Both the position numbers and the translations under genes were made by a program. From the NCBI GenBank assembly GCA_963169045.1, contig CAUJDF010000037.1:124001-188000 (forward strand): a stretch of 64,000 nucleotides of DNA, read 5' to 3'. Positions 1-64,000 of the stretch are shown here, piece after piece (the stretch's first letter is position 1; every line of letters begins with the position of its first letter). The stretch is from Myxococcota bacterium (lineage in GTDB: Bacteria; Myxococcota_A; Bradymonadia; UBA7976; UBA1532). The notes beneath the pieces are model-generated. The model was not told the DNA's origin. It saw nothing but the letters and a program-made list of their open reading frames with translations, and ran no database searches.

Positions 1-1548
1 GCGCAACAGCGCGCGCATCTCGAGCGCCTCGATCGGCGCCAGGTTGCGCGCGCGCCGGGCGCCGTTGATGACCGCGGCGGCGCCGGCGATGATCGCCGCC
101 GCCGCCGATGTGCCGCCGAACATCGACAGGTACCCGTGCTCGCCACACGTGGTGACGTCCTCGCCCCAGGCGTAACAGTCGACGCGCCGGCCGTAGTTGC
201 TGCCGTCGGTGCGGTCGGCGCCGAAGCGGTGGTGGACGCCGGTGGGCGGCCCGCCGTCGCGCGCGAGCCCCGAGGTGCCCGCGCCGACGAGGATGGCGCC
301 GGAGTCGGCCACGTAGAGGTGCGCGAGGTCCTGGGCCTCGCCCTTGCGAGGGATCCGGGCGAACGGCGTCTCGTCCGTGTCGGGGTGCTTCCACGCGTCG
401 AGCAGCGCGCTGCCGTTGCCGGCGGCCTCGACGACGATGATGCCGTGGGACGTGGCCTCCTCGATGGCCTGGAAGACGGAGGGTTCCACCTCGGCGGGCA
501 GGTACATCGGCACGTCGGCGCCGTCCGGCGAGCGCACCTGCGCCTCGATGAGCAGCACGTCGCCGGGCCGCAGGACGTCGGCCGCCGCGTAGATGGCGTC
601 GGCCAGCACGAATTCGAGGGAGGCTCCGTGCTCGTCGGTGTAGACGCGCAACGGCGAGAACACGTGGCCGGCGGCAGCGGGCGCGATGCCGGCGCCGCCG
701 CGGCAGTTGTCGTGCACCGCGGCGATGACCCCGGCGACCGCCGTGCCGTGCTCGCGGTACGCGCCGGAGGCGATGCCGCCGCCCCAGGCGATGGGGGGCA
801 GGTCCTCGTGGCCGAGGTTCCAGTCGTGCTCGACGTCGGCCCAGAGGACGCCGGCGCCCTCGGCGCCCGGCTGGGACCAGGCCCAGCGGGCGTCGATGCC
901 GAGCGGCGCCGCTTCGAGGTGTCGCTGCTGCTCGACGAGCTGGTCGCGGCCCGCGTAGGCCGGCGGCGGCGCGGGCGGGGGCTCGACGTACAGGTACTCG
1001 TAGTCCCCGGCGGCGAACGTCTCGGCGAGCATGGCGCGCACGCGACGCGCGTCCACGCCCTCCGGCACGAGGACGCGCAGCCACGTGCGCAGGTCCGGCG
1101 CCTTGTACGGCTCGAGCGGGCCGACGGGCGCGTCGGCACCGAGCGCGCGCAGCAGGCGCTCGACCGCCTCGGCGGGGAAGCGGCGCCCGTCGGGCCGGCC
1201 GGGGGCGGGCACCTCGTCGGGCGGACGCCACCCGTCGGGCGGCTCGATGCCGAGCCGGCGCAGGCGCGCCTCCTCGTCGAGCACGCGCCTGCGGAAGTAG
1301 TGCTGCGCGGAGCGGCGCCGGGCCAGCCGGCGCTCGGCCATCCGCTGCGGCGAGGCGCTCGAGAACTGCGGCACGACGCGCAGCGGCACGCCGAGCGCCG
1401 CCTGGGCGCGTTGGAAGGCGGCGCCGACGCGTCGGACGTACGCGTCGTCGCCCTGGCCCGAGACGACGAGCTCGGGCGGCACGTAGCGGTTCAGCTTCAG
1501 GATGACGCGCGCCGTGAGGCGCGCCGGGTCGATCACAGGATCAGGCAT
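1..1548 (-). CDS. S8 family (subtilisin-like) serine peptidase, 3' end beyond window
   Basis: 516 codons are visible and the frame is still open at the left edge, so the C-terminus is missing. The subtilase catalytic set is complete: Asp238 in VLWADVEHDW, His267 in REHGTAVAG, the oxyanion Asn378 in EAAGNGS and Ser481 in MFGGTSAAAA. Residues 1-200 form an N-terminal extension without a recognisable domain. There is no signal peptide, so the protein is either cytoplasmic or exported by an unknown route. The ATG lies 10 nt after the stop of the preceding gene, and a GAGG overlapping that stop serves as ribosome binding site. It is the last visible gene of an operon with a TPR-CHAT (caspase-like) protein, which suggests proteolytic signalling rather than nutrient digestion (inference). 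The family call is secure; the biological role is not. Confidence 0.9.
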   Translation of the reverse strand, partial: MPDPVIDPARLTARVILKLNRYVPPELVVSGQGDDAYVRRVGAAFQRAQAALGVPLRVVPQFSSASPQRMAERRLARRRSAQHYFRRRVLDEEARLRRLGIEPPDGWRPPDEVPAPGRPDGRRFPAEAVERLLRALGADAPVGPLEPYKAPDLRTWLRVLVPEGVDARRVRAMLAETFAAGDYEYLYVEPPPAPPPAYAGRDQLVEQQRHLEAAPLGIDARWAWSQPGAEGAGVLWADVEHDWNLGHEDLPPIAWGGGIASGAYREHGTAVAGVIAAVHDNCRGGAGIAPAAAGHVFSPLRVYTDEHGASLEFVLADAIYAAADVLRPGDVLLIEAQVRSPDGADVPMYLPAEVEPSVFQAIEEATSHGIIVVEAAGNGSALLDAWKHPDTDETPFARIPRKGEAQDLAHLYVADSGAILVGAGTSGLARDGGPPTGVHHRFGADRTDGSNYGRRVDCYAWGEDVTTCGEHGYLSMFGGTSAAAAIIAGAAAVINGARRARNLAPIEALEMRALLR

Positions 1549-1558
1549 GGCTCGGACC

Positions 1559-2416
1559 TCAGGGGGCGACGATGACTTCGGCGGCGGAGGCGACGTCGGC
1601 GTCCACCGCCTGCTCGAAGATGTGCAGGTCGGACCGCACGATGAACACCGCGTACCGCTGCCCGGTGACGACCTTGTCGTCGATGATCATGTTGGCGGTG
1701 TCCTCGATCGTGCCCGCGACCAGCTCCTTGTACGCGCCCTGGCGCTGGTAGGCATCGAGCGTGCTGTTGAGACTCGAGGCCGGCTTCATCGGCATCACCA
1801 CCGCGAAGTGCCGCTTCGCGGCCGCCACGCTGCTCGTGAACTTGTACGTCACGCTGACCGACAGGCCGGGGGGCTTCCCGGCGCCGCGCGGGTGCGGCTT
1901 GGCGAGGATCGCGCCCATCTTCACCGGCCAGGCCTCGACCTTGATCGGTCGGTAGGCGCCGCCGGCGCTGCTCGTCAGCGAGGCGGTCAGGTCGCTCCAC
2001 CCGGAGAGCGGCGCCACGCCGAACCCACGGAACAGCGCGAGCGATCGGCTGAACTCGGCGGGCGCCCAGACACCCAGCTCGCGGGAGTCGAGGACGCGCC
2101 TCACGCGGAACGACGACTGCCACTTCGACTGGTTCGCCCACGGCCAGATGCCGTTCACGTCGAGGCGGAAGGCCGTCCACGTGCTGTCGACGTCCCGCAG
2201 GATGCGCTCGCGCGGGAAGTCGGGGGAGGGGGGGCCGCTCGGCACGACCGTCGAGTCGGGCGGGGGCGTGAGATCGCCGAGGTCGATCCCACCGCCACCG
2301 CCGCAGCCGCACTTCACCTGCACGGTGATCGTCACGCCACAGTCGCTCTTCTCGACCGTCACGCCGCCCGGGCCGGTCTGCGTGCCGCCGTCGTTCTCGG
2401 TGCATGGGTCGGTCAT
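1559..2416 (-). CDS. Hypothetical protein between CHAT and subtilase genes
   Basis: 285 aa, not recognised. The first 50 residues are low in complexity, Gly/Pro-rich, with a CGC motif before a Gly run. The remainder looks globular, with several Trp in the stretch around residues 78-100 and mixed alpha/beta composition. There is no signal peptide or membrane segment. The ATG is 19 nt downstream of the CHAT gene stop, with GGGGGCGAG as a plausible ribosome binding site, and the stop is 10 nt before the subtilase start, so the three are almost certainly co-transcribed. By position it could be a substrate, adaptor or inhibitor of one of the flanking proteases; that is inference from context only. 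Confidence 0.75.
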   Translation of the reverse strand: MTDPCTENDGGTQTGPGGVTVEKSDCGVTITVQVKCGCGGGGGIDLGDLTPPPDSTVVPSGPPSPDFPRERILRDVDSTWTAFRLDVNGIWPWANQSKWQSSFRVRRVLDSRELGVWAPAEFSRSLALFRGFGVAPLSGWSDLTASLTSSAGGAYRPIKVEAWPVKMGAILAKPHPRGAGKPPGLSVSVTYKFTSSVAAAKRHFAVVMPMKPASSLNSTLDAYQRQGAYKELVAGTIEDTANMIIDDKVVTGQRYAVFIVRSDLHIFEQAVDADVASAAEVIVAP

Positions 2417-2435
2417 GTCTCGCCCCCGCGCGCGA

Positions 2436-4865
2436 TCAGGGGCGGTGATCGCCCGTCAGGGTGAAGGCCGCCCAGTAGTAGGGATGGTCCGGCGCGATGT
2501 CATGCGCCGGCGCGCCACATTCGACGACACCTCGCCGCGCCTCGCAAGCTTTGGCGTTCGCGCCGGCGCGGGCGGCGATGGCTTCCCCCGCGCCCCATGG
2601 CTCGCGGCGCTCGCGCAGCGCGCGCTGGGCCGCGTTCAGTGCGCCGACGCGGCTCGCGCCGGCGGCCAGCGCGTCGTAGAAGGCCTGCATGAACGCGCGG
2701 GTCGCCGCGTCGCTGATGCGCCAGCGCGCCGAGACGACGGTCTCCGCTCCGGCGCGCAGGAAGGCGCGGTCGAGCACCCCCACGAGCTCGTCACCGGCGT
2801 TCGCCTCGCCCCGCGCCGACTCGCACGCCGAGAGCACGACGAGCCGCGCGGAGAGCGGCAGGCCGGCCACCTCGTCGGCGGAGAGGCGCCCGTCGCCGTG
2901 GGCGTCGGGCAGCAGGTCGAGCCAGGCCGGCGTGCCGCGCCGCGCGGCGAAGCCGTGCACCGCGAAGTGCACAACGTCGCTCGGCCGCATCGCCTCGACG
3001 ACCGCCGCCTCCGTCGCGCTCGATCCCAGCAGGGCGCGCGTGCCCGGGAAGCGGCGCGCGAGGTCGGCGATCTCGCCGCGCGCGCCCGCCAGGTCGCCGC
3101 GCGCGTCGCCGACGGCGAACACAGCGGCGAGCGGGCCGCGACCGGGCCGCGCGAGGACGCCCGCGAGCGCGGCCATGCTCGGCGCCTGGAACGTCTGCCA
3201 GCGATCGGCGACCAGGCCGTCGCGGAGCGGCAGCGCAGCGAACGGCACCTGGTGGAGCGGGCCCTGCGGCGCGATGGCCAGCGTGCGCTGCGTCGCCGCG
3301 GTCAGCTCCGACTCGATGGGCTGCAGGACGAACGCCGCCACGCGCGCGGCGGCGGCGGCGTGGTCGGGCGCCGCGTTCGCGATCGCATGGCTCAGGGCGC
3401 GCGCCGCCGCCTCGATCTCGCGCGGATCCGCCGGGACGCGCCGGACGCGCACCCGCTCGCGCGTCATCCACGTGACGACGAGCGCGTCGGGCAGCAGGAA
3501 GTAGTCGACCACCGCCAGATCGGCGGGCAGCGTCTCGCGCAGCGCCGCCGCGCCGGGCAGCGCCGGGGGCGCCGCGAGGTCCGCGGCCAGCCAGCGAGCG
3601 CCGGAGGCGAGACGCTGGCGCGCCTCGATCGCCGAGGCCGGCGGCTGCCGGGACTTCGACGCGGTCAGCGCCTCGGCGAGCGCCCGGCTCTTCAACCGCG
3701 CGATCACGTCGAGCGCCTCCGCCTCGCGCCCCGCATCCAGCAGCAGGCGCACGTAGGTCTGGTAGTGGCGCAGGGTGACGGCCGACATCGCCTCGGTGAG
3801 CGCGGTCGGCGCGAGGCCGGCGCGCTGGGCGTCCAGGCCGCGGTCCATTCGACGGAGGTGCTCGATCGCCTCGGCGCTCTCGCCGCCCGCGTCCGCCGCC
3901 ATCCCTGCCAGCGCGTCGAGCGCCACCTCGGCCGCCGTGCCGGTCACGAGCGGCCGGGCGGCGCCGAGCGCGTCGCGCGCCGCGGCGTGGTCCTTGCGCG
4001 CCAGCGCGAGCTCCGCCCGCGTGAGCCAGACCGGCCCCAGGAGCGGCTCGGGCCGTCCCCCTGCGAGCAGCGGCGCGATCGCCGCCTCCGCGCACGGGAC
4101 GTCGTCCTGGCGGAAGCAAGCGTACGCGATGACGAGACGCGCGCAGCGGTGGTCGAGCAGGTTGTGTCGCACCCAGGGCAGCGCGTCCTCGGCCACGCGC
4201 CGCGCGTCCGCGTACGCCTCGGCCCCCAGCAGCCCCACGGCCTCGTACACGCGCGCCTGCGCCGCCAGCGCCCACTGCTTGCGCCGCGCCTGGATGTCGG
4301 CCGCCTGCCGCGCGAGCCACGTCACCATGCCGAAGTCGCGCGTCGGCAGGATCGCCTGCGTCAGCCCGAGCAGCGCCACCGCCTCGAGGTGCTCGTCGTC
4401 CAGCGCGCGGGCCGACTCGACGGCGTCGGAGTACGTCTCGATCGCCTGCGCGTGCTGCGCCCGCAGGACCTGCACCGCGGCCAGCTCGAGCAGCACCGCC
4501 AGGCGGTCGCGCGGCGTCCCCGTCGCCCGCAGCGTCTCGAGCAGCGCCTGCCCGCGGTCCAGCTCGTTGCGATCGACGTACAGGCGCGCCAGGTAGCGGC
4601 GCGCCCGCGCGGCGACCAACGGATCGCCTTCGGCGATCGCCGCGTCGAGCCACCTCTCGGCGGCGGCGAGGTCGGTGCCGATCTTGCGCAGCGCGAGGCC
4701 GAGCCGCGCCTTGACCTCCGCCGGCGACACGCGCGCGCCCGTCCGCAGCGCCTGCTCGTACAGCGGGACGGCGCGCGCCAGGTCCGCCGCGGCGTGGGCC
4801 GTCTCCGCGTCCTCGTACGGGCCGGCCCACGCGAACCAGGGCAGCAGCAGAAGGAGCCACCTCAT
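2436..4865 (-). CDS. Secreted TPR-CHAT domain protein (caspase-like protease)
   Basis: 809 aa. It begins with a signal peptide (MRWLLLLLPWFAWAG), followed by about 400 residues of helical TPR-like repeats and a C-terminal CHAT (caspase HetF-associated with TPRs) domain from about residue 540. The cysteine-protease dyad is present: His637 in VHFAVHG and Cys681 in VLSACES. CHAT proteins are caspase-like Cys proteases known from bacterial immunity and signalling; the combination with an export signal would place this one in the envelope. The start ATG overlaps the stop of the preceding gene as ATGA (4862-4865), indicating translational coupling. A longer upstream reading of the same frame is antisense-like and Arg-rich, and was rejected. 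The target is unknown; the subtilase encoded downstream is one candidate partner (inference). Confidence 0.88.
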   Translation of the reverse strand: MRWLLLLLPWFAWAGPYEDAETAHAAADLARAVPLYEQALRTGARVSPAEVKARLGLALRKIGTDLAAAERWLDAAIAEGDPLVAARARRYLARLYVDRNELDRGQALLETLRATGTPRDRLAVLLELAAVQVLRAQHAQAIETYSDAVESARALDDEHLEAVALLGLTQAILPTRDFGMVTWLARQAADIQARRKQWALAAQARVYEAVGLLGAEAYADARRVAEDALPWVRHNLLDHRCARLVIAYACFRQDDVPCAEAAIAPLLAGGRPEPLLGPVWLTRAELALARKDHAAARDALGAARPLVTGTAAEVALDALAGMAADAGGESAEAIEHLRRMDRGLDAQRAGLAPTALTEAMSAVTLRHYQTYVRLLLDAGREAEALDVIARLKSRALAEALTASKSRQPPASAIEARQRLASGARWLAADLAAPPALPGAAALRETLPADLAVVDYFLLPDALVVTWMTRERVRVRRVPADPREIEAAARALSHAIANAAPDHAAAAARVAAFVLQPIESELTAATQRTLAIAPQGPLHQVPFAALPLRDGLVADRWQTFQAPSMAALAGVLARPGRGPLAAVFAVGDARGDLAGARGEIADLARRFPGTRALLGSSATEAAVVEAMRPSDVVHFAVHGFAARRGTPAWLDLLPDAHGDGRLSADEVAGLPLSARLVVLSACESARGEANAGDELVGVLDRAFLRAGAETVVSARWRISDAATRAFMQAFYDALAAGASRVGALNAAQRALRERREPWGAGEAIAARAGANAKACEARRGVVECGAPAHDIAPDHPYYWAAFTLTGDHRP

Positions 4866-5374
4866 CGCACGTGGTCCAGCTCGGGGCCGGCCTCGAGGGC
4901 CCAGCCGCCGCGCTGCAGCCGGTCGTCGAGGGCCGCGCGCAGCGCCTCGCGGCGCGCCTCGCGGTCCGCGGCGACGTTGGCCGCGTCGACGATGGCCGCG
5001 GGATCGGGCAGCGCGCCGCGCGTGGCCAGCGCGAGGAACTGCTCGCGCCCCGGCGCGTCGTCGACCGTGAAGAAGGTCTGCCACAGCCCGTCGGCCGGGA
5101 CCTGGCGGTTCACCGTGAGCGCCGGCAGGCCGACGTGGTCGCTGCTGTCGAGCACGAGCAGGGTCAGGTGCGCGCCGGGCTCGGCCTTCACCGTCACCCG
5201 CACGCCGTCGCCCGCGCGCACCGTCGGCCCGCGCGCCGCCTCGCCGGCGGGCTCCACCGTCACGAAGATCTCGAGCGCGGGCGGCGCCGGCGCGCGCCCC
5301 CCCAGCAGCCACCACGCGCCCACGCACGCGAGCGCCGCCCCCGCGATGCTCAGCGCCGCAATCCGACCGCGCAT
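4862..5374 (-). CDS. Small membrane-anchored protein, first gene of CHAT operon
   Basis: 170 aa with one N-terminal membrane helix (about residues 7-25, after MRGR) and a periplasmic domain of about 100 residues rich in beta-strand-forming sequence. The pattern, strands followed by GLWQTFFTVDDAPGREQFLAL, is reminiscent of DUF4384-like domains that often accompany caspase-like proteins, but the match is by eye and weak. The C-terminus is helical and charged. The ATG is preceded by an excellent ribosome binding site (GAGGAGG, 5 nt away). Its stop overlaps the CHAT start, so the two proteins are probably made in fixed ratio. A role as membrane anchor or sensor for the CHAT protein is inferred from position. 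Confidence 0.75.
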   Translation of the reverse strand: MRGRIAALSIAGAALACVGAWWLLGGRAPAPPALEIFVTVEPAGEAARGPTVRAGDGVRVTVKAEPGAHLTLLVLDSSDHVGLPALTVNRQVPADGLWQTFFTVDDAPGREQFLALATRGALPDPAAIVDAANVAADREARREALRAALDDRLQRGGWALEAGPELDHVR

Positions 5375-5662
5375 CGGACCTCCTCACCACCGCCGACATG
5401 GACGATCGCACGCTCGCCGTTTTTCGGGTGGCCCGAGTGGCGGGCGCGCGCGCCGAGGGGCAGCGCGCCTGCCGCGCCGATCGTCACCCGGAGCCCCGGG
5501 GACCGCCAGGCACCGCCTCCCGGTCACGATCAAGGGACCGGGGCGCGTCGCGAGCATGGGACCGACCGCGCGCCGCCGGCCGGCGGAACCGGGGCGCGTC
5601 CCGGCGGAGCCACGACGACGCATGCCGAACGCGCGCCGCCGCGCGCCGAACGCGCGGCGCCG

Positions 5663-6187
5663 CGCGCCGACCGAACGCCGCCGCCCTGCAGCTCTGCGCC
5701 GACGCGCGCCGACCGAACGCCGCCGCCCTGCAGCTCTGCGCCGACGCGCGCCGACCGAACGCCGCCGCCCTGCAGCTCTGCGCCGCCGCGCGCCGACCGA
5801 ACGCCGCCGCCCTGCGGAACCGCGCCGACGCGCGCCGACCGAACGCCGCCGCCCTGCGGAACCACGCCGACGCGCGCCGACCGAACGCCGCCGCCCTGCG
5901 GAACCACGCCGCCGCCCTGCGGAACCGCGCCGCCGCGCGCCGACCGCACGCCGCCGCCCTGCGGAACCGCGCCGATGTGCGCCGACCGAACGCCGCCGCC
6001 CTGCAGCTCTGCGCCGCCGCGCGCCGACCGAACGCCGCCACCCTGCAGTTCTGCGCCGCCGCCCTGCGGAACCGCGCCGACGCGCGCCGACCGCGCGCCG
6101 CCGCCCTGCGGAACCGCGCCGATGTGCGCCGACCGCACGCCGCCGCCCTGCGGAACTGCGCCGCCGCCCTGCGGAGCCGCGCCGACG
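5663..6187 (+). repeat. 42-bp tandem repeat array (11 units, three with a 21-27-bp partial copy)
   Basis: 525 bp made of eleven copies of a 42-bp unit. In the frame that joins the following domain each unit reads RADRTPPPCSSAPT or RADRTPPPCGTAPT. Units 6, 9 and 11 carry an additional partial copy (PPPCGTA-type). The period is a multiple of three and all six frames stay open across the array, so the repeat alone does not show which strand or frame is translated. The 288 bp before it (5375-5662) contain degenerate versions of the unit near 5630-5660 and no gene I can support. The array lies directly behind the start of the CHAT operon on the other strand. Confidence 0.9.
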
Positions 6188-6769
6188 TGCGCCGGCCGCC
6201 TGCCCGCCGAGACGGCCGACGTCCTGGCGTACCTGGTCGCCGGCATCGAGCAGTGCAACGCCGACGTGCACACCGTGCAGGCGGCGGTGGACCTCATGGC
6301 GCGCGGCGGCCGACTGCTCGGCGATCTGCGCGCTGTCCTGAGCTACGACGCGACGCTCGAGCCCGCCTGCGCGCCGGCCGTGCGCTCGCTCGCCCGCGCG
6401 CACCGGCGCCCGACGACCCCCGGCAAGCTGGCGCTCGCGCTCGCGGAGTTCGCTGCGGTGGCTGCGAAGCGGGGCGACGCCCTCGTCGGCCTGGGCGACT
6501 TCGACCCGGCGTGGATCGCCGAAGCCGAGGCCCTCGCGGCGTCCCTGCGCCGCCTGCCCGACCAGCGCCGCCGCGGCGGCCGCCCCGCCCACGCCGCCAT
6601 CACGCGCCGCAACCGCCTCGTCGCGGTGCTGCTCGACCGCATGAAGCGGGTCCGCGCCGCGGCACGGTTCGTCTTCCGCCATTCCCCCGAAGTGGCGCGC
6701 CTCGCCGCGCCCCCGTCCACCCCGCGCCGCGTCCGCCGCGAAGAGCCCGCCGCCCCCGTCGAGACCTGA
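5975..6769 (+). CDS. Pro/Cys repeat protein with conserved-looking helical C-terminal domain; start uncertain
   Basis: The C-terminal 193 codons (6188-6766) look like genuine coding sequence: a helical domain beginning LPAETADVLAYLVAGIEQ, with a basic segment RRNRLVAVLLDRMKRVRAAARFVFRH near the end. The function is unknown to me. In the same frame the upstream sequence is the Cys/Pro repeat array, so the mature protein may carry a Pro-rich, Cys-containing stalk. No ATG or GTG in this frame exists between about 5380 and 5975; in-frame ATGs occur inside the array at 5975 and 6122, and I give the first. A frameshift joining the ATG at 5398 (another frame) to this domain is possible. The domain is moderately secure, the N-terminus is not. 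It converges with the MATE gene, whose stop abuts at 6770. Confidence 0.5.
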   Translation: MCADRTPPPCSSAPPRADRTPPPCSSAPPPCGTAPTRADRAPPPCGTAPMCADRTPPPCGTAPPPCGAAPTCAGRLPAETADVLAYLVAGIEQCNADVHTVQAAVDLMARGGRLLGDLRAVLSYDATLEPACAPAVRSLARAHRRPTTPGKLALALAEFAAVAAKRGDALVGLGDFDPAWIAEAEALAASLRRLPDQRRRGGRPAHAAITRRNRLVAVLLDRMKRVRAAARFVFRHSPEVARLAAPPSTPRRVRREEPAAPVET

Positions 6770-8146
6770 TCAGCCCGCCGGCGCCGCCCGCCAGCGCCGG
6801 AAGCGGTGGAAGAAGAGCCCGCCCGACAGCACGCCGTGCAGCATGAACGCCGCCGCCATCGCCCAGTAGGCGCCGGGCGGGCCGAAGCGCGCTGACAGGA
6901 ACCGCGCCAGCGGGATCTGGACGAGCAGGTGCGCGATCGCCGCCACGACCATCGCCGGCACGGTGCTGCCGGCGCCGGCGAACGCGCGGCTCAGCGTCAG
7001 CGCCACGCCCAGCAGCGGGAAGCACAGCACCATGATCTGCAGCAGGCGCCGGCCCTCGTCGACGACCACCGGGTTGCCGTCGAAGAAGCCGACGAGGGGC
7101 CCGGCGAACCACCAGATCAGCACGCCCAGCGCCGTCATGAAGGCCGCGTACAGCCCCGCCGACGCCCAGGCCGTCCGCCACGCGCGGTCGGGGCGGCCGG
7201 CGCCGAGGTTCTGTCCGATCAGCGCCGCCGTGGCCTGACCCAGCGCGACCCCCGGAAAGATCAGCGTCATCGTGATCATGTTCGCGGAGGTGTACGCGGA
7301 GAGGACCGCCGGTCCGAAGCCGGTCAGGAGGACCACCAGCAGGAAGCCGGCGACGGTGCGCACGACGTGTTCGAGCGAGCCGGGGAAGCCTACGGCGATG
7401 ATGCGCCCGAGGATGGCCGCCCGCGGCCGGAAGGCGTCGCGCTCGAGGCGCAGGCCCGTGCGTCCGCGCGAGATGATCCACAGGCCGGTGGCGAGGCCGA
7501 GCGCGCTCGAGAGCACCGACGCGACGGCGGCGCCGGGCACCCCCCAGCCGAAGCCGAAGATGAACAGCGGGTCGAGCGCGAGGTTCGCCACCGGCGCCAC
7601 CGCGCTGATGCGGACCGAGGCGCGCGCCTCGCCGGCGCCCTGGAGGGCGTACGTCACCGCGAAGAGCGGCGCCTGCACGAGCATCCCGATCATGCCGATG
7701 CGCAAGTAGCCGGTGGCAGGACCGGCGACGTCGCCGGGCGCGCCCATCCACGCCATGAGCGGCGCCGGCAGGAACGCCGCCGACAGCGCGATCACGGCCC
7801 CGGTGAGCAGCGCCACGTTCAGGCCTTGGCCGAAGTAGCGCGCCGCCTGCGCCGGGTCGCGCTCGCCCGTGCTGCGCGCCACGCCCGCCAGCGTGCCGAT
7901 CGCCATGCCCATCGCGCACACGATCAGCACCATCAGCGCCTGCGAGGCGACGCCGAGCGCCGCGAGCGCCTCCGTGCCGACGCGCCCGACCCACGCGCGG
8001 TTGATCGTCGTGCTGAGCAGGTGCAGCGCGCTGCCGAGCGCGAACGGGAGCGCCAGGCCGAGCAGCGGACGGACGATGCCGCCCTCGGTCAGCCCGCCCG
8101 GCCGCCGCGTCTCGGCGCCGGGGGGCCGTCGATTGCGCGGCGTCAA
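6770..8146 (-). CDS. MATE family multidrug/Na+ antiporter
   Basis: 458 aa with about twelve hydrophobic segments in two homologous halves, the usual MATE size. Family-typical stretches are visible, for example INRAWVGRVGTEALAALG in the first half and GLGQ-like GVALGQATAALIGQNLGAGRP in the second. These inner-membrane proteins export cationic compounds in exchange for H+ or Na+. No ATG or GTG start fits; the best start is TTG at 8146, which overlaps the TGA of the preceding lipoprotein gene as TTGA (8143-8146) and gives a normal N-terminus before the first helix. No good ribosome binding site is seen, consistent with coupled translation. It is the third gene of the MazG-lipoprotein-MATE operon. 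Confidence 0.9.
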   Translation of the reverse strand: MTPRNRRPPGAETRRPGGLTEGGIVRPLLGLALPFALGSALHLLSTTINRAWVGRVGTEALAALGVASQALMVLIVCAMGMAIGTLAGVARSTGERDPAQAARYFGQGLNVALLTGAVIALSAAFLPAPLMAWMGAPGDVAGPATGYLRIGMIGMLVQAPLFAVTYALQGAGEARASVRISAVAPVANLALDPLFIFGFGWGVPGAAVASVLSSALGLATGLWIISRGRTGLRLERDAFRPRAAILGRIIAVGFPGSLEHVVRTVAGFLLVVLLTGFGPAVLSAYTSANMITMTLIFPGVALGQATAALIGQNLGAGRPDRAWRTAWASAGLYAAFMTALGVLIWWFAGPLVGFFDGNPVVVDEGRRLLQIMVLCFPLLGVALTLSRAFAGAGSTVPAMVVAAIAHLLVQIPLARFLSARFGPPGAYWAMAAAFMLHGVLSGGLFFHRFRRWRAAPAG

Positions 8147-9066
8147 TCGAGGGACCAGGTGGCGTTGAAGGGCCCGTAACCCAGGGCGAAGCGGCCGAGG
8201 ACCGGCACGTCGAAGAAGAGGCTGCCGTCGGCACCGTAGGGGATGTCGAAGGTCAACTCGCGGCCCTCGAGCAGCTCGTCGGCGGACTGTTCGGCGACGG
8301 TGCCGAGGATCGACAGCATCGGGTCGATGCCGAGATCGAACCGGACGCGCGCCTCGACGTGGCCGTCGCAGGCGCGGCACCAGTTGCCGCCGCCGTCGCG
8401 GGCGGCGCTGCAGCCCTCGGGCAGCGCCGCGCACTCGCCGCCGCAGCAGAGCGCCGGCTGTCCGTCGACGTCGCCCGGCTCGCAGCCGGGGTCGCAGCCC
8501 TGCATCTCGCGGGCGGGGATCACCCGGAACTTCAGGTTGTCGTCGAGCGTGCCGTTCGCCGCTTTCACGGCGATGTTGATGAGGTCGTCGATCGTCGGGA
8601 CGAAGTCCTCGATGTCGCGCACCGTCTTGCCGGGGTCGCGGCAGCCGAGGCCGGCGCCGCAGTCCTCGGCCTGCGGATCGCAGAACGACACGCAGACGGC
8701 GCCGAGCTCCGCCGCGTCGCGACCCTCGAACACCTTCAACCCGAGGAGCAGCTCGACGAGCGGCACCGGGAAGCTGTTCGGGTTGGCCATGTCGAAGACG
8801 AGCTCGAAGCCGAACTTCAGGTCGACCTTCGCCGGCGCCGCACCGAAGAACGCCTGGCAGGCGCCGACGCCGAGCACGTTGCCGGCGGCGAAGTCGGCGC
8901 AGAAGTAGGCCGCCAGGTTGCCGGTGGTCGGGCTCTCCGTCAGCGCCACGGTGCGCAGCGACGCCGACGGCGGCTCCGGCCCCTGGCCGGGGATGCCGGT
9001 GAAGCCGGTGTCGAGCAGCTCGCAGCCGCCGAGCACGACGGGGAGGACGAACAGAGCCTTGCGCAT
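8143..9066 (-). CDS. Lipoprotein with LEA14/WHy-like domain and Cys-rich segment
   Basis: 307 aa. MRKALFVLPVVLGGC is a lipoprotein signal with lipobox LGGC, placing it in the envelope. Residues of about 65-105 contain DMANPNSFPVPL, the NPN signature of LEA_2/WHy domains, which are linked to desiccation and hypersensitive-response proteins. The middle part is rich in Cys (CVSFCDPQAEDCGAGLGC, and CDPGCEP with CCGGEC later), implying disulfides outside the cytoplasm. The ATG has GGAGTG 8 nt upstream, overlapping the MazG-like stop. The stop overlaps the MATE start. The domain call is by motif; the function is not established. Confidence 0.75.
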   Translation of the reverse strand: MRKALFVLPVVLGGCELLDTGFTGIPGQGPEPPSASLRTVALTESPTTGNLAAYFCADFAAGNVLGVGACQAFFGAAPAKVDLKFGFELVFDMANPNSFPVPLVELLLGLKVFEGRDAAELGAVCVSFCDPQAEDCGAGLGCRDPGKTVRDIEDFVPTIDDLINIAVKAANGTLDDNLKFRVIPAREMQGCDPGCEPGDVDGQPALCCGGECAALPEGCSAARDGGGNWCRACDGHVEARVRFDLGIDPMLSILGTVAEQSADELLEGRELTFDIPYGADGSLFFDVPVLGRFALGYGPFNATWSLD

Positions 9067-9071
9067 CGGGT

Positions 9072-9449
9072 TCACTCCGGATCGCGGGCGGCGGAACGGG
9101 TGGGATCCTTCACCGCGGAGCCCTTCGCGAGCTCGACGGGGTACTTCGCCTCGAGCGCGCGCAGCTTGTCCGCGGCGGCCGCGACGGGATCGACGCCGGC
9201 GACCCGCGCGAAGTTCAACAGGCACAGCACGACATCGCCGATCTCTTCGCGCACGCGCACCGGATCGGGCGGGCCGGCGCCGGGCGGGTGGGGTCCCTCG
9301 CCCTCGCGCGTCCACATGAACAGCTCGAGCAGCTCCGCGGCCTCCACCGACAGGCAGATCGCGAGGTTCTTGGCGCTGTGGAACTGGGACCAGTCGCGCG
9401 CGGCGACGAACTCGGCGAGGCGGCGGTCGAGCGCGTCCAGGTCGTTCAT
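9072..9449 (-). CDS. MazG-like nucleotide pyrophosphohydrolase
   Basis: 125 aa, an all-helical protein of the dCTP-pyrophosphatase/MazG type. The metal-binding motifs are EAAELLE (E-x2-E region) and REEIGDVV (E-x2-D), following NLAICLSVEAAE. Such enzymes hydrolyse (d)NTPs to NMP and pyrophosphate and cleanse non-canonical nucleotides; the substrate here cannot be read from sequence. Length is typical of the single-domain subfamily. No ribosome binding site precedes the ATG; a promoter (9457-9485) is placed so that transcription would begin at or next to the start codon, so it may be translated as a leaderless message. First gene of the operon with the lipoprotein (5-nt gap) and MATE pump. Confidence 0.88.
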   Translation of the reverse strand: MNDLDALDRRLAEFVAARDWSQFHSAKNLAICLSVEAAELLELFMWTREGEGPHPPGAGPPDPVRVREEIGDVVLCLLNFARVAGVDPVAAAADKLRALEAKYPVELAKGSAVKDPTRSAARDPE

Positions 9450-9456
9450 CGCGCCA

Positions 9457-9485
9457 AAAATACCCGCTCGCTCGTTTTTTCGTAA
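9457..9485 (-). promoter_or_regulatory. Candidate promoter of the mazG-like operon, probably leaderless
   Basis: On the minus strand TTACGA (9485-9480) and TATTTT (9462-9457) are separated by 17 nt. The expected start of transcription, about 7 nt beyond the -10, falls at 9450-9449, i.e. at the ATG. No ribosome binding site lies between. This is the most AT-rich stretch in the region. Match to the sigma-70 consensus is 3/6 and 4/6. Confidence 0.45.
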
Positions 9486-9536
9486 GAAGCGGATCCGGTC
9501 CGCGCACTGAAGAGCCAGAACGCAACGGGTGGGTCG

Positions 9537-9656
9537 CAAAGCCCCCTGGATGCCCCGGCGAAGGTCTCCCCACGGCTCAGCCGTCCTTCGTCGGGGTCCT
9601 GCCCGCTCGGACACCCCCCGGAACCCGGCGAGCAAACGCCGCTCCAGGGGGCTTTG
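9537..9656. repeat. 120-bp structured element bounded by a 14-nt perfect inverted repeat
   Basis: CAAAGCCCCCTGGA (9537-9550) is repeated inverted as TCCAGGGGGCTTTG (9643-9656). Inside, CCCCGGCGAAGG (9553-9564) pairs with CCTTCGTCGGGG (9585-9596, one G-U), and that arm contains a further hairpin ACGGCT/AGCCGT (9572-9584). A second internal hairpin can form from GCTCG...CGAGC (about 9605-9633). The layout is a closing stem with branched hairpins, in the 390-bp gene-free stretch between the MazG-like gene and the cytochrome gene. It matches no tRNA, riboswitch or RNase P signature that I can recognise. Confidence 0.6.
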
Positions 9657-9736
9657 GGGTCCACCGGTTGCGTCCGCGCCATCCCCCCCCGAGAACAGCA
9701 GTCGCCAAACGTTGTACCCCGCTTCCATCCCCGGGT

Positions 9737-9770
9737 GCCCCCGTGGTCGTGTCCGCACGGCCACGGGGGC
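9737..9770. repeat. Perfect 10-bp hairpin upstream of cytochrome promoter
   Basis: GCCCCCGTGG (9737-9746) and CCACGGGGGC (9761-9770) form a perfect 10-bp stem with a 14-nt loop. It ends 6 nt before the -35 of the promoter at 9777-9805. It could be a protein-binding dyad or the end of an upstream transcript; there is no T-run to support a classical terminator. Confidence 0.5.
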
Positions 9771-9776
9771 CGCCAT

Positions 9777-9805
9777 TTGGTGCTCTCCGGGTCGCGACGT
9801 ATACT
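9777..9805 (+). promoter_or_regulatory. Sigma-70-type promoter of the multiheme cytochrome gene
   Basis: TTGGTG (9777-9782), 17-nt spacer, TATACT (9800-9805). The -10 is a 5/6 match and spacing is ideal. Predicted transcription start is near 9812, leaving a short leader with AGGAG (9831-9835) before the GTG at 9840. Confidence 0.65.
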
Positions 9806-9839
9806 CGCGCATCGGTCAGACGACGGCGGGAGGAGTCCG

Positions 9840-12023
9840 GTGAGCCGACGGGTGGTGCTGGGCGCGCTGGCGCTGGCCGTGACGGTGGTCGGCTGCAGGG
9901 ATGCCGGCGAGCGCGCGCCGGCGCCGGTCTCCGCGGCGGCGCCGGCCCCACCGGCTTCGCAGGCACAGGTCGCGTCGGCGCCGGCGAAGTCGCCCCGTCC
10001 CGACGATGCGTGCGCCGACTGCCATCCCGACGAGGTCGAGGGCTTTGCCAGGACCGGCATGGGCCGCGCCCTGTACACGCCCCGGAGCACCCCGCCCATC
10101 GAAGATTTCGCGCCCGAGAAGGCCACGGTCACCCACGCGCCGAGCGGCCTCGTCTACCGCGCCTTCGTCGACGAGCAGGGACGCTGGTGGCAGGCGGAGT
10201 CGATGCCCGGCACCTCGTACGAGCGCAAGGTCGAGGTCAGGTACGTCATCGGCTCGGGCAACCACACCCGTTCGTACATCGGTGAGGTCGAGGGCGAGCT
10301 GATCCAGCTGCCGCTCACCTGGTACAGCCGTCGCAAGATCTGGGACATGAGCCCGGGCTACGAGCGCGCCGACACCAACTACCGGTTCGCGCGCCCGGTC
10401 ATCCCGCAGTGCCTCTTCTGCCACAACGGCCTCTCGCCGGCGCGTCCGGGCACGATGGCCGGCTACGACATGGCGAAGTTCGCCGAGGGCATCGGGTGCG
10501 ACCGCTGCCACGGCGACGGCGCCGAGCACGTGAAGGCGCGCCTCGCTGGCGGCGGTCCGCCCGCGGGCCAGGCCGATCCGACCATCCTCAACCCGAAGCG
10601 TCTGCCGCCGCAGAAGCAGCACCGTGTGTGCGAGCAGTGTCACCTGCAGGGCGAAGCGCGCGTGCTGCTCGACGGGCAGCGTTGGGACGCCTACGACGTC
10701 CGCACGCCGCTCGAGGACTTCGTCTCCATCTGGTCGCCGAAGCAGGCCGGCGGCCCCGAATTCACGATCGCGAGCCACGGCCAGCGGCTCTCGCTCAGCG
10801 CCTGCGCGACGAAGAGCGACGGGCGGCTCGGCTGCACCACGTGCCACAACCCGCACCGCCCCGACGACGGCGCGTCGAAGCGGGCGGCCTGCCTCTCGTG
10901 CCACCAGCCGAAGGACTGCGGCGACGAACACGGGCTGGCCGCCGACGCCGACTGCGCCGGCTGCCACATGCGCAGCGGCGGCACGAGCGACATCCCGCAC
11001 GTGACCTTCACCGACCACTTCATCCGCAAGAAGCCGAAGGCCGACGAGACGCGCACCGCGCCGTCGACCGAGCTCGTGGACATGCTGGCCGCCACCCGCG
11101 TCGGCCACGGGGAGAAGGCGAGCGTCCGCGAGGCCATCGCCCATTTCGAGGTCTTCCGCTTCGGCCACAGCCGGAACGGCAGGGCGCACCTCCCGCTGGC
11201 GCGGCAGCTGCTGACCGAGGTGACGGAGAAGTTCCCCGACGACGCCCGGGCGTGGCGGGCGCTCGGCGGCGCGTCGGCGTCGATGGGCAATGCGAAGGCC
11301 GCGGCCGAGGCCTACGCCCGGGCGACGGCGCTGGCGCCGGACGATCCGCTGGCGCTGACCGACCTCGCCGACGCGCTCGAGGCGCAGGGCAGGCTGAAGG
11401 AGGCCGAGGAGGCCCTGCGCAAGGCGATCGCGCTGCGGGAGGACTACCGCGTGGCCTGGGGCAACCTCGGCAACAACCTCCAGCGGCAGGGCCGACACGA
11501 CGACGCCGAGCAGGCGTACGCCCGGGCCGACGCGCTGGCGCCGTTCCTGGCGCTGACGGCGAACAATCGCGGCCACAACTTCCTGAGCCAGGGTCGGCTC
11601 GACGAGGCGCGGCGCTGGTTCGAAGAGGCGCTCCGCCGCGATCCCAGCGAGTTCGTCAGCCACTTCAACGTGGCGTTCACGCTGATCGAGGGGGGCCACC
11701 CCGCCGAGGCGCTGGCGCCGCTCGACCGGGCCCTCGCCCGCTCGCCGGACTTCCCGCTCGGCCTGTGGTTGCGCGGCCGGGCGCGGCTCGCGACGGGCGA
11801 CACCGCGGGCAGCCGTGACGACCTCGAGCGGCTGATCGCGGTCGAGCCGTCCAACCTCGCCGGTTACCTCGAGCTGTCGAAGGCGTACGCGGAGGCCGGC
11901 GACAGGCGCGCGGCGCAGGCCGTGCTGGCGCGGGCGATGGTGACGGTGGGCCCGCGGCCGGAGATCGCGACGGCGATCCAGCAGCTGAACCAGGCGCCGG
12001 CGTCGGCGCCGCCGTCAAAGTAG
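9840..12023 (+). CDS. Seven-heme cytochrome c / TPR lipoprotein
   Basis: 727 aa. VSRRVVLGALALAVTVVGC is a lipoprotein signal (lipobox VVGC). The first two thirds hold seven CxxCH heme-c attachment motifs: CADCH, CLFCH, CDRCH, CEQCH, CTTCH, CLSCH and CAGCH, a cytochrome c554-like arrangement. From about residue 430 to the end there are TPR repeats (for example AYARATALAPDDPLALTDLADALEAQG split over two helices). The likely role is periplasmic electron transfer with protein-docking repeats; donor and acceptor are unknown. The GTG start at 9840 is chosen because AGGAG lies 4-5 nt upstream behind a good promoter; the longer ATG reading at 9654 would run through the hairpins. It converges with sppA, the two coding regions overlapping by 9 bp. 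Confidence 0.9.
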   Translation: MSRRVVLGALALAVTVVGCRDAGERAPAPVSAAAPAPPASQAQVASAPAKSPRPDDACADCHPDEVEGFARTGMGRALYTPRSTPPIEDFAPEKATVTHAPSGLVYRAFVDEQGRWWQAESMPGTSYERKVEVRYVIGSGNHTRSYIGEVEGELIQLPLTWYSRRKIWDMSPGYERADTNYRFARPVIPQCLFCHNGLSPARPGTMAGYDMAKFAEGIGCDRCHGDGAEHVKARLAGGGPPAGQADPTILNPKRLPPQKQHRVCEQCHLQGEARVLLDGQRWDAYDVRTPLEDFVSIWSPKQAGGPEFTIASHGQRLSLSACATKSDGRLGCTTCHNPHRPDDGASKRAACLSCHQPKDCGDEHGLAADADCAGCHMRSGGTSDIPHVTFTDHFIRKKPKADETRTAPSTELVDMLAATRVGHGEKASVREAIAHFEVFRFGHSRNGRAHLPLARQLLTEVTEKFPDDARAWRALGGASASMGNAKAAAEAYARATALAPDDPLALTDLADALEAQGRLKEAEEALRKAIALREDYRVAWGNLGNNLQRQGRHDDAEQAYARADALAPFLALTANNRGHNFLSQGRLDEARRWFEEALRRDPSEFVSHFNVAFTLIEGGHPAEALAPLDRALARSPDFPLGLWLRGRARLATGDTAGSRDDLERLIAVEPSNLAGYLELSKAYAEAGDRRAAQAVLARAMVTVGPRPEIATAIQQLNQAPASAPPSK

Positions 12024-13673
12024 CTCGACGGGGCACCAGGCCAGCACCGGCTCGCGGCGCGCCGCGAGCGACAGCGACCACCACTCGCCGATCGCGCCCA
12101 GGTTCGGACGCAGCAGGGCGGCCACGCCGCTCCGGCGCCGACCGAGGCCCAGCAGGACGCGCGGCACGGGCACGCCGGCGCGCTCGGCCAGCAGGGCCAG
12201 GGCGTCGCGCTCGTCGCCGAGGCGGTCGACGAGGCCGTGGGCGAAGGCCTGGCGGCCCGTCCAGACGCGACCCTCGGCGACGGGGGCCACCGAATCGGCG
12301 GTGCGCTGGCGGCCCTCGGCCACGCGCTCGAGGAACAGCGTGTACATGCGCCGGATGGTGCCTTCGAGGGCGCCCCGCTCGTCGGCGGAGAACGGCCGGC
12401 TCGGCGAGTACATCGTGGCGCGCGGCCCGCGGGCGAAGCGGTGCTGGTGCACGCCGAAGCGCTCGAGGAGCTCGCCGACGACCGGCTTGGCGGCGATGAC
12501 GCCGATGCTGCCGGTGAGCGTGCCCGGCGCGGCGACGATGGCGTGCGCGCCGCTGGCGATGTAGTAGCCGCCGCTGGCCGCCGCGTCGCCCATGACGGCG
12601 ACGACGGGCTTCTCGGCGGCCAGGCGGCGCACGGCGCGCCACATGCGCTCGCTGGCCGTGGCGCTGCCGCCGCGGCTGTCGACGTGCAGCAGCACGCCGG
12701 CGAGGCGGCGGTCCTTGCGGGCGCGGTCGAGGGCCTCGACGACCTGGCGGGCGGTGGCCCCGGCGGCGTCCGGCTGGTCCTCGCGGCCCTCGCGGATGGT
12801 GCCGTGGACGTGCACCACCGCGAGCCGCGGGCGGCGCCAGCGGAAGCGCGGCCAGGGCACGAGCCGCCCGCCATAGGCGCGCAGGGAGAAGGCGACGCGC
12901 TCACCCTTGGGCCCGCAGCCGAGGTGCTCGCGCACGTCCTCCTCGGCGACCACCGCGTCGGCGAGGCCGGCGGCGAGGGCGTCCTCGGGCGCCATGGGGC
13001 CCGCCTCGAGGGCGGCACGGGCGGCGTCGCGATCGAGCCTGCGGCCCGCAGCGACGTCGCCGACGACCTGGTCGTAGAGGTCGTCGAGCATCGCTTCGAT
13101 CGCCTCGCGGCTGGCGTCGGACGGCGCGGCGCGGGTGAGCGGCTCCATCGCCGACTTGTAGGCGCCGGCGGTGAGCACGTCGAAGCGGACGCCGGCGCGC
13201 TCGAGGCCTTCACCGAGGTAGGTCGCCTCGGCGCCGAGCCCGGTGCTGTCGACCGGCACGTGCGGCGGGAGCAGGACCTCGTCGGCGACGCTCGCCACCC
13301 AGAGCGAGCGCGTGTCGCCGTGGGCGACGAACGCCGTCACCCGCTTGCCCGACGCGCGGAACCGCGCCAGCGCGCTCCGCACGTCGTACAGCTCGCCCCA
13401 GGCGCCCTCGAGCGCGCCGATGCGGACCGAGACGCCGGCGACGCGCGGATCGGCCGCCGCCTCGCGCAGCCGCGCCGCCAGGGGGCGCCGCGCGATGCCC
13501 TGACCCTTGCGGCCCGGCATCCACGAGAGCGGCGGGGGATTGAGCGGGTGGCGGCCCTCGAGGGCGACCTCGAGCACGAAGCGCTTGCGCGCGAGCAGCG
13601 ACGACAGCCAGCGCAGCGCGGTCCAGGGCAGGGCCGCGAGCCAGGCGACGGCGAGGAAGAGCAGGCGGAGCAT
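12015..13673 (-). CDS. sppA: Signal peptide peptidase SppA, 67K-type (S49)
   Basis: 552 aa, the long two-domain form of SppA. An N-terminal hydrophobic segment (residues 3-28) anchors it to the membrane. The catalytic Lys is Lys173 in TAGAYKSAMEPL of the first domain, and the nucleophile Ser367 lies in MGDAAASGGYYIAS of the second; the arrangement matches E. coli SppA, where Lys and Ser come from the two halves. It degrades cleaved signal peptides in the membrane. The ATG has GGGAG seven nt upstream, but that site sits in the 3' arm of an 8-bp hairpin (13679-13703), which may limit translation. The upstream neighbour is 94 bp away on the same strand. Confidence 0.93.
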   Translation of the reverse strand: MLRLLFLAVAWLAALPWTALRWLSSLLARKRFVLEVALEGRHPLNPPPLSWMPGRKGQGIARRPLAARLREAAADPRVAGVSVRIGALEGAWGELYDVRSALARFRASGKRVTAFVAHGDTRSLWVASVADEVLLPPHVPVDSTGLGAEATYLGEGLERAGVRFDVLTAGAYKSAMEPLTRAAPSDASREAIEAMLDDLYDQVVGDVAAGRRLDRDAARAALEAGPMAPEDALAAGLADAVVAEEDVREHLGCGPKGERVAFSLRAYGGRLVPWPRFRWRRPRLAVVHVHGTIREGREDQPDAAGATARQVVEALDRARKDRRLAGVLLHVDSRGGSATASERMWRAVRRLAAEKPVVAVMGDAAASGGYYIASGAHAIVAAPGTLTGSIGVIAAKPVVGELLERFGVHQHRFARGPRATMYSPSRPFSADERGALEGTIRRMYTLFLERVAEGRQRTADSVAPVAEGRVWTGRQAFAHGLVDRLGDERDALALLAERAGVPVPRVLLGLGRRRSGVAALLRPNLGAIGEWWSLSLAARREPVLAWCPVELL

Positions 13674-13678
13674 CCGGA

Positions 13679-13703
13679 TTCTCCCGACGGACGACCGGGA
13701 GAA
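13679..13703 (-). promoter_or_regulatory. Hairpin masking the sppA ribosome binding site
   Basis: On the transcript TTCTCCCG and CGGGAGAA form a perfect 8-bp stem with a 9-nt loop (GTCGTCCGT). The 3' arm contains GGGAG, the only ribosome binding site for sppA, 7 nt before its ATG. The fold would hide it; melting, protein binding or coupling could release it. Seen directly as an inverted repeat; the regulatory role is inference. Confidence 0.5.
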
Positions 13704-13767
13704 CGTGTGCACGCACGGCCCGCATGCCACCGCAATCAGACGGGCGTGTCCCGCTGGCGGAGCACCG

Positions 13768-15033
13768 TCAATCGATGTCGACGGGGAGGCGGCAGCGGAA
13801 GCCGACGTAGTCGAGGCGGGCGGCGGGCTGGACGCTGCGGCGATCGGTGATCCGCAGGCGCGCGGCGGGATCGGCGTGGCCGCCGCCGCGCGCGATGCCG
13901 GCGGTGCCGGCGCAGGCGTCCGTCCAGGCGGCGCCGCTGGCCGGCGCGCCCTCGTAGTCGGGGTGGGCGCAGTCGGCGACCCACTCGGCGACGTTGCCGG
14001 CCATGTCGTACAGGCCGAAGGGGCTCGCACCCGCGTCGCCGAGGAGGCCGGCGCGCTGGGGCGCCGCGCCGCACCCCTCGAAGCGTGCGCGCTGGCACGT
14101 GGCGGGCGCGTCGCCCCACGGGTAGGACCAGTCGGCGGCCTCGTCGGCCATCGGGCCGCGCGCCGCCGCCTCCCACTCCGCCTCGGACGGCAGCGCGCCG
14201 CCGAGCCACGCGCAGAACGCGGCGGCCATCGTGCGGTCCGCGCAGACGATGGGCTGGCCGCCCACGCCCACCTGGCCGTAGTTCGGGCGGCCGCCGAGGT
14301 CGCAGCGGTCGGCGGCGGTGCAGGCGCCGGCGGTCACGCAGGCGACGTAGTCGTTGACGGTCACCTCGCGGCGCATCAGCGCGAACGGCGCGGCGAAGTC
14401 GACGCGGTGGCGCGGCCGCTCGGTCGCGGCGCAGGTGTCGCCGGCGCAGCCCATCCAGAAGCCCTCGCCGACCGTGCACAGCTCGACGTCGAGGCCGGTC
14501 CCGTTCACGTCCGGCGCGGGCGCGCAGCGGACGCACACCGCGTCCTCGTCGGCGGCGCTGTCGCAGTCGTCGTCGCGGGCGTTGCAGACCTCGGCCGCGC
14601 CGGGGAAGACCTGCGCATCGCCGTCGTCGCAGTCGTCGCACGCGAGGACGCCGTCGGCGTCGGCGTCGACCGCCTCGCCGCCGCGCGGGCAGGGGTCGCA
14701 CGCGTCACCCTCGCCGTCGGCGTCGGCATCGACCTGTCCGGGGTTGGGCGCGGACGGGCAGTTGTCGGCCTCGTCGGGCACGCCGTCGGCGTCGCCGTCG
14801 AAGGCCGCGTCGGGCGCGGCGTCGGCGGCCGCGTCGGCGGCGGCGTCCGTCGCCGCGTCGGGGGCCGCGTCGGGTGGGGGCGCGTCGGCGTCGGGCGCGC
14901 CGGCGTCCGCCTCGGCGCAGGACAACGCGCCGGCGTACGCGGGATCGCACGGGTTGTCGCGGGAGCCGTCGGGGATCGACAAGCACCCACCGAACGACAA
15001 CCCCATGATCACGAAGGAGAAACGGTTCACCAT
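13768..15033 (-). CDS. Lipoprotein with TSP3/MopE-type repeats and SUMF1 (formylglycine-generating-like) domain
   Basis: 421 aa. A lipoprotein signal (MVNRFSFVIMGLSFGGC) is followed by an Ala/Asp-rich spacer, a thrombospondin type 3-like Asp repeat segment (DGDADGVPDEADNC onward) and a Cys motif of the MopE type (CDDCDDGD, later CNARDDDCD). From about residue 180 to the end is a SUMF1/FGE-sulfatase domain with MRREVTVNDYVACV, LPSEAEWEAAARG, YPWGDAP, GLYDMAGNVAEWVADC and YVGFRCRLP. Domains of this fold include true formylglycine generators, but many bacterial members lack that activity, so I do not assign it. Its ATG overlaps the stop of the PEGA gene by 7 nt. Third gene of the kinase-PEGA-SUMF1 operon. 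Confidence 0.85.
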   Translation of the reverse strand: MVNRFSFVIMGLSFGGCLSIPDGSRDNPCDPAYAGALSCAEADAGAPDADAPPPDAAPDAATDAAADAAADAAPDAAFDGDADGVPDEADNCPSAPNPGQVDADADGEGDACDPCPRGGEAVDADADGVLACDDCDDGDAQVFPGAAEVCNARDDDCDSAADEDAVCVRCAPAPDVNGTGLDVELCTVGEGFWMGCAGDTCAATERPRHRVDFAAPFALMRREVTVNDYVACVTAGACTAADRCDLGGRPNYGQVGVGGQPIVCADRTMAAAFCAWLGGALPSEAEWEAAARGPMADEAADWSYPWGDAPATCQRARFEGCGAAPQRAGLLGDAGASPFGLYDMAGNVAEWVADCAHPDYEGAPASGAAWTDACAGTAGIARGGGHADPAARLRITDRRSVQPAARLDYVGFRCRLPVDID

Positions 15034-16178
15034 CGCCCGGACCACCCCACGACCGCGCCGTCCCCGGAGGGCGCCACGCCGACCCCGCCGTCGTCGAGGA
15101 ACGTCCAGGTCGCCGCGCCGGCCAGGGCCGCCGCCGCGCCGTAGAACACGAAGGACAGCGTGCGGCTCGTGCGCGCGTCGTCGCGGGCGTCCTCGGCGTC
15201 GCGCCAGGCGGCCTCGGCGTCGGCGGCCGTGCGGGCGTCGGCGTAGGCCGCGTCGGCCCGCTCCACCGAGTCGATGTGGTGCGAGGCCCGCAAGAAGAAG
15301 ACCGTGCCGGCGATGGCCGTCGCCGTCGCGCCCGCCGCGAGCGCCAGCGGCAGGGGCCGCAGCTCGCTCTCGTCGGCGGGCGGCGTGGCGGCGTCGACGC
15401 GCGGCGGCGCCGCCGGACGCGCGACCGGCGCCGCCTCGAGCTCGAGGGGCGTCCCCGGTGTGATCTCGACCCGCTGCGTCCAGTCCTCGTAGCCCGGGGT
15501 GCGCACCGTGACGACATGGGTCCCCGGCGGCAGCGCGATGGGCTCGGTCGGCGTCTCGGAGATGATGACCTGCTCGTCGCCCTGGCCGAGGAAGACCTCG
15601 CCGCCGGCCACCCGCGAGCGGACGACGAGCGTCCCGTCGGACGGCACCAGCGGCACGTGGGTCGCCGCCTCCTCGCCAGCGCGCACCGTGAGGCGCGCGA
15701 CCTGCGGCGCGTGGTGCGACGCGCTCACGCGGACCTCGTAGGCGCCGACCGGCACGCGGCGCAAGTGCAGCGGGCACGCCTGCTCGCCGAGCAGGCCGGC
15801 GACGGCGACGCGTGCGTCCGCCGGCGAGCAGGTGACCGCGAGGCGGCCGAGGGCGGTCGATTCGAGCTTCGCGATGGCCTCCCGCGCGCGCGCCTGCCGC
15901 GACGGCTCGTCGTCCAGCTTCAGGTAACGCTCGAAGGCGTCGACGGCCTCGCGCGCCCGGCCCAGCTCCTGGAGGCAGCGGGCGATGTTGAAGCGCACGA
16001 TCGGCAGCTCGATCTGCCCGTCGACCGTCCGCAGCAGGGCGAGCGCGCCGGCGTGATCGCCGGCCTGGAACTTCGCCGCGGCCTCGTCCATCTGCCGTTG
16101 GATCGCCTCGGGCGTCTGGGCGGCGGCGGGCGTGGCCAGGGCGAGGGAGAGCGCGAGCGCGAGAGGTCGGAGACGCAC
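15027..16178 (-). CDS. Exported TPR-PEGA domain protein
   Basis: 383 aa, GTG start with GGAG 9 nt upstream. A signal peptide (ending TPAAAQ) precedes about 90 residues of TPR helices (KFQAGDHAGALALLRTV and following), then two PEGA-type beta repeats: one around residues 115-165 (LAVTCSPADARVAVAG, with VPVGAYEVRV) and one around 170-225 (GTLVVRSRVAGGEVFLG, with LPPGTHVVTV). Two C-terminal hydrophobic helices flank a charged segment (about 275-360). PEGA domains are envelope beta-sandwich modules common in myxobacterial and Planctomycete surface proteins. It starts 3 nt after the kinase stop. The 47281-48222 protein has the same plan. Confidence 0.82.
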   Translation of the reverse strand: MRLRPLALALSLALATPAAAQTPEAIQRQMDEAAAKFQAGDHAGALALLRTVDGQIELPIVRFNIARCLQELGRAREAVDAFERYLKLDDEPSRQARAREAIAKLESTALGRLAVTCSPADARVAVAGLLGEQACPLHLRRVPVGAYEVRVSASHHAPQVARLTVRAGEEAATHVPLVPSDGTLVVRSRVAGGEVFLGQGDEQVIISETPTEPIALPPGTHVVTVRTPGYEDWTQRVEITPGTPLELEAAPVARPAAPPRVDAATPPADESELRPLPLALAAGATATAIAGTVFFLRASHHIDSVERADAAYADARTAADAEAAWRDAEDARDDARTSRTLSFVFYGAAAALAGAATWTFLDDGGVGVAPSGDGAVVGWSGRW

Positions 16179-16181
16179 CGG

Positions 16182-18242
16182 TCAGAACTCCGGCATCTGC
16201 AGGGTCGCGGGCGCCGGCGGGCGTCCACCCATCGACACGACGGGCGCGGCTTCGGGGGGCGGCGGCTTGGCGGCGACCTCGGCGCGGGGCGGCGGCGCGG
16301 CGGCGGACGGCGGCGCGGCGGCGGCGACCGGCGGTGGGGCCGTGGGCGGCGGCGCGACGACCGCCGGCTCGGGCGGCGACGCGACGACGGCCGGCTCGGG
16401 CGGCGACGGGATGGCCTCCACCTCGACGATCTCGGGCGCGAGCGTCACCTCCGGCGGCACCTCGAGCACCTGCGCCTCCCCGTGCGACGCCGAGAGGTGA
16501 CGCACCGTCCACGCGCCCGAGAGCGTGACGATCGCCGCCGCCGCGGCGAGCCACGCCACCGGCGGCCGGCGGCGGGCCGGCGGGACCGAAGGCGGCGAAA
16601 GTCGAGTGGATTCGACGGGTTCCGGCTCCTCGGCGAGGGCGTCGCGCAGCGCGGCCACCGCGGCCACCGCCTCGGGCGCCGCGAGGCGCGGCGCCGGCTC
16701 GTCGGCGGCCAGATCGTCCATCGTCAGCGAGAAGAGGCGGTCCTCCTCGTCGTCGAACGCGGCGGGACGGCGCTCCGTCACGTCGTCCGCCTCGGCGGCC
16801 GGGGCGTCCTCCCGCTCGATCGCGGCGACCTCGTCGGCCTCGTCCGGTGCGTCCGCGGCGAGCGCGTCCCGCGCGTCCACCGGCTCGACCGCCGTGACGT
16901 CGCCGGCGGCGGCGGGCGTCTCATCGAGGTGCGCGCCGGCGTCCTCGAGCGACACGATCAGGGAGGCGCCGCGGTGGTCGTACGGATCGAAGTCGGCCAG
17001 CGACACGATCACGGGACCGCCGCCGAGCGCCTGCGCGCTGACGATGCTGAGGCCCGCCGACGCGTCGTCGGCGTCCGGCTCGTCGGCGATGTCGAGCATC
17101 AGCGAGATCGGGCTCTCCGACTCGGCGAGCACCGACTCGGGGCCCAGCGCGTCGCCGTCGCACTCCATCGGATCGGGCAGCGAGTCGTCGAGGCCCACGT
17201 CCTCGACCGGCACCGGCGGCGCCGGGTCGCCGACCGGGGGCGTCCAGCCGAAGTGCCGCGACACCGAAAAGCGCAGGGCCTCGGCCATCTCGGCGGCGCT
17301 CGCGAAGCGATCCTCGGGCTGCTTCGCCAGCGCGCGTGCAATCACCTCGGCGAGACGCTTCGGCGCGCCCGCGGCGGCCGGCAGCGGCGGTGGCGGCTGG
17401 CGGCGGTGCGCGGCCAGGACGGCGATCGGATCGCGGCCGGGGAAGGGCGTCCGCCCCGAGAGCATCTTGTAGAGCACGACGCCGAGCGAATACAGGTCGC
17501 TGGCCGGCCCGACGTTGCGGCCGGTCGCCTGCTCCGGCGACATGTACAGCGGCGTGCCGAGGATGAGCCCGCGCCGCGTGCGCATCGAGCCGGAGCCGTC
17601 CCCGAACGCCGCCTGGTCGCCGTACAGGATCTTCGCGAAGCCGAAGTCGAGCAGATGCGCCTGGTCCTCGCCCAGCACGCCCCGCGTGATCATGATGTTC
17701 GACGGTTTGATGTCGCGGTGCACGAGGCCCAGCGCGTGCGCCTCGGCCAGCAGCCCCAGCACCTGGACGGCGATGTCGACCGCGCGGCGGGGCGACATCG
17801 GCCCCTGCGCCTCGAGGACCTGCCGCAGCGGGCGCCCGTGCACGAACTCGAGGACGAGGTAGATGAGACCCGCGCCCTCGATGCCGTAGTCGATGATCGG
17901 CACGTGGGCGGGGTGCTGCAGGCGCGAGACGATGCGCGCCTCCCGCTCGAAGCGCGCGCGCATCTCGGCGTCGTTCTGGCCGTGCAGGACCTTGAGGGCG
18001 ACGGCGCGCCCCATGGGCTCCTGCTGGGCGAGATAGACGGTGCCGGTGCCGCCGCGGCCGAGCACGTCGTACACGGCGAAGCGCCCGCCGACGACGCGGC
18101 CCAGCACCGGGTCCTTCGGCAGGGCCTCGAGGACGGCGCGCCGCAGCAGCGCCGATCCGTCGTTGGGACACCGGGAACCGGGCGCCCCGTCGCCGCTCGT
18201 GAAGCGGCAGAAGCGACAGGCCAGAGGCTCGGAGGTTCTCAC
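16182..18242 (-). CDS. Membrane-bound Ser/Thr protein kinase (Hanks type)
   Basis: 686 aa, GTG start with GGGAGG 8 nt upstream. Cys9, Cys12 and Cys25 suggest an incomplete N-terminal zinc-ribbon-like knuckle. The kinase domain spans about residues 55-325 with every catalytic element: LGRGGTGTVY (61-70), Lys84 in VALKVL, HRDIKPSN (His175, Asp177) and DFG at Asp199. A long acidic Ala/Asp/Glu linker follows, then a single membrane helix near residues 558-578 and a Pro/Ala-rich periplasmic tail, so the kinase faces the cytoplasm. It heads an operon with an exported PEGA protein and a SUMF1 lipoprotein, the same three functions fused in the 53325-58469 protein. It is divergent from lon. Confidence 0.93.
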   Translation of the reverse strand: MRTSEPLACRFCRFTSGDGAPGSRCPNDGSALLRRAVLEALPKDPVLGRVVGGRFAVYDVLGRGGTGTVYLAQQEPMGRAVALKVLHGQNDAEMRARFEREARIVSRLQHPAHVPIIDYGIEGAGLIYLVLEFVHGRPLRQVLEAQGPMSPRRAVDIAVQVLGLLAEAHALGLVHRDIKPSNIMITRGVLGEDQAHLLDFGFAKILYGDQAAFGDGSGSMRTRRGLILGTPLYMSPEQATGRNVGPASDLYSLGVVLYKMLSGRTPFPGRDPIAVLAAHRRQPPPPLPAAAGAPKRLAEVIARALAKQPEDRFASAAEMAEALRFSVSRHFGWTPPVGDPAPPVPVEDVGLDDSLPDPMECDGDALGPESVLAESESPISLMLDIADEPDADDASAGLSIVSAQALGGGPVIVSLADFDPYDHRGASLIVSLEDAGAHLDETPAAAGDVTAVEPVDARDALAADAPDEADEVAAIEREDAPAAEADDVTERRPAAFDDEEDRLFSLTMDDLAADEPAPRLAAPEAVAAVAALRDALAEEPEPVESTRLSPPSVPPARRRPPVAWLAAAAAIVTLSGAWTVRHLSASHGEAQVLEVPPEVTLAPEIVEVEAIPSPPEPAVVASPPEPAVVAPPPTAPPPVAAAAPPSAAAPPPRAEVAAKPPPPEAAPVVSMGGRPPAPATLQMPEF

Positions 18243-18276
18243 GACGACGTCCTCCCGCCAGCCTCCCCGCCGGCGA

Positions 18277-18311
18277 GCACACAGTGTGCGACATTAGCCG
18301 CAATGTGCGAC
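18277..18311. promoter_or_regulatory. Dyad and direct repeats between kinase operon and lon
   Basis: GCACAC-A-GTGTGC (18277-18289) is a perfect 6-1-6 palindrome. TGTGCGAC occurs at 18285-18292 and again at 18304-18311, a 19-bp period (about two helical turns). The palindrome covers the predicted transcription start of the kinase operon, so a repressor bound there could control it and possibly the divergent lon gene. Confidence 0.45.
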
Positions 18312-18320
18312 GTCACGCAA
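18291..18320 (-). promoter_or_regulatory. Candidate promoter of the kinase-PEGA-SUMF1 operon
   Basis: On the minus strand TTGCGT (18320-18315) and TAATGT (18296-18291) are spaced by 18 nt. Predicted start near 18284 leaves about 40 nt of leader containing GGGAGG. It overlaps the TGTGCGAC repeats. Confidence 0.45.
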
Positions 18321-18481
18321 ACTTTGCCGCGGCGCGCTCGCCCCCGAGCGCCCGCGACGCCGCTGCGCGCGCCGGCGCCGCCCGTCAGGAGACGCCGCGG
18401 CGCGTCCCGGCGATGCGCTCGCGGGGTGCACGGCCGCACGACGGGCGCGAGCCCGGCCCGCTTTCGTGCCATGATGCGGGC

Positions 18482-20788
18482 ATGCACTCCGTGAGTCTCG
18501 ACCGCGTTTCGCTTCCCCTGTTGGCGTCCGTCGAAGACACCGTCCTGCCCGGCGAAGAGCGCGCCGTCGGCGCCCCCGCCCTCGACGCAGCGTCGATCGA
18601 CTGGCTCGCGGCGCTGCCGGTGAACACGCCGCTCGTCCTCTTGCCCGTGACCGCCGCCGCCGAGGTCCCGATGCTCGCCTCGGGCCGGTTCGCGAGCCGC
18701 GTCCTCTTCCTCGGGATGGACGCCGCGGGCGCCGCGCGGTTCGCCGGGGAGGCGCGCGTCCGCGTCGTCGCCGCGCGCGGCGCGAAGCCCCCCTACCAGG
18801 CCGAGGTCGACGCGACGCCGGCGGAGGCGCCGGCGGCCGCCGGCGAGGCGCGCGACGTCGTGCTGCGGGCCGCGCAGGCCCTCGCGACGTGCCCGCCGCC
18901 GCTCGTGCGCGCCGAGGACGTCGCCGGCGCGGCCGCGGCGCTGCTCCGCGCGATCGACGGCCCCGCCGCCGCCCGTGCCGCGCTCGCCGACGGCGACGTC
19001 CTGGCGGCGCTCGCCGAGCGGACGCGGGTGTTCGTGGCCGAGGGGGCTGGCCGCGAAGCCCTGCTCACCGTCGAGCGCGAGCTGCGCGCCCTCGCGGCCG
19101 CGCCCCAGCTGGGCCGCGCGCTGCGCCAGCGCCTGCACTCGGCCGTCGTCGAGATCGCGCGGCGCCTCGATCTGTACGACACGACGCGCGCGCGGGAGGA
19201 CGAGGTCGACGAGCTCGAGCTCCTGCGGCGGCGCCTCGATCAGGGCGGGCTGCCCCTCGCCGTGCGGTCGGTCGTCGATCGCGAGCTCCGCCTGCTGCGC
19301 CAGATGAAGGCGGACCACCACGAGTACGCCACGCACCTGCGCCTGTTGCAGCTCATCGCCCGGCTCGCGTGGCACGCCGATCCGCTGCCCCCGATCGACC
19401 TCGACCGGGTGCGCCGCACGCTCGACCGCGACCACACCGGCCTCGAGAAGGCCAAGCGCCGCCTCCTCGAGTTCCTGGCCGTGCGGGCGCTCGGCGGGGA
19501 GGGGCGCTCCACCGTCCTGTGCCTCGCCGGCGCGCCGGGCGTCGGCAAGACGTCGATCGCGCGCGCGATGGCCGAGGCGCTGGGGCGGCCGTACGTGCGC
19601 ATCGCGCTCGGCGGCGTGCACGACGAGTCGGAGCTGCGCGGTCACCGCATCACCTACACCGGCGCGCGGCCGGGCCGGCTCATCGACGGGCTGGCGCAGG
19701 TGGGCAGCCGCAGCGCCCTCGTGCTGCTCGACGAGATCGACAAGCTGGCCAACGACCGCCAGCGCAGCCCGCTCGGCGCGCTGCTCGAGATCCTCGATCC
19801 CGAACAGAATTCGACGTTCTCCGACAACTACCTGGCGGTTGCCTACGACCTGTCCGACTGCCTCTTCGTCGCGACGGCCAACGACCTCTCGTCGCTGCCG
19901 GCGTACCTCCGCGACCGGCTCGAGGTGATCGAGCTCGACGGGTACACGACGGCCGAGAAGGTGAGCATCGCGAAGAGCCACCTCTCGCCGTCGCTGGCGA
20001 AGGAGCACGGCATCCCGCCGCTCGCCGCCGACGACGCCACGCTCGCGGCGCTCGTCGAGGGCTGGACGCGCGAGGCGGGCGTGCGGCAGCTGCGTCGCGA
20101 GATGGCGGCGTTCTACCGGGAGCGGGCGGTGGAGCGGCTGCTGCCCCCGTCGCCCCCTGCGGATCCCGAGCGCCCGATCGGGGTCGCCGATCTCGCGCGC
20201 GTGCTCGGGCCGCCGCGCTTCCGGTCTCGGCGGCGCGCCGAGGCGCAGCCGCCGGGGGTCGCGACGGGCCTGTCGGTGTCGGCGTACGGCGGCGAGCTCC
20301 TCCCGCTCGAGCTGGTGCGCCTCGGGCCGGCGGAGCGCGTGCCCGGCCGGCTCGCGATGACCGGGTCGCTCGGCAACGTCATGCGCGAGTCCGCCGAGAC
20401 GGTGCGCGCGCACCTGCTGGCGCGGCGCGAGACGTACGGTCTGCCGGCCGAGGCGTTCGCCTTCGACCTGCACCTGCACGCGCCCGAGGCGGCGGTGCCC
20501 AAGGACGGCCCGTCCGCCGGCGTCGCGCTCCTCGTGGCGATGGTGTCGCTGCTGAAGAACGTCCCGGTCCGCGCCGACGTGGCGATGACGGGCGAGGTCG
20601 ATCTGTCGGGCAGCGTTCTCGCCGTCGGCGGCGTCCGTGCGAAGTGCCTGGCCGCGGAGCGCGCGGGCATGGCGCTCGTGCTGGTGCCGCGGGCGAACGA
20701 GGCCGACGTGCCGGCGGATCTCGCCATCCCCGTCGCCTTCGTCGAGCGCGCCGAGGAGGCGCTCGTCGCGCTGGAGACGACGAATTGA
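18482..20788 (+). CDS. lon: ATP-dependent Lon protease
   Basis: 768 aa, close to the canonical Lon length. The N-terminal substrate-binding region (1-300) is divergent. The AAA+ module has Walker A GAPGVGKT (350-357), Walker B LVLLDEIDK and an Asn/Arg sensor region (VATANDLSSLP). The protease dyad is Ser678 in PKDGPSAG and Lys721 in GGVRAKCLAAERAG, 43 residues apart as in E. coli Lon. It degrades damaged and regulatory proteins in the cytoplasm. The ATG at 18482 is the first start in frame with a sensible N-terminus; no strong ribosome binding site is seen. The TGA overlaps the TTG start of the next gene, so Lon appears to be co-expressed with two unknown proteins. Confidence 0.95.
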   Translation: MHSVSLDRVSLPLLASVEDTVLPGEERAVGAPALDAASIDWLAALPVNTPLVLLPVTAAAEVPMLASGRFASRVLFLGMDAAGAARFAGEARVRVVAARGAKPPYQAEVDATPAEAPAAAGEARDVVLRAAQALATCPPPLVRAEDVAGAAAALLRAIDGPAAARAALADGDVLAALAERTRVFVAEGAGREALLTVERELRALAAAPQLGRALRQRLHSAVVEIARRLDLYDTTRAREDEVDELELLRRRLDQGGLPLAVRSVVDRELRLLRQMKADHHEYATHLRLLQLIARLAWHADPLPPIDLDRVRRTLDRDHTGLEKAKRRLLEFLAVRALGGEGRSTVLCLAGAPGVGKTSIARAMAEALGRPYVRIALGGVHDESELRGHRITYTGARPGRLIDGLAQVGSRSALVLLDEIDKLANDRQRSPLGALLEILDPEQNSTFSDNYLAVAYDLSDCLFVATANDLSSLPAYLRDRLEVIELDGYTTAEKVSIAKSHLSPSLAKEHGIPPLAADDATLAALVEGWTREAGVRQLRREMAAFYRERAVERLLPPSPPADPERPIGVADLARVLGPPRFRSRRRAEAQPPGVATGLSVSAYGGELLPLELVRLGPAERVPGRLAMTGSLGNVMRESAETVRAHLLARRETYGLPAEAFAFDLHLHAPEAAVPKDGPSAGVALLVAMVSLLKNVPVRADVAMTGEVDLSGSVLAVGGVRAKCLAAERAGMALVLVPRANEADVPADLAIPVAFVERAEEALVALETTN

Positions 20789-21912
20789 GCGACGATCTGC
20801 AGACGTTGCTCGCGACCCTGGGACGGCCGCTGTCGCTCTTCCGGCGACTGAACGAGGTCCGACGCAAGCAGGACGACGAGGACGAGGACGAGGACGTCGT
20901 CGACTGGGACTTCGACGAGGAGGCCCCGCCCGAGGTCGACGCGATCGCCGCCGGGTTCCGGTTCGCGTCGGCGGCGGCGGCGGCGCTCCGCGACACCACG
21001 GCCTTCGCCTGGGTCGCGTGGGCCTGCGCCTTCGTCGACGAGGAGGAGGTCGAGCGGACGGACGGCCCGGCGCTCTCCGCGCGCCTGCTGCGCCTCGCCC
21101 TCGAGCGGCGCGCCGAGCGCGACGGCGTGGCGAGCCTGGCCGGGCCCACGGCGAAGCTGGGCGCGCATCCGCACCCGCGGGTCCGCGCTGCGCTGGCCGG
21201 GGCCCTGGCGGCGCTCGGCGAGGTGCCGGCCGCGCTCGTCCACGATCCGGACCCGGACGTGCGCCGGGCGGCCCGGCGTCTCGGCGACGCGCCGGGCACC
21301 GGGCTGCTCCCGATCGACGCGCCGCCGGCGCTCTCCGAGGCGCTCGCCGATCTCGACCCGGCGCACCTCGCGGTGATCGATCCACCGCGGCGCGATCCCG
21401 CCGCGTGGGGCCCCGTCGCGCCCGCAGCGCCGCTCCCCGACGCCCTGTCGGCGCTGCCCGACGCGCTGGCGCTCGTCGTCCTGCCGCGCCTGCTGAGCAC
21501 CGACACCGTGCCCACGTCGCGCGACCGGAGCGTCCTGCGAGCCCTCTTCGCGCGTCCGGGCGGCCTCGACGCCTTCCTGGCGCAGCTCCCGCGACTCGCG
21601 GCGGGCGACGCCTGCGAGCCGCTGTGGGAGCACCAGGCGACGGAGAGCCTGGCCCCGGTGGCCACGCCGGCGATGATCGAGCGCCTGCTGACCGCGATCG
21701 AGGCCGAGCTGCCGCCGGCCGGGACGCGCGACGACGACTTCCACGCCGGCCGCATGCTGGCGCGGATGGTCGAGGCGCTCGCGCCGACCGAGGTCGCGCC
21801 GATCTGCGCGTTGCTCGACCGGGCCGGCCCGCCCCCCGACGACTACGGCGTGCGCTGGTCGATCCTCTCGTCGCTGCGGCGCGCCGCGGCGCGCGAGGAG
21901 GCGCCCCGATGA
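20785..21912 (+). CDS. Unknown alpha-helical repeat protein, Lon-operon gene 2
   Basis: 375 aa, not recognised as a named family. The start is TTG overlapping the Lon stop (TTGA, 20785-20788), supported by GGAG about 9 nt upstream; no ATG is available until much later. After an acidic stretch (DDEDEDEDVVDWDFDEE, about residues 28-46) the sequence is nearly all helical and contains HEAT-like elements such as HPHPRVRAALAGALAALGE followed by HDPDPDVRRAARRLG. No membrane segment or signal. The stop overlaps the next start (ATGA). Alpha-solenoids usually bind proteins, so an adaptor or substrate-scaffold role for Lon is conceivable, but this rests on gene order alone. Confidence 0.8.
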   Translation: MSDDLQTLLATLGRPLSLFRRLNEVRRKQDDEDEDEDVVDWDFDEEAPPEVDAIAAGFRFASAAAAALRDTTAFAWVAWACAFVDEEEVERTDGPALSARLLRLALERRAERDGVASLAGPTAKLGAHPHPRVRAALAGALAALGEVPAALVHDPDPDVRRAARRLGDAPGTGLLPIDAPPALSEALADLDPAHLAVIDPPRRDPAAWGPVAPAAPLPDALSALPDALALVVLPRLLSTDTVPTSRDRSVLRALFARPGGLDAFLAQLPRLAAGDACEPLWEHQATESLAPVATPAMIERLLTAIEAELPPAGTRDDDFHAGRMLARMVEALAPTEVAPICALLDRAGPPPDDYGVRWSILSSLRRAAAREEAPR

Positions 21913-23693
21913 GCGCCATCGTGGACGCGGCGGCGCTCGAGCTCGCCCCCGAGGACGTGCGCCGGTTCGCTGCGGCGCTGCTGGCCGCCATCGAAGCCGA
22001 CGAGCTGCCCCTCGAGCTGTCGCCCGAGGACGCCACCGCGCTGTCGCACGCGCTCGAAGAGGGGCTGCGCTTCGCGACGGTGCTGCTGGCCGCCGATCCC
22101 GACGACGCGGCGCTCGACCTGCTGGCGGCGGCCGCCGCGCGGCGCGACGACGAGTGGGCGGAGACCGACGCGGAGTCGATCGCGCAGGCGCTGCAACACC
22201 TGGTGCCGGCGATGGATCCGGCGCAGGCCGAGGTGGTCGCCGCAGCGAAGTCGCCGACGGTGGGCGTGCGCCGGGCGCTCGCCAACGGGCTCGATCCGCG
22301 ACGCGCCGAGGGCCGCGTCCTGTTGCGGCGGCTCGCCGGCGACACGTACACGGGCGTCCGCAACGCGGCGCGCCAGCGCCTGTCGGCCGCCGGCCACGAC
22401 GTGCCGTGGTGGTCCGGGCTGTTCGACGACGATCCCTTCGCCGGCGCCGATCCCGAGGAGGCGGCGCGCGTGGCGGCGCCGCTCGCGACGCTGGCGCAGG
22501 TGCTCGTCGAGCCGCTGATCGACCTCCAGGCCCGGACGGCGACGCTCGCCTCTGCGCTCGGGGCGCTGCCCGACGCCCACGTCGTGACGCTGGTGCCGCG
22601 CATCCTGCCCGCCGAGGCCTGGACGGCCGAAGCGCTGGTGCCCGAGCTCCTGCGCCGGGCGGGCGGCGCCCGCGCCCTCGCCCGCATGCTGCCCGACCTC
22701 GACCGATCGCTGCAGTACCACGTCGGCCGCGTCGTCGAAGCGTGGTCCCCGAACGCCGCCGCGCTGCCGGCGGCGCGCCGCGACGAGATCCGGGTGGCGT
22801 TCGCCGACCGCCGGTGCGACGGGATCGAGCCGGCGGACCGCGCGCTGTACGGGCTGGCGGTCGCCTGCGTCGCGCCCGGCGAGGCGCTGTGGCCCCTTGC
22901 CGAGGCGGCGCTCGAGCGCAACGACCTCGGAGCGATCCATCGCCTCCTGTCCGGCGTCCCCGCACCCGGCTCGCGGCTGGCCGAGGCGGCGGCCGAGGCG
23001 CTCTGCGCGGGCTTTCCGGCCCCTTGGGCGCACTGCGGCCACCTCGTCGAGGCGTGGCTCTCGCGCGGACCGCTGGCCTGGCTGCGCCCGCTGGCGGAGC
23101 GGGCGACGCGCGTCGAAGGCGACCGCACGCGGCGCTGGGGCCTGGCGATGCTCACGCGCGAGGCGTTCGACCCGTCGCGCGACGGCGATCCGATCGAGCG
23201 GACGACGGCGCTCGCGCTCGATCCGCGCTTCGTCGCCGACTTCCGGGTCGACCACCGCCTGCGCGCGCGGGCGCAGCCGCTGTTCCGCGGGCGCCTGCGC
23301 CGCGGCGAGGCCACGCTCGACGAGGCGCTGGCGGCCTGCGAGCCGATCTGGACGGGCGACAAGGAGCCGGTGGATCCGCCCACGCCCGAGGATTGGGCGG
23401 CTTTGCGCCGGCTGCGCTTCGCGGCGATGCGCGAGGACGCCGCGCTCGCGCGGTCGAGGCAGTACTACCTGCAGGCCCGCGAGGAGGGCCACCCCGACGA
23501 CGAGGCGCTCCTCGAGCGGCTCGTCGCGGAGGCCGGCGACGCCGCGGCCGCCATGGACGCGATGAGTGTGCTGCTGCATGGCCCGGCGACGGTCTTCGAG
23601 GAGCGGCTGGCCACCCTCCTCGCCGAGCGATTCCCCGACGAGTCGCGGCTACAGGCCGGCCGCCGCCTCTTCCAACACCGGATGGTCCGCTGA
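21909..23693 (+). CDS. Unknown alpha-solenoid-like protein, Lon-operon gene 3
   Basis: 594 aa, not recognised. The ATG overlaps the previous stop as ATGA. The composition is helical throughout, with Ala/Leu/Glu/Arg-rich pairs of helices and HEAT-like pieces (SPTVGVRRALANGLDPRRAEGRV, then DTYTGVRNAARQRLSAAG). It shares this style with the preceding protein; the two may be distant paralogues. No signal peptide or membrane helix, hence cytoplasmic. The C-terminus ends RLFQHRMVR. It converges with the TSP3 lipoprotein gene with only 13 nt between stops, so no separate terminator is visible. Confidence 0.8.
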   Translation: MSAIVDAAALELAPEDVRRFAAALLAAIEADELPLELSPEDATALSHALEEGLRFATVLLAADPDDAALDLLAAAAARRDDEWAETDAESIAQALQHLVPAMDPAQAEVVAAAKSPTVGVRRALANGLDPRRAEGRVLLRRLAGDTYTGVRNAARQRLSAAGHDVPWWSGLFDDDPFAGADPEEAARVAAPLATLAQVLVEPLIDLQARTATLASALGALPDAHVVTLVPRILPAEAWTAEALVPELLRRAGGARALARMLPDLDRSLQYHVGRVVEAWSPNAAALPAARRDEIRVAFADRRCDGIEPADRALYGLAVACVAPGEALWPLAEAALERNDLGAIHRLLSGVPAPGSRLAEAAAEALCAGFPAPWAHCGHLVEAWLSRGPLAWLRPLAERATRVEGDRTRRWGLAMLTREAFDPSRDGDPIERTTALALDPRFVADFRVDHRLRARAQPLFRGRLRRGEATLDEALAACEPIWTGDKEPVDPPTPEDWAALRRLRFAAMREDAALARSRQYYLQAREEGHPDDEALLERLVAEAGDAAAAMDAMSVLLHGPATVFEERLATLLAERFPDESRLQAGRRLFQHRMVR

Positions 23694-23706
23694 TTCCTCA
23701 ACGAAT

Positions 23707-26043
23707 TCAGGGCAGTGGCAGGCCGGCGTCCTCGAAGTGCGCGCCGGCGAGCGGGGCGAGGCGGGTGGCGTAGTCCGCGGCGAAGGGCACGGCGGTCAGG
23801 TCCGGCGACGTCCACGCGTCGTCGGTGACGCGCGGCTCCGCGGCGAGCGCGGCGCCCGGCCCGGTGATCTCGAGCGACGCGGCGGCGGCGAGGAAGCCGG
23901 TCCAGCGGCGCAGGTCGGTGCCGCAGTCCGTGCACGAGATGCCGTGCTCGCGCCGGCTCATCTGGTCGAGGGCGGTCGCCCCCAGCCACGCGAGCTCGGC
24001 GCGCGCGGCGCGGGTCTCGGCCCGCGACGTCTTCTCGAGCATCCACGCGGCGACGAAGCGCGCGTCGGGGCCGCGGCTCGTCTGCGCCAGCCAGCGGAGC
24101 ACCGGCGCGATCGCGCGCGGATCGGGATCGGTGACGCCGTCGAGCGCGCGGCGGGCGAGGGCGGGCGGCAGCGCCTGCACGCACTCGGGGCCGGCGCAGC
24201 CCATCCGGATGGGGAAGCGCGCGAGCGCCACCGGCATGGGGCACGCGTCATGGCGCCCCCCGAGCGGGTTGCAGAGGATCTGGTCGCAGGCGTCGCCGAG
24301 GCGGTCGCGGTCGGCGTCGAGCTGGTCCGGGTTGGGCACCCCCGGGCAGTTGTCGCAGGCGTCGCCGAGGCCGTCGGCATCCGTGTCCGCCTGGTCGGCG
24401 TTCGCGCGGCGCGGGCACACGTCGCAGGCGTCGCCGACGCGGTCCCCGTCGCGGTCCGCCTGGTCCGGGTTGGGGAGGAGCGGGCAGTTGTCGCGCGCGT
24501 CGACGATGCGGTCCTGGTCGTCGTCGGCGTCGCAGGCGTCGCCGCGGCCGTCGCGATCCGTGTCGGCGCCGCCCGCGTCGGGCACCGTCGGGCAGGCGTC
24601 GCAGGCGTCGCCGACGCCGTCGCCGTCGGTGTCGGTCTGGGCGGAATCGCGGACGAGCGGGCAGCGGTCGCGCGCGTCGGGGACACCGTCCCCGTCGTCG
24701 TCGGTGTCGCAGGCGTCGCCCTGGCCGTCGCGGTCGGTGTCGAGCTGGTCGCGGTTCGGCACGCCCTGGCAGTTGTCGCAGACGTCGGGGACGCCGTCGC
24801 CGGTCTCGAGGCAGCGCCGCACGCCGTCGGCGGGATCGACGAAGCAGTCGGGGTCGCGGTCCTCGGTCTCCGGGTCGTCCGGGCAGGCGTCGCAGGCGTC
24901 GCCGCGGCCGTCGCCGTCGCGGTCGAACTGGCGAGGATCGGCCACGCCGACGCAGACGTCCTCCGCCGAGCAGACGCCGTCGCGGTCGAAGTCGGTGCCG
25001 TTGTGGGGTTCGCCGTTCCGGTCGTAGTAGAGCTCGATCTGCACCCCCTCCTCGAGGACGCGCGCCGACGACACCATCAGCGGCGGCCAGTAGAGGTCGG
25101 TGCCGGCGGTGACGTCGAGCGTGGCGCCCGCCTGGTCGAGCCCTTCCTCGATCTGCTGCATCGTCACGAAATCGTTGAGATCTTCGGTCATGGACAGCGG
25201 GATGGGGAGCGGCACCCACACGACGCCTTCGATGTGCATCGCGGGCAGGTCGACGGCGACGTTGCTGAACTGAAGGCGGCTCAGCGCGACGTCGGCGCGG
25301 ACGCGGTGGTCGCAGCACGCGTCGGTGCACGCCGGGTCCAGCGGCTCGCGATCGAAGGAGACGCGGACGCGGAACGAGAGGTCGGTGCGCGCGTCCAGCG
25401 GGGCGTCGAACGCGTCGACGTCGAAGCCGCCCTCGCACCACGCGTCGACGAAGCCGTCCCAGCGCGCGATGCCGTGCGGACGCACCTCGGCGAGCCGGAC
25501 CTCGACGTCGACGGCCTGGCGGCCCGGCAGCATGCGCACCGTGACGGCGCCGATGCGCGCGGTGATCGCGTCGAGCGCGCGCAGGCGCATCTTCACCGTC
25601 GCCGAGACCTCGCAGATGTCGTCGAGCTCGTGGGGGATCAACTCGGTGCGCTCGAGGCGCAGGCCGTCGAAGCTCGCGTCGACGGCCTTCGCCAGCGCGT
25701 CGTGGATGGCCTGCGACGCTTCGGTCGCGACCTCGTCCGGCGCGACGCCGACGCCGCCGAGCAGGGCGCCCACGCCGCTCGCCTCGAGCAGGTCGACGAT
25801 GCGGTCGTCGAGCGTCGACTCGCTCACCGTCATCGGCCCGAGCGCCGGGTTGCCCGGCGCGAAGCGCACCTCGAGCGGCTGGTCCCGCCAGACGGACAGG
25901 ACGTCGTTCAGGCGCTCGGCGCCGAGCAGCTCGTTGGCCTGCCACTCGACGAGCGGCACGTAGGCGGGCGGTAGGGTCTCGGTCGCCGCGCAGCCGGTCG
26001 TCAACACGGCGGCGCACCACAGGGCTCTGGCCTTCGGGAACAT
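23707..26043 (-). CDS. Lipoprotein with thrombospondin type 3 (calcium-binding) repeats
   Basis: 778 aa. [18 protein letters not shown] carries the lipobox TTGC. Residues of about 20-355 form a unique, probably beta-rich domain with paired Cys (CTDACCDH near 247). From about 360 to 590 there are at least eight TSP3 repeats of the form DxDxDGxGDxCDxCP, which bind Ca2+ through Asp side chains. The last 180 residues are helical with CAGPEC and CTDCGTD motifs. Such proteins are typical of myxobacterial cell surfaces. The ATG follows GAGGAG with 7-nt spacing. A small hairpin ACCGGC/GCCGGT lies in the leader at 26068-26084. Transcribed alone, or downstream of the CHAT gene 110 nt away. Confidence 0.88.
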
Positions 26044-26153
26044 CGACTCGCTCCTCGCGTCGTAGGGACCGGCACGGCGCCGGTTCGCGGGGGCCTTACA
26101 AGGGGCGGGTCGGGACCTTTTTTCCGGATGGGCGAAAACGGCGTGCGGCGCGC

Positions 26154-28844
26154 TCAGCGGAGGCCGAAGAGGCGCCAGGCGTCCCAGGCGGCGCGGCCTT
26201 CGGCGCGCATCGACCGCATGGCGAGGCGCAGGGCCTCGGCGGGGCGGCGGGCGCCGTCGGCGGCGAAGAAGCGGGTCGAGAAGGCGCGGGCGTCGTCGTC
26301 GGAGACGACGCGGTCGGCGGCGACGACGGCGGCGGCGCCCGCGGCCAGGAAGGCCTGCGGCAGGCCGACGCCGTCGTCGAGCATGGGCACGCCGGTGCGG
26401 CAGCCGCCGAGGACCACCAGCGGCCGTGCGAGGCGCAACGTGAGCACGTCGGCGAGATCGAGCGGCTCGCCGCCGGCGAGGCGCAGGTGCGCGCCCCACG
26501 GGTCGGTTTCGCGCAGCACGCCGTGGCCGGCGAAGTGGACGAGGCCCGCGCCGGGCAGCGCCTCGACGAGCGCGCGCCGCGTGGCGGCGTCGCCGAGCAG
26601 CAGGCGGGCGCCGAGCCTCGCGGCGATGTCGCGGCCGTCGGCGCGGGCGCCGGGCAGATCCGCTTCGGGATCGGCGACCACCAGCGCCGCCGCCGGGCGC
26701 TCGCCGCGCGGGCGCACCAGGAAGCCCGCGTGCGGCAGGAACGCCACGCTGGCGCGTTCGGCGAGGCGCGCGGGCAGGTCGAGCGCGTCCCGGCGGCCGC
26801 CGGCGATCACGTACACGTGGCGCACGCCCTCGGGGAGGCCGTCGAGCAGCCCGGGACCGAGCGGCGCGTGCTCGCCGCGTCCGGCGGCGACGCCTTCGAG
26901 CGCGGCCGGGCCGAGCGGCGCGTGCTCGACGCGCCCGGCGGCGACGCGGAAGAGCACATGGCCGCCGCGGTGGGGGGTGACGGCCAGCAGGGCCTCGTCG
27001 GGCGCCAGCGCCGCCGCCACCGCGTCGCCGGTCGGGGCGGGCGAGGCGCCGTCGCGATCGGCCTCGTCGAGGAAAGCGAGCGCGGCGTCGAACGCGCGCG
27101 TCCGCTCGGCGGCGAGGGCGGCGAGGGCGGCGTCGCGGGCGGCGCGGTGCTCGCCGGCGGCGGGGCCGGCGGCGGCCACGGCCTGTGCGTGGGCGTCGCG
27201 GGCCGCGCCGAAAGCGGCCAGGCGCGCGGCCCAGGTGGCGCGCTGCGCGGGCGTCGCCAGCCGCTCGACCCGGACCTCGGCCTCGAGCGCGCGCACGAGC
27301 CGCGCCCGCGCCGCGTCTCCCACCGCGAAGGCCTCGGACGCGCGCCCGAGCGACAGCAGCAGCGCCAGCGCGTCGTCGTAGAGCGGGCGCCGGTCGGCGA
27401 AGAACGGCGCCCGGCCGGACCGGAGCGGCGCGCTGCGTCCGAGCGCGTCGAGCGCGTCCATCGCCGCCCGGAACGCCGCCACCGCCCGCTCCGCGCGTCC
27501 CGCGGCCGCCGCTGCGCGCCCCTCGCCGTACCGCGCGCGCCACGCGGCCTCGCTCACCGGCCCGACCTCGGCGCGCGCCGCCTCCGCGACGGCGGCGAAG
27601 CGCGCCTCGGCCCCATCCAAGTGCCCGTCGCGCAACAGGATTTCAGCGTCGAGCAGATCGAGGAACAGCCGCACCGGCCCCGGCGACCCCCGCGGCTCGC
27701 GGGCCCGCGCCTCGTCGAGCAGCCGCCGCGCGCCGTCGCGATCGCCACGCAGCAGCTCGTTCCACGCCAGGTTGGCCAGCGCGTAGCGCTCCACCTCGCC
27801 GAGGCCGTGCGCCCGCGCCTCGGCCACCGCCTCCGCGAGCACCGCCCGCGGCGCGTCCCACGCGGGCGGGAGCGCCCCTTCGGCCATCGCGCGCAGCCGC
27901 GCGTATCCCTCGTTCAGACGGAAGCGCACGCGACGCTCCGGATCGGGGTCGACGAGCGCCGCCGGGCGCAGCGCCTCGAAGGTCGACAGCGCGTCGCCGT
28001 GCCGGCCCAGCTCGAGGTGCGCGAGCGCGAGCGCTTCGAGCGCGTTGCGCGCGCCCACGTCCTCGCCGAGCGCGCGCGACCGCCGCGCGGCGTCGCCCAG
28101 GGCCTCGAGCGCCCGGCGGAAGTCGCCGAGGTCGAACGCGAGCAGGCCGCGGTAGTAGCGCGTCCGGGCGGCGCCGACGACGTCGTCGAAGCGCTCGTCG
28201 GCGGCGGCGGCGCGGTCGAGCAGCGCGCCGGCCTCGTCGAAGCGTCGCGCCTGCAGCGCGTGGAACGCGGCGACGCGCAGGCAGCGCCCCGCCTCGGTGC
28301 TGTCCGGGGACGCGGCGGCGGCGTCGACCCACGCGTCCGGGCCACCGGCGAGGCGGGCGCGCTCGGCGGGCACCCAGCGGGCCGCGGGCGTGCCGGCGGG
28401 CACCGCGTCGAGCCGGGCGCGCGCGTCGGCCTCGCGGCCCGCCTTGCGCAGCGCCACCGCCTCGGCGAGCGCCGCCTCGGGCGTGGCCTCCCACCGCGCG
28501 GCCCAGCGCCGCTCGCGGCCGCCGGCCGTCCATCGCAGCGTCACGGGACCCACGCCCGGCGGATCGCCGTCGACGCGCCACAGCGCCCCGCCCTCGACCG
28601 CCTGCACGCGCGCGCTCGCCGGACGCGCGCCGTCGCCCGCGAGCCACACGAGGGTCCCTCCGTCCACCGCCCCGCGTACCTGGATCACCGGCCGCCGCTC
28701 CGCGTCGAACACCGGCACGACCGCCTCGCCCTCGCGGACGAGCGCGCGGTAGCCGACGAGGCGCATCGGCGGCGGCTCGGCGTCGCGGGCGCACCCCGCG
28801 AGCAGCGCCGCGGTCAAGAAGATCCGGACCGGGAAAAAACTCAT
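26154..28844 (-). CDS. TPR-CHAT domain lipoprotein (caspase-like protease)
   Basis: 896 aa. [18 protein letters not shown] gives a lipoprotein signal (lipobox LAGC). A short beta-rich segment (about 25-120) is followed by some 400 residues of TPR helices and a CHAT domain with the dyad His774 in VHFAGHG and Cys815 in VVLGGCRTG. The C-terminal part includes [18 protein letters not shown], the conserved CHAT segment after the Cys. The lipid anchor places this caspase-like enzyme in the envelope. The ATG is used because the signal begins there; an adjacent GTG at 28847 is an alternative, and neither has a clear ribosome binding site. It is divergent, by 24 bp, from the anti-sigma > subtilase > sigma operon, so the two sides probably share a control region. 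Confidence 0.88.
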
Positions 28845-28868
28845 CACGCCGGTCGAGTATGGAGTCAA

Positions 28869-29585
28869 ATGCGGCCGATGCAGGACTCCGAACTCGAGAC
28901 CACGCTCCGCCGGTTGCCCTTCGCGGCGGCCGACCCGCGCGGCTGCGACGACGGCCTGCTCGCGGCGTGGCTGGCCGGCCGTCTCGACGAGGCGGGGAGC
29001 GAGGCGGTCGAGGCGCACCTGGCCGAGTGCCGCCCGTGTCGCGACCTGGTCCTCGAGCTGCGGCGCGGCGCGCCGGGCGAGGCGGCGATGGCGCGCGCCT
29101 TGGCGCTGCTCCCTTCGCGGCGGCGCTGGCCGCTCTTCGCGGCGGCCCTGACGGCGGCCGCCGCGGTCCTGGCGCTCGTGCTGCTGCGCCCCGCGGCCGC
29201 CCCCGACTACACCATCGAAGGGCCGTTCGGCGGCGTCCAGGCCCACCGCGACGCCCCGGGGGTCGCCGCGACGTTCCTGCCGTACAGCCAGGTTCGCCTC
29301 GAGCTCGCCCCCGCGGGCGAGAGCGCGCCGCTCTCGGTCTACGTCTCGCGACCGGGCGGGGTCCTTCGCGCCGCGCCGCCGGACGTGATCGAGGCGGGGC
29401 CGGGCGGCGCGTATCGCGTGCGGTTCCGGGCGGACGCCCTGCTCGGTCCCGAGCCCGGCCCGTGGGTGATCCACCTCGTGCTCGGCGCGGCCGGCGCCGA
29501 CCGCGACGGCGAGACGGCCCCTGAGACGCCCCCCCGCGGCGCCGCCTGGCACCGCGTCGCCGTCGAGTACCAGAATGCGCAGTAG
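28869..29585 (+). CDS. Zinc-finger anti-sigma factor (zf-HC2) with periplasmic sensor domain
   Basis: 238 aa. An N-terminal zf-HC2-type domain contains HLAECRPCRDLV (His and the CxxC pair), the zinc-binding core of many anti-sigma factors. One membrane helix follows (WPLFAAALTAAAAVLALVLL, about residues 84-104), then a periplasmic beta-rich domain of about 110 residues. The architecture is that of a membrane anti-sigma that holds its sigma factor until a signal, often proteolysis, acts outside the membrane. The first ATG (28869) sits 4 nt after GGAG; ATG 28878 is a fair alternative. The stop lies inside the subtilase gene, which starts 10 nt earlier. The cognate sigma is probably the third gene of this operon. 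Confidence 0.8.
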   Translation: MRPMQDSELETTLRRLPFAAADPRGCDDGLLAAWLAGRLDEAGSEAVEAHLAECRPCRDLVLELRRGAPGEAAMARALALLPSRRRWPLFAAALTAAAAVLALVLLRPAAAPDYTIEGPFGGVQAHRDAPGVAATFLPYSQVRLELAPAGESAPLSVYVSRPGGVLRAAPPDVIEAGPGGAYRVRFRADALLGPEPGPWVIHLVLGAAGADRDGETAPETPPRGAAWHRVAVEYQNAQ

Positions 29586-31911
29586 TTTCAATGTCTTGGC
29601 GGTGATGCTGGCCGCATGCCAGCCGCTCGGAGGCGGGCCCTCGTCGCCCGGCCAGCCCGCGTTGCCGCCCGTCGTCGAGGCCGATCTGCGGCCCTTCCTG
29701 CCCGCCGCGCTCACCGGCGCCGACCTGCGCTACTTCGAGCTGCGCTTCCGCATCCGCCGCGCGCCGGCGCCGGGCGAGGCGCAACCGCTCGTCGGCGCGG
29801 CGGGGCCGCCGCTGGCCGGCGTCTGCCGCGACGACCGCCTCTTCGTGCACTTCGCCGCCGCCGAGTGGCCCGTACCCCCGCGCCCCGCCGAGACACTCGA
29901 AGCGCTGCTCGCCGCCGTCGAGGCCCGCCTCGAGCGCGCGCTCCGCCCCGGCTGGTTCGCCGAGGACGCGGCGGGGCGCGTGTCGCTGCGCCCCGAGGCC
30001 CGCTGCGTCGCCGTCCAGGCCCTGCGCGACGCCGTCGCCGCCGAGGTGGGCGGCGATCCGGCCCGCGTGCGCGTCGGCCGCGTCTGTACCTTCCAGGCGG
30101 CCCAGGCCGAGTGCGGCCCGCCGCCGCCGGTCATGGACACCGACGCGGCCTACGCGTGGCACCTCGACCAGCTCGACCCCCAGCGCGCCACGCCCCCCGC
30201 CGGACGCGCCCGCATCGCGCTCATCGACGGCGGCTTCGACGCGGCGGCCTTCTCCGGCGAAGAGCACCCCGTCGCGCTGCCCTTCGGCGACCGCCTCGAC
30301 GACCAGCCGCGCATCGCCCACGGCGATCTCATGGCCGGCCTCATTCGCCAGATCGCGCCGGCCAACACCGCGGAACTACACGGCTTTCGTGTCCTCGACG
30401 GGCAGGGGCGCGGCACGACGCACGACCTGGCGGCGGCCATCGCGCAGGCGCTCGTCGACCTGCCCGACGACCCGCTCGTCGTCAACCTCAGCCTCGGCTG
30501 GACGCCCGAGCTGGGCCAGGACCGCGCGCTCACCGGGCCCGCCGAGGACGGCGGCGCGTGCGCCACCGTGGAGAACGGCGACGGCGAGGCGGTGCGCCAC
30601 GTGCTCGACGCCGCCTGGCGCCGCGATCGCCAGGGCGCGCCGACGGCGGTCTTCGCGGCGACGGGCAACCGCGCCGGGCGCCCGGACCACACGCGCGCCG
30701 TGCTGCAGGCGGCGCTCGGCGACGCGGACGACTACGACGACGCGTGCTGGGGCGATCTCGCGCCGGGCGACGCGTGGTTCTACCCCGCGGAGTACGGCTT
30801 CACGCCCACGTGTGGCGGTGGCGACGCGCGCCACACGGTCGACGCGATCGGCGCCAGCGACGCCTCCGGGCGGCGCTCGTCGATCGACGGCACGACGCTC
30901 CGGCCGCCGGCGCTCGTCGCCCCCGGCGAGCACGTCTTCGCACCCGGACCGGTCGCGGTCACCGGGACGAGCGCGGCCACGGCCCTCACGAGCGCGATCG
31001 CCGCCGTCGTGCAGGCGATCCGCGCCGACGCGCCGCTGTCGCGCGACGTCCTGCTGCACGTGCTCTACGCCACCGGCGTGCCACTGCCCGGCGAGGAGCG
31101 CGGCCGCGTGATGCCCCACGAGGAGGGCACGACGGGCCTGTTGGCGCGCGAGCGCGGCCTGCTCGACGGCCCCGGGGCGAGCCGCGATCGACCGGCGACG
31201 GCCGTGCTCTCGCGGCGCCTCTCGCTGTGCCGCGCGCGGGCGGCGCTGACGTGCGCGCCCGGACCGGGCCGTTGCGCCGGCGGCCTCCCCCAGTGCGTCG
31301 CCGCGAACCTCACCGCGCCCTCCGGCTGGATCGATCCCGCCATCCTCGACGCCTGCGGCGCCTGCATCACCGCGTGCCTCGCGGCCGACGACTGCGTCGA
31401 GACGCCGGCGCCCCCGGCCTGGTCGTCGGCGTACGCCGACCACCTCGCCTGCGCCGCGGACGTGCGCACGACCGCCGCAGCCGCGACCGAGGCGTGCGAC
31501 CTGTCCGCGACGACGTCCTGCGCGTTCGAGGACGACGCCGCGTCCGAAGCCTCCGTCCTCGGCTGGGTGCTGCCCCAGCCCGGCCTCCCCGGCTGCGAAG
31601 AGTGCAGCATCGTCGACGCCGGCGCGGCCGGCCTGAGCGTCCTGCTGAAGCTCAACCCCAAGCTGCCGTCGACCACGCGCTTCTCGAAGGCGTTCCTGCT
31701 CGTCACCCAGGACGCGAAGGTCTACGCCGTCGATCTGAAGCCGACGGCGGCCTGGCTGCCGGGCCGCTCGGTCGCGGTGACGGGCATCCGCCTGCCCGTC
31801 ACGCCCGACTGGAGCCGCGCCAAGGCGACGCTCTACTCGGTCTACCGGACGAGCGCGTCGGCGCCGCTCGTCTCCGACTACTCCCCCCTGCTGGTGACGA
31901 AGGCGCTGTGA
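29575..31911 (+). CDS. S8 subtilisin-like protease lipoprotein
   Basis: 778 aa. MRSSFNVLAVMLAAC is a lipoprotein signal (Cys15). The catalytic set is Asp218 in IALIDGGFD, His249 in IAHGDLMAG, Asn365 in AATGNRAG and Ser466 in VTGTSAAT. Residues of about 20-205 may act as a propeptide region. After the protease domain (to about 520) comes a Cys-rich stretch and a C-terminal beta-like domain. It is encoded between an anti-sigma and a sigma factor and overlaps both (11 nt and GTGA), so it is expressed with them in fixed proportion. A role in cleaving the periplasmic part of the anti-sigma or the neighbouring CHAT lipoprotein is attractive but inferred. Confidence 0.9.
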   Translation: MRSSFNVLAVMLAACQPLGGGPSSPGQPALPPVVEADLRPFLPAALTGADLRYFELRFRIRRAPAPGEAQPLVGAAGPPLAGVCRDDRLFVHFAAAEWPVPPRPAETLEALLAAVEARLERALRPGWFAEDAAGRVSLRPEARCVAVQALRDAVAAEVGGDPARVRVGRVCTFQAAQAECGPPPPVMDTDAAYAWHLDQLDPQRATPPAGRARIALIDGGFDAAAFSGEEHPVALPFGDRLDDQPRIAHGDLMAGLIRQIAPANTAELHGFRVLDGQGRGTTHDLAAAIAQALVDLPDDPLVVNLSLGWTPELGQDRALTGPAEDGGACATVENGDGEAVRHVLDAAWRRDRQGAPTAVFAATGNRAGRPDHTRAVLQAALGDADDYDDACWGDLAPGDAWFYPAEYGFTPTCGGGDARHTVDAIGASDASGRRSSIDGTTLRPPALVAPGEHVFAPGPVAVTGTSAATALTSAIAAVVQAIRADAPLSRDVLLHVLYATGVPLPGEERGRVMPHEEGTTGLLARERGLLDGPGASRDRPATAVLSRRLSLCRARAALTCAPGPGRCAGGLPQCVAANLTAPSGWIDPAILDACGACITACLAADDCVETPAPPAWSSAYADHLACAADVRTTAAAATEACDLSATTSCAFEDDAASEASVLGWVLPQPGLPGCEECSIVDAGAAGLSVLLKLNPKLPSTTRFSKAFLLVTQDAKVYAVDLKPTAAWLPGRSVAVTGIRLPVTPDWSRAKATLYSVYRTSASAPLVSDYSPLLVTKAL

Positions 31912-32567
31912 TCGTCCTGCTCGTCCTGGCGGCGTTCGCCGTCGTCGATCCGGCGGCGGCGCGGGAGGCGGCGACGCTCGTGGCGCTGGCGCTGTCGGGC
32001 CGCGGCGCCGCCGCGCGCGTCCTGACGCGGCGTCTCTTGCCGGTGATCCGCGGCCGCGTGGCCGCGCACTTCGCGCGCCGCGCCGGCCAGCGCATCGGCG
32101 CCCACGACGCCGACGACATGGTCCAGGACATCTGGGCGACGCTCCTGCAGGACGGCGGCCGGCTGCTGCGCGCCTACGACCCCACGCGCGGCATGACCCT
32201 CGAGGGCTACGTGGGGCTGCTGTGTCGCCGCGAGCTCTGGCGACGCGGCGAGCAGGCGGCACGCCTCAAGCGCGGCGGCGGACAAGTATTCGAAACGCTT
32301 GATGATCCGCTCCCGGACGGCGGCGCGCTGCCCGAAGAGGAGGCGGTGGGCCGCGACCTGCTCGCCGGCCTGCTGGCGCACCTGCGCGCGACGCTCCCGG
32401 TGCGTGGCCGCGCCGTGCTCGCCTACGTCTACGAGGACGCCCGCGACCCGCAGGAGGCGGCGGAGGCGCTCGGCGTCAACCTCCAGGTCGTCTACAACTG
32501 GCAGCACCGCATCCGCCAGGAGAGCCGCGCCTTCCTCACCGCGAACGGCGTCGCCGTCGCCGACTGA
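31908..32567 (+). CDS. Sigma-70 family (ECF-like) RNA polymerase sigma factor
   Basis: 219 aa. Region 2 is visible as DADDMVQDIWATLLQDGGRLL and RAYDPTRGMTLEGYVGLLCRRELWRR, region 4 as the helix-turn-helix DPQEAAEALGVNLQVVYNWQHRIRQ. Size and two-domain layout fit ECF-type sigma factors. The GTG at 31908 overlaps the subtilase TGA (GTGA) with GAAGG upstream, but it yields a hydrophobic first 12 residues unusual for a sigma factor. GTG 31980, preceded by GGGAGG, would remove them. Probably controlled by the anti-sigma at 28869 in the same operon. The transcript then meets the inverted repeat at 32567-32643. Confidence 0.83.
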   Translation: MIVLLVLAAFAVVDPAAAREAATLVALALSGRGAAARVLTRRLLPVIRGRVAAHFARRAGQRIGAHDADDMVQDIWATLLQDGGRLLRAYDPTRGMTLEGYVGLLCRRELWRRGEQAARLKRGGGQVFETLDDPLPDGGALPEEEAVGRDLLAGLLAHLRATLPVRGRAVLAYVYEDARDPQEAAEALGVNLQVVYNWQHRIRQESRAFLTANGVAVAD

Positions 32568-32643
32568 CAGCGGCGCGCGTCCAAGTGGACGAAGGATCGC
32601 GCCGGACAAGCGAGGCGTCGCCAACGTGGACGCCCGCCGCTGT
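32567..32643. repeat. 77-bp element bounded by a 17-nt imperfect inverted repeat
   Basis: CAGCGGCGCGCGTCC (32568-32582) pairs with GGACGCCCGCCGCTG (32628-32642) with one mismatch; one more pair extends each end. A competing hairpin CGTCC-AAGT-GGACG (about 32578-32591) lies in the left arm. It begins at the last base of the sigma-factor stop codon, so it may terminate or stabilise that message. No T-run follows. Confidence 0.5.
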
Positions 32644-32722
32644 GAATTCGCCGCGCCCGAAAAAAGCCCGCACGCCCGGCCTTGTAACGCCCTGCCACGA
32701 CCGACCGAGGAGGAGCGTGACG

Positions 32723-34882
32723 ATGAGAGGCAAGGCGTGTCTTCTGTGGATCCTGGCCTGGGCGGGGGCGGCGCACGCCGCCGACAGCGTGGCCGCCGAC
32801 GCGTGGACGTGCCAGGCGGGCGACGCCTGGGGCATCGGCGCGACGGAGACCGAGGCCGCCGCCGACGCCCAGCGCCGGTGCGCCGGCGAGAACGCGTGCG
32901 GGCGCGCGTTCGGCTGCACGCCGTTCGGCTGCCGGCGGACCGTCGCGTGCCGGGCGTGGGCCTGCGCGGACCAGTTCGGGCAGACGTTCGTCGCCTCGAG
33001 CGCCGTCGAGGCGCGCGACGATGCCCGCCAGGCTTGTGCGGTGATGCAGGCCCAGCTGGGGTTCGCGCTGTGCACGCAGGTGCTGAACTGCCTGTGGGCG
33101 ACGATCGAGTGCGCGTGCGCCGATCCGTGCGGCGCGCAGACCTGGTACCGCGACTCGGACGGCGACGGCTGGGGCGCCGCGCCGGTCACCGGAGACGCGT
33201 GCTCGCCGCCCGGCCCGGGCGTCTGGGTGCGGCGCGGCAGCGACTGCGACGACGGCGATCCCGCGGTGAACCCGGACGTGACCGTCGACTGGTGGCGCGA
33301 CGAGGACGGCGACGGCTTCGGCGCCGGCGACGTCCTCACGCTCGATGTCTGCAACCCGCCGCAGGTGTCCGGCTGGGTCCGCAACGACGACGACTGCGAC
33401 GACGCCCGCACCGACCACCACCCCGGCGCGGTCCTCACCTTCTACCGCGACGCCGACGGCGACGGGTTCGGCGATCCGGCGATGTCGGCGGCGCTTTACG
33501 CCTGCGACCGCGCCGGCTGGGTGGGGAACGCGCGCGACTGCGACGACGGCGACGCCACGCTCAACCCGCGCACGCTCTGGTACCCGGACGGCGACGGCGA
33601 CGGCGAGGGCGCCCGGCTGTCGGACGCGACGCGGCAGTGCGCGCCGCCCGCGGCGACCGGCTGGGCCCGCGCGGCGACTGACTGCAACGACCAGAACCGC
33701 GCCATCAACAGCCGCTCCACCTGGTACCGCGACGCGGACGGCGACGGCGACGGCGATCCCGGGGCGACGGTGGTCGGCTGTGAGCCGCCCGCCGGCTACG
33801 TGTGGGAGGGCGCCGACTGCGACGACACGGACCCGGCGCTGCACGGCGACACCGCCTGGTACGTCGACGAGGACGGGGATGGCTTCGGCGGCGCGTACCT
33901 GGGCCGGGCCTGCGCGCCCATCGGCGACTTCTTCTGGGGGCTCTGTGCTGGGCCGGCGACGCCCGTGTTCGTGGCGTGCCCCGCCGCCGCCTTCCTCTAC
34001 GACGAGTGCGTCACGCTCCCGCGGTCGACGTCCACCGCGCGGACGACCCTCTGCCCGCACCCCGCGGAGCGGGTCACGCGCGTCCCCGGCGACGCGGACG
34101 ACCACGACGCGGCCGTGAACCTCGACCGCACACCGCCGAGCGACGCGGACGGCGACGGCGCGTTCTCGCTGCCCGGCGCCCGATTCGCCTTGCCTTTCAC
34201 GATGTTCCGCAAGGTCGCCGGCCGCCTGCTCCCCGTCGCGGCGGACTGCGACGACCGCACGCGCGCGGTGGGCGCCGGCACCCGCGCCTGGCTCGACCTG
34301 GACCGCGACGGCCTCGGCGATCCGCGCCGGCCCGTCGTCCGCTGCGCCCACGATCGGCTGCCGGTCGCCGCCGCGCCGGACGACGCCGACGACGGGCGCG
34401 CCGACGTCTCGGCCGCGGCGTCGCTCCGGGCCGCGCCGGGCCGCGCCTTCCACGCCGGCGACCGCCTCTGCGCGCTCGGCGACGACGGCGGCGCCCACTG
34501 CCTCGCGCCCGCCCTCGCGCTCTACGTCGCCGACCGCGCGCTCCCGCTGCCCGCGGTCTCCCTCGACGGGCTGCGCCTGTCCGACGACCCGCGGGCCCGC
34601 GCCCGACTGGCCCTGAGCGCGCTCGTCGAGCGCCACGCCGGCGAGGCGCTCGGCCTCGTCCTCGACGTCGAAGGCCAGCGCTTCCTGGCGGCCTGGCCCG
34701 GCGTGCTCTACCGCGACCTGCCGGCGGACTGCGTCACCGCCCGGGGCGGGGTCGTCGTCGCGAACGCCACGCGGGCGCCGCTGCGCGCGATCTCCATGGA
34801 CCGCGCCGCCTTCGGCGAGCTCCGCGCGGCCCTCGCGCGCACCGGCGCCGCCTGCAGCCTGCCGCGGCGCCCGACGCGTTGA
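32723..34882 (+). CDS. Secreted MopE-type metal-binding repeat protein
   Basis: 719 aa. A signal peptide (MRGKACLLWILAWAGAAHA) precedes a Cys-rich N-terminal domain (about 20-135) and then six or seven repeats of the MopE kind: WYRDSDGDGWG ... DCDDGDPAVNP, each joining an Asp-rich loop to a DCDD motif. This repeat is known from the surface/secreted copper-binding MopE family and from many deltaproteobacterial secreted proteins. The last 250 residues (from about 460) contain a less regular Asp-rich stretch and a C-terminal domain without assignment. A purine-rich GAGGAGGAG lies before the ATG at 32723, with TGACG between. Downstream gene converges 3 nt away. Confidence 0.85.
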   Translation: MRGKACLLWILAWAGAAHAADSVAADAWTCQAGDAWGIGATETEAAADAQRRCAGENACGRAFGCTPFGCRRTVACRAWACADQFGQTFVASSAVEARDDARQACAVMQAQLGFALCTQVLNCLWATIECACADPCGAQTWYRDSDGDGWGAAPVTGDACSPPGPGVWVRRGSDCDDGDPAVNPDVTVDWWRDEDGDGFGAGDVLTLDVCNPPQVSGWVRNDDDCDDARTDHHPGAVLTFYRDADGDGFGDPAMSAALYACDRAGWVGNARDCDDGDATLNPRTLWYPDGDGDGEGARLSDATRQCAPPAATGWARAATDCNDQNRAINSRSTWYRDADGDGDGDPGATVVGCEPPAGYVWEGADCDDTDPALHGDTAWYVDEDGDGFGGAYLGRACAPIGDFFWGLCAGPATPVFVACPAAAFLYDECVTLPRSTSTARTTLCPHPAERVTRVPGDADDHDAAVNLDRTPPSDADGDGAFSLPGARFALPFTMFRKVAGRLLPVAADCDDRTRAVGAGTRAWLDLDRDGLGDPRRPVVRCAHDRLPVAAAPDDADDGRADVSAAASLRAAPGRAFHAGDRLCALGDDGGAHCLAPALALYVADRALPLPAVSLDGLRLSDDPRARARLALSALVERHAGEALGLVLDVEGQRFLAAWPGVLYRDLPADCVTARGGVVVANATRAPLRAISMDRAAFGELRAALARTGAACSLPRRPTR

Positions 34883-34885
34883 ACG

Positions 34886-35515
34886 TCAGCGTTTGCGCGC
34901 CGGCCGGCGCGCCGCGGCGCGGGGCGGGGGAGCGGCCCGCGGCGACCCGCCGGAGGCCGTGAACCGGATCGGCTTGCGGAACCGGATGTCGCTGTCCCAG
35001 CTCAGCCGCCACTGCGGCACCGCCGTGCGCTCGGCGGCCAGGTACCCGAGGCGCCCGCCGGCCTCCACGAGCACCACGTCGCGATCGAGCACGGCCAGGA
35101 CGTGGGCGCCGGCGCCCAGGGCGTCGTCGACGCCCACCGCGTACAGCCCGTCGGCGCAGCCCAGCCGCTCGAGGCCCGTCACCCGCAGCACGGCGCGGGC
35201 GGCGCCGTCCCCGGCGCGTTCGGTGCCCACGAGCTCCAGCGCCCCGTACGTGAAGCGCCGCGGCCGCGTCCAGGGGCCGCGGAACTCGATCTCCACCGTC
35301 GGCCCCACGGCGCGCGTGCGGTAGAGCCGCCGCTCGCGCTGCTCGCGATTCGCCGCCACCCGCGCCCCGTCGCCGAACACCCGGGGGCAGGCCCGCGCGT
35401 CGCGCACGGCCGGCGGATCGGCGCTCGCCCCGTCGGGCGCGAGGCACAGGGTCAGGGCCAGCGACAGACGGGCCGTCCATCGGAGAGTTCGTCTCGGGGT
35501 ATTGGGCGTTCTCAT
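34886..35515 (-). CDS. Secreted hypothetical protein
   Basis: 209 aa with a signal peptide (basic MRTPNTPRRTLRWTAR, hydrophobic LSLALTLCLA, cleavage near GASADPP). The mature part of about 170 residues is predicted beta-rich with a single Cys pair region (ACPRVFG and GCADGLYAVG) and ends in a very basic tail. Not recognised. The ATG at 35515 is used; AAGGA lies only 2 nt before it, and a TTG 15 nt upstream is the alternative. Downstream end abuts the MopE-repeat gene in convergent orientation. Confidence 0.7.
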   Translation of the reverse strand: MRTPNTPRRTLRWTARLSLALTLCLAPDGASADPPAVRDARACPRVFGDGARVAANREQRERRLYRTRAVGPTVEIEFRGPWTRPRRFTYGALELVGTERAGDGAARAVLRVTGLERLGCADGLYAVGVDDALGAGAHVLAVLDRDVVLVEAGGRLGYLAAERTAVPQWRLSWDSDIRFRKPIRFTASGGSPRAAPPPRAAARRPARKR

Positions 35516-35554
35516 GTCCTTCGAGCGCAAACTACCAGCAACGGTCCCGCCGCG

Positions 35555-36892
35555 TCACGCCGGTGTGGGCGCGGGGGGCGGCCCAGTCGCCGCATGACGC
35601 GCCCGGGGGCGGCCCTCCGGGGCCCGGCGCCGCCAGGCCCGTCCGAGGGCGACGGCGACCACGAGCCAGCCGGCGGCGACCGCGATGTTCACCAGCGTGA
35701 ACCCGCGCGCGCCGAGCCCGAGGTGGATGCCCGCCGCGACGAGCAGCGTCGATCCCAGGTCGCCGAAGCGCACCACGAAGGTGTCGATCGCCGCCTTCGC
35801 CTTGTACTTCGCCTCGCGCGACGTCCGCAGGAACAGCGCCTGCTGCGTCGTGCTCTGTAGCGAGTATTCGGCACTGTTCTCGATGATCTTCACGACCTGG
35901 GCCACGACGAGCACCGGCACGATCGAGAGGGCGCAGTATCCGACGAGCACCACGATCGGCAGCACGCGCACCGCGCCGGCGATGCCGATCCGTCGGAAGA
36001 CGCGCGCCACGAAGAAGAACTGGAAGAGCGCGGTGAGCACCGTGACCGCGGTCTGGAAGTCGCCGTAGAAGGCGCCGACCCAGGCCTCGCGGTCGGCCGG
36101 CGCCGAGTGGCTCGCCGCCGCCGCGCCCTCGACGAACCGCGCGAGGACGAAGTCGCCCGTCGTGTTGACGAGGTTGAGCGCCAGCACGCCCAGCGCGATG
36201 AGGCGCAGGTACGGATCGGCGAGCATCAGCCGGAAGCCGCCATGGGTCGCCCCCGCGCCGAGGGGCGCCGCCGGTCCGCGCGCCGCGATCCGCGCGCGCA
36301 CCCGTCCCGTGAGCGCGATGCAGGCGAGCAGGAGGGCGCCGGCGGCCAGCATCAGGTTCGCCGCGCCGAGCGGCGCGACGAGGCGCGCGGCGATCTGCGC
36401 CCCGGCGATGGCGCCGAGGGTGCCGCCGAACGCGACGAGCGGGAAGAGCCGGCGGCCCTCGTCCTCGCCGTGGAGGTCGTTCGCCAGCGACCAGAACTGC
36501 GCGATGGCCAGCGTGCTGAAGATGCCCAGCCACACGAAGAAGGCGAAGCCCACCGGCACGCCCGCCCGGGCGAGCAGCCAGAACGCGGCGAGGCACGCGG
36601 TGAAGAAGCCCGTCACCCAGGCGACGAGGCGGCTCGGCTCGACCCGGTCCGCGAGCAGCCCGTAGGCCGGCACCAGCGCAAGCAGCACCAGCGCCTCGAC
36701 GCCGCGCGCATACTGCCGCAGCACGGCGCCGCCGCTCACGAGCAGCAGCGGCTCCCGGATGACCTTGAGCACGTAGTAGGCGGTGAGCAGCAGGAACAGG
36801 TTCGTGAAGAGAAGCGCCACGGTGCGCCCCTCGCCGGGGCGGATTTCAGCGCCGACCGCCCGCTCGAACCGCCGCCGCACCGCGCCCGGCAT
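35555..36892 (-). CDS. Npt1/Npt2-like (ADP/ATP translocase family) nucleotide or MFS-type transporter
   Basis: 445 aa, about eleven to twelve membrane helices. The N-terminal stretch FTNLFLLLTAYYVLKVIREPLLL, WSLANDLHGEDEGRRLFPLVAFGGTLGAIAG and the helix pair around KIIENSAEYSLQSTTQQALFLRTSREAKYKAKAAID resemble the NTP/NDP exchange transporters of intracellular bacteria and their many uncharacterised free-living homologues. Whether it moves nucleotides cannot be read from sequence. The ATG at 36892 has GGAGG with ideal spacing and is preferred to the ATG at 36925. The gene lies 61 nt after uspA on the same strand and may be co-transcribed. Confidence 0.75.
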   Translation of the reverse strand: MPGAVRRRFERAVGAEIRPGEGRTVALLFTNLFLLLTAYYVLKVIREPLLLVSGGAVLRQYARGVEALVLLALVPAYGLLADRVEPSRLVAWVTGFFTACLAAFWLLARAGVPVGFAFFVWLGIFSTLAIAQFWSLANDLHGEDEGRRLFPLVAFGGTLGAIAGAQIAARLVAPLGAANLMLAAGALLLACIALTGRVRARIAARGPAAPLGAGATHGGFRLMLADPYLRLIALGVLALNLVNTTGDFVLARFVEGAAAASHSAPADREAWVGAFYGDFQTAVTVLTALFQFFFVARVFRRIGIAGAVRVLPIVVLVGYCALSIVPVLVVAQVVKIIENSAEYSLQSTTQQALFLRTSREAKYKAKAAIDTFVVRFGDLGSTLLVAAGIHLGLGARGFTLVNIAVAAGWLVVAVALGRAWRRRAPEGRPRARHAATGPPPAPTPA

Positions 36893-36953
36893 GGGCCCTC
36901 CGTGGTCGCCGCCGGTGCTTTGCATCGGCCGTTCCACGGCCGGGCCGCCGGGC

Positions 36954-37406
36954 TCAGGCGCGGGGCGCGGGGACGACCAGGACCGGCCGGTGGGCATGGC
37001 GGAGGACGCGCTCCGCCACGCTCCCGAGCAGCACGTGCTTCAGGCCCGTGCGCCCGCGCGTCCCCATCACGATCAGGTCGGGATCGCTCTCCTCGGCCAC
37101 CTTCAGGATGCGATCCGATGCGTCGCCCGCGAGGACGCGGACCTCGCCGACCAGCGACTCGAGGCCCGAGATGTCCGCGATGAACCGCCGCAGCTGCGCC
37201 TCGGCCTCACCGCGCATGTAATCGCTGAGGCGCGCGCCGCCGAACGCCGGGCTCACGACGTCGCCGACGACCGCGGGTGACGAGAACACGTGGACGACGT
37301 CGACGCGCGCGCCGTAGCGTCCCGCGAGCTCCGCCGCGCTCGCGAGCGCCTGCCGGGAGTCCTCGGAGAAGTCGACCGGGACCAGGATCCTTCGCCACTC
37401 GTTCAT
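36954..37406 (-). CDS. Universal stress protein (UspA family)
   Basis: 150 aa, single Usp domain of normal size. The first strand is RRILVPVDFSEDSRQAL, and the ATP-binding motif G-x2-G-x9-G-S is complete in GTRGRTGLKHVLLGSVAERV. Such ATP-binding Usp proteins act in starvation and oxidative stress responses in the cytoplasm. GGAGG precedes the ATG. It is divergent from the multi-PAS histidine kinase 188 bp away and followed by the Npt-like transporter. Confidence 0.92.
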   Translation of the reverse strand: MNEWRRILVPVDFSEDSRQALASAAELAGRYGARVDVVHVFSSPAVVGDVVSPAFGGARLSDYMRGEAEAQLRRFIADISGLESLVGEVRVLAGDASDRILKVAEESDPDLIVMGTRGRTGLKHVLLGSVAERVLRHAHRPVLVVPAPRA

Positions 37407-37594
37407 CGCCGCCTCCTCGCGCGCACGAGGTCACCGCGCGCCTTCTCCCGCTCCGTGTTGCGACGGCCGTGCCAGCCCATCGCACGCAGTGTCGACACGG
37501 GCGACGTTCCCGTCTCACCACCACCTCGGGCCGTGATGTCACGCGCCGCGACGCGGCGGACCCTCCCGCATCCACCCTTCGAGGGCGAGGTCTC

Positions 37595-40500
37595 ATGAGC
37601 GATCGTCGAGATGCCATCGGGGATGCCCTGTCGGACGACGCCGCGCTGTGCCGTCTGGTGCTCGATGGGATCGACGACCATGCCATCACCACCGTCGATC
37701 CCGATGGTGTGTTCACCGGCTGGAGCCTGGGGGCCGAGCGTATCTTCGGCCACCGGCGCTCGCAGGCCGTGGGACGGCCGATGGCGCTGGTGTTCGGGCC
37801 GGAGGACCGCGCGCGCGGCGCCCCTGCGTACGAGCTGGAGGCGGCCCGCGATCGGGCGCGCGTGGAGGTCGAGGGCTGGCAAGTCCGGCGCGACGGCAGC
37901 CGCTTCTGGGGTCGGTGCCTGACGGTGGCGCTGTACGACGACGCGGGCCGGCTGACGGCCTTCGCCCGCGTCGTCCGCGACGTCACCGAGGCGCTGCACG
38001 CCCGCCAGCGGCTGGCGCAGGAGGCCGAGCGGCGGGCGGAGCTGCACGCGCTGCAAGAGGATCTGGCCCGCGAGCAGCTCGACGCGCGGGCCCTGATGGA
38101 CCGCATCGCCGAGCGCACCCGCGCGCTCACCCGCGCGAGCGGATCGGTGCTCGCCCTCCTCGAAGGGGAGGAGCTCGTCTATCGGGCCGCGTCGGGGACC
38201 ACCGTCGACCACCTCGGGACGCGCCTGCGCCTCGACCACAGCCTGGCCGGGTGGTGCGTGCGGACGGGGCGCGTGCTGCACACCGGCGACGCCCCTGGCG
38301 ACGACCGCGCCGACACCGACGTGGTGCGGCGGATCGGCGCCCGGTCGCTCATCGCCGTCCCGCTCCTGCACGGCGGGCGGGCGGTGGGGGTGCTGAAGGT
38401 CCACTCGCCCGAGCCCGACGCGTTCACCGGCGACGACGTCGAGACGCTCGAGCTGATGGCCGGCTTCTTCGCCGCTGCCCTGGCGCGGGGAGCGGAGCGC
38501 TCGCGGCTCGAGGCGACGCTCGACGCGCTGCCCGTCGGCGTCGTCATCGCCGACGCCGCGGGGCGCGTGGTGCAGGCGAACCCGGCGGCCCGCACGATCT
38601 GGGGCGGCTCGATCGACCTGACGCGCGACGTCGCCCTCCGGGAGGCCTCGGGCCCGGAGGAGGTCGACGTCGAGGCGGCCGACGGCGAGCGGCGCACCCT
38701 CCTCAACTACGCGCGGCCCATTCGCGACGCGAGCGGCCTCCTGCTCGGCGGCGTCGTCGTCCACGTCGACATCACCGAGCGGGTGCGCGCCGCGGAGCGC
38801 CTGCGCCTCTTCGAGTCGGTCGTGGCGTCGGCCCAGGACGCGGTGGTGGTCACCGAGGCGGAGCCGCTCGATCCGCCCGGTCCGCGCATCGTGTACGTGA
38901 ACGCCTCGTTCACGGCCATGACCGGCTATGCGCCCGAAGAGGTGATCGGCCGCGACCCGCGCATGCTGCAGGGCCCGGAGACCGATCACGACGCGACGGC
39001 GCACATGCGCGCGGCGCTCGAGGCCGAGGCGCCCACGCGCGTCGAGCTGCTCAACTACCGCAAGGACGGCGCGCCCTTCTACGTCGAGATCGACCTCGTG
39101 CCGGTGCGCGACGGGCGCGGTCGCCTGACCCATTGGGCCAGCGTCCAGCGCGACACCACCGCGCGCCGGCAACAGGAGGAGGCGGCGCTGCGTCTCGAGC
39201 GCGAGCGGGCCGCGCGCACCGAGGCCGCCGAGGGGCGCCGCCGCACCGAGGCGATCCTCGAGAGCATCACCGACGCGTTCGTCGCCATCGACCGCGACTG
39301 GCGGTTCATCTACGTGAACCGCCGCGCCGCCGAATACATGGGTCGCGAGCGGGACGAGCTCATCGGCGGCAACCTCTGGGAGGAGTTCCCGCTGCTCCAG
39401 GGCAGCGCCTGCGAGGCCGAGCTCCGTCGCTCGGTCGGCGACAACGTGTCCGTGCGCTTCGAGGCGCGCTCGCCGCGGCAGAACGCCTGGTTCGAGGTCC
39501 GCGGCTACCCGACCGACGAGGGCTTCTCCATCTACCTGCACGACGTCACCGCCCGCCACCTGGCCGAGTCGGCGCTCCGGCAGACGAAGGAGGAGCTCGA
39601 GGCGCTCGTGGCCGCCTCGCCGCTCGCGATCGTCGCCTTCGACCTCGAGGGTCGCGTCGAGGTCTGGAACCCGAGCGCCGAGCGCCTGTTCGGCTGGACG
39701 GCTGAGGAGATGATCGGCGGACCGGCGCCCCCCGACGACGCGCGCGTGATCGACATCGAGCACGAGCTGGAGCGCGCGCGCCGGGGCGAGATCCTCACCC
39801 GGTACGAGACGCCGTGCACCCGCAAGGATGGCACGCGGGTGTACGTCAGCGTCTCGACGGCGGCGCTGCGCGCCGGCGGCGGCCGGATCCGCGGCGTCGT
39901 GGCCATGGTCGAGGACGTCACCGACCGCCGCCAGGCCGAAGACGCGCAGCACCGGCTCACCGCCATCCTCGAGGGCACGACGGACCTCGTCGCGACCACC
40001 GACCTGCGCGGTGACGTGCTCTACCTCAACCGGGCCGGCCGCGAGATGCTCAGGAGCGGCGAATGCGATCCGATCGGTCGCAATTTCATGGACTTCCTGC
40101 CGGACTGGGCGGCGGCGCGCCTGCTGACCGAGGGCATCCCCGCCGCGCTGCGCGCCGGTGGCTGGAAGGGCGAGCTGGCCGTGCTCGGGCCGGGCGGCGG
40201 CGAGATCCCGGTGTCCCAGGTCGTCACCGCGCACCGTGGCCCCGACGGCGAGATCGCGTACCTCTCGACGGTGATCCGCGACATGACGGAGCGCGAGCGC
40301 GTCGAGGAAGCGCAGCGCTTCCTCTCCGAGGCCAGCCGCGCGCTCTCGGGATCGCTCGAGTACGACGAGGTGCTGCGCAACGTGCTCGGCCTGGCGGTGC
40401 CGCGCCTCGCCGACTTCGCCGTCATCGACCTGATCGGCGAGGACGGCGAAGTCCGGCGCGCGGCCGGCCTGCACGCCGACCCCGCGCAGCAGCCCCTCCT

Positions 40501-41515
40501 CGACGAGCTGCGGCGTTTCCCGGCGGGCCGCGGCCGTGCGTTCGGCACGAGCGTCGCCCTGCGCGAAGGGCGGACGGAGCGCGTCGCCGAAATCACGCCC
40601 ATGTGGCTGCGCGCGCTGAGCCGCGACGCGGAGCACCTGCGGCTGCTCAAGGCGCTCGATCCGCGATCCGAGCTCGCGGTGCCGCTGCGCGTGCGCGGCC
40701 GCGTCGTCGGCGCGCTCACCCTGGTCGCCGCTGCGTCCGGACGCCGGTTCGACGACGACGACGTGCCGGTCGCCGAGGAGCTCGCGAGCCGCGCGGCGCT
40801 CGCGCTCGACAACGCGACGCTGCTCCGCACCACCCGCGAGGCGTTGCGGACCCGCGACGAGGTGCTCCGCGTCGTCGCCCACGACCTGCGCAGCCCGATC
40901 ACCACCGTCTCGCTCACCGCCGGGGTGCTGCTCGAGGGCGTGCCGCCGGACGAGGCGCGCGCCGGCCTCGAGCGGATCATGCGCAGCGCCGACCGCGCGC
41001 AGCGCCTCATCGGAGAGCTGCTCGACCTCGCCCGGCTGCAGGCCGGCCGCCTCGCGCTGCGGCGCGAGCCCGTGGCGCCCGCGGCGCTGGTCGAAGAGGC
41101 CGCCGACCAGCACCGACCGAGCGCCGCCGAGAAGGCCATCGAGCTCGAGACGCACGTCGCGCCGGACCTGCCGTCGGTCCCGGCCGATCGCGACCGCCTG
41201 CTCCGGGTGCTCGACAATCTGCTCGCGAACGCGATCCGGTTCACACCCGAGGGCGGCCGCGTCGTCGTCGACGCCCGCGCCGCCGACGGCGCGGTGGCCA
41301 TCGCCGTCTCCGACACCGGCCCCGGCAGCGGCCCCGAGCAGCTCGCGCATTTCTTCGACCCGTTCTGGCAGGAGCACCCCACGACCCAGGGCGGGGCGGG
41401 GCTGGGCCTGGCGATCTGCAAAGGCGTGGTCGAGGCCCACGGCGGGCGCATCGAGGTCCGGAGCGAGCCGGGCTGCGGCACGACCTTTCGAATCACCCTG
41501 CCGCGTGCCGAGTGA
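37595..41515 (+). CDS. Hybrid-length multi-PAS/GAF sensor histidine kinase
   Basis: 1,306 aa, no membrane helix, so a soluble sensor. Order by eye: PAS (about 20-135), coiled linker, GAF (about 160-300), five more PAS domains (about 305-905; for example IVYVNASFTAMTGYAPEEVIGRDPRMLQG, and RFIYVNRRAAEYMGRERDELIGG), GAF (about 925-1070), HisKA with phospho-accepting His1096 in VVAHDLRSPI, and HATPase_c with N-box NLLANAIRFTPEGG, DTGPGSGPE and GGAGLGLAICKG. The third PAS resembles photo/redox LOV-like sequences but its GRDPRMLQG lacks the NCRFLQ Cys, so flavin photochemistry is not supported. No response regulator is adjacent. GAGG precedes the ATG. Divergent from uspA. Confidence 0.92.
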   Translation: MSDRRDAIGDALSDDAALCRLVLDGIDDHAITTVDPDGVFTGWSLGAERIFGHRRSQAVGRPMALVFGPEDRARGAPAYELEAARDRARVEVEGWQVRRDGSRFWGRCLTVALYDDAGRLTAFARVVRDVTEALHARQRLAQEAERRAELHALQEDLAREQLDARALMDRIAERTRALTRASGSVLALLEGEELVYRAASGTTVDHLGTRLRLDHSLAGWCVRTGRVLHTGDAPGDDRADTDVVRRIGARSLIAVPLLHGGRAVGVLKVHSPEPDAFTGDDVETLELMAGFFAAALARGAERSRLEATLDALPVGVVIADAAGRVVQANPAARTIWGGSIDLTRDVALREASGPEEVDVEAADGERRTLLNYARPIRDASGLLLGGVVVHVDITERVRAAERLRLFESVVASAQDAVVVTEAEPLDPPGPRIVYVNASFTAMTGYAPEEVIGRDPRMLQGPETDHDATAHMRAALEAEAPTRVELLNYRKDGAPFYVEIDLVPVRDGRGRLTHWASVQRDTTARRQQEEAALRLERERAARTEAAEGRRRTEAILESITDAFVAIDRDWRFIYVNRRAAEYMGRERDELIGGNLWEEFPLLQGSACEAELRRSVGDNVSVRFEARSPRQNAWFEVRGYPTDEGFSIYLHDVTARHLAESALRQTKEELEALVAASPLAIVAFDLEGRVEVWNPSAERLFGWTAEEMIGGPAPPDDARVIDIEHELERARRGEILTRYETPCTRKDGTRVYVSVSTAALRAGGGRIRGVVAMVEDVTDRRQAEDAQHRLTAILEGTTDLVATTDLRGDVLYLNRAGREMLRSGECDPIGRNFMDFLPDWAAARLLTEGIPAALRAGGWKGELAVLGPGGGEIPVSQVVTAHRGPDGEIAYLSTVIRDMTERERVEEAQRFLSEASRALSGSLEYDEVLRNVLGLAVPRLADFAVIDLIGEDGEVRRAAGLHADPAQQPLLDELRRFPAGRGRAFGTSVALREGRTERVAEITPMWLRALSRDAEHLRLLKALDPRSELAVPLRVRGRVVGALTLVAAASGRRFDDDDVPVAEELASRAALALDNATLLRTTREALRTRDEVLRVVAHDLRSPITTVSLTAGVLLEGVPPDEARAGLERIMRSADRAQRLIGELLDLARLQAGRLALRREPVAPAALVEEAADQHRPSAAEKAIELETHVAPDLPSVPADRDRLLRVLDNLLANAIRFTPEGGRVVVDARAADGAVAIAVSDTGPGSGPEQLAHFFDPFWQEHPTTQGGAGLGLAICKGVVEAHGGRIEVRSEPGCGTTFRITLPRAE

Positions 41516-41594
41516 GCGAGCCACGCCGGACCGCGAACCACCGCCGCCCAACGAGGCGCTTGTGTCGCGGCCCGGCCGCCGGCATGTTGGCGCC

Positions 41595-42527
41595 ATGGGT
41601 GGCAGACTCTCCTGGTTCGTCCTCGCGGCCGCGCTCGCGGTCGTCGCTCCGTCCGTGGCCGCGGCCCAGCCGATGGTGCCGCCGCCGATCCCGAGCTCGC
41701 GGCTCGTGCTGAGCGACCTCACGGTGATGCGGCTCAACCCGACCGGGCTCGAGACACAGGCGCGGTTCGGCTACCAGCGCAAGATCTACGACGCCGACGA
41801 GTCGCTGGCGCTGCGCGACAACTTCTGGTTCGCCGGCACATACCTGCGCTTCAGCCCGGCGTCGGTCCGCACGGCGGCGATGGCCGAGGTGCAGCCGCTG
41901 TCGCTGCTGAACCTGCGCTTCACCGCCGAGTACCTGCACTTCTACGGCAACTTCACCTTCCTGCAGTCGCGGCCCGACGCGGGCGCCGACCTGTCGGACG
42001 ACGCGCTGAAGGACAACGAGACGGGCCCCTTCGGGAACTACTCCGCCGGCGGCGTCCACGTGACCTTCGAGCCGATGCTGCAGGCCAAGGTCGGACCGGT
42101 CGCCGTCCGCGACCGCGCCCTCTTCGGCTGGTTCGACATGGACCTGCGCGCGGGCGATCGCGTCTGGTACGAGGCGACGCTCGACACGGCGGTGCCCGGC
42201 ACCGGATGGGTCGTCGCGAACGACCTCGACGTGATCTACGTCACCGACTTCGGCCTGAACGTGGGGACGCGCTTCACTTCGGTCTTGCCGCAATACACCG
42301 AGGCGCAGAACCCGACCGACGAGGACAACAGCCACCACCGGCTGGGTCTGCTCGCGGCGTACACCTTCTTCGACGAGGGATACACGGCGTTCAACAAGCC
42401 GACGGCGGTGCTGATCTCGAGCTGGTACCTCAAGCATCGCTACCGCGCCGGCCAGGAAGTGTCGCGTGCGATGCCTTATGTCATCCTCGGCTTCGCCTTC
42501 CAGACCGATCTGATGGACGTCCAGTAG
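41595..42527 (+). CDS. Probable outer-membrane beta-barrel protein
   Basis: 310 aa. A signal peptide (MGGRLSWFVLAAALAVVAPSVAAAQ) is followed by a sequence with alternating hydrophobic residues and many Tyr, Phe and Trp, as expected for transmembrane beta strands (ARFGYQRKIY, FWFAGTYLRFSP, LRFTAEYLHFYGNFTF). The final strand AMPYVILGFAFQTDLMDVQ does not end in the classical C-terminal Phe but is otherwise barrel-like. Function unknown. The gene begins 79 nt after the histidine kinase stop on the same strand and may depend on its transcript. Confidence 0.75.
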   Translation: MGGRLSWFVLAAALAVVAPSVAAAQPMVPPPIPSSRLVLSDLTVMRLNPTGLETQARFGYQRKIYDADESLALRDNFWFAGTYLRFSPASVRTAAMAEVQPLSLLNLRFTAEYLHFYGNFTFLQSRPDAGADLSDDALKDNETGPFGNYSAGGVHVTFEPMLQAKVGPVAVRDRALFGWFDMDLRAGDRVWYEATLDTAVPGTGWVVANDLDVIYVTDFGLNVGTRFTSVLPQYTEAQNPTDEDNSHHRLGLLAAYTFFDEGYTAFNKPTAVLISSWYLKHRYRAGQEVSRAMPYVILGFAFQTDLMDVQ

Positions 42528-42537
42528 GCGGCCGCGG

Positions 42538-42903
42538 TCAGACGCGGACGACCTGCAGGCGCTCGCCGGCGTCGTGGTTGCGGTAGGCGCGCACGGCGAG
42601 GTCGTGGAGGGCGCGCAGCAGCGTCGCGGAGTCGGCGCGGCCCGCCGAGCCGTGCCACTGCCACGCGCGGTCGTCGAGGATGACGGTGCCGTACACGGTC
42701 GCGACGGCGAAGGCATCGAGCTCGAAGGTATCGATACCATCGAGCGCGCCGCCGGGCAGGGGGGGCGCCACCACGAAGTTCGGCAGCAGGGTGACGGGCG
42801 CGCCGCTGAGCGCCGTCAGCCGCCCGAGCCAGCCGGCGTCGGTGAGGTCCTCGAGCGCCAGCGGTCCCACCTGCGCATCGCCGGCGCGGACGACGACGCT
42901 CAC
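42538..42903 (-). CDS. Small hypothetical protein, last gene of molybdenum hydroxylase operon
   Basis: 121 aa, not recognised. The GTG start overlaps the stop of the glyoxalase-like gene (GTGA, 42900-42903), and the reading frame has strong GC3 bias. It is soluble, without signal or membrane segment. Sequence near the middle (PVTLLPNFVVAPPLPGG, GIDTFELDAFAVATVYG) looks globular. Tight coupling to the VOC protein suggests a shared role. Confidence 0.65.
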   Translation of the reverse strand: MSVVVRAGDAQVGPLALEDLTDAGWLGRLTALSGAPVTLLPNFVVAPPLPGGALDGIDTFELDAFAVATVYGTVILDDRAWQWHGSAGRADSATLLRALHDLAVRAYRNHDAGERLQVVRV

Positions 42904-43412
42904 TTCGGATACCACTGCGTGTCGGCCGGCTCCTTGATCTGATTGAGCTCGACCCACAGGTTGTCGGGACCGACGAGGATGGCGACGTCGTGCTTGAACT
43001 CGCCGGCGTCGATGCGTTCGCGGCTGAGGGGCGGCGCGATGTACGTCGTCTGCAGGTATTTGCCCATGCCGCCGCCGCCCATCTTCTGCTGCAGCTCGCG
43101 GACCTTCGCCGGGGTGAGCACGAACTGCGCGCCCCGCGACTCGAGGTCGGCGATCGCCCGGTCGAGGTCGTCGACGCGCAGCCCGAGGTGGTTGCGGTAC
43201 TCCCACTCCTGGCCGGGTCCCGGGGGCGGCTTGAGGTTCGGGTCCTGCCGGAAGATCAGGCTCACGCCCGGCATCGTCAGCCGCGTGAACGGTTGCCCCG
43301 CCATCAGACCGCGGAAGATCACCTTCGCGCCGAACAGATCGACCCAGAACTTCTCCATGGCCTCGGCATCGGAGCAGGCCATGGACACTTCGATGAACAG
43401 ATAGTTCTCCAT
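42900..43412 (-). CDS. Glyoxalase/VOC superfamily protein
   Basis: 170 aa, one VOC unit with the paired beta-alpha-beta modules. The start ENYLFIEVSMACSDAEAMEKFWVDLFGAKV and the later NHLGLRVDDLDRAIADLESRGAQF are diagnostic of the fold; the last strand (DNLWVELNQIKE) supplies a Glu in the place of a usual metal ligand. Substrates of VOC enzymes vary (dioxygenases, epimerases, isomerases), so only the fold is assigned. AAGG lies 7 nt before the ATG. It follows the FAD subunit by 10 nt and may act on the same aromatic or aldehyde substrate (inference). Confidence 0.8.
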   Translation of the reverse strand: MENYLFIEVSMACSDAEAMEKFWVDLFGAKVIFRGLMAGQPFTRLTMPGVSLIFRQDPNLKPPPGPGQEWEYRNHLGLRVDDLDRAIADLESRGAQFVLTPAKVRELQQKMGGGGMGKYLQTTYIAPPLSRERIDAGEFKHDVAILVGPDNLWVELNQIKEPADTQWYPK

Positions 43413-43422
43413 CGGACCGCCT

Positions 43423-44394
43423 TCACTCCGTCGCCGCGGCGACGGCGCGCCGGACGAGCACGGGCACCATCTCGCGGCGCCACTCCACGTCGCCGTTGAT
43501 GTTGGGCAGGGGCCGGGTGCTCTGGAACGCCTTCTCGCCCCACTCGGCGACGAGCACGTGGTTCAACAGACCCTCGGGCAGGCCTTTGACGCGGCGCGGA
43601 CGCGCCGCGATGGCGCTCACCACGATGTCGGGTCGCCGCGCCTGCCCGTCGACGAGGTCGAAGGCGACGGCGACGTTCAGCATCGGGAAGTCGACGGACT
43701 CGCGGATGCGCAGCTTGTCGAACCCGAAGCGGCGGATCGGCGCCGGGCGCGGCACCAGGATGCGCGTCACGACCTCGCCCTGGGCCAGCGCGTTGTTCTT
43801 CACGCCGTCGTTCACGTAGAAGTCGTCGAGCGCCACCTCGCGCCGGCCGCCCACGCCGACGATCTCGAGGCGCGCGTCGAGCGTGAGCAGCGGCGGCGCC
43901 GAGTCATTGCTCGCGGCGGCGACGCACTTCTTGCCCGTGCGGGTGACGTGGCACTCGGTGCCGTCCTTCTTGATGCAGAAGCCGAGGGCCTCGCGCCAGA
44001 AGTAGGTCTGGTTGATGTAGACGCAGCGCGTGTCGAGACACACGTTGCCGCCGAGCGTGCCCATGCGCCGGTGCTGCGGTCCCGCGACGTGCCCCACCGC
44101 CGCGGCGAGCGACGGCAGCAGGTGCCGGACCTCCGGGTGCTCCGCCAGCCGGTGCAGCGTCACGAGCGCACCCAGAGACAAGGGATCGCCGCTCAGATCG
44201 AGACCGTCGAGCCCCTGCACGCGACCCAGCGAGACCAGGACCTTCGGCTCGTACAGCCCGTGCTTCAGGTTCGGCATCACGTCGGTGCCGCCGGCGACCA
44301 CGCGCGCCTCGGGACCGTGCCGCTGCAGCAGCGCGACGACCTCGTCGACCGTGGTCGGCGTCTCGACGGTGAAGGTGGGGGCGATCCTCAGCAC
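43423..44394 (-). CDS. FAD/[4Fe-4S] subunit of molybdenum hydroxylase, 4-hydroxybenzoyl-CoA reductase beta-like
   Basis: 323 aa, GTG start with GGAGG 9 nt upstream; the first seven nt overlap the stop of the gamma-alpha gene. FAD-binding motifs are AGGTDVMPNLKHG and TLGGNVCLDTRC. The loop after these holds four Cys (CVYINQTYFWREALGFC, then TEC and KKC), matching the [4Fe-4S] insertion known from 4-hydroxybenzoyl-CoA reductase beta and also, in a different form, from PaoB-type aldehyde oxidoreductases. The sequence of the loop is nearer to the former by eye. The subunit passes electrons between FAD, the 4Fe-4S cluster and the other subunits. Confidence 0.85.
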   Translation of the reverse strand: MLRIAPTFTVETPTTVDEVVALLQRHGPEARVVAGGTDVMPNLKHGLYEPKVLVSLGRVQGLDGLDLSGDPLSLGALVTLHRLAEHPEVRHLLPSLAAAVGHVAGPQHRRMGTLGGNVCLDTRCVYINQTYFWREALGFCIKKDGTECHVTRTGKKCVAAASNDSAPPLLTLDARLEIVGVGGRREVALDDFYVNDGVKNNALAQGEVVTRILVPRPAPIRRFGFDKLRIRESVDFPMLNVAVAFDLVDGQARRPDIVVSAIAARPRRVKGLPEGLLNHVLVAEWGEKAFQSTRPLPNINGDVEWRREMVPVLVRRAVAAATE

Positions 44395-47228
44395 CTGCCC
44401 GTACCTCCGGGCGCGGCGGCGGCGTCGGCGGCCGCGCAACGCAGCGCCTGGCGAACCACGGCCGGATGGAAGGGGAGGCGGTCGAGCCGCACGCCCACGG
44501 CATCGAACACCGCGTTGGCGATGGCCGGCAGCACGGGGTGCAGCGGGCCCTCGCCGGCCTCCTTGGCGCCGTACGGGCCGTTCGGATCCTGGCTCTGCAC
44601 GATGAACACTTCGATGTCGGGCGTCTCGACCGCGGTCGGGATGCGGTAGTCGAGCAGGTTCGGTCCGCGCAGCAGGCCCGGATTGGGACCGCCGTAGACC
44701 ATCGCCTGCTCCTCCATGACCGCCTCGGCCCACCCCATGTACACCGAGCCGGCGATCTGGCCCTCGACGAGCGTCGGGTTCAGCGCGAAGCCGCAGTCGT
44801 GGGCCGCCCAGACCTTCTTCACGTCGATGCGCCCGGTGTCGGCGTCGACCTCGACCTCGACCACGTGCGCGGTGAAGCTGTACGCCGGGCTCGCCCCGAT
44901 GGTGCCGCCGCGGTACGGCCCGCCCAGGTTGCGGTCGGTGCGGTAGCCGCCGGTGGCGCCGACGGGGCGCCCGCGCGACGCCTCGGCCAGCGCGAACGCC
45001 TCGGCGGCGGTCATGCCCGTCGCCGGGTCGCGCAGCGAGAACCAGCGCCCGTCGCCGCACGTCACCTCCGCCGACGGCACCCCGAGCTTCACCGCCACCG
45101 CGTCGCGGACCTCGCCGGCGAGCGCCCTCGCCGCCTCCTGCGCGGCGAGGCCGGCCATGAACGTCACGCGCGAGGAGTACGCGCCGAGGTCGACCGGCGA
45201 CAGGTCGGTGTCGGACGACGTCACCCGCACCGCGTCGGGCCGGAGGCCCAGCTCCTCGGCGGCGATGAGCGCGAGCATCGTGTTCGAGCCCTGGCCGATG
45301 TCGCTGGCGCCGCACATCACGTGCGCGCGACCGCTGCGGTCGAGCCGGATCTCGACGCCCGACTGCGGCATGTCGTTCGGGTAGACCGGGTAGGCGGTGC
45401 CCGAAATGTACATGCTGCCGGCGACGCCCAGCCCGCGGCCGAACGGGAGCCTGCCGTAGCGCTGCTTCCAGCCGCTGGCCTGCTCGACGACACGCAGGCA
45501 CTCGAGGAAGCCGTTGCTCGTGATCCGCTGGCCGTTGACCGTGGTCGTGTCCGGGCCGACGTCGTTGCGCCGCCGCAGCTCGATCGGGTCGACGCCGAGC
45601 GCGTGCGCCATCTTGTCGACCGCGATCTCGAAGGCGAATCGCGGCTGTACCGAGCCGTGGCCGCGCTTCGGCCCGCACGGCGGCTTGTTCGTGAACACGC
45701 GCGTCGAGTCGAAGCGGTAGGTCGCGTAGCCGGTGGGCGCCGCCAGCAGTTGTCCCGAGTAGTACGCGGTCACGAGGCCGAAGCTGCTGTAGGCGCCGCC
45801 GTCGATCAGGATCTTGCTGTCGAGCGCCGTGAGCCGGCCCTCGGCGTCGGCGGCCAGCGCCATCGACATCTTCATCGGGTGGCGGCCGCGGTGCGTGTAG
45901 AACGTCTCCTCGCGGTTCAGCAGGAACTTCACCGGCCGCCCGGTGATCATCGCCAGCTTCGCGGCGACGATCTCGTGCCCGAACGGGTCGGACTTGCCGC
46001 CGAACGCGCCGCCGAGGGCCGGCTGGATCACCCGGACGCGGTCGGCGGGAATCTCCAATACTTTCGAGAGGGTGCGGTGCACGTAGTGCGGGATCTGCGT
46101 GCTCGACCACACCGTGACGAGGCCGCGCGCGTCGACGTCGGCGACGACGCAGTGCGGCTCGATGGGCGCGTGGGCGGTGCCCTCGAAGAAGTACTCGCCG
46201 CGCACGACGTGGTGCGCGTTCGAGAGCGCCGCGTCGACGTCGCCGAAGGCCAGGTCGACGCGCTTGGTGACGTTGCCGTGCTTGCGGCCCTCGAAGATCT
46301 GCGGCGCGTCGGGCTCGAGCGCCGCCTCGGGCGTGAGCACCGGCGGGAGCGGCGCGTACTCGACCTCGATGAGGCGCAGCGCAGCGTCGGCGGTCTCCTC
46401 GTCGACGGCCGCGAGGGCGGCGACCTCTTCGCCGACGAACCGCACCTTGTCGGTGGCGAGCGCCTGCTCGTCCTCCGTCCACGGGATCACGCCGTAGCGC
46501 GCCGGCAGCGCGTCGCCGGTGAGCACCGCGTGCACGCCCGGCAGCGCCAGCGCCTTCGACGCGTCGATGCGCACGATGCGCGCGTGCGCGTGCGGGCTGC
46601 GCAGGATGCGCCCGTGCAACATGCGCGGCAGCACGATGTCGTCGGCGTAGATCGCCGCGCCGGTCGCCTTCAGGTGCCCGTCGGCCTTGCGGTGCCGGCC
46701 GCCGAGCACGGTGTGGCCCGGCGCCGCCCCCGGCGCGTGCGGCGGCGCCTCGCCCCGCTCGATGGCCGCCGCCAGCTTCACCGCGTCGAAGATCTGCGTG
46801 TAGCCGGTGCACCGGCACAGGTTGCCGCCGAGCGCCGCACGGATCTCCGCGTCGCCGGGCGTCGTCGTGCGGTTCAGCAGGGCCCGCGCCGAGAGCATCA
46901 TGCCCGGCTGGCAGAACCCGCACTGCAGCGCGCCGCTGCGGTCGAAGGCATCCTGGACGGGGTCGAGGCCCTGCTTCGTCGCGAGCCCCTCGATCGTCGT
47001 GATCTCGGCCCCGGGCGGCACCATCAGCGCGAGCGTGCAGCACGCCAGGGCGGGCTCGCCGTCGACGAGCACCGTGCAGGCGCCGCAGTCGCCCTTGTCG
47101 CAGCCCTGCTTCGAGCCGGTGAGGCCGAGGTCGTAGCGCAGGACCTCGAGCAGGGTGTGGTTCGGGCGGACGGCCACCTCGTGGGTATCGCCGTTGACCC
47201 GGAGGGTGATGAGCTGGCGGGCGGTCAT
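44388..47228 (-). CDS. Fused [2Fe-2S] and molybdopterin subunits of xanthine oxidase-family hydroxylase
   Basis: 946 aa, joining what are usually two proteins. Residues 1-160 form the small iron-sulphur subunit: plant-type cluster Cys in GCDKGDCGAC with ALACC, and the second cluster in CGFCQPGM and CRCTG. From about 185 the large Mo-binding subunit follows (KATGAAIYADDI, GGAFGGKSDPFGHE, and the C-terminal GAKEAGEGP with the conserved catalytic Glu). The enzyme family oxidises or reductively dehydroxylates aromatic or aldehyde substrates using molybdopterin cofactor. I take ATG 47228; ATG 47243 is possible, none has a good ribosome binding site. No maturation gene (XdhC/MocA-like) is seen nearby. 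No twin-arginine signal, so cytoplasmic. Confidence 0.92.
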   Translation of the reverse strand: MTARQLITLRVNGDTHEVAVRPNHTLLEVLRYDLGLTGSKQGCDKGDCGACTVLVDGEPALACCTLALMVPPGAEITTIEGLATKQGLDPVQDAFDRSGALQCGFCQPGMMLSARALLNRTTTPGDAEIRAALGGNLCRCTGYTQIFDAVKLAAAIERGEAPPHAPGAAPGHTVLGGRHRKADGHLKATGAAIYADDIVLPRMLHGRILRSPHAHARIVRIDASKALALPGVHAVLTGDALPARYGVIPWTEDEQALATDKVRFVGEEVAALAAVDEETADAALRLIEVEYAPLPPVLTPEAALEPDAPQIFEGRKHGNVTKRVDLAFGDVDAALSNAHHVVRGEYFFEGTAHAPIEPHCVVADVDARGLVTVWSSTQIPHYVHRTLSKVLEIPADRVRVIQPALGGAFGGKSDPFGHEIVAAKLAMITGRPVKFLLNREETFYTHRGRHPMKMSMALAADAEGRLTALDSKILIDGGAYSSFGLVTAYYSGQLLAAPTGYATYRFDSTRVFTNKPPCGPKRGHGSVQPRFAFEIAVDKMAHALGVDPIELRRRNDVGPDTTTVNGQRITSNGFLECLRVVEQASGWKQRYGRLPFGRGLGVAGSMYISGTAYPVYPNDMPQSGVEIRLDRSGRAHVMCGASDIGQGSNTMLALIAAEELGLRPDAVRVTSSDTDLSPVDLGAYSSRVTFMAGLAAQEAARALAGEVRDAVAVKLGVPSAEVTCGDGRWFSLRDPATGMTAAEAFALAEASRGRPVGATGGYRTDRNLGGPYRGGTIGASPAYSFTAHVVEVEVDADTGRIDVKKVWAAHDCGFALNPTLVEGQIAGSVYMGWAEAVMEEQAMVYGGPNPGLLRGPNLLDYRIPTAVETPDIEVFIVQSQDPNGPYGAKEAGEGPLHPVLPAIANAVFDAVGVRLDRLPFHPAVVRQALRCAAADAAAAPGGTGRC

Positions 47229-47280
47229 GGCGGGCCCATTCATGACAGAACGGGCCGTTTCGGACAAGGCGGCGGGGCGA

Positions 47281-48222
47281 TCAGAACGAGCCGGTGAGCC
47301 CCAGGCCGCCGGGGAGGGGCACGATCGCGGCGGAGGGCGCCGGATCGCTCGTCGAATCGAGGATCAGCAGCGTGACGCCCGTGGCCGCCACGGCGCCGGC
47401 CACGCCCCACAGGATGTTGGCGACGAGCGCGTTGCTGCGCGCGTCGTCCTGCGCGGCGTCCTTGTCCTCGGCGAGCTCCAGCCGGTTGGGTGGGTTCTCC
47501 TGCAACTCCCTGGAAAGGCTGTGGAAATCGTCCTCGGCGGCGCTCGCCTGCAGGCCGAAGAACACCGCGCCGCCGGCGAGCGCCACGGCGCTGCCGACGC
47601 TCACCCAGCCCCAGAGGCGGTAGGGGCGCCCCTCGCCGTCGGACCCGTCACCCGCGTAGGGCACGCGCAGCGTCTCGTCGGGGCGCACCTCGACGTCCTG
47701 CGCGAAGCCGCCGGGCTCGACCCGCACTGCATAGCGCCCGGGCGGCAGCGCCCAGCCGCCGTCCTGTTCGGTCGAGGGCGCCGGCGCACCGTTGAACGTC
47801 ACCGTCGCGCCGGCGGGCGCGCCCTCGAGGAACAGCCGCCCCGTGCGCTGCTGACGGCTCACGGCCTCGAGCACGCGGATGCGGCGCTGCACCTCGTCGC
47901 GATCCTCGGCCTGCGGATAGCGCGCGAGGTACGCCTGGTAGTGCTCGACGGCGCCCTGCGCGTCGCCCGTCTCCTCGGCGCTGCGCGCGAGGTTGTAGAG
48001 GAGGATGGGCGACGGATCGAGGTCGTAGGCCGCCTGGAAGCGCTCGGCGGCCTCGCGGAAGCGCTTCTCCTTGAACAGCGCGGCGCCCTCGGCGTAGAGG
48101 CGCTTCGCCTCCGCCAGCGCCTCCGGCGAGCCGGGGACGGCCGATTGCGCGAACGCCGGCGGCGCGGCGGTGAGCGCGACGGCGACAGCGAGACTCCCGA
48201 GACGGCGGAACATTAGCGGCAT
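47281..48222 (-). CDS. Exported TPR-PEGA-like protein
   Basis: 313 aa. Signal peptide (ending APPAFAQS), TPR helices over about residues 35-110 (AEGAALFKEKRFREAAERFQAAYDLDPS), one PEGA-like beta domain at about 125-190 (GRLFLEGAPAGATVTFNG, LPPGRYAVRVEPGGF) and two hydrophobic helices enclosing a charged segment before the end. The same plan as the 15027-16178 protein, so they are paralogues. It may be the first gene of the transcript that continues 52 nt later into the molybdenum hydroxylase, although a functional link is not apparent. ATG 48222 or 48213 can both serve. Confidence 0.8.
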   Translation of the reverse strand: MPLMFRRLGSLAVAVALTAAPPAFAQSAVPGSPEALAEAKRLYAEGAALFKEKRFREAAERFQAAYDLDPSPILLYNLARSAEETGDAQGAVEHYQAYLARYPQAEDRDEVQRRIRVLEAVSRQQRTGRLFLEGAPAGATVTFNGAPAPSTEQDGGWALPPGRYAVRVEPGGFAQDVEVRPDETLRVPYAGDGSDGEGRPYRLWGWVSVGSAVALAGGAVFFGLQASAAEDDFHSLSRELQENPPNRLELAEDKDAAQDDARSNALVANILWGVAGAVAATGVTLLILDSTSDPAPSAAIVPLPGGLGLTGSF

Positions 48223-48408
48223 CGTCGTCCCGGCCGGTCCCGGCTGTCAATCGCGACGGGCCGGCGCCCGGGCGGGCGGGAGGCCCGTCAGGGTGGAAAA
48301 CTCCCAAGTGGTTGAAATCACTCATCTGTTTCGCGTGCCGGCCCGCCCTTTTTGCTTGCTCTGCTTCCAAAAGTTCGATTTGTTAGTTTTGTTCGCTCGG
48401 AGGGGAGC

Positions 48409-48951
48409 ATGCGCATCAAGCCGGACGGCGCGCTCGGCGGGGTCCCGCTCTTCCGCGGGTTGCTCGAGCACGAGCTGCAGGCGGTGGCGACCTGCCTGCG
48501 CGAGGTCCGCGTCCCCCGGGCCGGGGTGACGCTCTTCGACGTGGGCGACCCGTCGGACGGGGCCTACATCCTGCGGGAGGGGGCGCTGGCGATCGAGCTC
48601 CCGCTGGAGCACGGCGGCGTGGCGCAGCTCGCGCGGCTCGGTCGCGGCACCGTCGTCGGCGAGGGGTGCCTCGTGCAGAACCTGCCGCGCAGCCTGCGCG
48701 TGCGCACGCTGCAGCCGTCGACGCTGTCGGTGCTCGACCGCGCGCGGTTCGCGCAGCTGCGCGCGGCGGGAGACGGCGCGGCGTTCAAGGTGCTGCGCAA
48801 CGTCTGCAGCCTCACCTGCGACCGCCTGCGGAGCACGCACGGCTTCATCGAGAGCGAGCTGCGCGGCGAGGCCTGGAGCGCGGTCGTCGAGACCGTGGAG
48901 GGCCCGGCCGGCCGCGGCTTCTTCGGACGACTCTTCGCGCGCGCGCGTTGA
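48409..48951 (+). CDS. Cyclic nucleotide-binding domain protein
   Basis: 180 aa with a CRP-type beta-roll: VPLFRGLLEHELQAVATCLREVRVP, DGAYILREGALAIEL and GRGTVVGEGCLV. The phosphate-binding cassette is changed (GEGCLVQNLPRSLRVRT in place of the canonical GE[LI]ALL..PRAA), so ligand binding is uncertain. There is no DNA-binding domain. AGGGGAG precedes the ATG. The 50 nt upstream are unusually AT-rich (around 48350-48392) and probably hold the promoter, but I cannot fix a -35/-10 pair. A paralogue follows at 49111. Confidence 0.82.
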   Translation: MRIKPDGALGGVPLFRGLLEHELQAVATCLREVRVPRAGVTLFDVGDPSDGAYILREGALAIELPLEHGGVAQLARLGRGTVVGEGCLVQNLPRSLRVRTLQPSTLSVLDRARFAQLRAAGDGAAFKVLRNVCSLTCDRLRSTHGFIESELRGEAWSAVVETVEGPAGRGFFGRLFARAR

Positions 48952-48952
48952 G

Positions 48953-49072
48953 GGGGGTGTTCCCATGACGGCCAGGCGTGCCCAAAGGCACGTCGACGAC
49001 CGGCCGACCGAGGCGACGCGGGCGCAACCGGTCAGCGGTTCGCGCAGCGGGCGTTTTCATGGGAACACCCCC
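48953..49072. repeat. 120-bp structured element bounded by a 15-16-nt perfect inverted repeat
   Basis: GGGGGTGTTCCCATG (48953-48967) recurs inverted as CATGGGAACACCCCC (49058-49072), with one further pair inside. Within it are a hairpin CGTGCC-CAAA-GGCACG (48977-48992) and another built from GCGCAACCG and CGGTT-GCGC (49022-49045), giving a branched fold. The element fills the gap between the two cyclic-nucleotide-binding genes, and has the same length and layout as 9537-9656. Confidence 0.65.
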
Positions 49073-49110
49073 TGACAGAGTCCGGGTCCGCTTCCAGGGA
49101 GGGAGGGCCG

Positions 49111-49566
49111 ATGCACGTCGAGCTGTTGAGGAAGATCGAGCTGTTCCGTGGCTTCGACCACGAGGAGCTGGCGCGCGTCGCGGCGGTGATGCGGCCGCAG
49201 GTGCTGCCGCCGCACCGCGTGCTGTATCGACGCGGCGACGCGGCGACGGGGTGTTACGTGCTCCTCGGCGGCGCCGTCCACGTCACCCTGGGGAGCGCGC
49301 GCGGCGGCCCGGCCTCGGTGACGCGCGTCGAGCCCGGCGCGCTGTTCGGCGAGATCTCGCTCATCGACGGCGGGCCGCGCACCGGCACGTGCGTCGCCGG
49401 GCTGCAGGGGGCGCGCGTCGCCTTCCTGGCGCGCGGCGACTACCTGCGCCTGTCGGCGGAGGCCGACCCGCTGGCGTTCAAGCTCCTCGAGCGCATCGCG
49501 CGGGCCATCGTCGGGCAGCTGCACACCGCGCCGCTCGAGCTGCAGCGCGCCATGTTCTGTCGCTGA
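49111..49566 (+). CDS. Cyclic nucleotide-binding domain protein, paralogue of preceding
   Basis: 151 aa, a lone CRP-type beta-roll: IELFRGFDHEELARVAAVMRPQVLPPHRVLYRRGD, then GCYVLLGGAVHVTLG and the cassette FGEISLIDGGPRTGTCVAG, which keeps the FGE and Arg of nucleotide-binding members better than its neighbour. No output domain. GGGAGGGAGGG before the ATG is a strong ribosome binding site. Convergent with the GAF histidine kinase; 25 GC-rich nt separate the stops and can form a CGCCGC/GCGGCG hairpin. Confidence 0.85.
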   Translation: MHVELLRKIELFRGFDHEELARVAAVMRPQVLPPHRVLYRRGDAATGCYVLLGGAVHVTLGSARGGPASVTRVEPGALFGEISLIDGGPRTGTCVAGLQGARVAFLARGDYLRLSAEADPLAFKLLERIARAIVGQLHTAPLELQRAMFCR

Positions 49567-49591
49567 CGCCGCGGCCCGGGGGGCGGCGCGA

Positions 49592-50959
49592 TCAGCCGAG
49601 ACGGCGGAAGGCGGTCATCGGGATGGTGTCGTGCCGTTCGCCCGGGAGCGGCGTCGCCTCGCGGGCGAGCTGGACGGAGGTGGGCAGCGTGAACGAGAAC
49701 GCCGTGCCGGCCTTCGCGCTCGAGCGGACCCAGGCGCAGCCGCCGAGGAAGCGGGCGCACTGGTCGACGATCGCCAGGCCCAGGCCGGTCGAGCGGATGC
49801 CCTCGCGCCCCGACTCGCCGCGCACGTAGGCGGCGAACAGCTGCGACAGCAGCCCGGGTGGGATGGGCTCGCCGTGGTTGTGCACCGTGACCTCGACGAA
49901 CTTCGAGTCGGGGCGGGGCACGAGCGGCGACAGCTTGCGGAACAAGCTCGCCGCCGGATCGGCGGGGCGCGCCTGCGCGTCGCCGGGCCCCGCGTCGTCG
50001 CGGACGTCGAGCGACAGCGTGATCACCGTGCCCGAGCGCGCGTGCTTCAGCGCGTTGAACAGCAGGTTGTCGAGGATGATCCACACCCTGTCGGGCACGG
50101 TGTGGACCCGCGGCAGCGCCTGCGGAATCCGCGAGGCCAGCTCGAGACCGAAGCGGCGCGCCACCACCTCGAGCGCCTGCAGGTGGCGCCCGCAGGCGGC
50201 GCCCAGGTCGACGAACTGGGGCGTGGGGTTGGCGGCGCCCGCCTCGATGCGCGCGAGCTCGAGCGTGTTGTCGACCATGCGCGACATGCGCTGGGCGCTG
50301 GCGGCGATGTCGCCGGCCATCTCGACGGCCTCCGCCGGATCGGCGGTGGCGTCGGCCAGCGTCAGCATCTCGGCGTTGGCGGAGATGATGCTGAGCGGCG
50401 TGCGGAAGTCGTGCACGAGCTGCGCGAGCAGGTGGTTGCGGTAGCGCTGCTCCTCGAAGAGCCGCGCGTTGTCGACGGCGGTGCCGACGAGGCGGGCGAG
50501 GCCGTTGAGCAGGTCGAGGTCCTCTTTCAGGTCCTTGAAGACGCCGGACCCGGCGCGGCTGTCGACGTAGAGCACGCCGCCCACCTTGCCGCCCACGTGG
50601 ACGGGCACGCCGACCATGAAGCGCAGCCCGAGGATCTGCACGCTCTGCCGCGACTGGAAGTGGGCGTCGGACTGGGCGTCGGCCACGACGACGGCGCGCC
50701 CGGTGGCGCGGACCTCGTCGATGAGGCTGCTCGAGACCGGGAGCGGGTGCCCCGGCCCCTCCCACTCGAGGTTGTGGAGCACCGCGCGCTCGACCCGGCC
50801 GTGCACGTCGACCAGCGCGAAGAGGGCGCGCTCGGCCTCCAGCAGGTCGGTCACGCGGTCGAGGACCAGCGGCAGGAGCCGATCGAGATCGAGCGTGGCG
50901 CCGAACTGCAGCGCCACGTCCATCAGGATTCGACCGTACTGGGCGTCCTTCCGATCCAT
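49592..50959 (-). CDS. GAF-domain sensor histidine kinase
   Basis: 455 aa, soluble. A GAF domain covers about residues 20-170 (ALFALVDVHGRVERAVLHN, FMVGVPVHVGGKVGGVLYVDS). HisKA follows with His183 in QLVHDFRTPLSIIS, and HATPase_c with DRVWIILDNLLFNALKHA, HNHGEPIPPG and RSTGLGLAIVDQC. No response regulator is encoded next to it. The ATG at 50959 fits the domain start; TGAG is a weak ribosome binding site. It diverges from the E1 gene across 239 bp. Coupling with the two nucleotide-binding proteins is suggested only by proximity. Confidence 0.9.
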   Translation of the reverse strand: MDRKDAQYGRILMDVALQFGATLDLDRLLPLVLDRVTDLLEAERALFALVDVHGRVERAVLHNLEWEGPGHPLPVSSSLIDEVRATGRAVVVADAQSDAHFQSRQSVQILGLRFMVGVPVHVGGKVGGVLYVDSRAGSGVFKDLKEDLDLLNGLARLVGTAVDNARLFEEQRYRNHLLAQLVHDFRTPLSIISANAEMLTLADATADPAEAVEMAGDIAASAQRMSRMVDNTLELARIEAGAANPTPQFVDLGAACGRHLQALEVVARRFGLELASRIPQALPRVHTVPDRVWIILDNLLFNALKHARSGTVITLSLDVRDDAGPGDAQARPADPAASLFRKLSPLVPRPDSKFVEVTVHNHGEPIPPGLLSQLFAAYVRGESGREGIRSTGLGLAIVDQCARFLGGCAWVRSSAKAGTAFSFTLPTSVQLAREATPLPGERHDTIPMTAFRRLG

Positions 50960-51141
50960 CGGCTCACGCAGGAATGGGGGCGGTCGCGGCCCTGCCGGCC
51001 ACGATGCGCCACGTGGAGTACGTCCGCGAAGCGTTCGAGCTTGAACCCCCCGGGTCGACGACCGACTCGATGCGTTTCGTGCAAATCCGAACGTAACAAA
51101 AACGGGGCAGAGGCGAAAACCCGGACGCATCCGGCCGCGCC

Positions 51142-51170
51142 TTGCGTGGAACCCCCGACTTCAGTAAAGA
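51142..51170 (+). promoter_or_regulatory. Candidate promoter of the E1/double-kinase transcript
   Basis: TTGCGT (51142-51147), 17-nt spacer, TAAAGA (51165-51170). The surrounding 51060-51175 is the most AT-rich part of the gap. Predicted start near 51177, with GAGGA at about 51186 before the ATG at 51199. Hexamers are moderate matches. Confidence 0.45.
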
Positions 51171-51198
51171 AACGCCCGGACGGACGAGGACCTCGACC

Positions 51199-53310
51199 AT
51201 GGTGGCCGCGACCGCAGAGAGGCCGTATGCGGGCCTGTCTCCCGACCAGCTCGTTGCCGCGTACAGGAACATCTATGTTTCTCGACGGCTCGACGACCGC
51301 GAGATTGCGCTCAAGCGACAGAACCGCATCTATTTTCAGATCAGCGGCGCCGGCCACGAGGCGATCCTCGTGGCGGCCGGCATGGCGCTCGACGCCGGAC
51401 GAGACTACGTCGTCTCGTACTATCGCGACCGCGCGCTGATGCTGCAGCTGGGCATGAGCCCGCTCGAGTCGCTGCTCGCCGCGGTGGGCTCGACCGAGGA
51501 CGTGACGAGCGGCGGCCGGCAGATGCCGTGCCACTGGAGCCACCCCCGGCTGAACGTCGTCTCGAAGTCGAGCTGCACCGGCACGCAGTTTCTGCAGGCG
51601 ACCGGCCTGGCCGAGGGCTCGTGGTACTTCGAGCGCGTCGAGGCGGCGCGGCAGGCGAGCGGCGACTTCTCGGCCGGCGAGGTCGTCCTGGTGACCACCG
51701 GCGACGGCACCACCAGCGAGGGCGAGTTCTGGGAGGCGCTGAACACCTGCAGCAACAAGAAGCTGCCGGTGATCTTCCTCGTCGAAGACAACGGCTACGC
51801 CATCAGCGTCCCCGTCGAGGTGCAGACGGCCGGCGGCTCCGTCAGCCGCCTCGTCTCGAAGTTCCCGAATCTCTTCATCAAAGAGGTCGACGGCTGCGAT
51901 CCGATCGCCTCCTTCCGCACGATGGAGGAGGCCGTCGCCTGGTGCCGCGCCCGCAAGGGGCCGGCGCTGGTGCACGCGCACGTCATCCGGCCGTACAGCC
52001 ACTCGCTCTCCGACGACGATCGCATGTACCGGCCCGAGGACGAGCGGCAGGCCGAAGCCTCGCGCGACCCGGTCACGCGGTTCGCCGAGTTCCTCGTGGG
52101 CGAGGGCATCCTCGACGCGAAGCGGCTCGAGGCCCTGAGGGCCGAGGCCGACGCCGAGATCGATCGCGCCACCGATGCGGCGCTGGCGGCGCCGACGCCC
52201 GAGCCGCCCGAGGTGCTCGACTTCATCTACAGCCCCGACGTCGACCCGACCTCCGCCGCGTTCGCGAGCGACGCCCGCTTCGAGGCCGGCGGCGGCGCCG
52301 AGCTCACGATGGTCGACGCGCTCAACGCCTGCATGCGCGACGAGATGGGGCGCGACCCGCGCATCGTCGTGTTCGGCGAGGACGTGGCCGACGCGAGCCG
52401 CCCCGAGGTGCTCGACGAGTGCAAGGGCAAGGGCGGCGTGTTCAAGGTGACGTACGGCCTGCAGCGGCTGTACGGCGAGCACCGCGTCTACAACTCGCCG
52501 CTGGCCGAGGCCAACATCGTCGGCCGCGCGTACGGCATGGCGGCGCGCGGTCTCAAGCCGGTGGTCGAGATCCAGTTCCTCGACTACATCTGGCCGGCAT
52601 TTCAGCAAATCCGTAACGAAGTCGCGACGTTGCGTTGGCGCAGCCACAACGGCTGGTCGTGCCCGATGGTCATCCGCGTGCCGAGCGGCGGTTACCTGAA
52701 GGGCGGCGCGCCGTACCACAGCCAGAGCGCCGAGACGTTGTTCACGCACATCCCCGGCCTGCGGGTGGTGATGCCGTCGACGGCGCTGGACGCCAACGGC
52801 CTGCTGCGCACGGCCATCCGGTGCGACGACCCCGTGCTCTTCCTCGAGCCCAAGCACCTGTACCGCCAGACGTACAACAAGTGCGCGTACCCGGGCCCCG
52901 ACTACATGATCCCGTTCGGCAAGGCGCGGCGGGTGGCGGCGGGCGACCAGCTCACGCTGATCACGTACGGCGCGCTGGTGCAGCGCAGCGCCGTGGCGGT
53001 GAAGGAGTCCGGGCTTTCTGTCGACCTGCTCGACCTGCGCTCGCTGTCGCCGTACGACTGGGAGGCGATCGCCGAGTCGGTCAAGCGGACGGGCAAGGCG
53101 CTCGTCGTCCACGAGGAGACGAAGGCCTGGGGCTACGGCGCCGAGATCGCGGCCCGCATCGGCGAGGAGCTCTTCGAGTGGCTCGACGCGCCGGTGCGGC
53201 GCGTGGCGGCGCTCGACACCTTCGTCGCCTACCACCCGACGCTCGAGGACACGATCCTCCCCCAGGTGGCCGATGTGAAGGCCGCCATCGAGAATCTCGC
53301 CCGGTACTAG
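51199..53310 (+). CDS. 2-oxoacid dehydrogenase E1, fused alpha-beta subunits
   Basis: 703 aa. The N-terminal 350 residues are the E1 alpha subunit: thiamine-diphosphate motif [15 protein letters not shown] (168-182) ending with Asn198 in VEDNGYA, and a phosphorylation-loop-like segment [14 protein letters not shown]. The rest is E1 beta ([30 protein letters not shown], and [18 protein letters not shown]). The enzyme decarboxylates pyruvate or a branched-chain 2-oxoacid and passes the acyl group to lipoyl-E2. Single-chain fusion of alpha and beta is the less common arrangement; sequence resembles the branched-chain/isovalerate type but the substrate is not certain. No E2 or E3 gene is in the window. 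GAGGA precedes the ATG. Confidence 0.92.
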
Positions 53311-53324
53311 TACGCTCCCCGGCG

Positions 53325-56300
53325 ATGGCTTCCGCCGATTTCTTCGAGCAGGTCGGACGCGCGCTCGCCGCCCGTGCGGGCGGCGATGCCGCGACCGTCG
53401 TGATGCTGGGGCGCCCGTTCGGTCCGGCGACGCTCGGCCGCTGGGTCGCGCTGGGCCTGCTCGCGCAGGTCGAGGCGCGGCGCCTGGCGGCGCTCGGCGA
53501 GCGCCCCGAGGTCCAGCCCGCGCAGATCGACGAGGCGCTCGCCCCTCGGGCGCGTGACGGGGACGCCGATCCGATCGAGCACTGGGCGTGGGACTCGACG
53601 GGCGACCACGACCACACGCTCCCCGAGATCAGCGGGCGGCTGCTCGATCTGCTCGACCCCGCCGAGTCGAAGGGCGACGGCGACGGCCCGGGCGGCTCCG
53701 GCGGCTGGTCCTGGGAAGAGGGCACGATGCCCTCGATCGTGCCGCCCGACAGCCTCGTGCCCAAGGCGACGGCCGAGTCGCCGCGCGCGCGGTTCCTCAT
53801 CGGCGAGCGCATCGCGGCCGGGCGGTACTTCGACGTCCACGCCGCGCGCGACCTGCTGCTCGGGCGCGACCTGTCGGTCCACCTCCGGCGCGAGGACGGT
53901 CCCCTGAGCGACTCGGGCTTCCTGCGGGCGGCGCGCCTGCAGGCGGGGCTACAACACCCGAACGTCCAGCCGGTCTACGAGATCGGGCGCGTACCCGAAG
54001 GCAAGCCGTTCTTCGCATCGGCGCGGACGCTGCCCCACCTGCTCTCGCGGGTGCTCAAGGACGTCGCCGGCGGGGAGGGGGAGGCCCGCGCGCGCTGGCC
54101 GCTGCTGCGGCTGCTCGAGGCGCTGCTCGACGTCGCGCGCGGGGTGGCCTTCGCGCACCGGCGCGGCGTCCTGCACCGCGACCTGCGGCCCTCTCGCGTG
54201 CACCTGGGGAACTTCGGCGAGGTGCACCTCGGCGGCTGGATGCGCGCCCGCCAGCGCGCCGCCGTCGCCGACGCCGAGCAGGACGCGGTGCTCGGCATGG
54301 TCGGCGACGGCCTCGGGTACCTCGCGCCGGAGCGGCTCGCACGCGGCCTGACGGAGTGCGGCCCCGCGGCCGACGTCTGGGGCCTCGGGGCGCTGCTCTA
54401 CACCGTCCTCACGTGGCGTCTGCCGTTCGCGGGCAAGTCGTCGCGCGAGGTGCTCGGCGCCATCGAGGAGGGGCGGCTGGTGCGGCCGAGCGAGCGGCGC
54501 CCGCTGCCGGCCCAGCTCGAGGCGCTGTGCCTGCGCGCCCTCGAGCCGCAGCCGGACAAGCGGCGGCTGACGGCCGAGGAGTTCGCCGCGGAGGTCGAGG
54601 ACTTCCTCGACGGCACGCGCGCCGAGGAGCGGCGCTTCGAGCGCGCCGCGGAGCTCGTCGAGGACGCCGACGCCGCGGCCGAGAACTTCGGCGGCGTGCG
54701 CGGGCGCGTGCGGGAGGCGGCGGCGCGCGAGGCGGCGGCGCGGTGGTCCGGCGCGCTGGGCGACGTGCGGGCGGCGCGGGAGGCCCGCGACGCCATCGAG
54801 CGCCTGTCGGCGGAGGCGGCGACGTGGTTCGCGCGCGCCGATGAGGCCTACGGGCGCGCGCTGACCGAGATGCCGGGCTTCGAGCCGGCGCGCTACGGCC
54901 TGTGCGCCTTGTACCTGCAGGCCCTCGACGAGGTGGAGGCGGGGCGGCTCGCCGTGCCGCCGGCGTGGCTCCGGTCCGGCGTGGCGCGGCACGACCCCGG
55001 CGGGTTCGCGGAGCGGCTGTCGGCGCCGGCGAGCCTCACGGTCACGACCGACCCGCCGGGCCTGACGGCGGCGCTGCACCCCTTCACCGAGGACTCGGGC
55101 GTGCGCGTGCCGGGGGTGGGCCGCTCGCTCGGCGCGACGCCGTCGAGCGCGCCGGGCGTGCCGCCGGGCGACTACCTGCTGGTCGTGCGGCGCGGGGGCC
55201 AGATCGCGCGCGTGCCCCTGCGGCTGCGGCGCGGCGAGCGCGTCGACCTGCGCTTCCCCGTCCCGCAGAGGCTGCCGGAGGGCTTCGCCCACGTGGCCGC
55301 CGGTCCGTTCGCCGTCGGCGCCCCAGGCGACGAGGGGCTCCTGCAGGACGCGCTGCCGCCGGGCATCTGCCACGTCCCTGATTTCCTGATCGCGCAGGAC
55401 GTGGTCACGCTCGAGGAGTATGGCGAATTTCTCAATCATCTCATGCAGGTAGAGGGCGTGAGCGCGGCGACCGCCCGCGCGCCCCGGCGTTACGCCGGCT
55501 CCGCGCCGTTCTGGACGCCGGGGCCGAACGGCTACGAGACGCCGTTCGTCGACCCGCAGGGACGCACCTGGCAGGGCGACCGGCCGGCACTCGGCGTGAC
55601 GGTGAACGACGCGCTCGCCTACATCGCGTGGCGCGGGCGCGTCGACGAGCGCCCGTATCGGCTGCCGACGGAGCTCGAGTGGGAGAAGGCGGCGCGCGGG
55701 GCCGACGGGCGGCGATATCCGTGGGGCGACCGCGCCGAGCCGTCGATGTGCTGTCACCGTCGCGCGGGCGAGCCGGCGCCGGCGCCGGCGTCGGTGGGCG
55801 CACACCCCGACGACGTTTCGGTCTACGGCGTCCGCGACATGGCCGGGCTGGTGCGCGAGTACACGGCAGGCGTGGGCGGCGGCGGCCGCTACGTGCTGCG
55901 CGGCGGCTCGTGGCGCCTGCCGTTCTCCGAGTGCGCGCTGCCGGTGCGCGCGCCGCTGACGCCGGCGACGCCCCTCGACGCGATCGGCTTCCGGCTGGCC
56001 CTCGACCTGCCCGGCGCCGCCGTCGTGCGCGAGACGCCGCGCCTCACGCAGCCCGTCCCGCCCGCCGCGCCGCCGCGCCGCGCCCTGCGCGACCGCACGC
56101 CCTCGTCGATCAGCGCGCTGCCGAGCGAGGACATGACCATCGAAGGCCGCTCGGTCCTCGTCGAGCAGGCCGAGGGCGGCAGCGTGCGCACGCCGGGCGC
56201 GCTCGGCGACGAGCGCCTCGATCCCGGGCCGGAGCGCTACGTGGTGCTGCGCGACATCGCCCGCGGGAGCATGGGGCGCGTGGTGCTCGCCTGGGACCAG

Positions 56301-58469
56301 CTCACCGAGCGGCAGGTGGCGCTGAAGATCCTTCACGACAAGCACCGCGACGACAAGCTGTCGCGCTACCGCTTCATCATGGAGGCGCGCATCGCCGGGC
56401 GCCTGCAGCACACGAGCATCATGCCGATCTACGACGTCGGCATCCTGCCCGGCGGCGAGAAGTTCTTCGCGATGAAGCCCGTCGACGGGCACAGCCTCCA
56501 CGACATCCTGCGCGACCGCACCCTGGGCGACCAACGCGCGCTCGCCGAGTTCCCGCGCGACCGCCTGCTCACCATCTTCCGCCGCGTGTGCCTCGGCGTC
56601 GGCTTCGCGCACCAGCAGGGCGTGGTCCACCGCGATCTCAAGCCGGCCAACATCCTGATCGCCGACTACGGCGAGGTGGCCATCGTCGACCTCGGCCTCG
56701 CGCGCCTGCTGGAGCTCGACGAGAGCGACCTGAGCGACGTCGAGGAGGCGGCGTCGCTCACGAACGACGACGGCCGCGTGACGCGGGTGGGCTCCGTCAT
56801 CGGCACCCCGTACTACATGTCGCCGGAACAGGCGATGGGCCTGCAGGACCTGGTCGGACCGCGGTCGGACGTGTACGGCTTGGGCGCGATCCTGTACCAC
56901 ATCTTGACGAACCGGCCCCCGTTCGCCGGCAAGAAGGTCAACGAGGTGCTGGCGAAGGTGCGGCGCGGCAATCCGCAGGCGCCGAGCGAGGCCGCGCCCG
57001 ACCAGGACCTGCCGACCGAGCTCGACGACATCTGTCTGCACGCGCTCAGCATGGATCCGAACGACCGGCCGCCGAGCGCGATGGAGCTGGCCGACCAGAT
57101 CGCCACCTTCCAGGACACGGCGCGCGACCGGGCGCAGCAGGAGGCGAGCCTCGCGCAGCGTGCCCGGCGGGCCGAGGAGCTGGCCGCCCGTCATGACGCG
57201 GCGCACAAGCGGCTCGAGAACCACGCGGAGCACATCCGGCGCTACGCGGCCGAGGTGCGCGCCGAGGACCCGCTCGAGCGCAAGCTGGTGCTGTGGCGGG
57301 CGCGCGACCGGCAGCGGGGGCTGGCGGAGGAGTGCGAAGCGCTGCTGGCCGAGGCGGTGCGCCAGGCGCGCTTCGCCATCGAGCCGGGCCGGGCGGAGGG
57401 CCGCGAGCGCCTCTGGGCGATGCTGCGCGGCCGGTGTGCGCGCGCCGAAGCCGAGCACGACGCGCTGGCGCGCTCGTTCTACGGGCGCCTGCTCGTGCGC
57501 GTGGACCACGAGGGACGGCAGGCGCGCTGGCTGAAGGCGGGCGCGCCGCTGCGTTTCGAGACGACGCCGCCCGGCCTGACGGTGACCGTGTTCCGCTGTC
57601 GCGAGGTCGACCGCCGCCTGGTGGCCGACGAGATGGTGCAGCGCTCCATGTCGCCGGTGGAGCTGCCGTCGGCGGCGCCGGGGACGTACCTGGCCCTCGT
57701 GAACCACGCCGGCCAGACGCTGCGCCTGCCGTTCCGCGTCGAGCGCGGTCACCCGGTGCACCTGGAGCTGGTCTGGCCGGCGCCGGGCGCCCTGCAGCCC
57801 GGCTTCGCGTTCGTCGCCGGCGGGCCCTTCCTGAGCCGGCACGCGCGCGGGGAGGGCGAGCCGGTGGCGATGACGTTGCCGCCGTTCCAGATCGGCATCC
57901 ACCCCGTGACCTGCCTCGAGTACTCGGCGTTCCTGCAGTCGCTCGGCGCGGCCGAGGCCCGGCGGCGCGCACCGCGGCTCACGGCCGAGGGGCCGCCGCT
58001 CTGGGGACCGGCGGGCGAGCGGCTGCTGGGTCCTTTCGCGCCGCACCGGCCGGTGACCGGCATCTCCGCGGAGGACGCCGAGGCCTACTGCGCCTGGCTG
58101 CACGAGCGCGACGGCCGCCCGTGGCGCCTGCCGGACGCGTTCGAGTGGGAGAAGGCCGCGCGCGGCGTCGACGGCCGCGCCTTCCCGTGGGGCGACCGCT
58201 ACGAGCCGGCGCTGTGCCGCGACGAGTCGTTCCAGTTCCACGACGTCGGCCACCTGCCCGAGGACGTGTCGCCCTTCGGCGTGCAGGACCTGACCTCGGG
58301 CGTCGTCGAGTGGACGCGCACGCCCGTCGGCGAGGAGCGCGAGGCGCGCCTCGTGCGCGGCAGCTGCGCTGCGTTCCCGCTCCACGCGCCGCTCGGCCCG
58401 GCGGACCTCAGCCGTCGCCCCGACGACCCGAGCCCGCTGGTCGGCTTCCGCCTCGTATCGTCCTTGTGA
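53325..58469 (+). CDS. Duplicated kinase-PEGA-SUMF1 protein (pseudokinase plus active Ser/Thr kinase)
   Basis: 1,714 aa in two parallel halves. Half 1: N-terminal region (1-155), kinase-like domain (about 155-430), helical segment, PEGA-like beta domain (about 570-645) and SUMF1 domain (about 650-890; LPTELEWEKAARG, YPWGDRAEP, GVRDMAGLVREY). Half 2: kinase (about 970-1265), helical segment, PEGA-like (about 1410-1490) and SUMF1 (1490-1714; LPDAFEWEKAARG, FPWGDRYEP). Kinase 2 is intact: Lys1001 in VALKIL, HRDLKPAN (Asp1104) and DLG at Asp1122. Kinase 1 has VHLRR for the Lys, HRDLRPSR with Arg in place of Asn, and no DFG Asp (HLGGW), so it should be a pseudokinase. No membrane helix seen. ATG lies 15 nt after the E1 stop, without a clear ribosome binding site. 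Confidence 0.9.
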   Translation: MASADFFEQVGRALAARAGGDAATVVMLGRPFGPATLGRWVALGLLAQVEARRLAALGERPEVQPAQIDEALAPRARDGDADPIEHWAWDSTGDHDHTLPEISGRLLDLLDPAESKGDGDGPGGSGGWSWEEGTMPSIVPPDSLVPKATAESPRARFLIGERIAAGRYFDVHAARDLLLGRDLSVHLRREDGPLSDSGFLRAARLQAGLQHPNVQPVYEIGRVPEGKPFFASARTLPHLLSRVLKDVAGGEGEARARWPLLRLLEALLDVARGVAFAHRRGVLHRDLRPSRVHLGNFGEVHLGGWMRARQRAAVADAEQDAVLGMVGDGLGYLAPERLARGLTECGPAADVWGLGALLYTVLTWRLPFAGKSSREVLGAIEEGRLVRPSERRPLPAQLEALCLRALEPQPDKRRLTAEEFAAEVEDFLDGTRAEERRFERAAELVEDADAAAENFGGVRGRVREAAAREAAARWSGALGDVRAAREARDAIERLSAEAATWFARADEAYGRALTEMPGFEPARYGLCALYLQALDEVEAGRLAVPPAWLRSGVARHDPGGFAERLSAPASLTVTTDPPGLTAALHPFTEDSGVRVPGVGRSLGATPSSAPGVPPGDYLLVVRRGGQIARVPLRLRRGERVDLRFPVPQRLPEGFAHVAAGPFAVGAPGDEGLLQDALPPGICHVPDFLIAQDVVTLEEYGEFLNHLMQVEGVSAATARAPRRYAGSAPFWTPGPNGYETPFVDPQGRTWQGDRPALGVTVNDALAYIAWRGRVDERPYRLPTELEWEKAARGADGRRYPWGDRAEPSMCCHRRAGEPAPAPASVGAHPDDVSVYGVRDMAGLVREYTAGVGGGGRYVLRGGSWRLPFSECALPVRAPLTPATPLDAIGFRLALDLPGAAVVRETPRLTQPVPPAAPPRRALRDRTPSSISALPSEDMTIEGRSVLVEQAEGGSVRTPGALGDERLDPGPERYVVLRDIARGSMGRVVLAWDQLTERQVALKILHDKHRDDKLSRYRFIMEARIAGRLQHTSIMPIYDVGILPGGEKFFAMKPVDGHSLHDILRDRTLGDQRALAEFPRDRLLTIFRRVCLGVGFAHQQGVVHRDLKPANILIADYGEVAIVDLGLARLLELDESDLSDVEEAASLTNDDGRVTRVGSVIGTPYYMSPEQAMGLQDLVGPRSDVYGLGAILYHILTNRPPFAGKKVNEVLAKVRRGNPQAPSEAAPDQDLPTELDDICLHALSMDPNDRPPSAMELADQIATFQDTARDRAQQEASLAQRARRAEELAARHDAAHKRLENHAEHIRRYAAEVRAEDPLERKLVLWRARDRQRGLAEECEALLAEAVRQARFAIEPGRAEGRERLWAMLRGRCARAEAEHDALARSFYGRLLVRVDHEGRQARWLKAGAPLRFETTPPGLTVTVFRCREVDRRLVADEMVQRSMSPVELPSAAPGTYLALVNHAGQTLRLPFRVERGHPVHLELVWPAPGALQPGFAFVAGGPFLSRHARGEGEPVAMTLPPFQIGIHPVTCLEYSAFLQSLGAAEARRRAPRLTAEGPPLWGPAGERLLGPFAPHRPVTGISAEDAEAYCAWLHERDGRPWRLPDAFEWEKAARGVDGRAFPWGDRYEPALCRDESFQFHDVGHLPEDVSPFGVQDLTSGVVEWTRTPVGEEREARLVRGSCAAFPLHAPLGPADLSRRPDDPSPLVGFRLVSSL

Positions 58470-58480
58470 GTCGGGCGGCC

Positions 58481-58501
58481 CCGGGGCGCGGCGCGCCCCG
58501 G
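58481..58501. terminator. GC-rich hairpin between convergent genes, likely bidirectional terminator
   Basis: CCGGGGCGCG (58481-58490) and CGCGCCCCGG (58492-58501) form a nearly perfect palindrome between the double-kinase stop (58469) and the stop of the Cys-rich gene (58518). No T-tract on either side, as is common in such GC-rich genomes. Confidence 0.5.
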
Positions 58502-58517
58502 TTCGCCGCGGCGGGGT

Positions 58518-59255
58518 TCAGCGGACACGGAGGGTGATGGTGAAGTCGCCGGTCGCGCCGTTGTCGCCCTCGACGACGACGGTGTAGGTGCCGGCGTCGA
58601 GGCGCGTGGGGGCGAAGGCGGCGGTGGAGCCGCACGCGAGCACGGCGGGCGCCGGGCTCACGCGGCACTCGTCGAGCACGTACACGAAGCCGGCGATGCC
58701 GCCGATGTCGAAGTCCACGTCGGCGGCCGCCGCCAGCGTGAACTTGAACGCCTTGTCGGCCGCTCCCGGCGCGTTTGCCGGGTTGCATTCGAGCGTGAAC
58801 TCGCTGCGATTCACCGTCAGCGTGCCCTGGGCGGCGACGTTGTTCTGCTGCGCCGTCAGACGCGCGCACTGGCTGGCCACGCAGCGATTGGCATCGCACG
58901 CGAAGCCGGGCGTGCACTCGTTGTCGTTCGCGCATTGCTGGCGCACCACACACTGCTGGTTCACGCACAGGAAGCCCTGCAGGCACTCATCGTCACCCTG
59001 ACAACCGAGGCTGAACTCGCACACGTTGTCGTTGCAGCGCTCACCCGGCGGGCAGTCGGCGTCACCCATGCAGTTGCGGATCGGGTCTGTGCAACGCGTC
59101 AGCCGGCACACCCGGCCCGCGAAACAATCCTGGTCGCCGGCGCACATCGCGGGCTCCTGGCACAAGCGAGTCTCGGCGCTGCACGTCTGGCCGCCGTTGC
59201 AGTCGTCGTCGTCGCGGCAGCCCGGCTCGTGCGAGCTCCCCGGCGGGTGCGCCAA
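58518..59255 (-). CDS. Cys-rich repeat protein, probably 5'-truncated
   Basis: Up to 245 aa. The N-terminal half is five Cys-rich repeats with spacing C-x5-C-x5-C-x4/6-C (for example CAGDQDCFAGRVCRLTRC, CQGDDECLQGFLCVNQQC, CANDNECTPGFACDANRC). The C-terminal 115 residues form a beta-sandwich-like domain ending TYTVVVEGDNGATGDFTITLRVR, similar to bacterial pre-peptidase C-type domains. A disulfide-rich protein should be exported, yet there is no signal peptide: the frame has no ATG or GTG upstream and the only start is TTG 59255, directly before the repeats. The opposite strand just beyond carries another copy of the same Cys repeat (59248-59307). This suggests that the gene lost its 5' end in a rearrangement. 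Confidence 0.65.
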   Translation of the reverse strand: MAHPPGSSHEPGCRDDDDCNGGQTCSAETRLCQEPAMCAGDQDCFAGRVCRLTRCTDPIRNCMGDADCPPGERCNDNVCEFSLGCQGDDECLQGFLCVNQQCVVRQQCANDNECTPGFACDANRCVASQCARLTAQQNNVAAQGTLTVNRSEFTLECNPANAPGAADKAFKFTLAAAADVDFDIGGIAGFVYVLDECRVSPAPAVLACGSTAAFAPTRLDAGTYTVVVEGDNGATGDFTITLRVR

Positions 59256-59500
59256 CGACGGGGCTTGCGGGGCGGGGATGATCTGCGAGAACCAGTTCTG
59301 CGTGCCCGTCCGCAGGGCACGGGTGCGCAGGGGGCGCGTACGTCCTGTCGAGCATCGAGTCGCGGCGCGCCATGGAGATGCTCGCGGCGACCCTCAGGGC
59401 CAGCACCGACCCGCTGAAGCGGCGGACCTTCGCCCACCACCTCAAGGTCGCTCGCCGCAACCACCCGCACCTGCTCGTCGCCCCGACCGCGCGGCGCTGA
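59239..59500 (+). pseudogene. Fragments of a Cys-rich/other coding sequence on the opposite strand
   Basis: Two pieces in different frames. At about 59239-59310 the plus strand reads PGGCANDGACGAGMICENQFCVPV, one C-x5-C-x5-C-x4-C repeat like those on the minus strand next door. From about 59336 a second frame reads AYVLSSIESRRAMEMLAA and continues for 54 codons to TGA at 59498; its third codon positions are all G or C save one, as in real genes here. Neither piece has a start. The palindrome GCTCG-TG-CGAGC (59225-59236) lies at the junction with the minus-strand gene. Best read as remnants of a rearranged locus. The remaining 59501-59600 holds nothing I recognise. Confidence 0.4.
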
Positions 59501-59614
59501 ACGCCGCTCAGCGGCGCCCCAGGCCGACCTCACACCCTTCACGGGCCGCCTGCCCGCCCTCCGGCGACGGCGTCGAGCCACATCCGACGGCAATTTTCGG
59601 ATGATGTTTGCAAC

Positions 59615-59636
59615 TTTCTGAAGACTTCTTCAGAAA
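59615..59636. promoter_or_regulatory. 22-bp palindromic operator upstream of tetR-pump operon
   Basis: Arms TTTCTGAAG (59615-59623) and CTTCAGAAA (59628-59636) are perfect complements around a 4-nt spacer. The sequence is strikingly AT-rich for this genome and lies 35 nt before the TetR start. TTGCAA (59608-59613) just upstream could be the -35 of the promoter, which the palindrome would then cover. Typical TetR-family autoregulatory operator by position. Confidence 0.65.
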
Positions 59637-59670
59637 TGTGCGCGTTCCATTCGGACGACGGGAGCGCGCG

Positions 59671-60279
59671 ATGGCATCGCGCAGAGACGACGCCCTCAAA
59701 TGGCGCCGCGGGCGGATCGTCGAGGCGGCGGCCTCGGTGTTCGTGCGCCGGGGCTACCACGGCGCGACGATGGACGACATCGCGCGCGAGGCCGAGTACT
59801 CCACGCCGGCGCTCTACAACTACTTCAAGAACAAGGAAGAGATCTTCCGCGCCGTCGTCATGGAGACCGGCCGCGAGTTCGTGGCGCTGATGGACCAGCC
59901 GGCGCCGCCCGAGCTGCCTTTCGACCGGCGGTTGGCCTACATCCTCCGGCGCCTGTTCGCGCTCGCGGAGACCAAGCGCGACCTCTTCGTCGCGTTCGTC
60001 GCCCAGCGTGGCTTCTGCGACCTCGAAGCCGAGGACCTCGGCGACGACAGCACGCGCCACAACGCCGAGGCGCTCGCGGCCTTCGAACACGAGATGGCGC
60101 GCGGGCTGGACGAAGGCGCGCTCGCGTCCGGCGAGTCGGCGGCCGACTACGCCACCGCCTTCGTCAGCATCACCAAGGCCTTCATGTTCCGCTGGCTGAT
60201 GAGCGGCGGCCACGACGGACTCGAGCAGCAGGCGGACCGCATCGTCCGCCTTTTCATGAACGGAGCGGCGGCGCGATGA
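59671..60279 (+). CDS. TetR family transcriptional repressor
   Basis: 202 aa, usual TetR size. The helix-turn-helix is ATMDDIAREAEYSTPALYNYF followed by KNKEEIF; the C-terminal ligand domain is helical. The ATG at 59671 has GGAG upstream; an upstream TTG reading would run through the palindrome at 59615-59636 and was rejected. It is the first gene of a four-gene efflux operon in which each start overlaps the previous stop as ATGA, so it probably represses its own operon and is released by a pump substrate. Confidence 0.92.
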   Translation: MASRRDDALKWRRGRIVEAAASVFVRRGYHGATMDDIAREAEYSTPALYNYFKNKEEIFRAVVMETGREFVALMDQPAPPELPFDRRLAYILRRLFALAETKRDLFVAFVAQRGFCDLEAEDLGDDSTRHNAEALAAFEHEMARGLDEGALASGESAADYATAFVSITKAFMFRWLMSGGHDGLEQQADRIVRLFMNGAAAR

Positions 60280-61721
60280 GCCTCCTGCACGTCTTTCTCC
60301 GAGCGGCGCACGTCCTGGCCCCCCTCCAGGCCGGCGCCGCGCCCGCGGCCGCGGCACCCGAGACGCCCCCCCCGTCCGGTGCCGCGGCCGCGGAGGCCAC
60401 GGGGGCGCGGGCCCCCGCCGGTCCCGCGCTGACCCTCGACGAGGCCATCCGGCAGGCGCTGCGGCGCAGCCCGCTGCTCGCCGACCACGACGCGCGCATC
60501 GACGGCGCCGAGGCCGCGCGCAAGGCGGTCCGCGGCAACTACGGCCCGAAGCTGCGCCTCGAGGGCAACGTGATCTACTGGGACGACGTACAGCGGCTCG
60601 AGTTCGCGGGGGGTGGCAACGTCCCGCCGCTGCCGCCCCCGACGACGCCGTACGAAGCCGTGGTCGCGGGTCTGCTGCAGGGGCTGGGCGGGGGCACGAT
60701 CGTCCGCGAGCAGGTGACCACACAGGCCACCGTGCAGCTCGTGCAGCCGCTGACCGGCCTCTACGGCGTGCACCAGGGCTACCAGATCGCCGAGGGCGAG
60801 AAGGCGGTCGCCACCACCGACCGGCAGGCGACCGAGAAGCACGTCGCCACCGAGGTGACCGCGGCCTATCTCCGCGTCCTGCAGGCGCAGGCGATGCGCG
60901 AGGCCGCCGACGCGGGCGTCGCCGCGCTCGAGGCGCGCCTGCAGACCGTGGAGGCGCTCGAGCGGGGCGGCCTCGCCGGCCGCAACGACGTCCTGCGCGT
61001 GCAGGTGGCCGTGGCCGCCGCCCGGCAGGACGCGCTCGCCACCACGAACCTCGTCGCCCAGGCCCGCGCCGGTCTCGCCGCCACCATCGGCATGGAGCAG
61101 CCGGAGTTCGGGCCGCTGGAGCCGGTGCAGCCGGCGGAGAAGCCGGTGCCGACGCTGGAGGCGGCGCGTGAGCGGGCGCTCGAACAGCGCCTCGAGCTGA
61201 AATCCATCAGCACCCGCATCGCGCAAGCCGAGAACGGCGTCGAAGCGGCGCGCTCGCGGCTCATCCCCGACGTCAATCTCGTCGCGCAGTACCAGCACAA
61301 CACCGGCACGGAGCTCCAGGACGCGTCGACGCTCTTCGGCGGCGCCTTCCTGAGCTGGACGCCGTTCGAGTGGGGCGCCACGTGGTACCGCGTCGACGAG
61401 GCCTCGGCCGGGGTGCAGCGCGCCGAAGCCGGCGCCTCCCAGGCGCGGACGCAGATCGCCTTTCAGGTGCAATCGGCGTGGTATGCCCACGCCACGTCGA
61501 GCGAGGCGCTGAAGGTGGCCGAGGCCGCGGTGACCCAGGCCGAAGAGGCCGCGCGGCTCGAGCGGGCGCGCTACGAGGCCCAGAAGGCCACCACCACCGA
61601 CCTGCTCGACGCCGAATCCGAGCTGACCCGGGCGCGCATGCGCCTCGAGGCGGCGCGCTACGACCGCTGGATCGCCCTCGCCCGGCTGCGGGACGCGATG
61701 GGTGACGGAGAGACCCGATGA
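60276..61721 (+). CDS. TolC-like outer-membrane efflux protein
   Basis: 481 aa. N-terminal export signal followed by a Pro/Ala-rich linker, then two OEP repeats with long alpha-helical hairpins (LTLDEAIRQALRRSPLLADHDARI opens the first; EARARALEQR-like PTLEAARERALEQRLELKSI opens the second) and periodic Ala-rich coiled-coil segments. Trimers of this family form the outer-membrane duct of RND pumps. The ATG overlaps the tetR stop. Confidence 0.9.
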   Translation: MSLLHVFLRAAHVLAPLQAGAAPAAAAPETPPPSGAAAAEATGARAPAGPALTLDEAIRQALRRSPLLADHDARIDGAEAARKAVRGNYGPKLRLEGNVIYWDDVQRLEFAGGGNVPPLPPPTTPYEAVVAGLLQGLGGGTIVREQVTTQATVQLVQPLTGLYGVHQGYQIAEGEKAVATTDRQATEKHVATEVTAAYLRVLQAQAMREAADAGVAALEARLQTVEALERGGLAGRNDVLRVQVAVAAARQDALATTNLVAQARAGLAATIGMEQPEFGPLEPVQPAEKPVPTLEAARERALEQRLELKSISTRIAQAENGVEAARSRLIPDVNLVAQYQHNTGTELQDASTLFGGAFLSWTPFEWGATWYRVDEASAGVQRAEAGASQARTQIAFQVQSAWYAHATSSEALKVAEAAVTQAEEAARLERARYEAQKATTTDLLDAESELTRARMRLEAARYDRWIALARLRDAMGDGETR

Positions 61722-62638
61722 ACCGCAAGCCGCTCCTCGCGACGTTGGTCGCTGCCCTCGCCTTCGCCGGCTGCAAGGGCGAGGCGAAGGTCGAGAAGAT
61801 TCAGCTCCCGCCCGCACCGGCGAGCGTGACGCATCCGCCGGCGCCCATCAGCGCGGCCCCGGCCAACGCCGAGGGCGGCGGTCTGGCGACGGCCAGCGAC
61901 GGCACCCTGCGCGTCACCGGCGCGACGGCGCCGCACCGCATGAGCCAGGTGGCGGCGACGGGGTCGGGCCTCGTCGAGGCGCTCCTCGTGCGCGAGGGCG
62001 ACGTCGTCGAGAAGGGGCAGGTGCTCGCCCGGCTCGACGACGGCGACATCCGGCTGCGCGTGCGCCAGGCCGAGGCGCAGAAGAAGCTGGCGCAGGTGCA
62101 GGTCGCCGCGGCGCGCCGGGAGCTCGACCGCCTGTCGAAGCTGGCCGACGAGAAGGCGCTGCCGGTGGCCCAACTCGACCAGGCGCGCACGGCGTTCGAG
62201 GCCGCCGAGGCGCAACTCGCGCTCGCCGAGACCACGATCGCGATGGTGCGAAAGGCGCAGGCCGACACGCAGATCCGGGCGCCGTTCGCCGGCCTCGTGG
62301 TCGAGCGCCTCACCGCCGAGGGCGCGTGGGTGGCGACGATGCCGCCGAGCCCGATGGTGGCGCTCGCCGAGATCACGCCGATCGACCTGCGGGTGGACGT
62401 GCCCGAGGCGCACCTCAAGACGCTGCGCGTCGGCGACAAGGTGCGGGCGCGCATCGACGCCGTCGGCGAGCAGGTCGAAGGCACGATCACGCGCATCGTG
62501 CCCTTCGTGAAGGCCGGCACGCGGTCGTTCCAGGTGGTCGTCGAGCTGCCGAACGCCGACGGCCGCATCAAGCCGGGCGTCTTCGCGGAGGTCGAGATCC
62601 GGCCCTCGCAGGCGGCCACGGTCGAGGCCCAGCGATGA
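61718..62638 (+). CDS. RND efflux membrane-fusion (adaptor) lipoprotein
   Basis: 306 aa. Lipoprotein signal MNRKPLLATLVAALAFAGC (lipobox FAGC). The barrel-sandwich hybrid half-motif VREGDVVEKGQVLARLDDGDI leads into a helical hairpin (about 105-170), the second half-motif IRAPFAGLVVERLTAEG and the beta-barrel (IDLRVDVPEAHLKTLRVGDKV). The family bridges the RND pump and the outer-membrane duct. Start overlaps the previous stop as ATGA, stop overlaps the RND start in the same way. Confidence 0.93.
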   Translation: MNRKPLLATLVAALAFAGCKGEAKVEKIQLPPAPASVTHPPAPISAAPANAEGGGLATASDGTLRVTGATAPHRMSQVAATGSGLVEALLVREGDVVEKGQVLARLDDGDIRLRVRQAEAQKKLAQVQVAAARRELDRLSKLADEKALPVAQLDQARTAFEAAEAQLALAETTIAMVRKAQADTQIRAPFAGLVVERLTAEGAWVATMPPSPMVALAEITPIDLRVDVPEAHLKTLRVGDKVRARIDAVGEQVEGTITRIVPFVKAGTRSFQVVVELPNADGRIKPGVFAEVEIRPSQAATVEAQR

Positions 62639-64000
62639 AGCTCGCCGACGTCAGCATCCGCCGCGCCGTCACGGCGACGGTGATCAACCTGACGCTGATG
62701 GTGGTCGGCCTCGTGGCCCTGCCGAAGATCGGCGTCGACCTCTTCCCGGAGGTCGAGTTCCCGATCGTCACGGTGACGACGATCTACCCCGGCGCCGACC
62801 CCGAGGCCGTCGAGGTCAAGGTCGTCGACAAGCTCGAGGAGGCGCTCAACACCATCGGCGGCATCGAGGTCTTGCGCTCGGTGAGCCTCGAGAACGTCGG
62901 GCAGGTCATCATCCAGTTCGAGCTCGAGAAGCCGATCGACCAGGCCGCGCAGGACGTGCGCGACAAGGTCTCGTCGGTGCTCTCGCAGCTCCCCCCGGAC
63001 GTCGAGCAGCCGGTCGTCGAGAAGTTCGACGTCGGCGCGGCGCCCATCCTCTCGCTGGCCATCGCCGGCGACCGCCCGCTCGGCGAGGTCACGCGGTTCG
63101 CCGAGGACGTGGTCAAGGCGCGCCTGCAGAAGCTGAGCGGCGTCGGCTCCATCGACCTCGTGGGCGGCCGCGAGCGCGAGGTGCACGTCCTCATCGACCG
63201 CAACCGGCTCTCCGCGTACGGACTGACGGCCACCGACGTCGCCCAGGCGCTCGGCGCCCAGAACCTGGACGTCCCCGGCGGTCGCATCGACGCCGGCGGC
63301 ACGGAGCTGGCCGTCAAGACGAAGGGAGAGGTCAAGTCGGTCGAGGCGGTGGGCGATCTGGTGCTCACGCGTCGCGGGGGGGCGCCGGTGCGCGTCCGCG
63401 ACGTGGCCAAGGTCGTCGACACCGTCGAAGAGGAGCGATCCGCCTCGGATCTGGACGGTCAGACGGCCGTCTCGCTCGTCGTCCGCAAGCAGTCGGGCGC
63501 CAACACGGTCGAGGTGGCGCACAAGGTGAAGAAGGAGCTGGCGGCCATCGAGGCGACGAAGCCCGAGGGCATGAAGATCCAGACCGCCATCGACAACTCG
63601 CTCTTCATCGAGGCCTCGATCAACGACGTGCAGTTCGACCTGGTGCTCGGCGCGGTCCTGACCGTGCTCATCATCATGGTCTTCCTGCGGGACTGGCGCG
63701 CGACGCTCATCAGCGCGCTGGCGCTGCCCACGTCGGTCATCGCCACGTTCGCGTTCATCGGCGCGATGGGCTTCACCTTCAACAACATGACCATGCTGGC
63801 GTTGACGCTCTCGATCGGCCTGCTGATCGACGACGCGATCGTGGTCATCGAGAACATCCACCGGCACCTCGAGATGGGGAAGCCGGCACGCGAGGCGGCG
63901 CGCGACGCCACCGCCGAGATCGGCCTCGCGGTCGTCGCCATCACCGCGTCGATCATGGCGGTCTTCCTGCCCGTGGCGACGATGGAGGGCCTGATCGGCC
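62635..64000 (+). CDS. RND family (AcrB-like) efflux transporter, C-terminal part beyond window
   Basis: 455 codons are visible before the right edge, of an expected 1,000 or more. The first helix (VTATVINLTLMVVGLVALPKI) is followed by the porter subdomains (FPIVTVTTIYPGADPEAVE, and DVRDKVSSVLSQLPPDVEQP) and the second helix group. The proton-relay Asp pair is present in SIGLLIDDAIVVIENI (helix 4). The adjoining HRHLEMGKPAREAARDATAEIG is the conserved cytoplasmic segment. It exports hydrophobic compounds or metals; the class (HAE1 versus heavy metal) is nearer HAE1 by eye. ATGA overlap with the adaptor gene. Confidence 0.95.
   Translation, partial: MKLADVSIRRAVTATVINLTLMVVGLVALPKIGVDLFPEVEFPIVTVTTIYPGADPEAVEVKVVDKLEEALNTIGGIEVLRSVSLENVGQVIIQFELEKPIDQAAQDVRDKVSSVLSQLPPDVEQPVVEKFDVGAAPILSLAIAGDRPLGEVTRFAEDVVKARLQKLSGVGSIDLVGGREREVHVLIDRNRLSAYGLTATDVAQALGAQNLDVPGGRIDAGGTELAVKTKGEVKSVEAVGDLVLTRRGGAPVRVRDVAKVVDTVEEERSASDLDGQTAVSLVVRKQSGANTVEVAHKVKKELAAIEATKPEGMKIQTAIDNSLFIEASINDVQFDLVLGAVLTVLIIMVFLRDWRATLISALALPTSVIATFAFIGAMGFTFNNMTMLALTLSIGLLIDDAIVVIENIHRHLEMGKPAREAARDATAEIGLAVVAITASIMAVFLPVATMEGLIG

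Follow-up and report, generated by a model that had tools for sequence, protein, structure and literature searches.

The four adjoining genes at positions 26,154 to 32,567 of the analysed stretch of 64,000 nucleotides (hereafter the window) raise a key question: do two exported proteases govern the release of the sigma factor encoded beside them, or do they share the locus for another reason? The initial annotation had described an anti-sigma factor, a subtilase and a sigma factor, divergent from a CHAT lipoprotein; translations, Pfam and NCBIfam confirmed these genes with their positions, overlaps and catalytic residues. According to the translations, the CHAT gene lies on the minus strand and the anti-sigma, subtilase and sigma genes follow one another on the plus strand; the translated frames overlap by exactly 11 nt (anti-sigma/subtilase) and 4 nt (subtilase/sigma). 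In the sequence itself, only 24 nt (28845..28868, no strand assigned) separate the divergent start codons of the CHAT and anti-sigma genes; therefore, the promoters of these two genes, if any, are located partly within coding regions. None of the four cassette proteins matched in PADLOC, and a known defence system was rejected on this basis. Directly 3' of the CHAT gene and on the same strand is a gene for a thrombospondin type 3 repeat lipoprotein (window 23707-26043, minus strand), and directly 3' of the sigma gene is one for a Cys-rich exported protein without a Pfam family (window 32723-34882, plus strand). The region 18521-23693 of the window (plus strand) harbors an AAA+/Lon-C protease gene and, behind it, a pair of genes that overlap each other; HEAT repeats occur in the first of the pair, and the only PADLOC matches there are weak.

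The membrane anti-sigma factor (28869..29585, plus strand, 238 aa; Pfam zf-HC2, 1.7e-7, above the cut-off) carries the HxxxCxxC motif (HLAECRPC) in its N-terminal domain, followed by a single TM helix at residues 84-105 with RRR just before it. This combination of an N-terminal HxxxCxxC domain and one TM helix corresponds to the ZAS anti-sigma factors of ECF sigma factors. The ectodomain, residues 114-234, is confidently modelled (AF2, pLDDT 83) as an extracytoplasmic Ig-like beta-sandwich, and its PDB matches were weak Ig-fold matches only. Among 48 anti-sigma homologues, the motif is present in 11 and missing in 37; thus, the zf-HC2 assignment made initially holds in the window, but zinc binding does not hold as a general feature. 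A domain common to the anti-sigma ectodomain and the N-terminal domain of the CHAT protein was suspected by eye but found no support (hhalign probability 0.5%).

The exported TPR-CHAT protein (26154..28844, minus strand, 896 aa; lipobox LLAGC; Pfam CHAT, 4.3e-27, above the cut-off) consists of an N-terminal beta domain (~27-114), a TPR solenoid (~124-595) and the CHAT domain (~616-894) with the dyad His774/Cys815. When its AF2 model (pLDDT 85, pTM 0.82) was compared with known structures in Foldseek, DdvA was the best match (E 6e-15), Csx29 the next (2e-12) and separase followed; a profile search agreed (DdvA 5.6e-11, Csx29-type 3e-4). The CHAT fold with its His/Cys dyad is that of clan CD, and proteolytic activity is predicted. 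The His is kept in 49 and the Cys in 50 of 57 CHAT matches, the remainder being truncated or false matches. A simple export rule assigned a lipobox to 13 homologues and another signal or TM to 17, leaving 19 undecided; a clear predicted lipoprotein status is not universal.

The subtilase (29575..31911, plus strand, 778 aa; Pfam Peptidase_S8, 1.5e-11, above the cut-off) is likewise a lipoprotein (lipobox MLAAC), with the S8 triad Asp218/His249/Ser466, the oxyanion Asn365 and, in the family alignment, a conserved, Cys-containing C-terminal domain. All four residues are retained in 24 of 25 homologues. The exception (L062:7843-10083, minus strand, genome G004) is an orphan lipoprotein without cassette neighbours in which all triad positions are changed.

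The sigma gene (31908..32567, plus strand, GTG start, 219 aa; TIGR02937, 1.7e-7) does not reach the Pfam gathering cut-offs when searched singly. The profile of its family matched solved ECF sigma factors in the PDB at 5.9e-15, and TIGR02937 together with this comparison identifies sigma regions 2 and 4. Judged from its sequence, the protein is a divergent ECF sigma factor. It begins with an uncharged hydrophobic leader (MIVLLVLAAFAVV; window 31908-31946, plus strand; family alignment), and many sigma factors of its clade start with 10-20 uncharged hydrophobic residues. In a tree built after removing 12 leader residues, two deep clades differ in the frequency of the leader (18 of 27 members versus 2 of 40), the split between them being weakly supported (68/85). 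Several sigma start codons overlap the upstream gene. The leader may be a membrane tether, although some leaders appear too short to span a membrane; pro-sigmaK is comparable in idea. Leaders were found both with and without S8, so a tie to the presence of the subtilase was rejected.

Are the four genes merely chance neighbours? The window sigma factor and CHAT protein, each searched separately as a single sequence in the same 18 genomes, gave 46 sigma and 42 CHAT places, and 21 of the 46 sigma places lay within 10 kb of a CHAT place, where 0.67 were expected. Family profiles, used in one genome-wide search per gene in 13 genomes of the same family, gave 45 sigma, 45 anti-sigma, 56 CHAT and 19 subtilase places. 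Sigma places were within 10 kb of an anti-sigma place in 38 of 45 cases, of a CHAT place in 30 and of a subtilase place in 13, and the subtilase was near CHAT in 14 of 19 cases; the expectation was below one for each. All four genes occurred together at 13 loci in four genomes (again with fewer than one expected), and hand annotation yielded 24 four-gene cassettes, some from other Myxococcota families. Since members located near sigma genes went into the profiles, the search with single sequences gives the cleaner test, and all counts are lower bounds because of contig ends. These genome-wide counts rule out chance adjacency. Recurrence of the four genes, by which the initial annotation had proposed to be judged, was thus found at no fewer than 13 loci.

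The association extends beyond the family. Among the twenty best sigma matches outside it, picked by sigma score alone, 19 were recognised as sigma genes; 13 of these 19 had a CHAT gene within 10 kb, and six of them a subtilase too. These loci belong to families f18, f34, f44, f42 and f14 and to other families of the phylum. A single genome can contain as many as 13 copies each of the sigma and CHAT genes.

Cassette membership is kept among loci, with gene order and orientation freely shuffled. With the anti-sigma, subtilase and sigma genes abbreviated ASF, S8 and SIG, the window has a divergent CHAT / ASF-S8-SIG arrangement, its paralog on contig C103 has CHAT-ASF-S8-SIG, and other loci have SIG-ASF-S8-CHAT, CHAT-S8-SIG-ASF or S8-SIG-ASF facing CHAT; 4-nt gene overlaps are frequent. 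The subtilase is found at more than half of the loci with CHAT, anti-sigma and sigma genes and is absent from many. Caspases (Peptidase_C14) apparently stand in for it at three loci, as a lipoprotein in the subtilase slot (L063:7009-8814, plus strand), as a protein ahead of CHAT (L079:5902-7839, plus strand) and as a protein a few kb from the CHAT, anti-sigma and sigma genes (L151:15116-16576, plus strand). At L061, a trypsin adjoins the sigma factor. Because the subtilase is missing at many loci and replaced at a few, the core consists of the sigma factor, the membrane anti-sigma factor and the exported TPR-CHAT protein, and the subtilase is the commonest second exported protease and not an obligatory one. 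Therefore, the four-gene set of the initial annotation does recur, but not with the subtilase as a fixed member.

Another important question is whether the genes have evolved together. Distance matrices over the 24 four-gene cassettes were correlated for all six gene pairs, and in each case the observed value was reached in 0 of 2000 permutations. The correlation was highest for CHAT-S8 (r = 0.89), followed by ASF-CHAT (0.77), ASF-S8 (0.66), SIG-ASF (0.63), SIG-S8 (0.58) and SIG-CHAT (0.53); CHAT-S8 kept the top rank with column numbers equalised (0.78) and also on distant pairs (0.73). These values fit joint inheritance of the cassette, the two proteases being most closely coupled; they do not in themselves prove contact, and whole-cassette duplication alone also yields correlated distances. 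The suggestion that the two proteases may work together is thereby supported indirectly. The pairing of the anti-sigma factor with this sigma family, also part of the initial annotation, is supported by their proximity and correlated distances, from which binding and inhibition are predicted.

The tight CHAT-S8 correlation could also be expected if CHAT and S8 activated each other as a proteolytic module for defence or cell death, with only a secondary role for transcription control, and caspase-like and S8 proteases are known from bacterial conflict systems (PMC7159879). We consider this very improbable, given that PADLOC recognised none of the four proteins, that the proteases are directed to the envelope and not to the cytoplasm, and that the sigma pair is frequently present.

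The sigma/anti-sigma pair is co-inherited with both exported proteases in shuffled orders in many genomes, which suggests that the proteases govern the switching on of the sigma factor. With roughly even confidence, we propose an envelope protease-gated ECF sigma switch, in which proteolysis outside would free the sigma factor inside. The one-TM anti-sigma factor would hold the sigma factor at the inner membrane, and the exported TPR-CHAT lipoprotein would sense or relay an envelope signal. One of the two proteases, CHAT or the subtilase lipoprotein, probably activates or regulates the other, and both would lead to cutting of the extracytoplasmic beta-sandwich of the anti-sigma factor on the outer side of the inner membrane. 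The last step of the release would fall to a housekeeping M50 site-2 protease; several M50 peptidases (site-2 protease family) of the window genome score over the family cut-off. In the window clade, the hydrophobic leader of the sigma factor may give a second membrane tether. We infer that cleavage occurs, and likewise which protease cuts what, the order of action, the signal and the target genes.

The main rival reverses the direction of control: the sigma pair would be the controller and, in response to contact or envelope stress, would induce the exported proteases as its output, acting against foreign or damaged proteins or the cell itself, with the anti-sigma factor not among their targets. 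Such an output would agree with the export of both proteases, the unfixed gene order and the exported proteins adjoining the cassettes, which differ from locus to locus, and autoregulation of adjacent genes is common among ECF sigma factors. However, the upstream regions of the cassettes yielded no common promoter motif (the top pair, present in 8 of 31 of these regions versus 6-7 in shuffles, was dismissed as GC-rich background), TPR-CHAT sits on the anti-sigma chain in DdvA, and one genome joins S8 to the sigma factor via a TM segment. In the latter case (L134:7789-11955, minus strand, genome G230 of another family), a single open frame encodes Cys-rich repeats, S8 with an intact triad, an Asp/Thr-rich linker, the TM segment PPNVLLFFLFALLALLRKVGAR and the sigma factor, and overlaps the anti-sigma gene by 4 nt. 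There is no CHAT gene within the stretch read; this is one case in a fragmented metagenome-type assembly and may be an assembly error deleting a stop. The four other genomes of the same order (five in all) contained no further S8-TM-sigma fusion, and no ASF-CHAT fusion was present among the loci read. The DdvA chain and the S8-TM-sigma fusion make proteases acting upstream of the sigma factor the easier reading, and we regard proteases as mere output as possible but rather unlikely.

A more elaborate form of the protease-gated switch would have two locks. The sigma factor would carry its own membrane-inserting N-terminal leader, or in one lineage form part of an entire subtilase-TM-sigma chain. 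Two exported proteases of different clans, dedicated to the purpose, would free both the anti-sigma factor and the sigma tether, the whole being duplicated many times within genomes with different input modules. This version seems to us doubtful and is put forward tentatively.

It is also conceivable that CHAT does not cut at all and instead binds the anti-sigma ectodomain as a sensor or scaffold, sequestering or stabilising it, with S8 (or C14) as the only cutting enzyme. The many core loci with CHAT, anti-sigma and sigma genes, the large TPR solenoid, which suits binding, and the frequent second protease of a different clan all agree with such a role; nevertheless, nearly all full-length CHAT homologues keep the His and Cys, residues superfluous in a pure scaffold, and we judge such a role improbable. 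For the proposed switch, each step is open to genetic dissection because its parts are encoded separately, look active and exist in many copies.

How does this arrangement compare with known systems? The switch idea of the initial annotation has precedents in DdvA, ECF54 and Craspase. DdvS/DdvA of Myxococcus xanthus (PDB 8rot, 8rw5, 8rlz) likewise combines a myxobacterial ECF sigma factor with a transmembrane anti-sigma factor and TPR-CHAT. DdvA is the genetically established anti-sigma factor of DdvS, its inactivating signal being unknown (PMC4374960); the window CHAT protein matches it best in both structure and profile comparisons, and DdvA, as aligned, has the CHAT His and Cys. Whereas DdvA holds the anti-sigma factor and TPR-CHAT in one chain, the window has separate divergent genes, with CHAT as an exported lipoprotein and a subtilase added; because DdvA joins the two, the window CHAT protein and anti-sigma factor are expected to act together. 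For ECF54, a review reports a subtilase and CHAT conserved in the sigma gene context and proposes proteolytic control without an anti-sigma factor (PMC8999054). The likeness to the window is one of genetic context, and here, in contrast, a membrane anti-sigma factor is the most constant partner.

In type III-E Craspase, the TPR-CHAT protein Csx29 cuts Csx30, an inhibitor of CASP-sigma (PMC10028731). As in the window, a TPR-CHAT protease gene accompanies an inhibitor of an ECF-like sigma factor, and the folds are similar (E 2e-12); however, Craspase is cytoplasmic and RNA-guided, whereas the window CHAT protein is exported and the inhibitor is a transmembrane anti-sigma factor. Regarding a gRAMP/Cas7-11 effector beside the cassette, the PADLOC matches of the window neighbours included no CRISPR protein. 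Elsewhere in the same genome (G000), three RAMP-family proteins in separate open frames on contig C72 (15659-22225), which is not the window contig, probably represent a type III CRISPR locus. RseA/DegS/RseP shares with the window a one-TM anti-sigma factor with a cytoplasmic sigma-binding and an extracytoplasmic domain, but employs the PDZ protease DegS, while the cassette itself encodes CHAT and S8 and the sensor domain is Ig-like.

A literature search with little coverage of subscription journals retrieved no description of the four-gene arrangement. Relative to DdvS/DdvA, ECF54 and Csx29-Csx30-CASP-sigma, what is new is the split, multi-copy, two-protease form, together with the hydrophobic leader that many of the sigma factors carry. 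If the proposed switch is real, it would parallel, in the envelope, the TPR-CHAT/sigma-inhibitor pathway linked to CRISPR and would suggest a wider theme in which TPR-CHAT proteases target sigma inhibitors.
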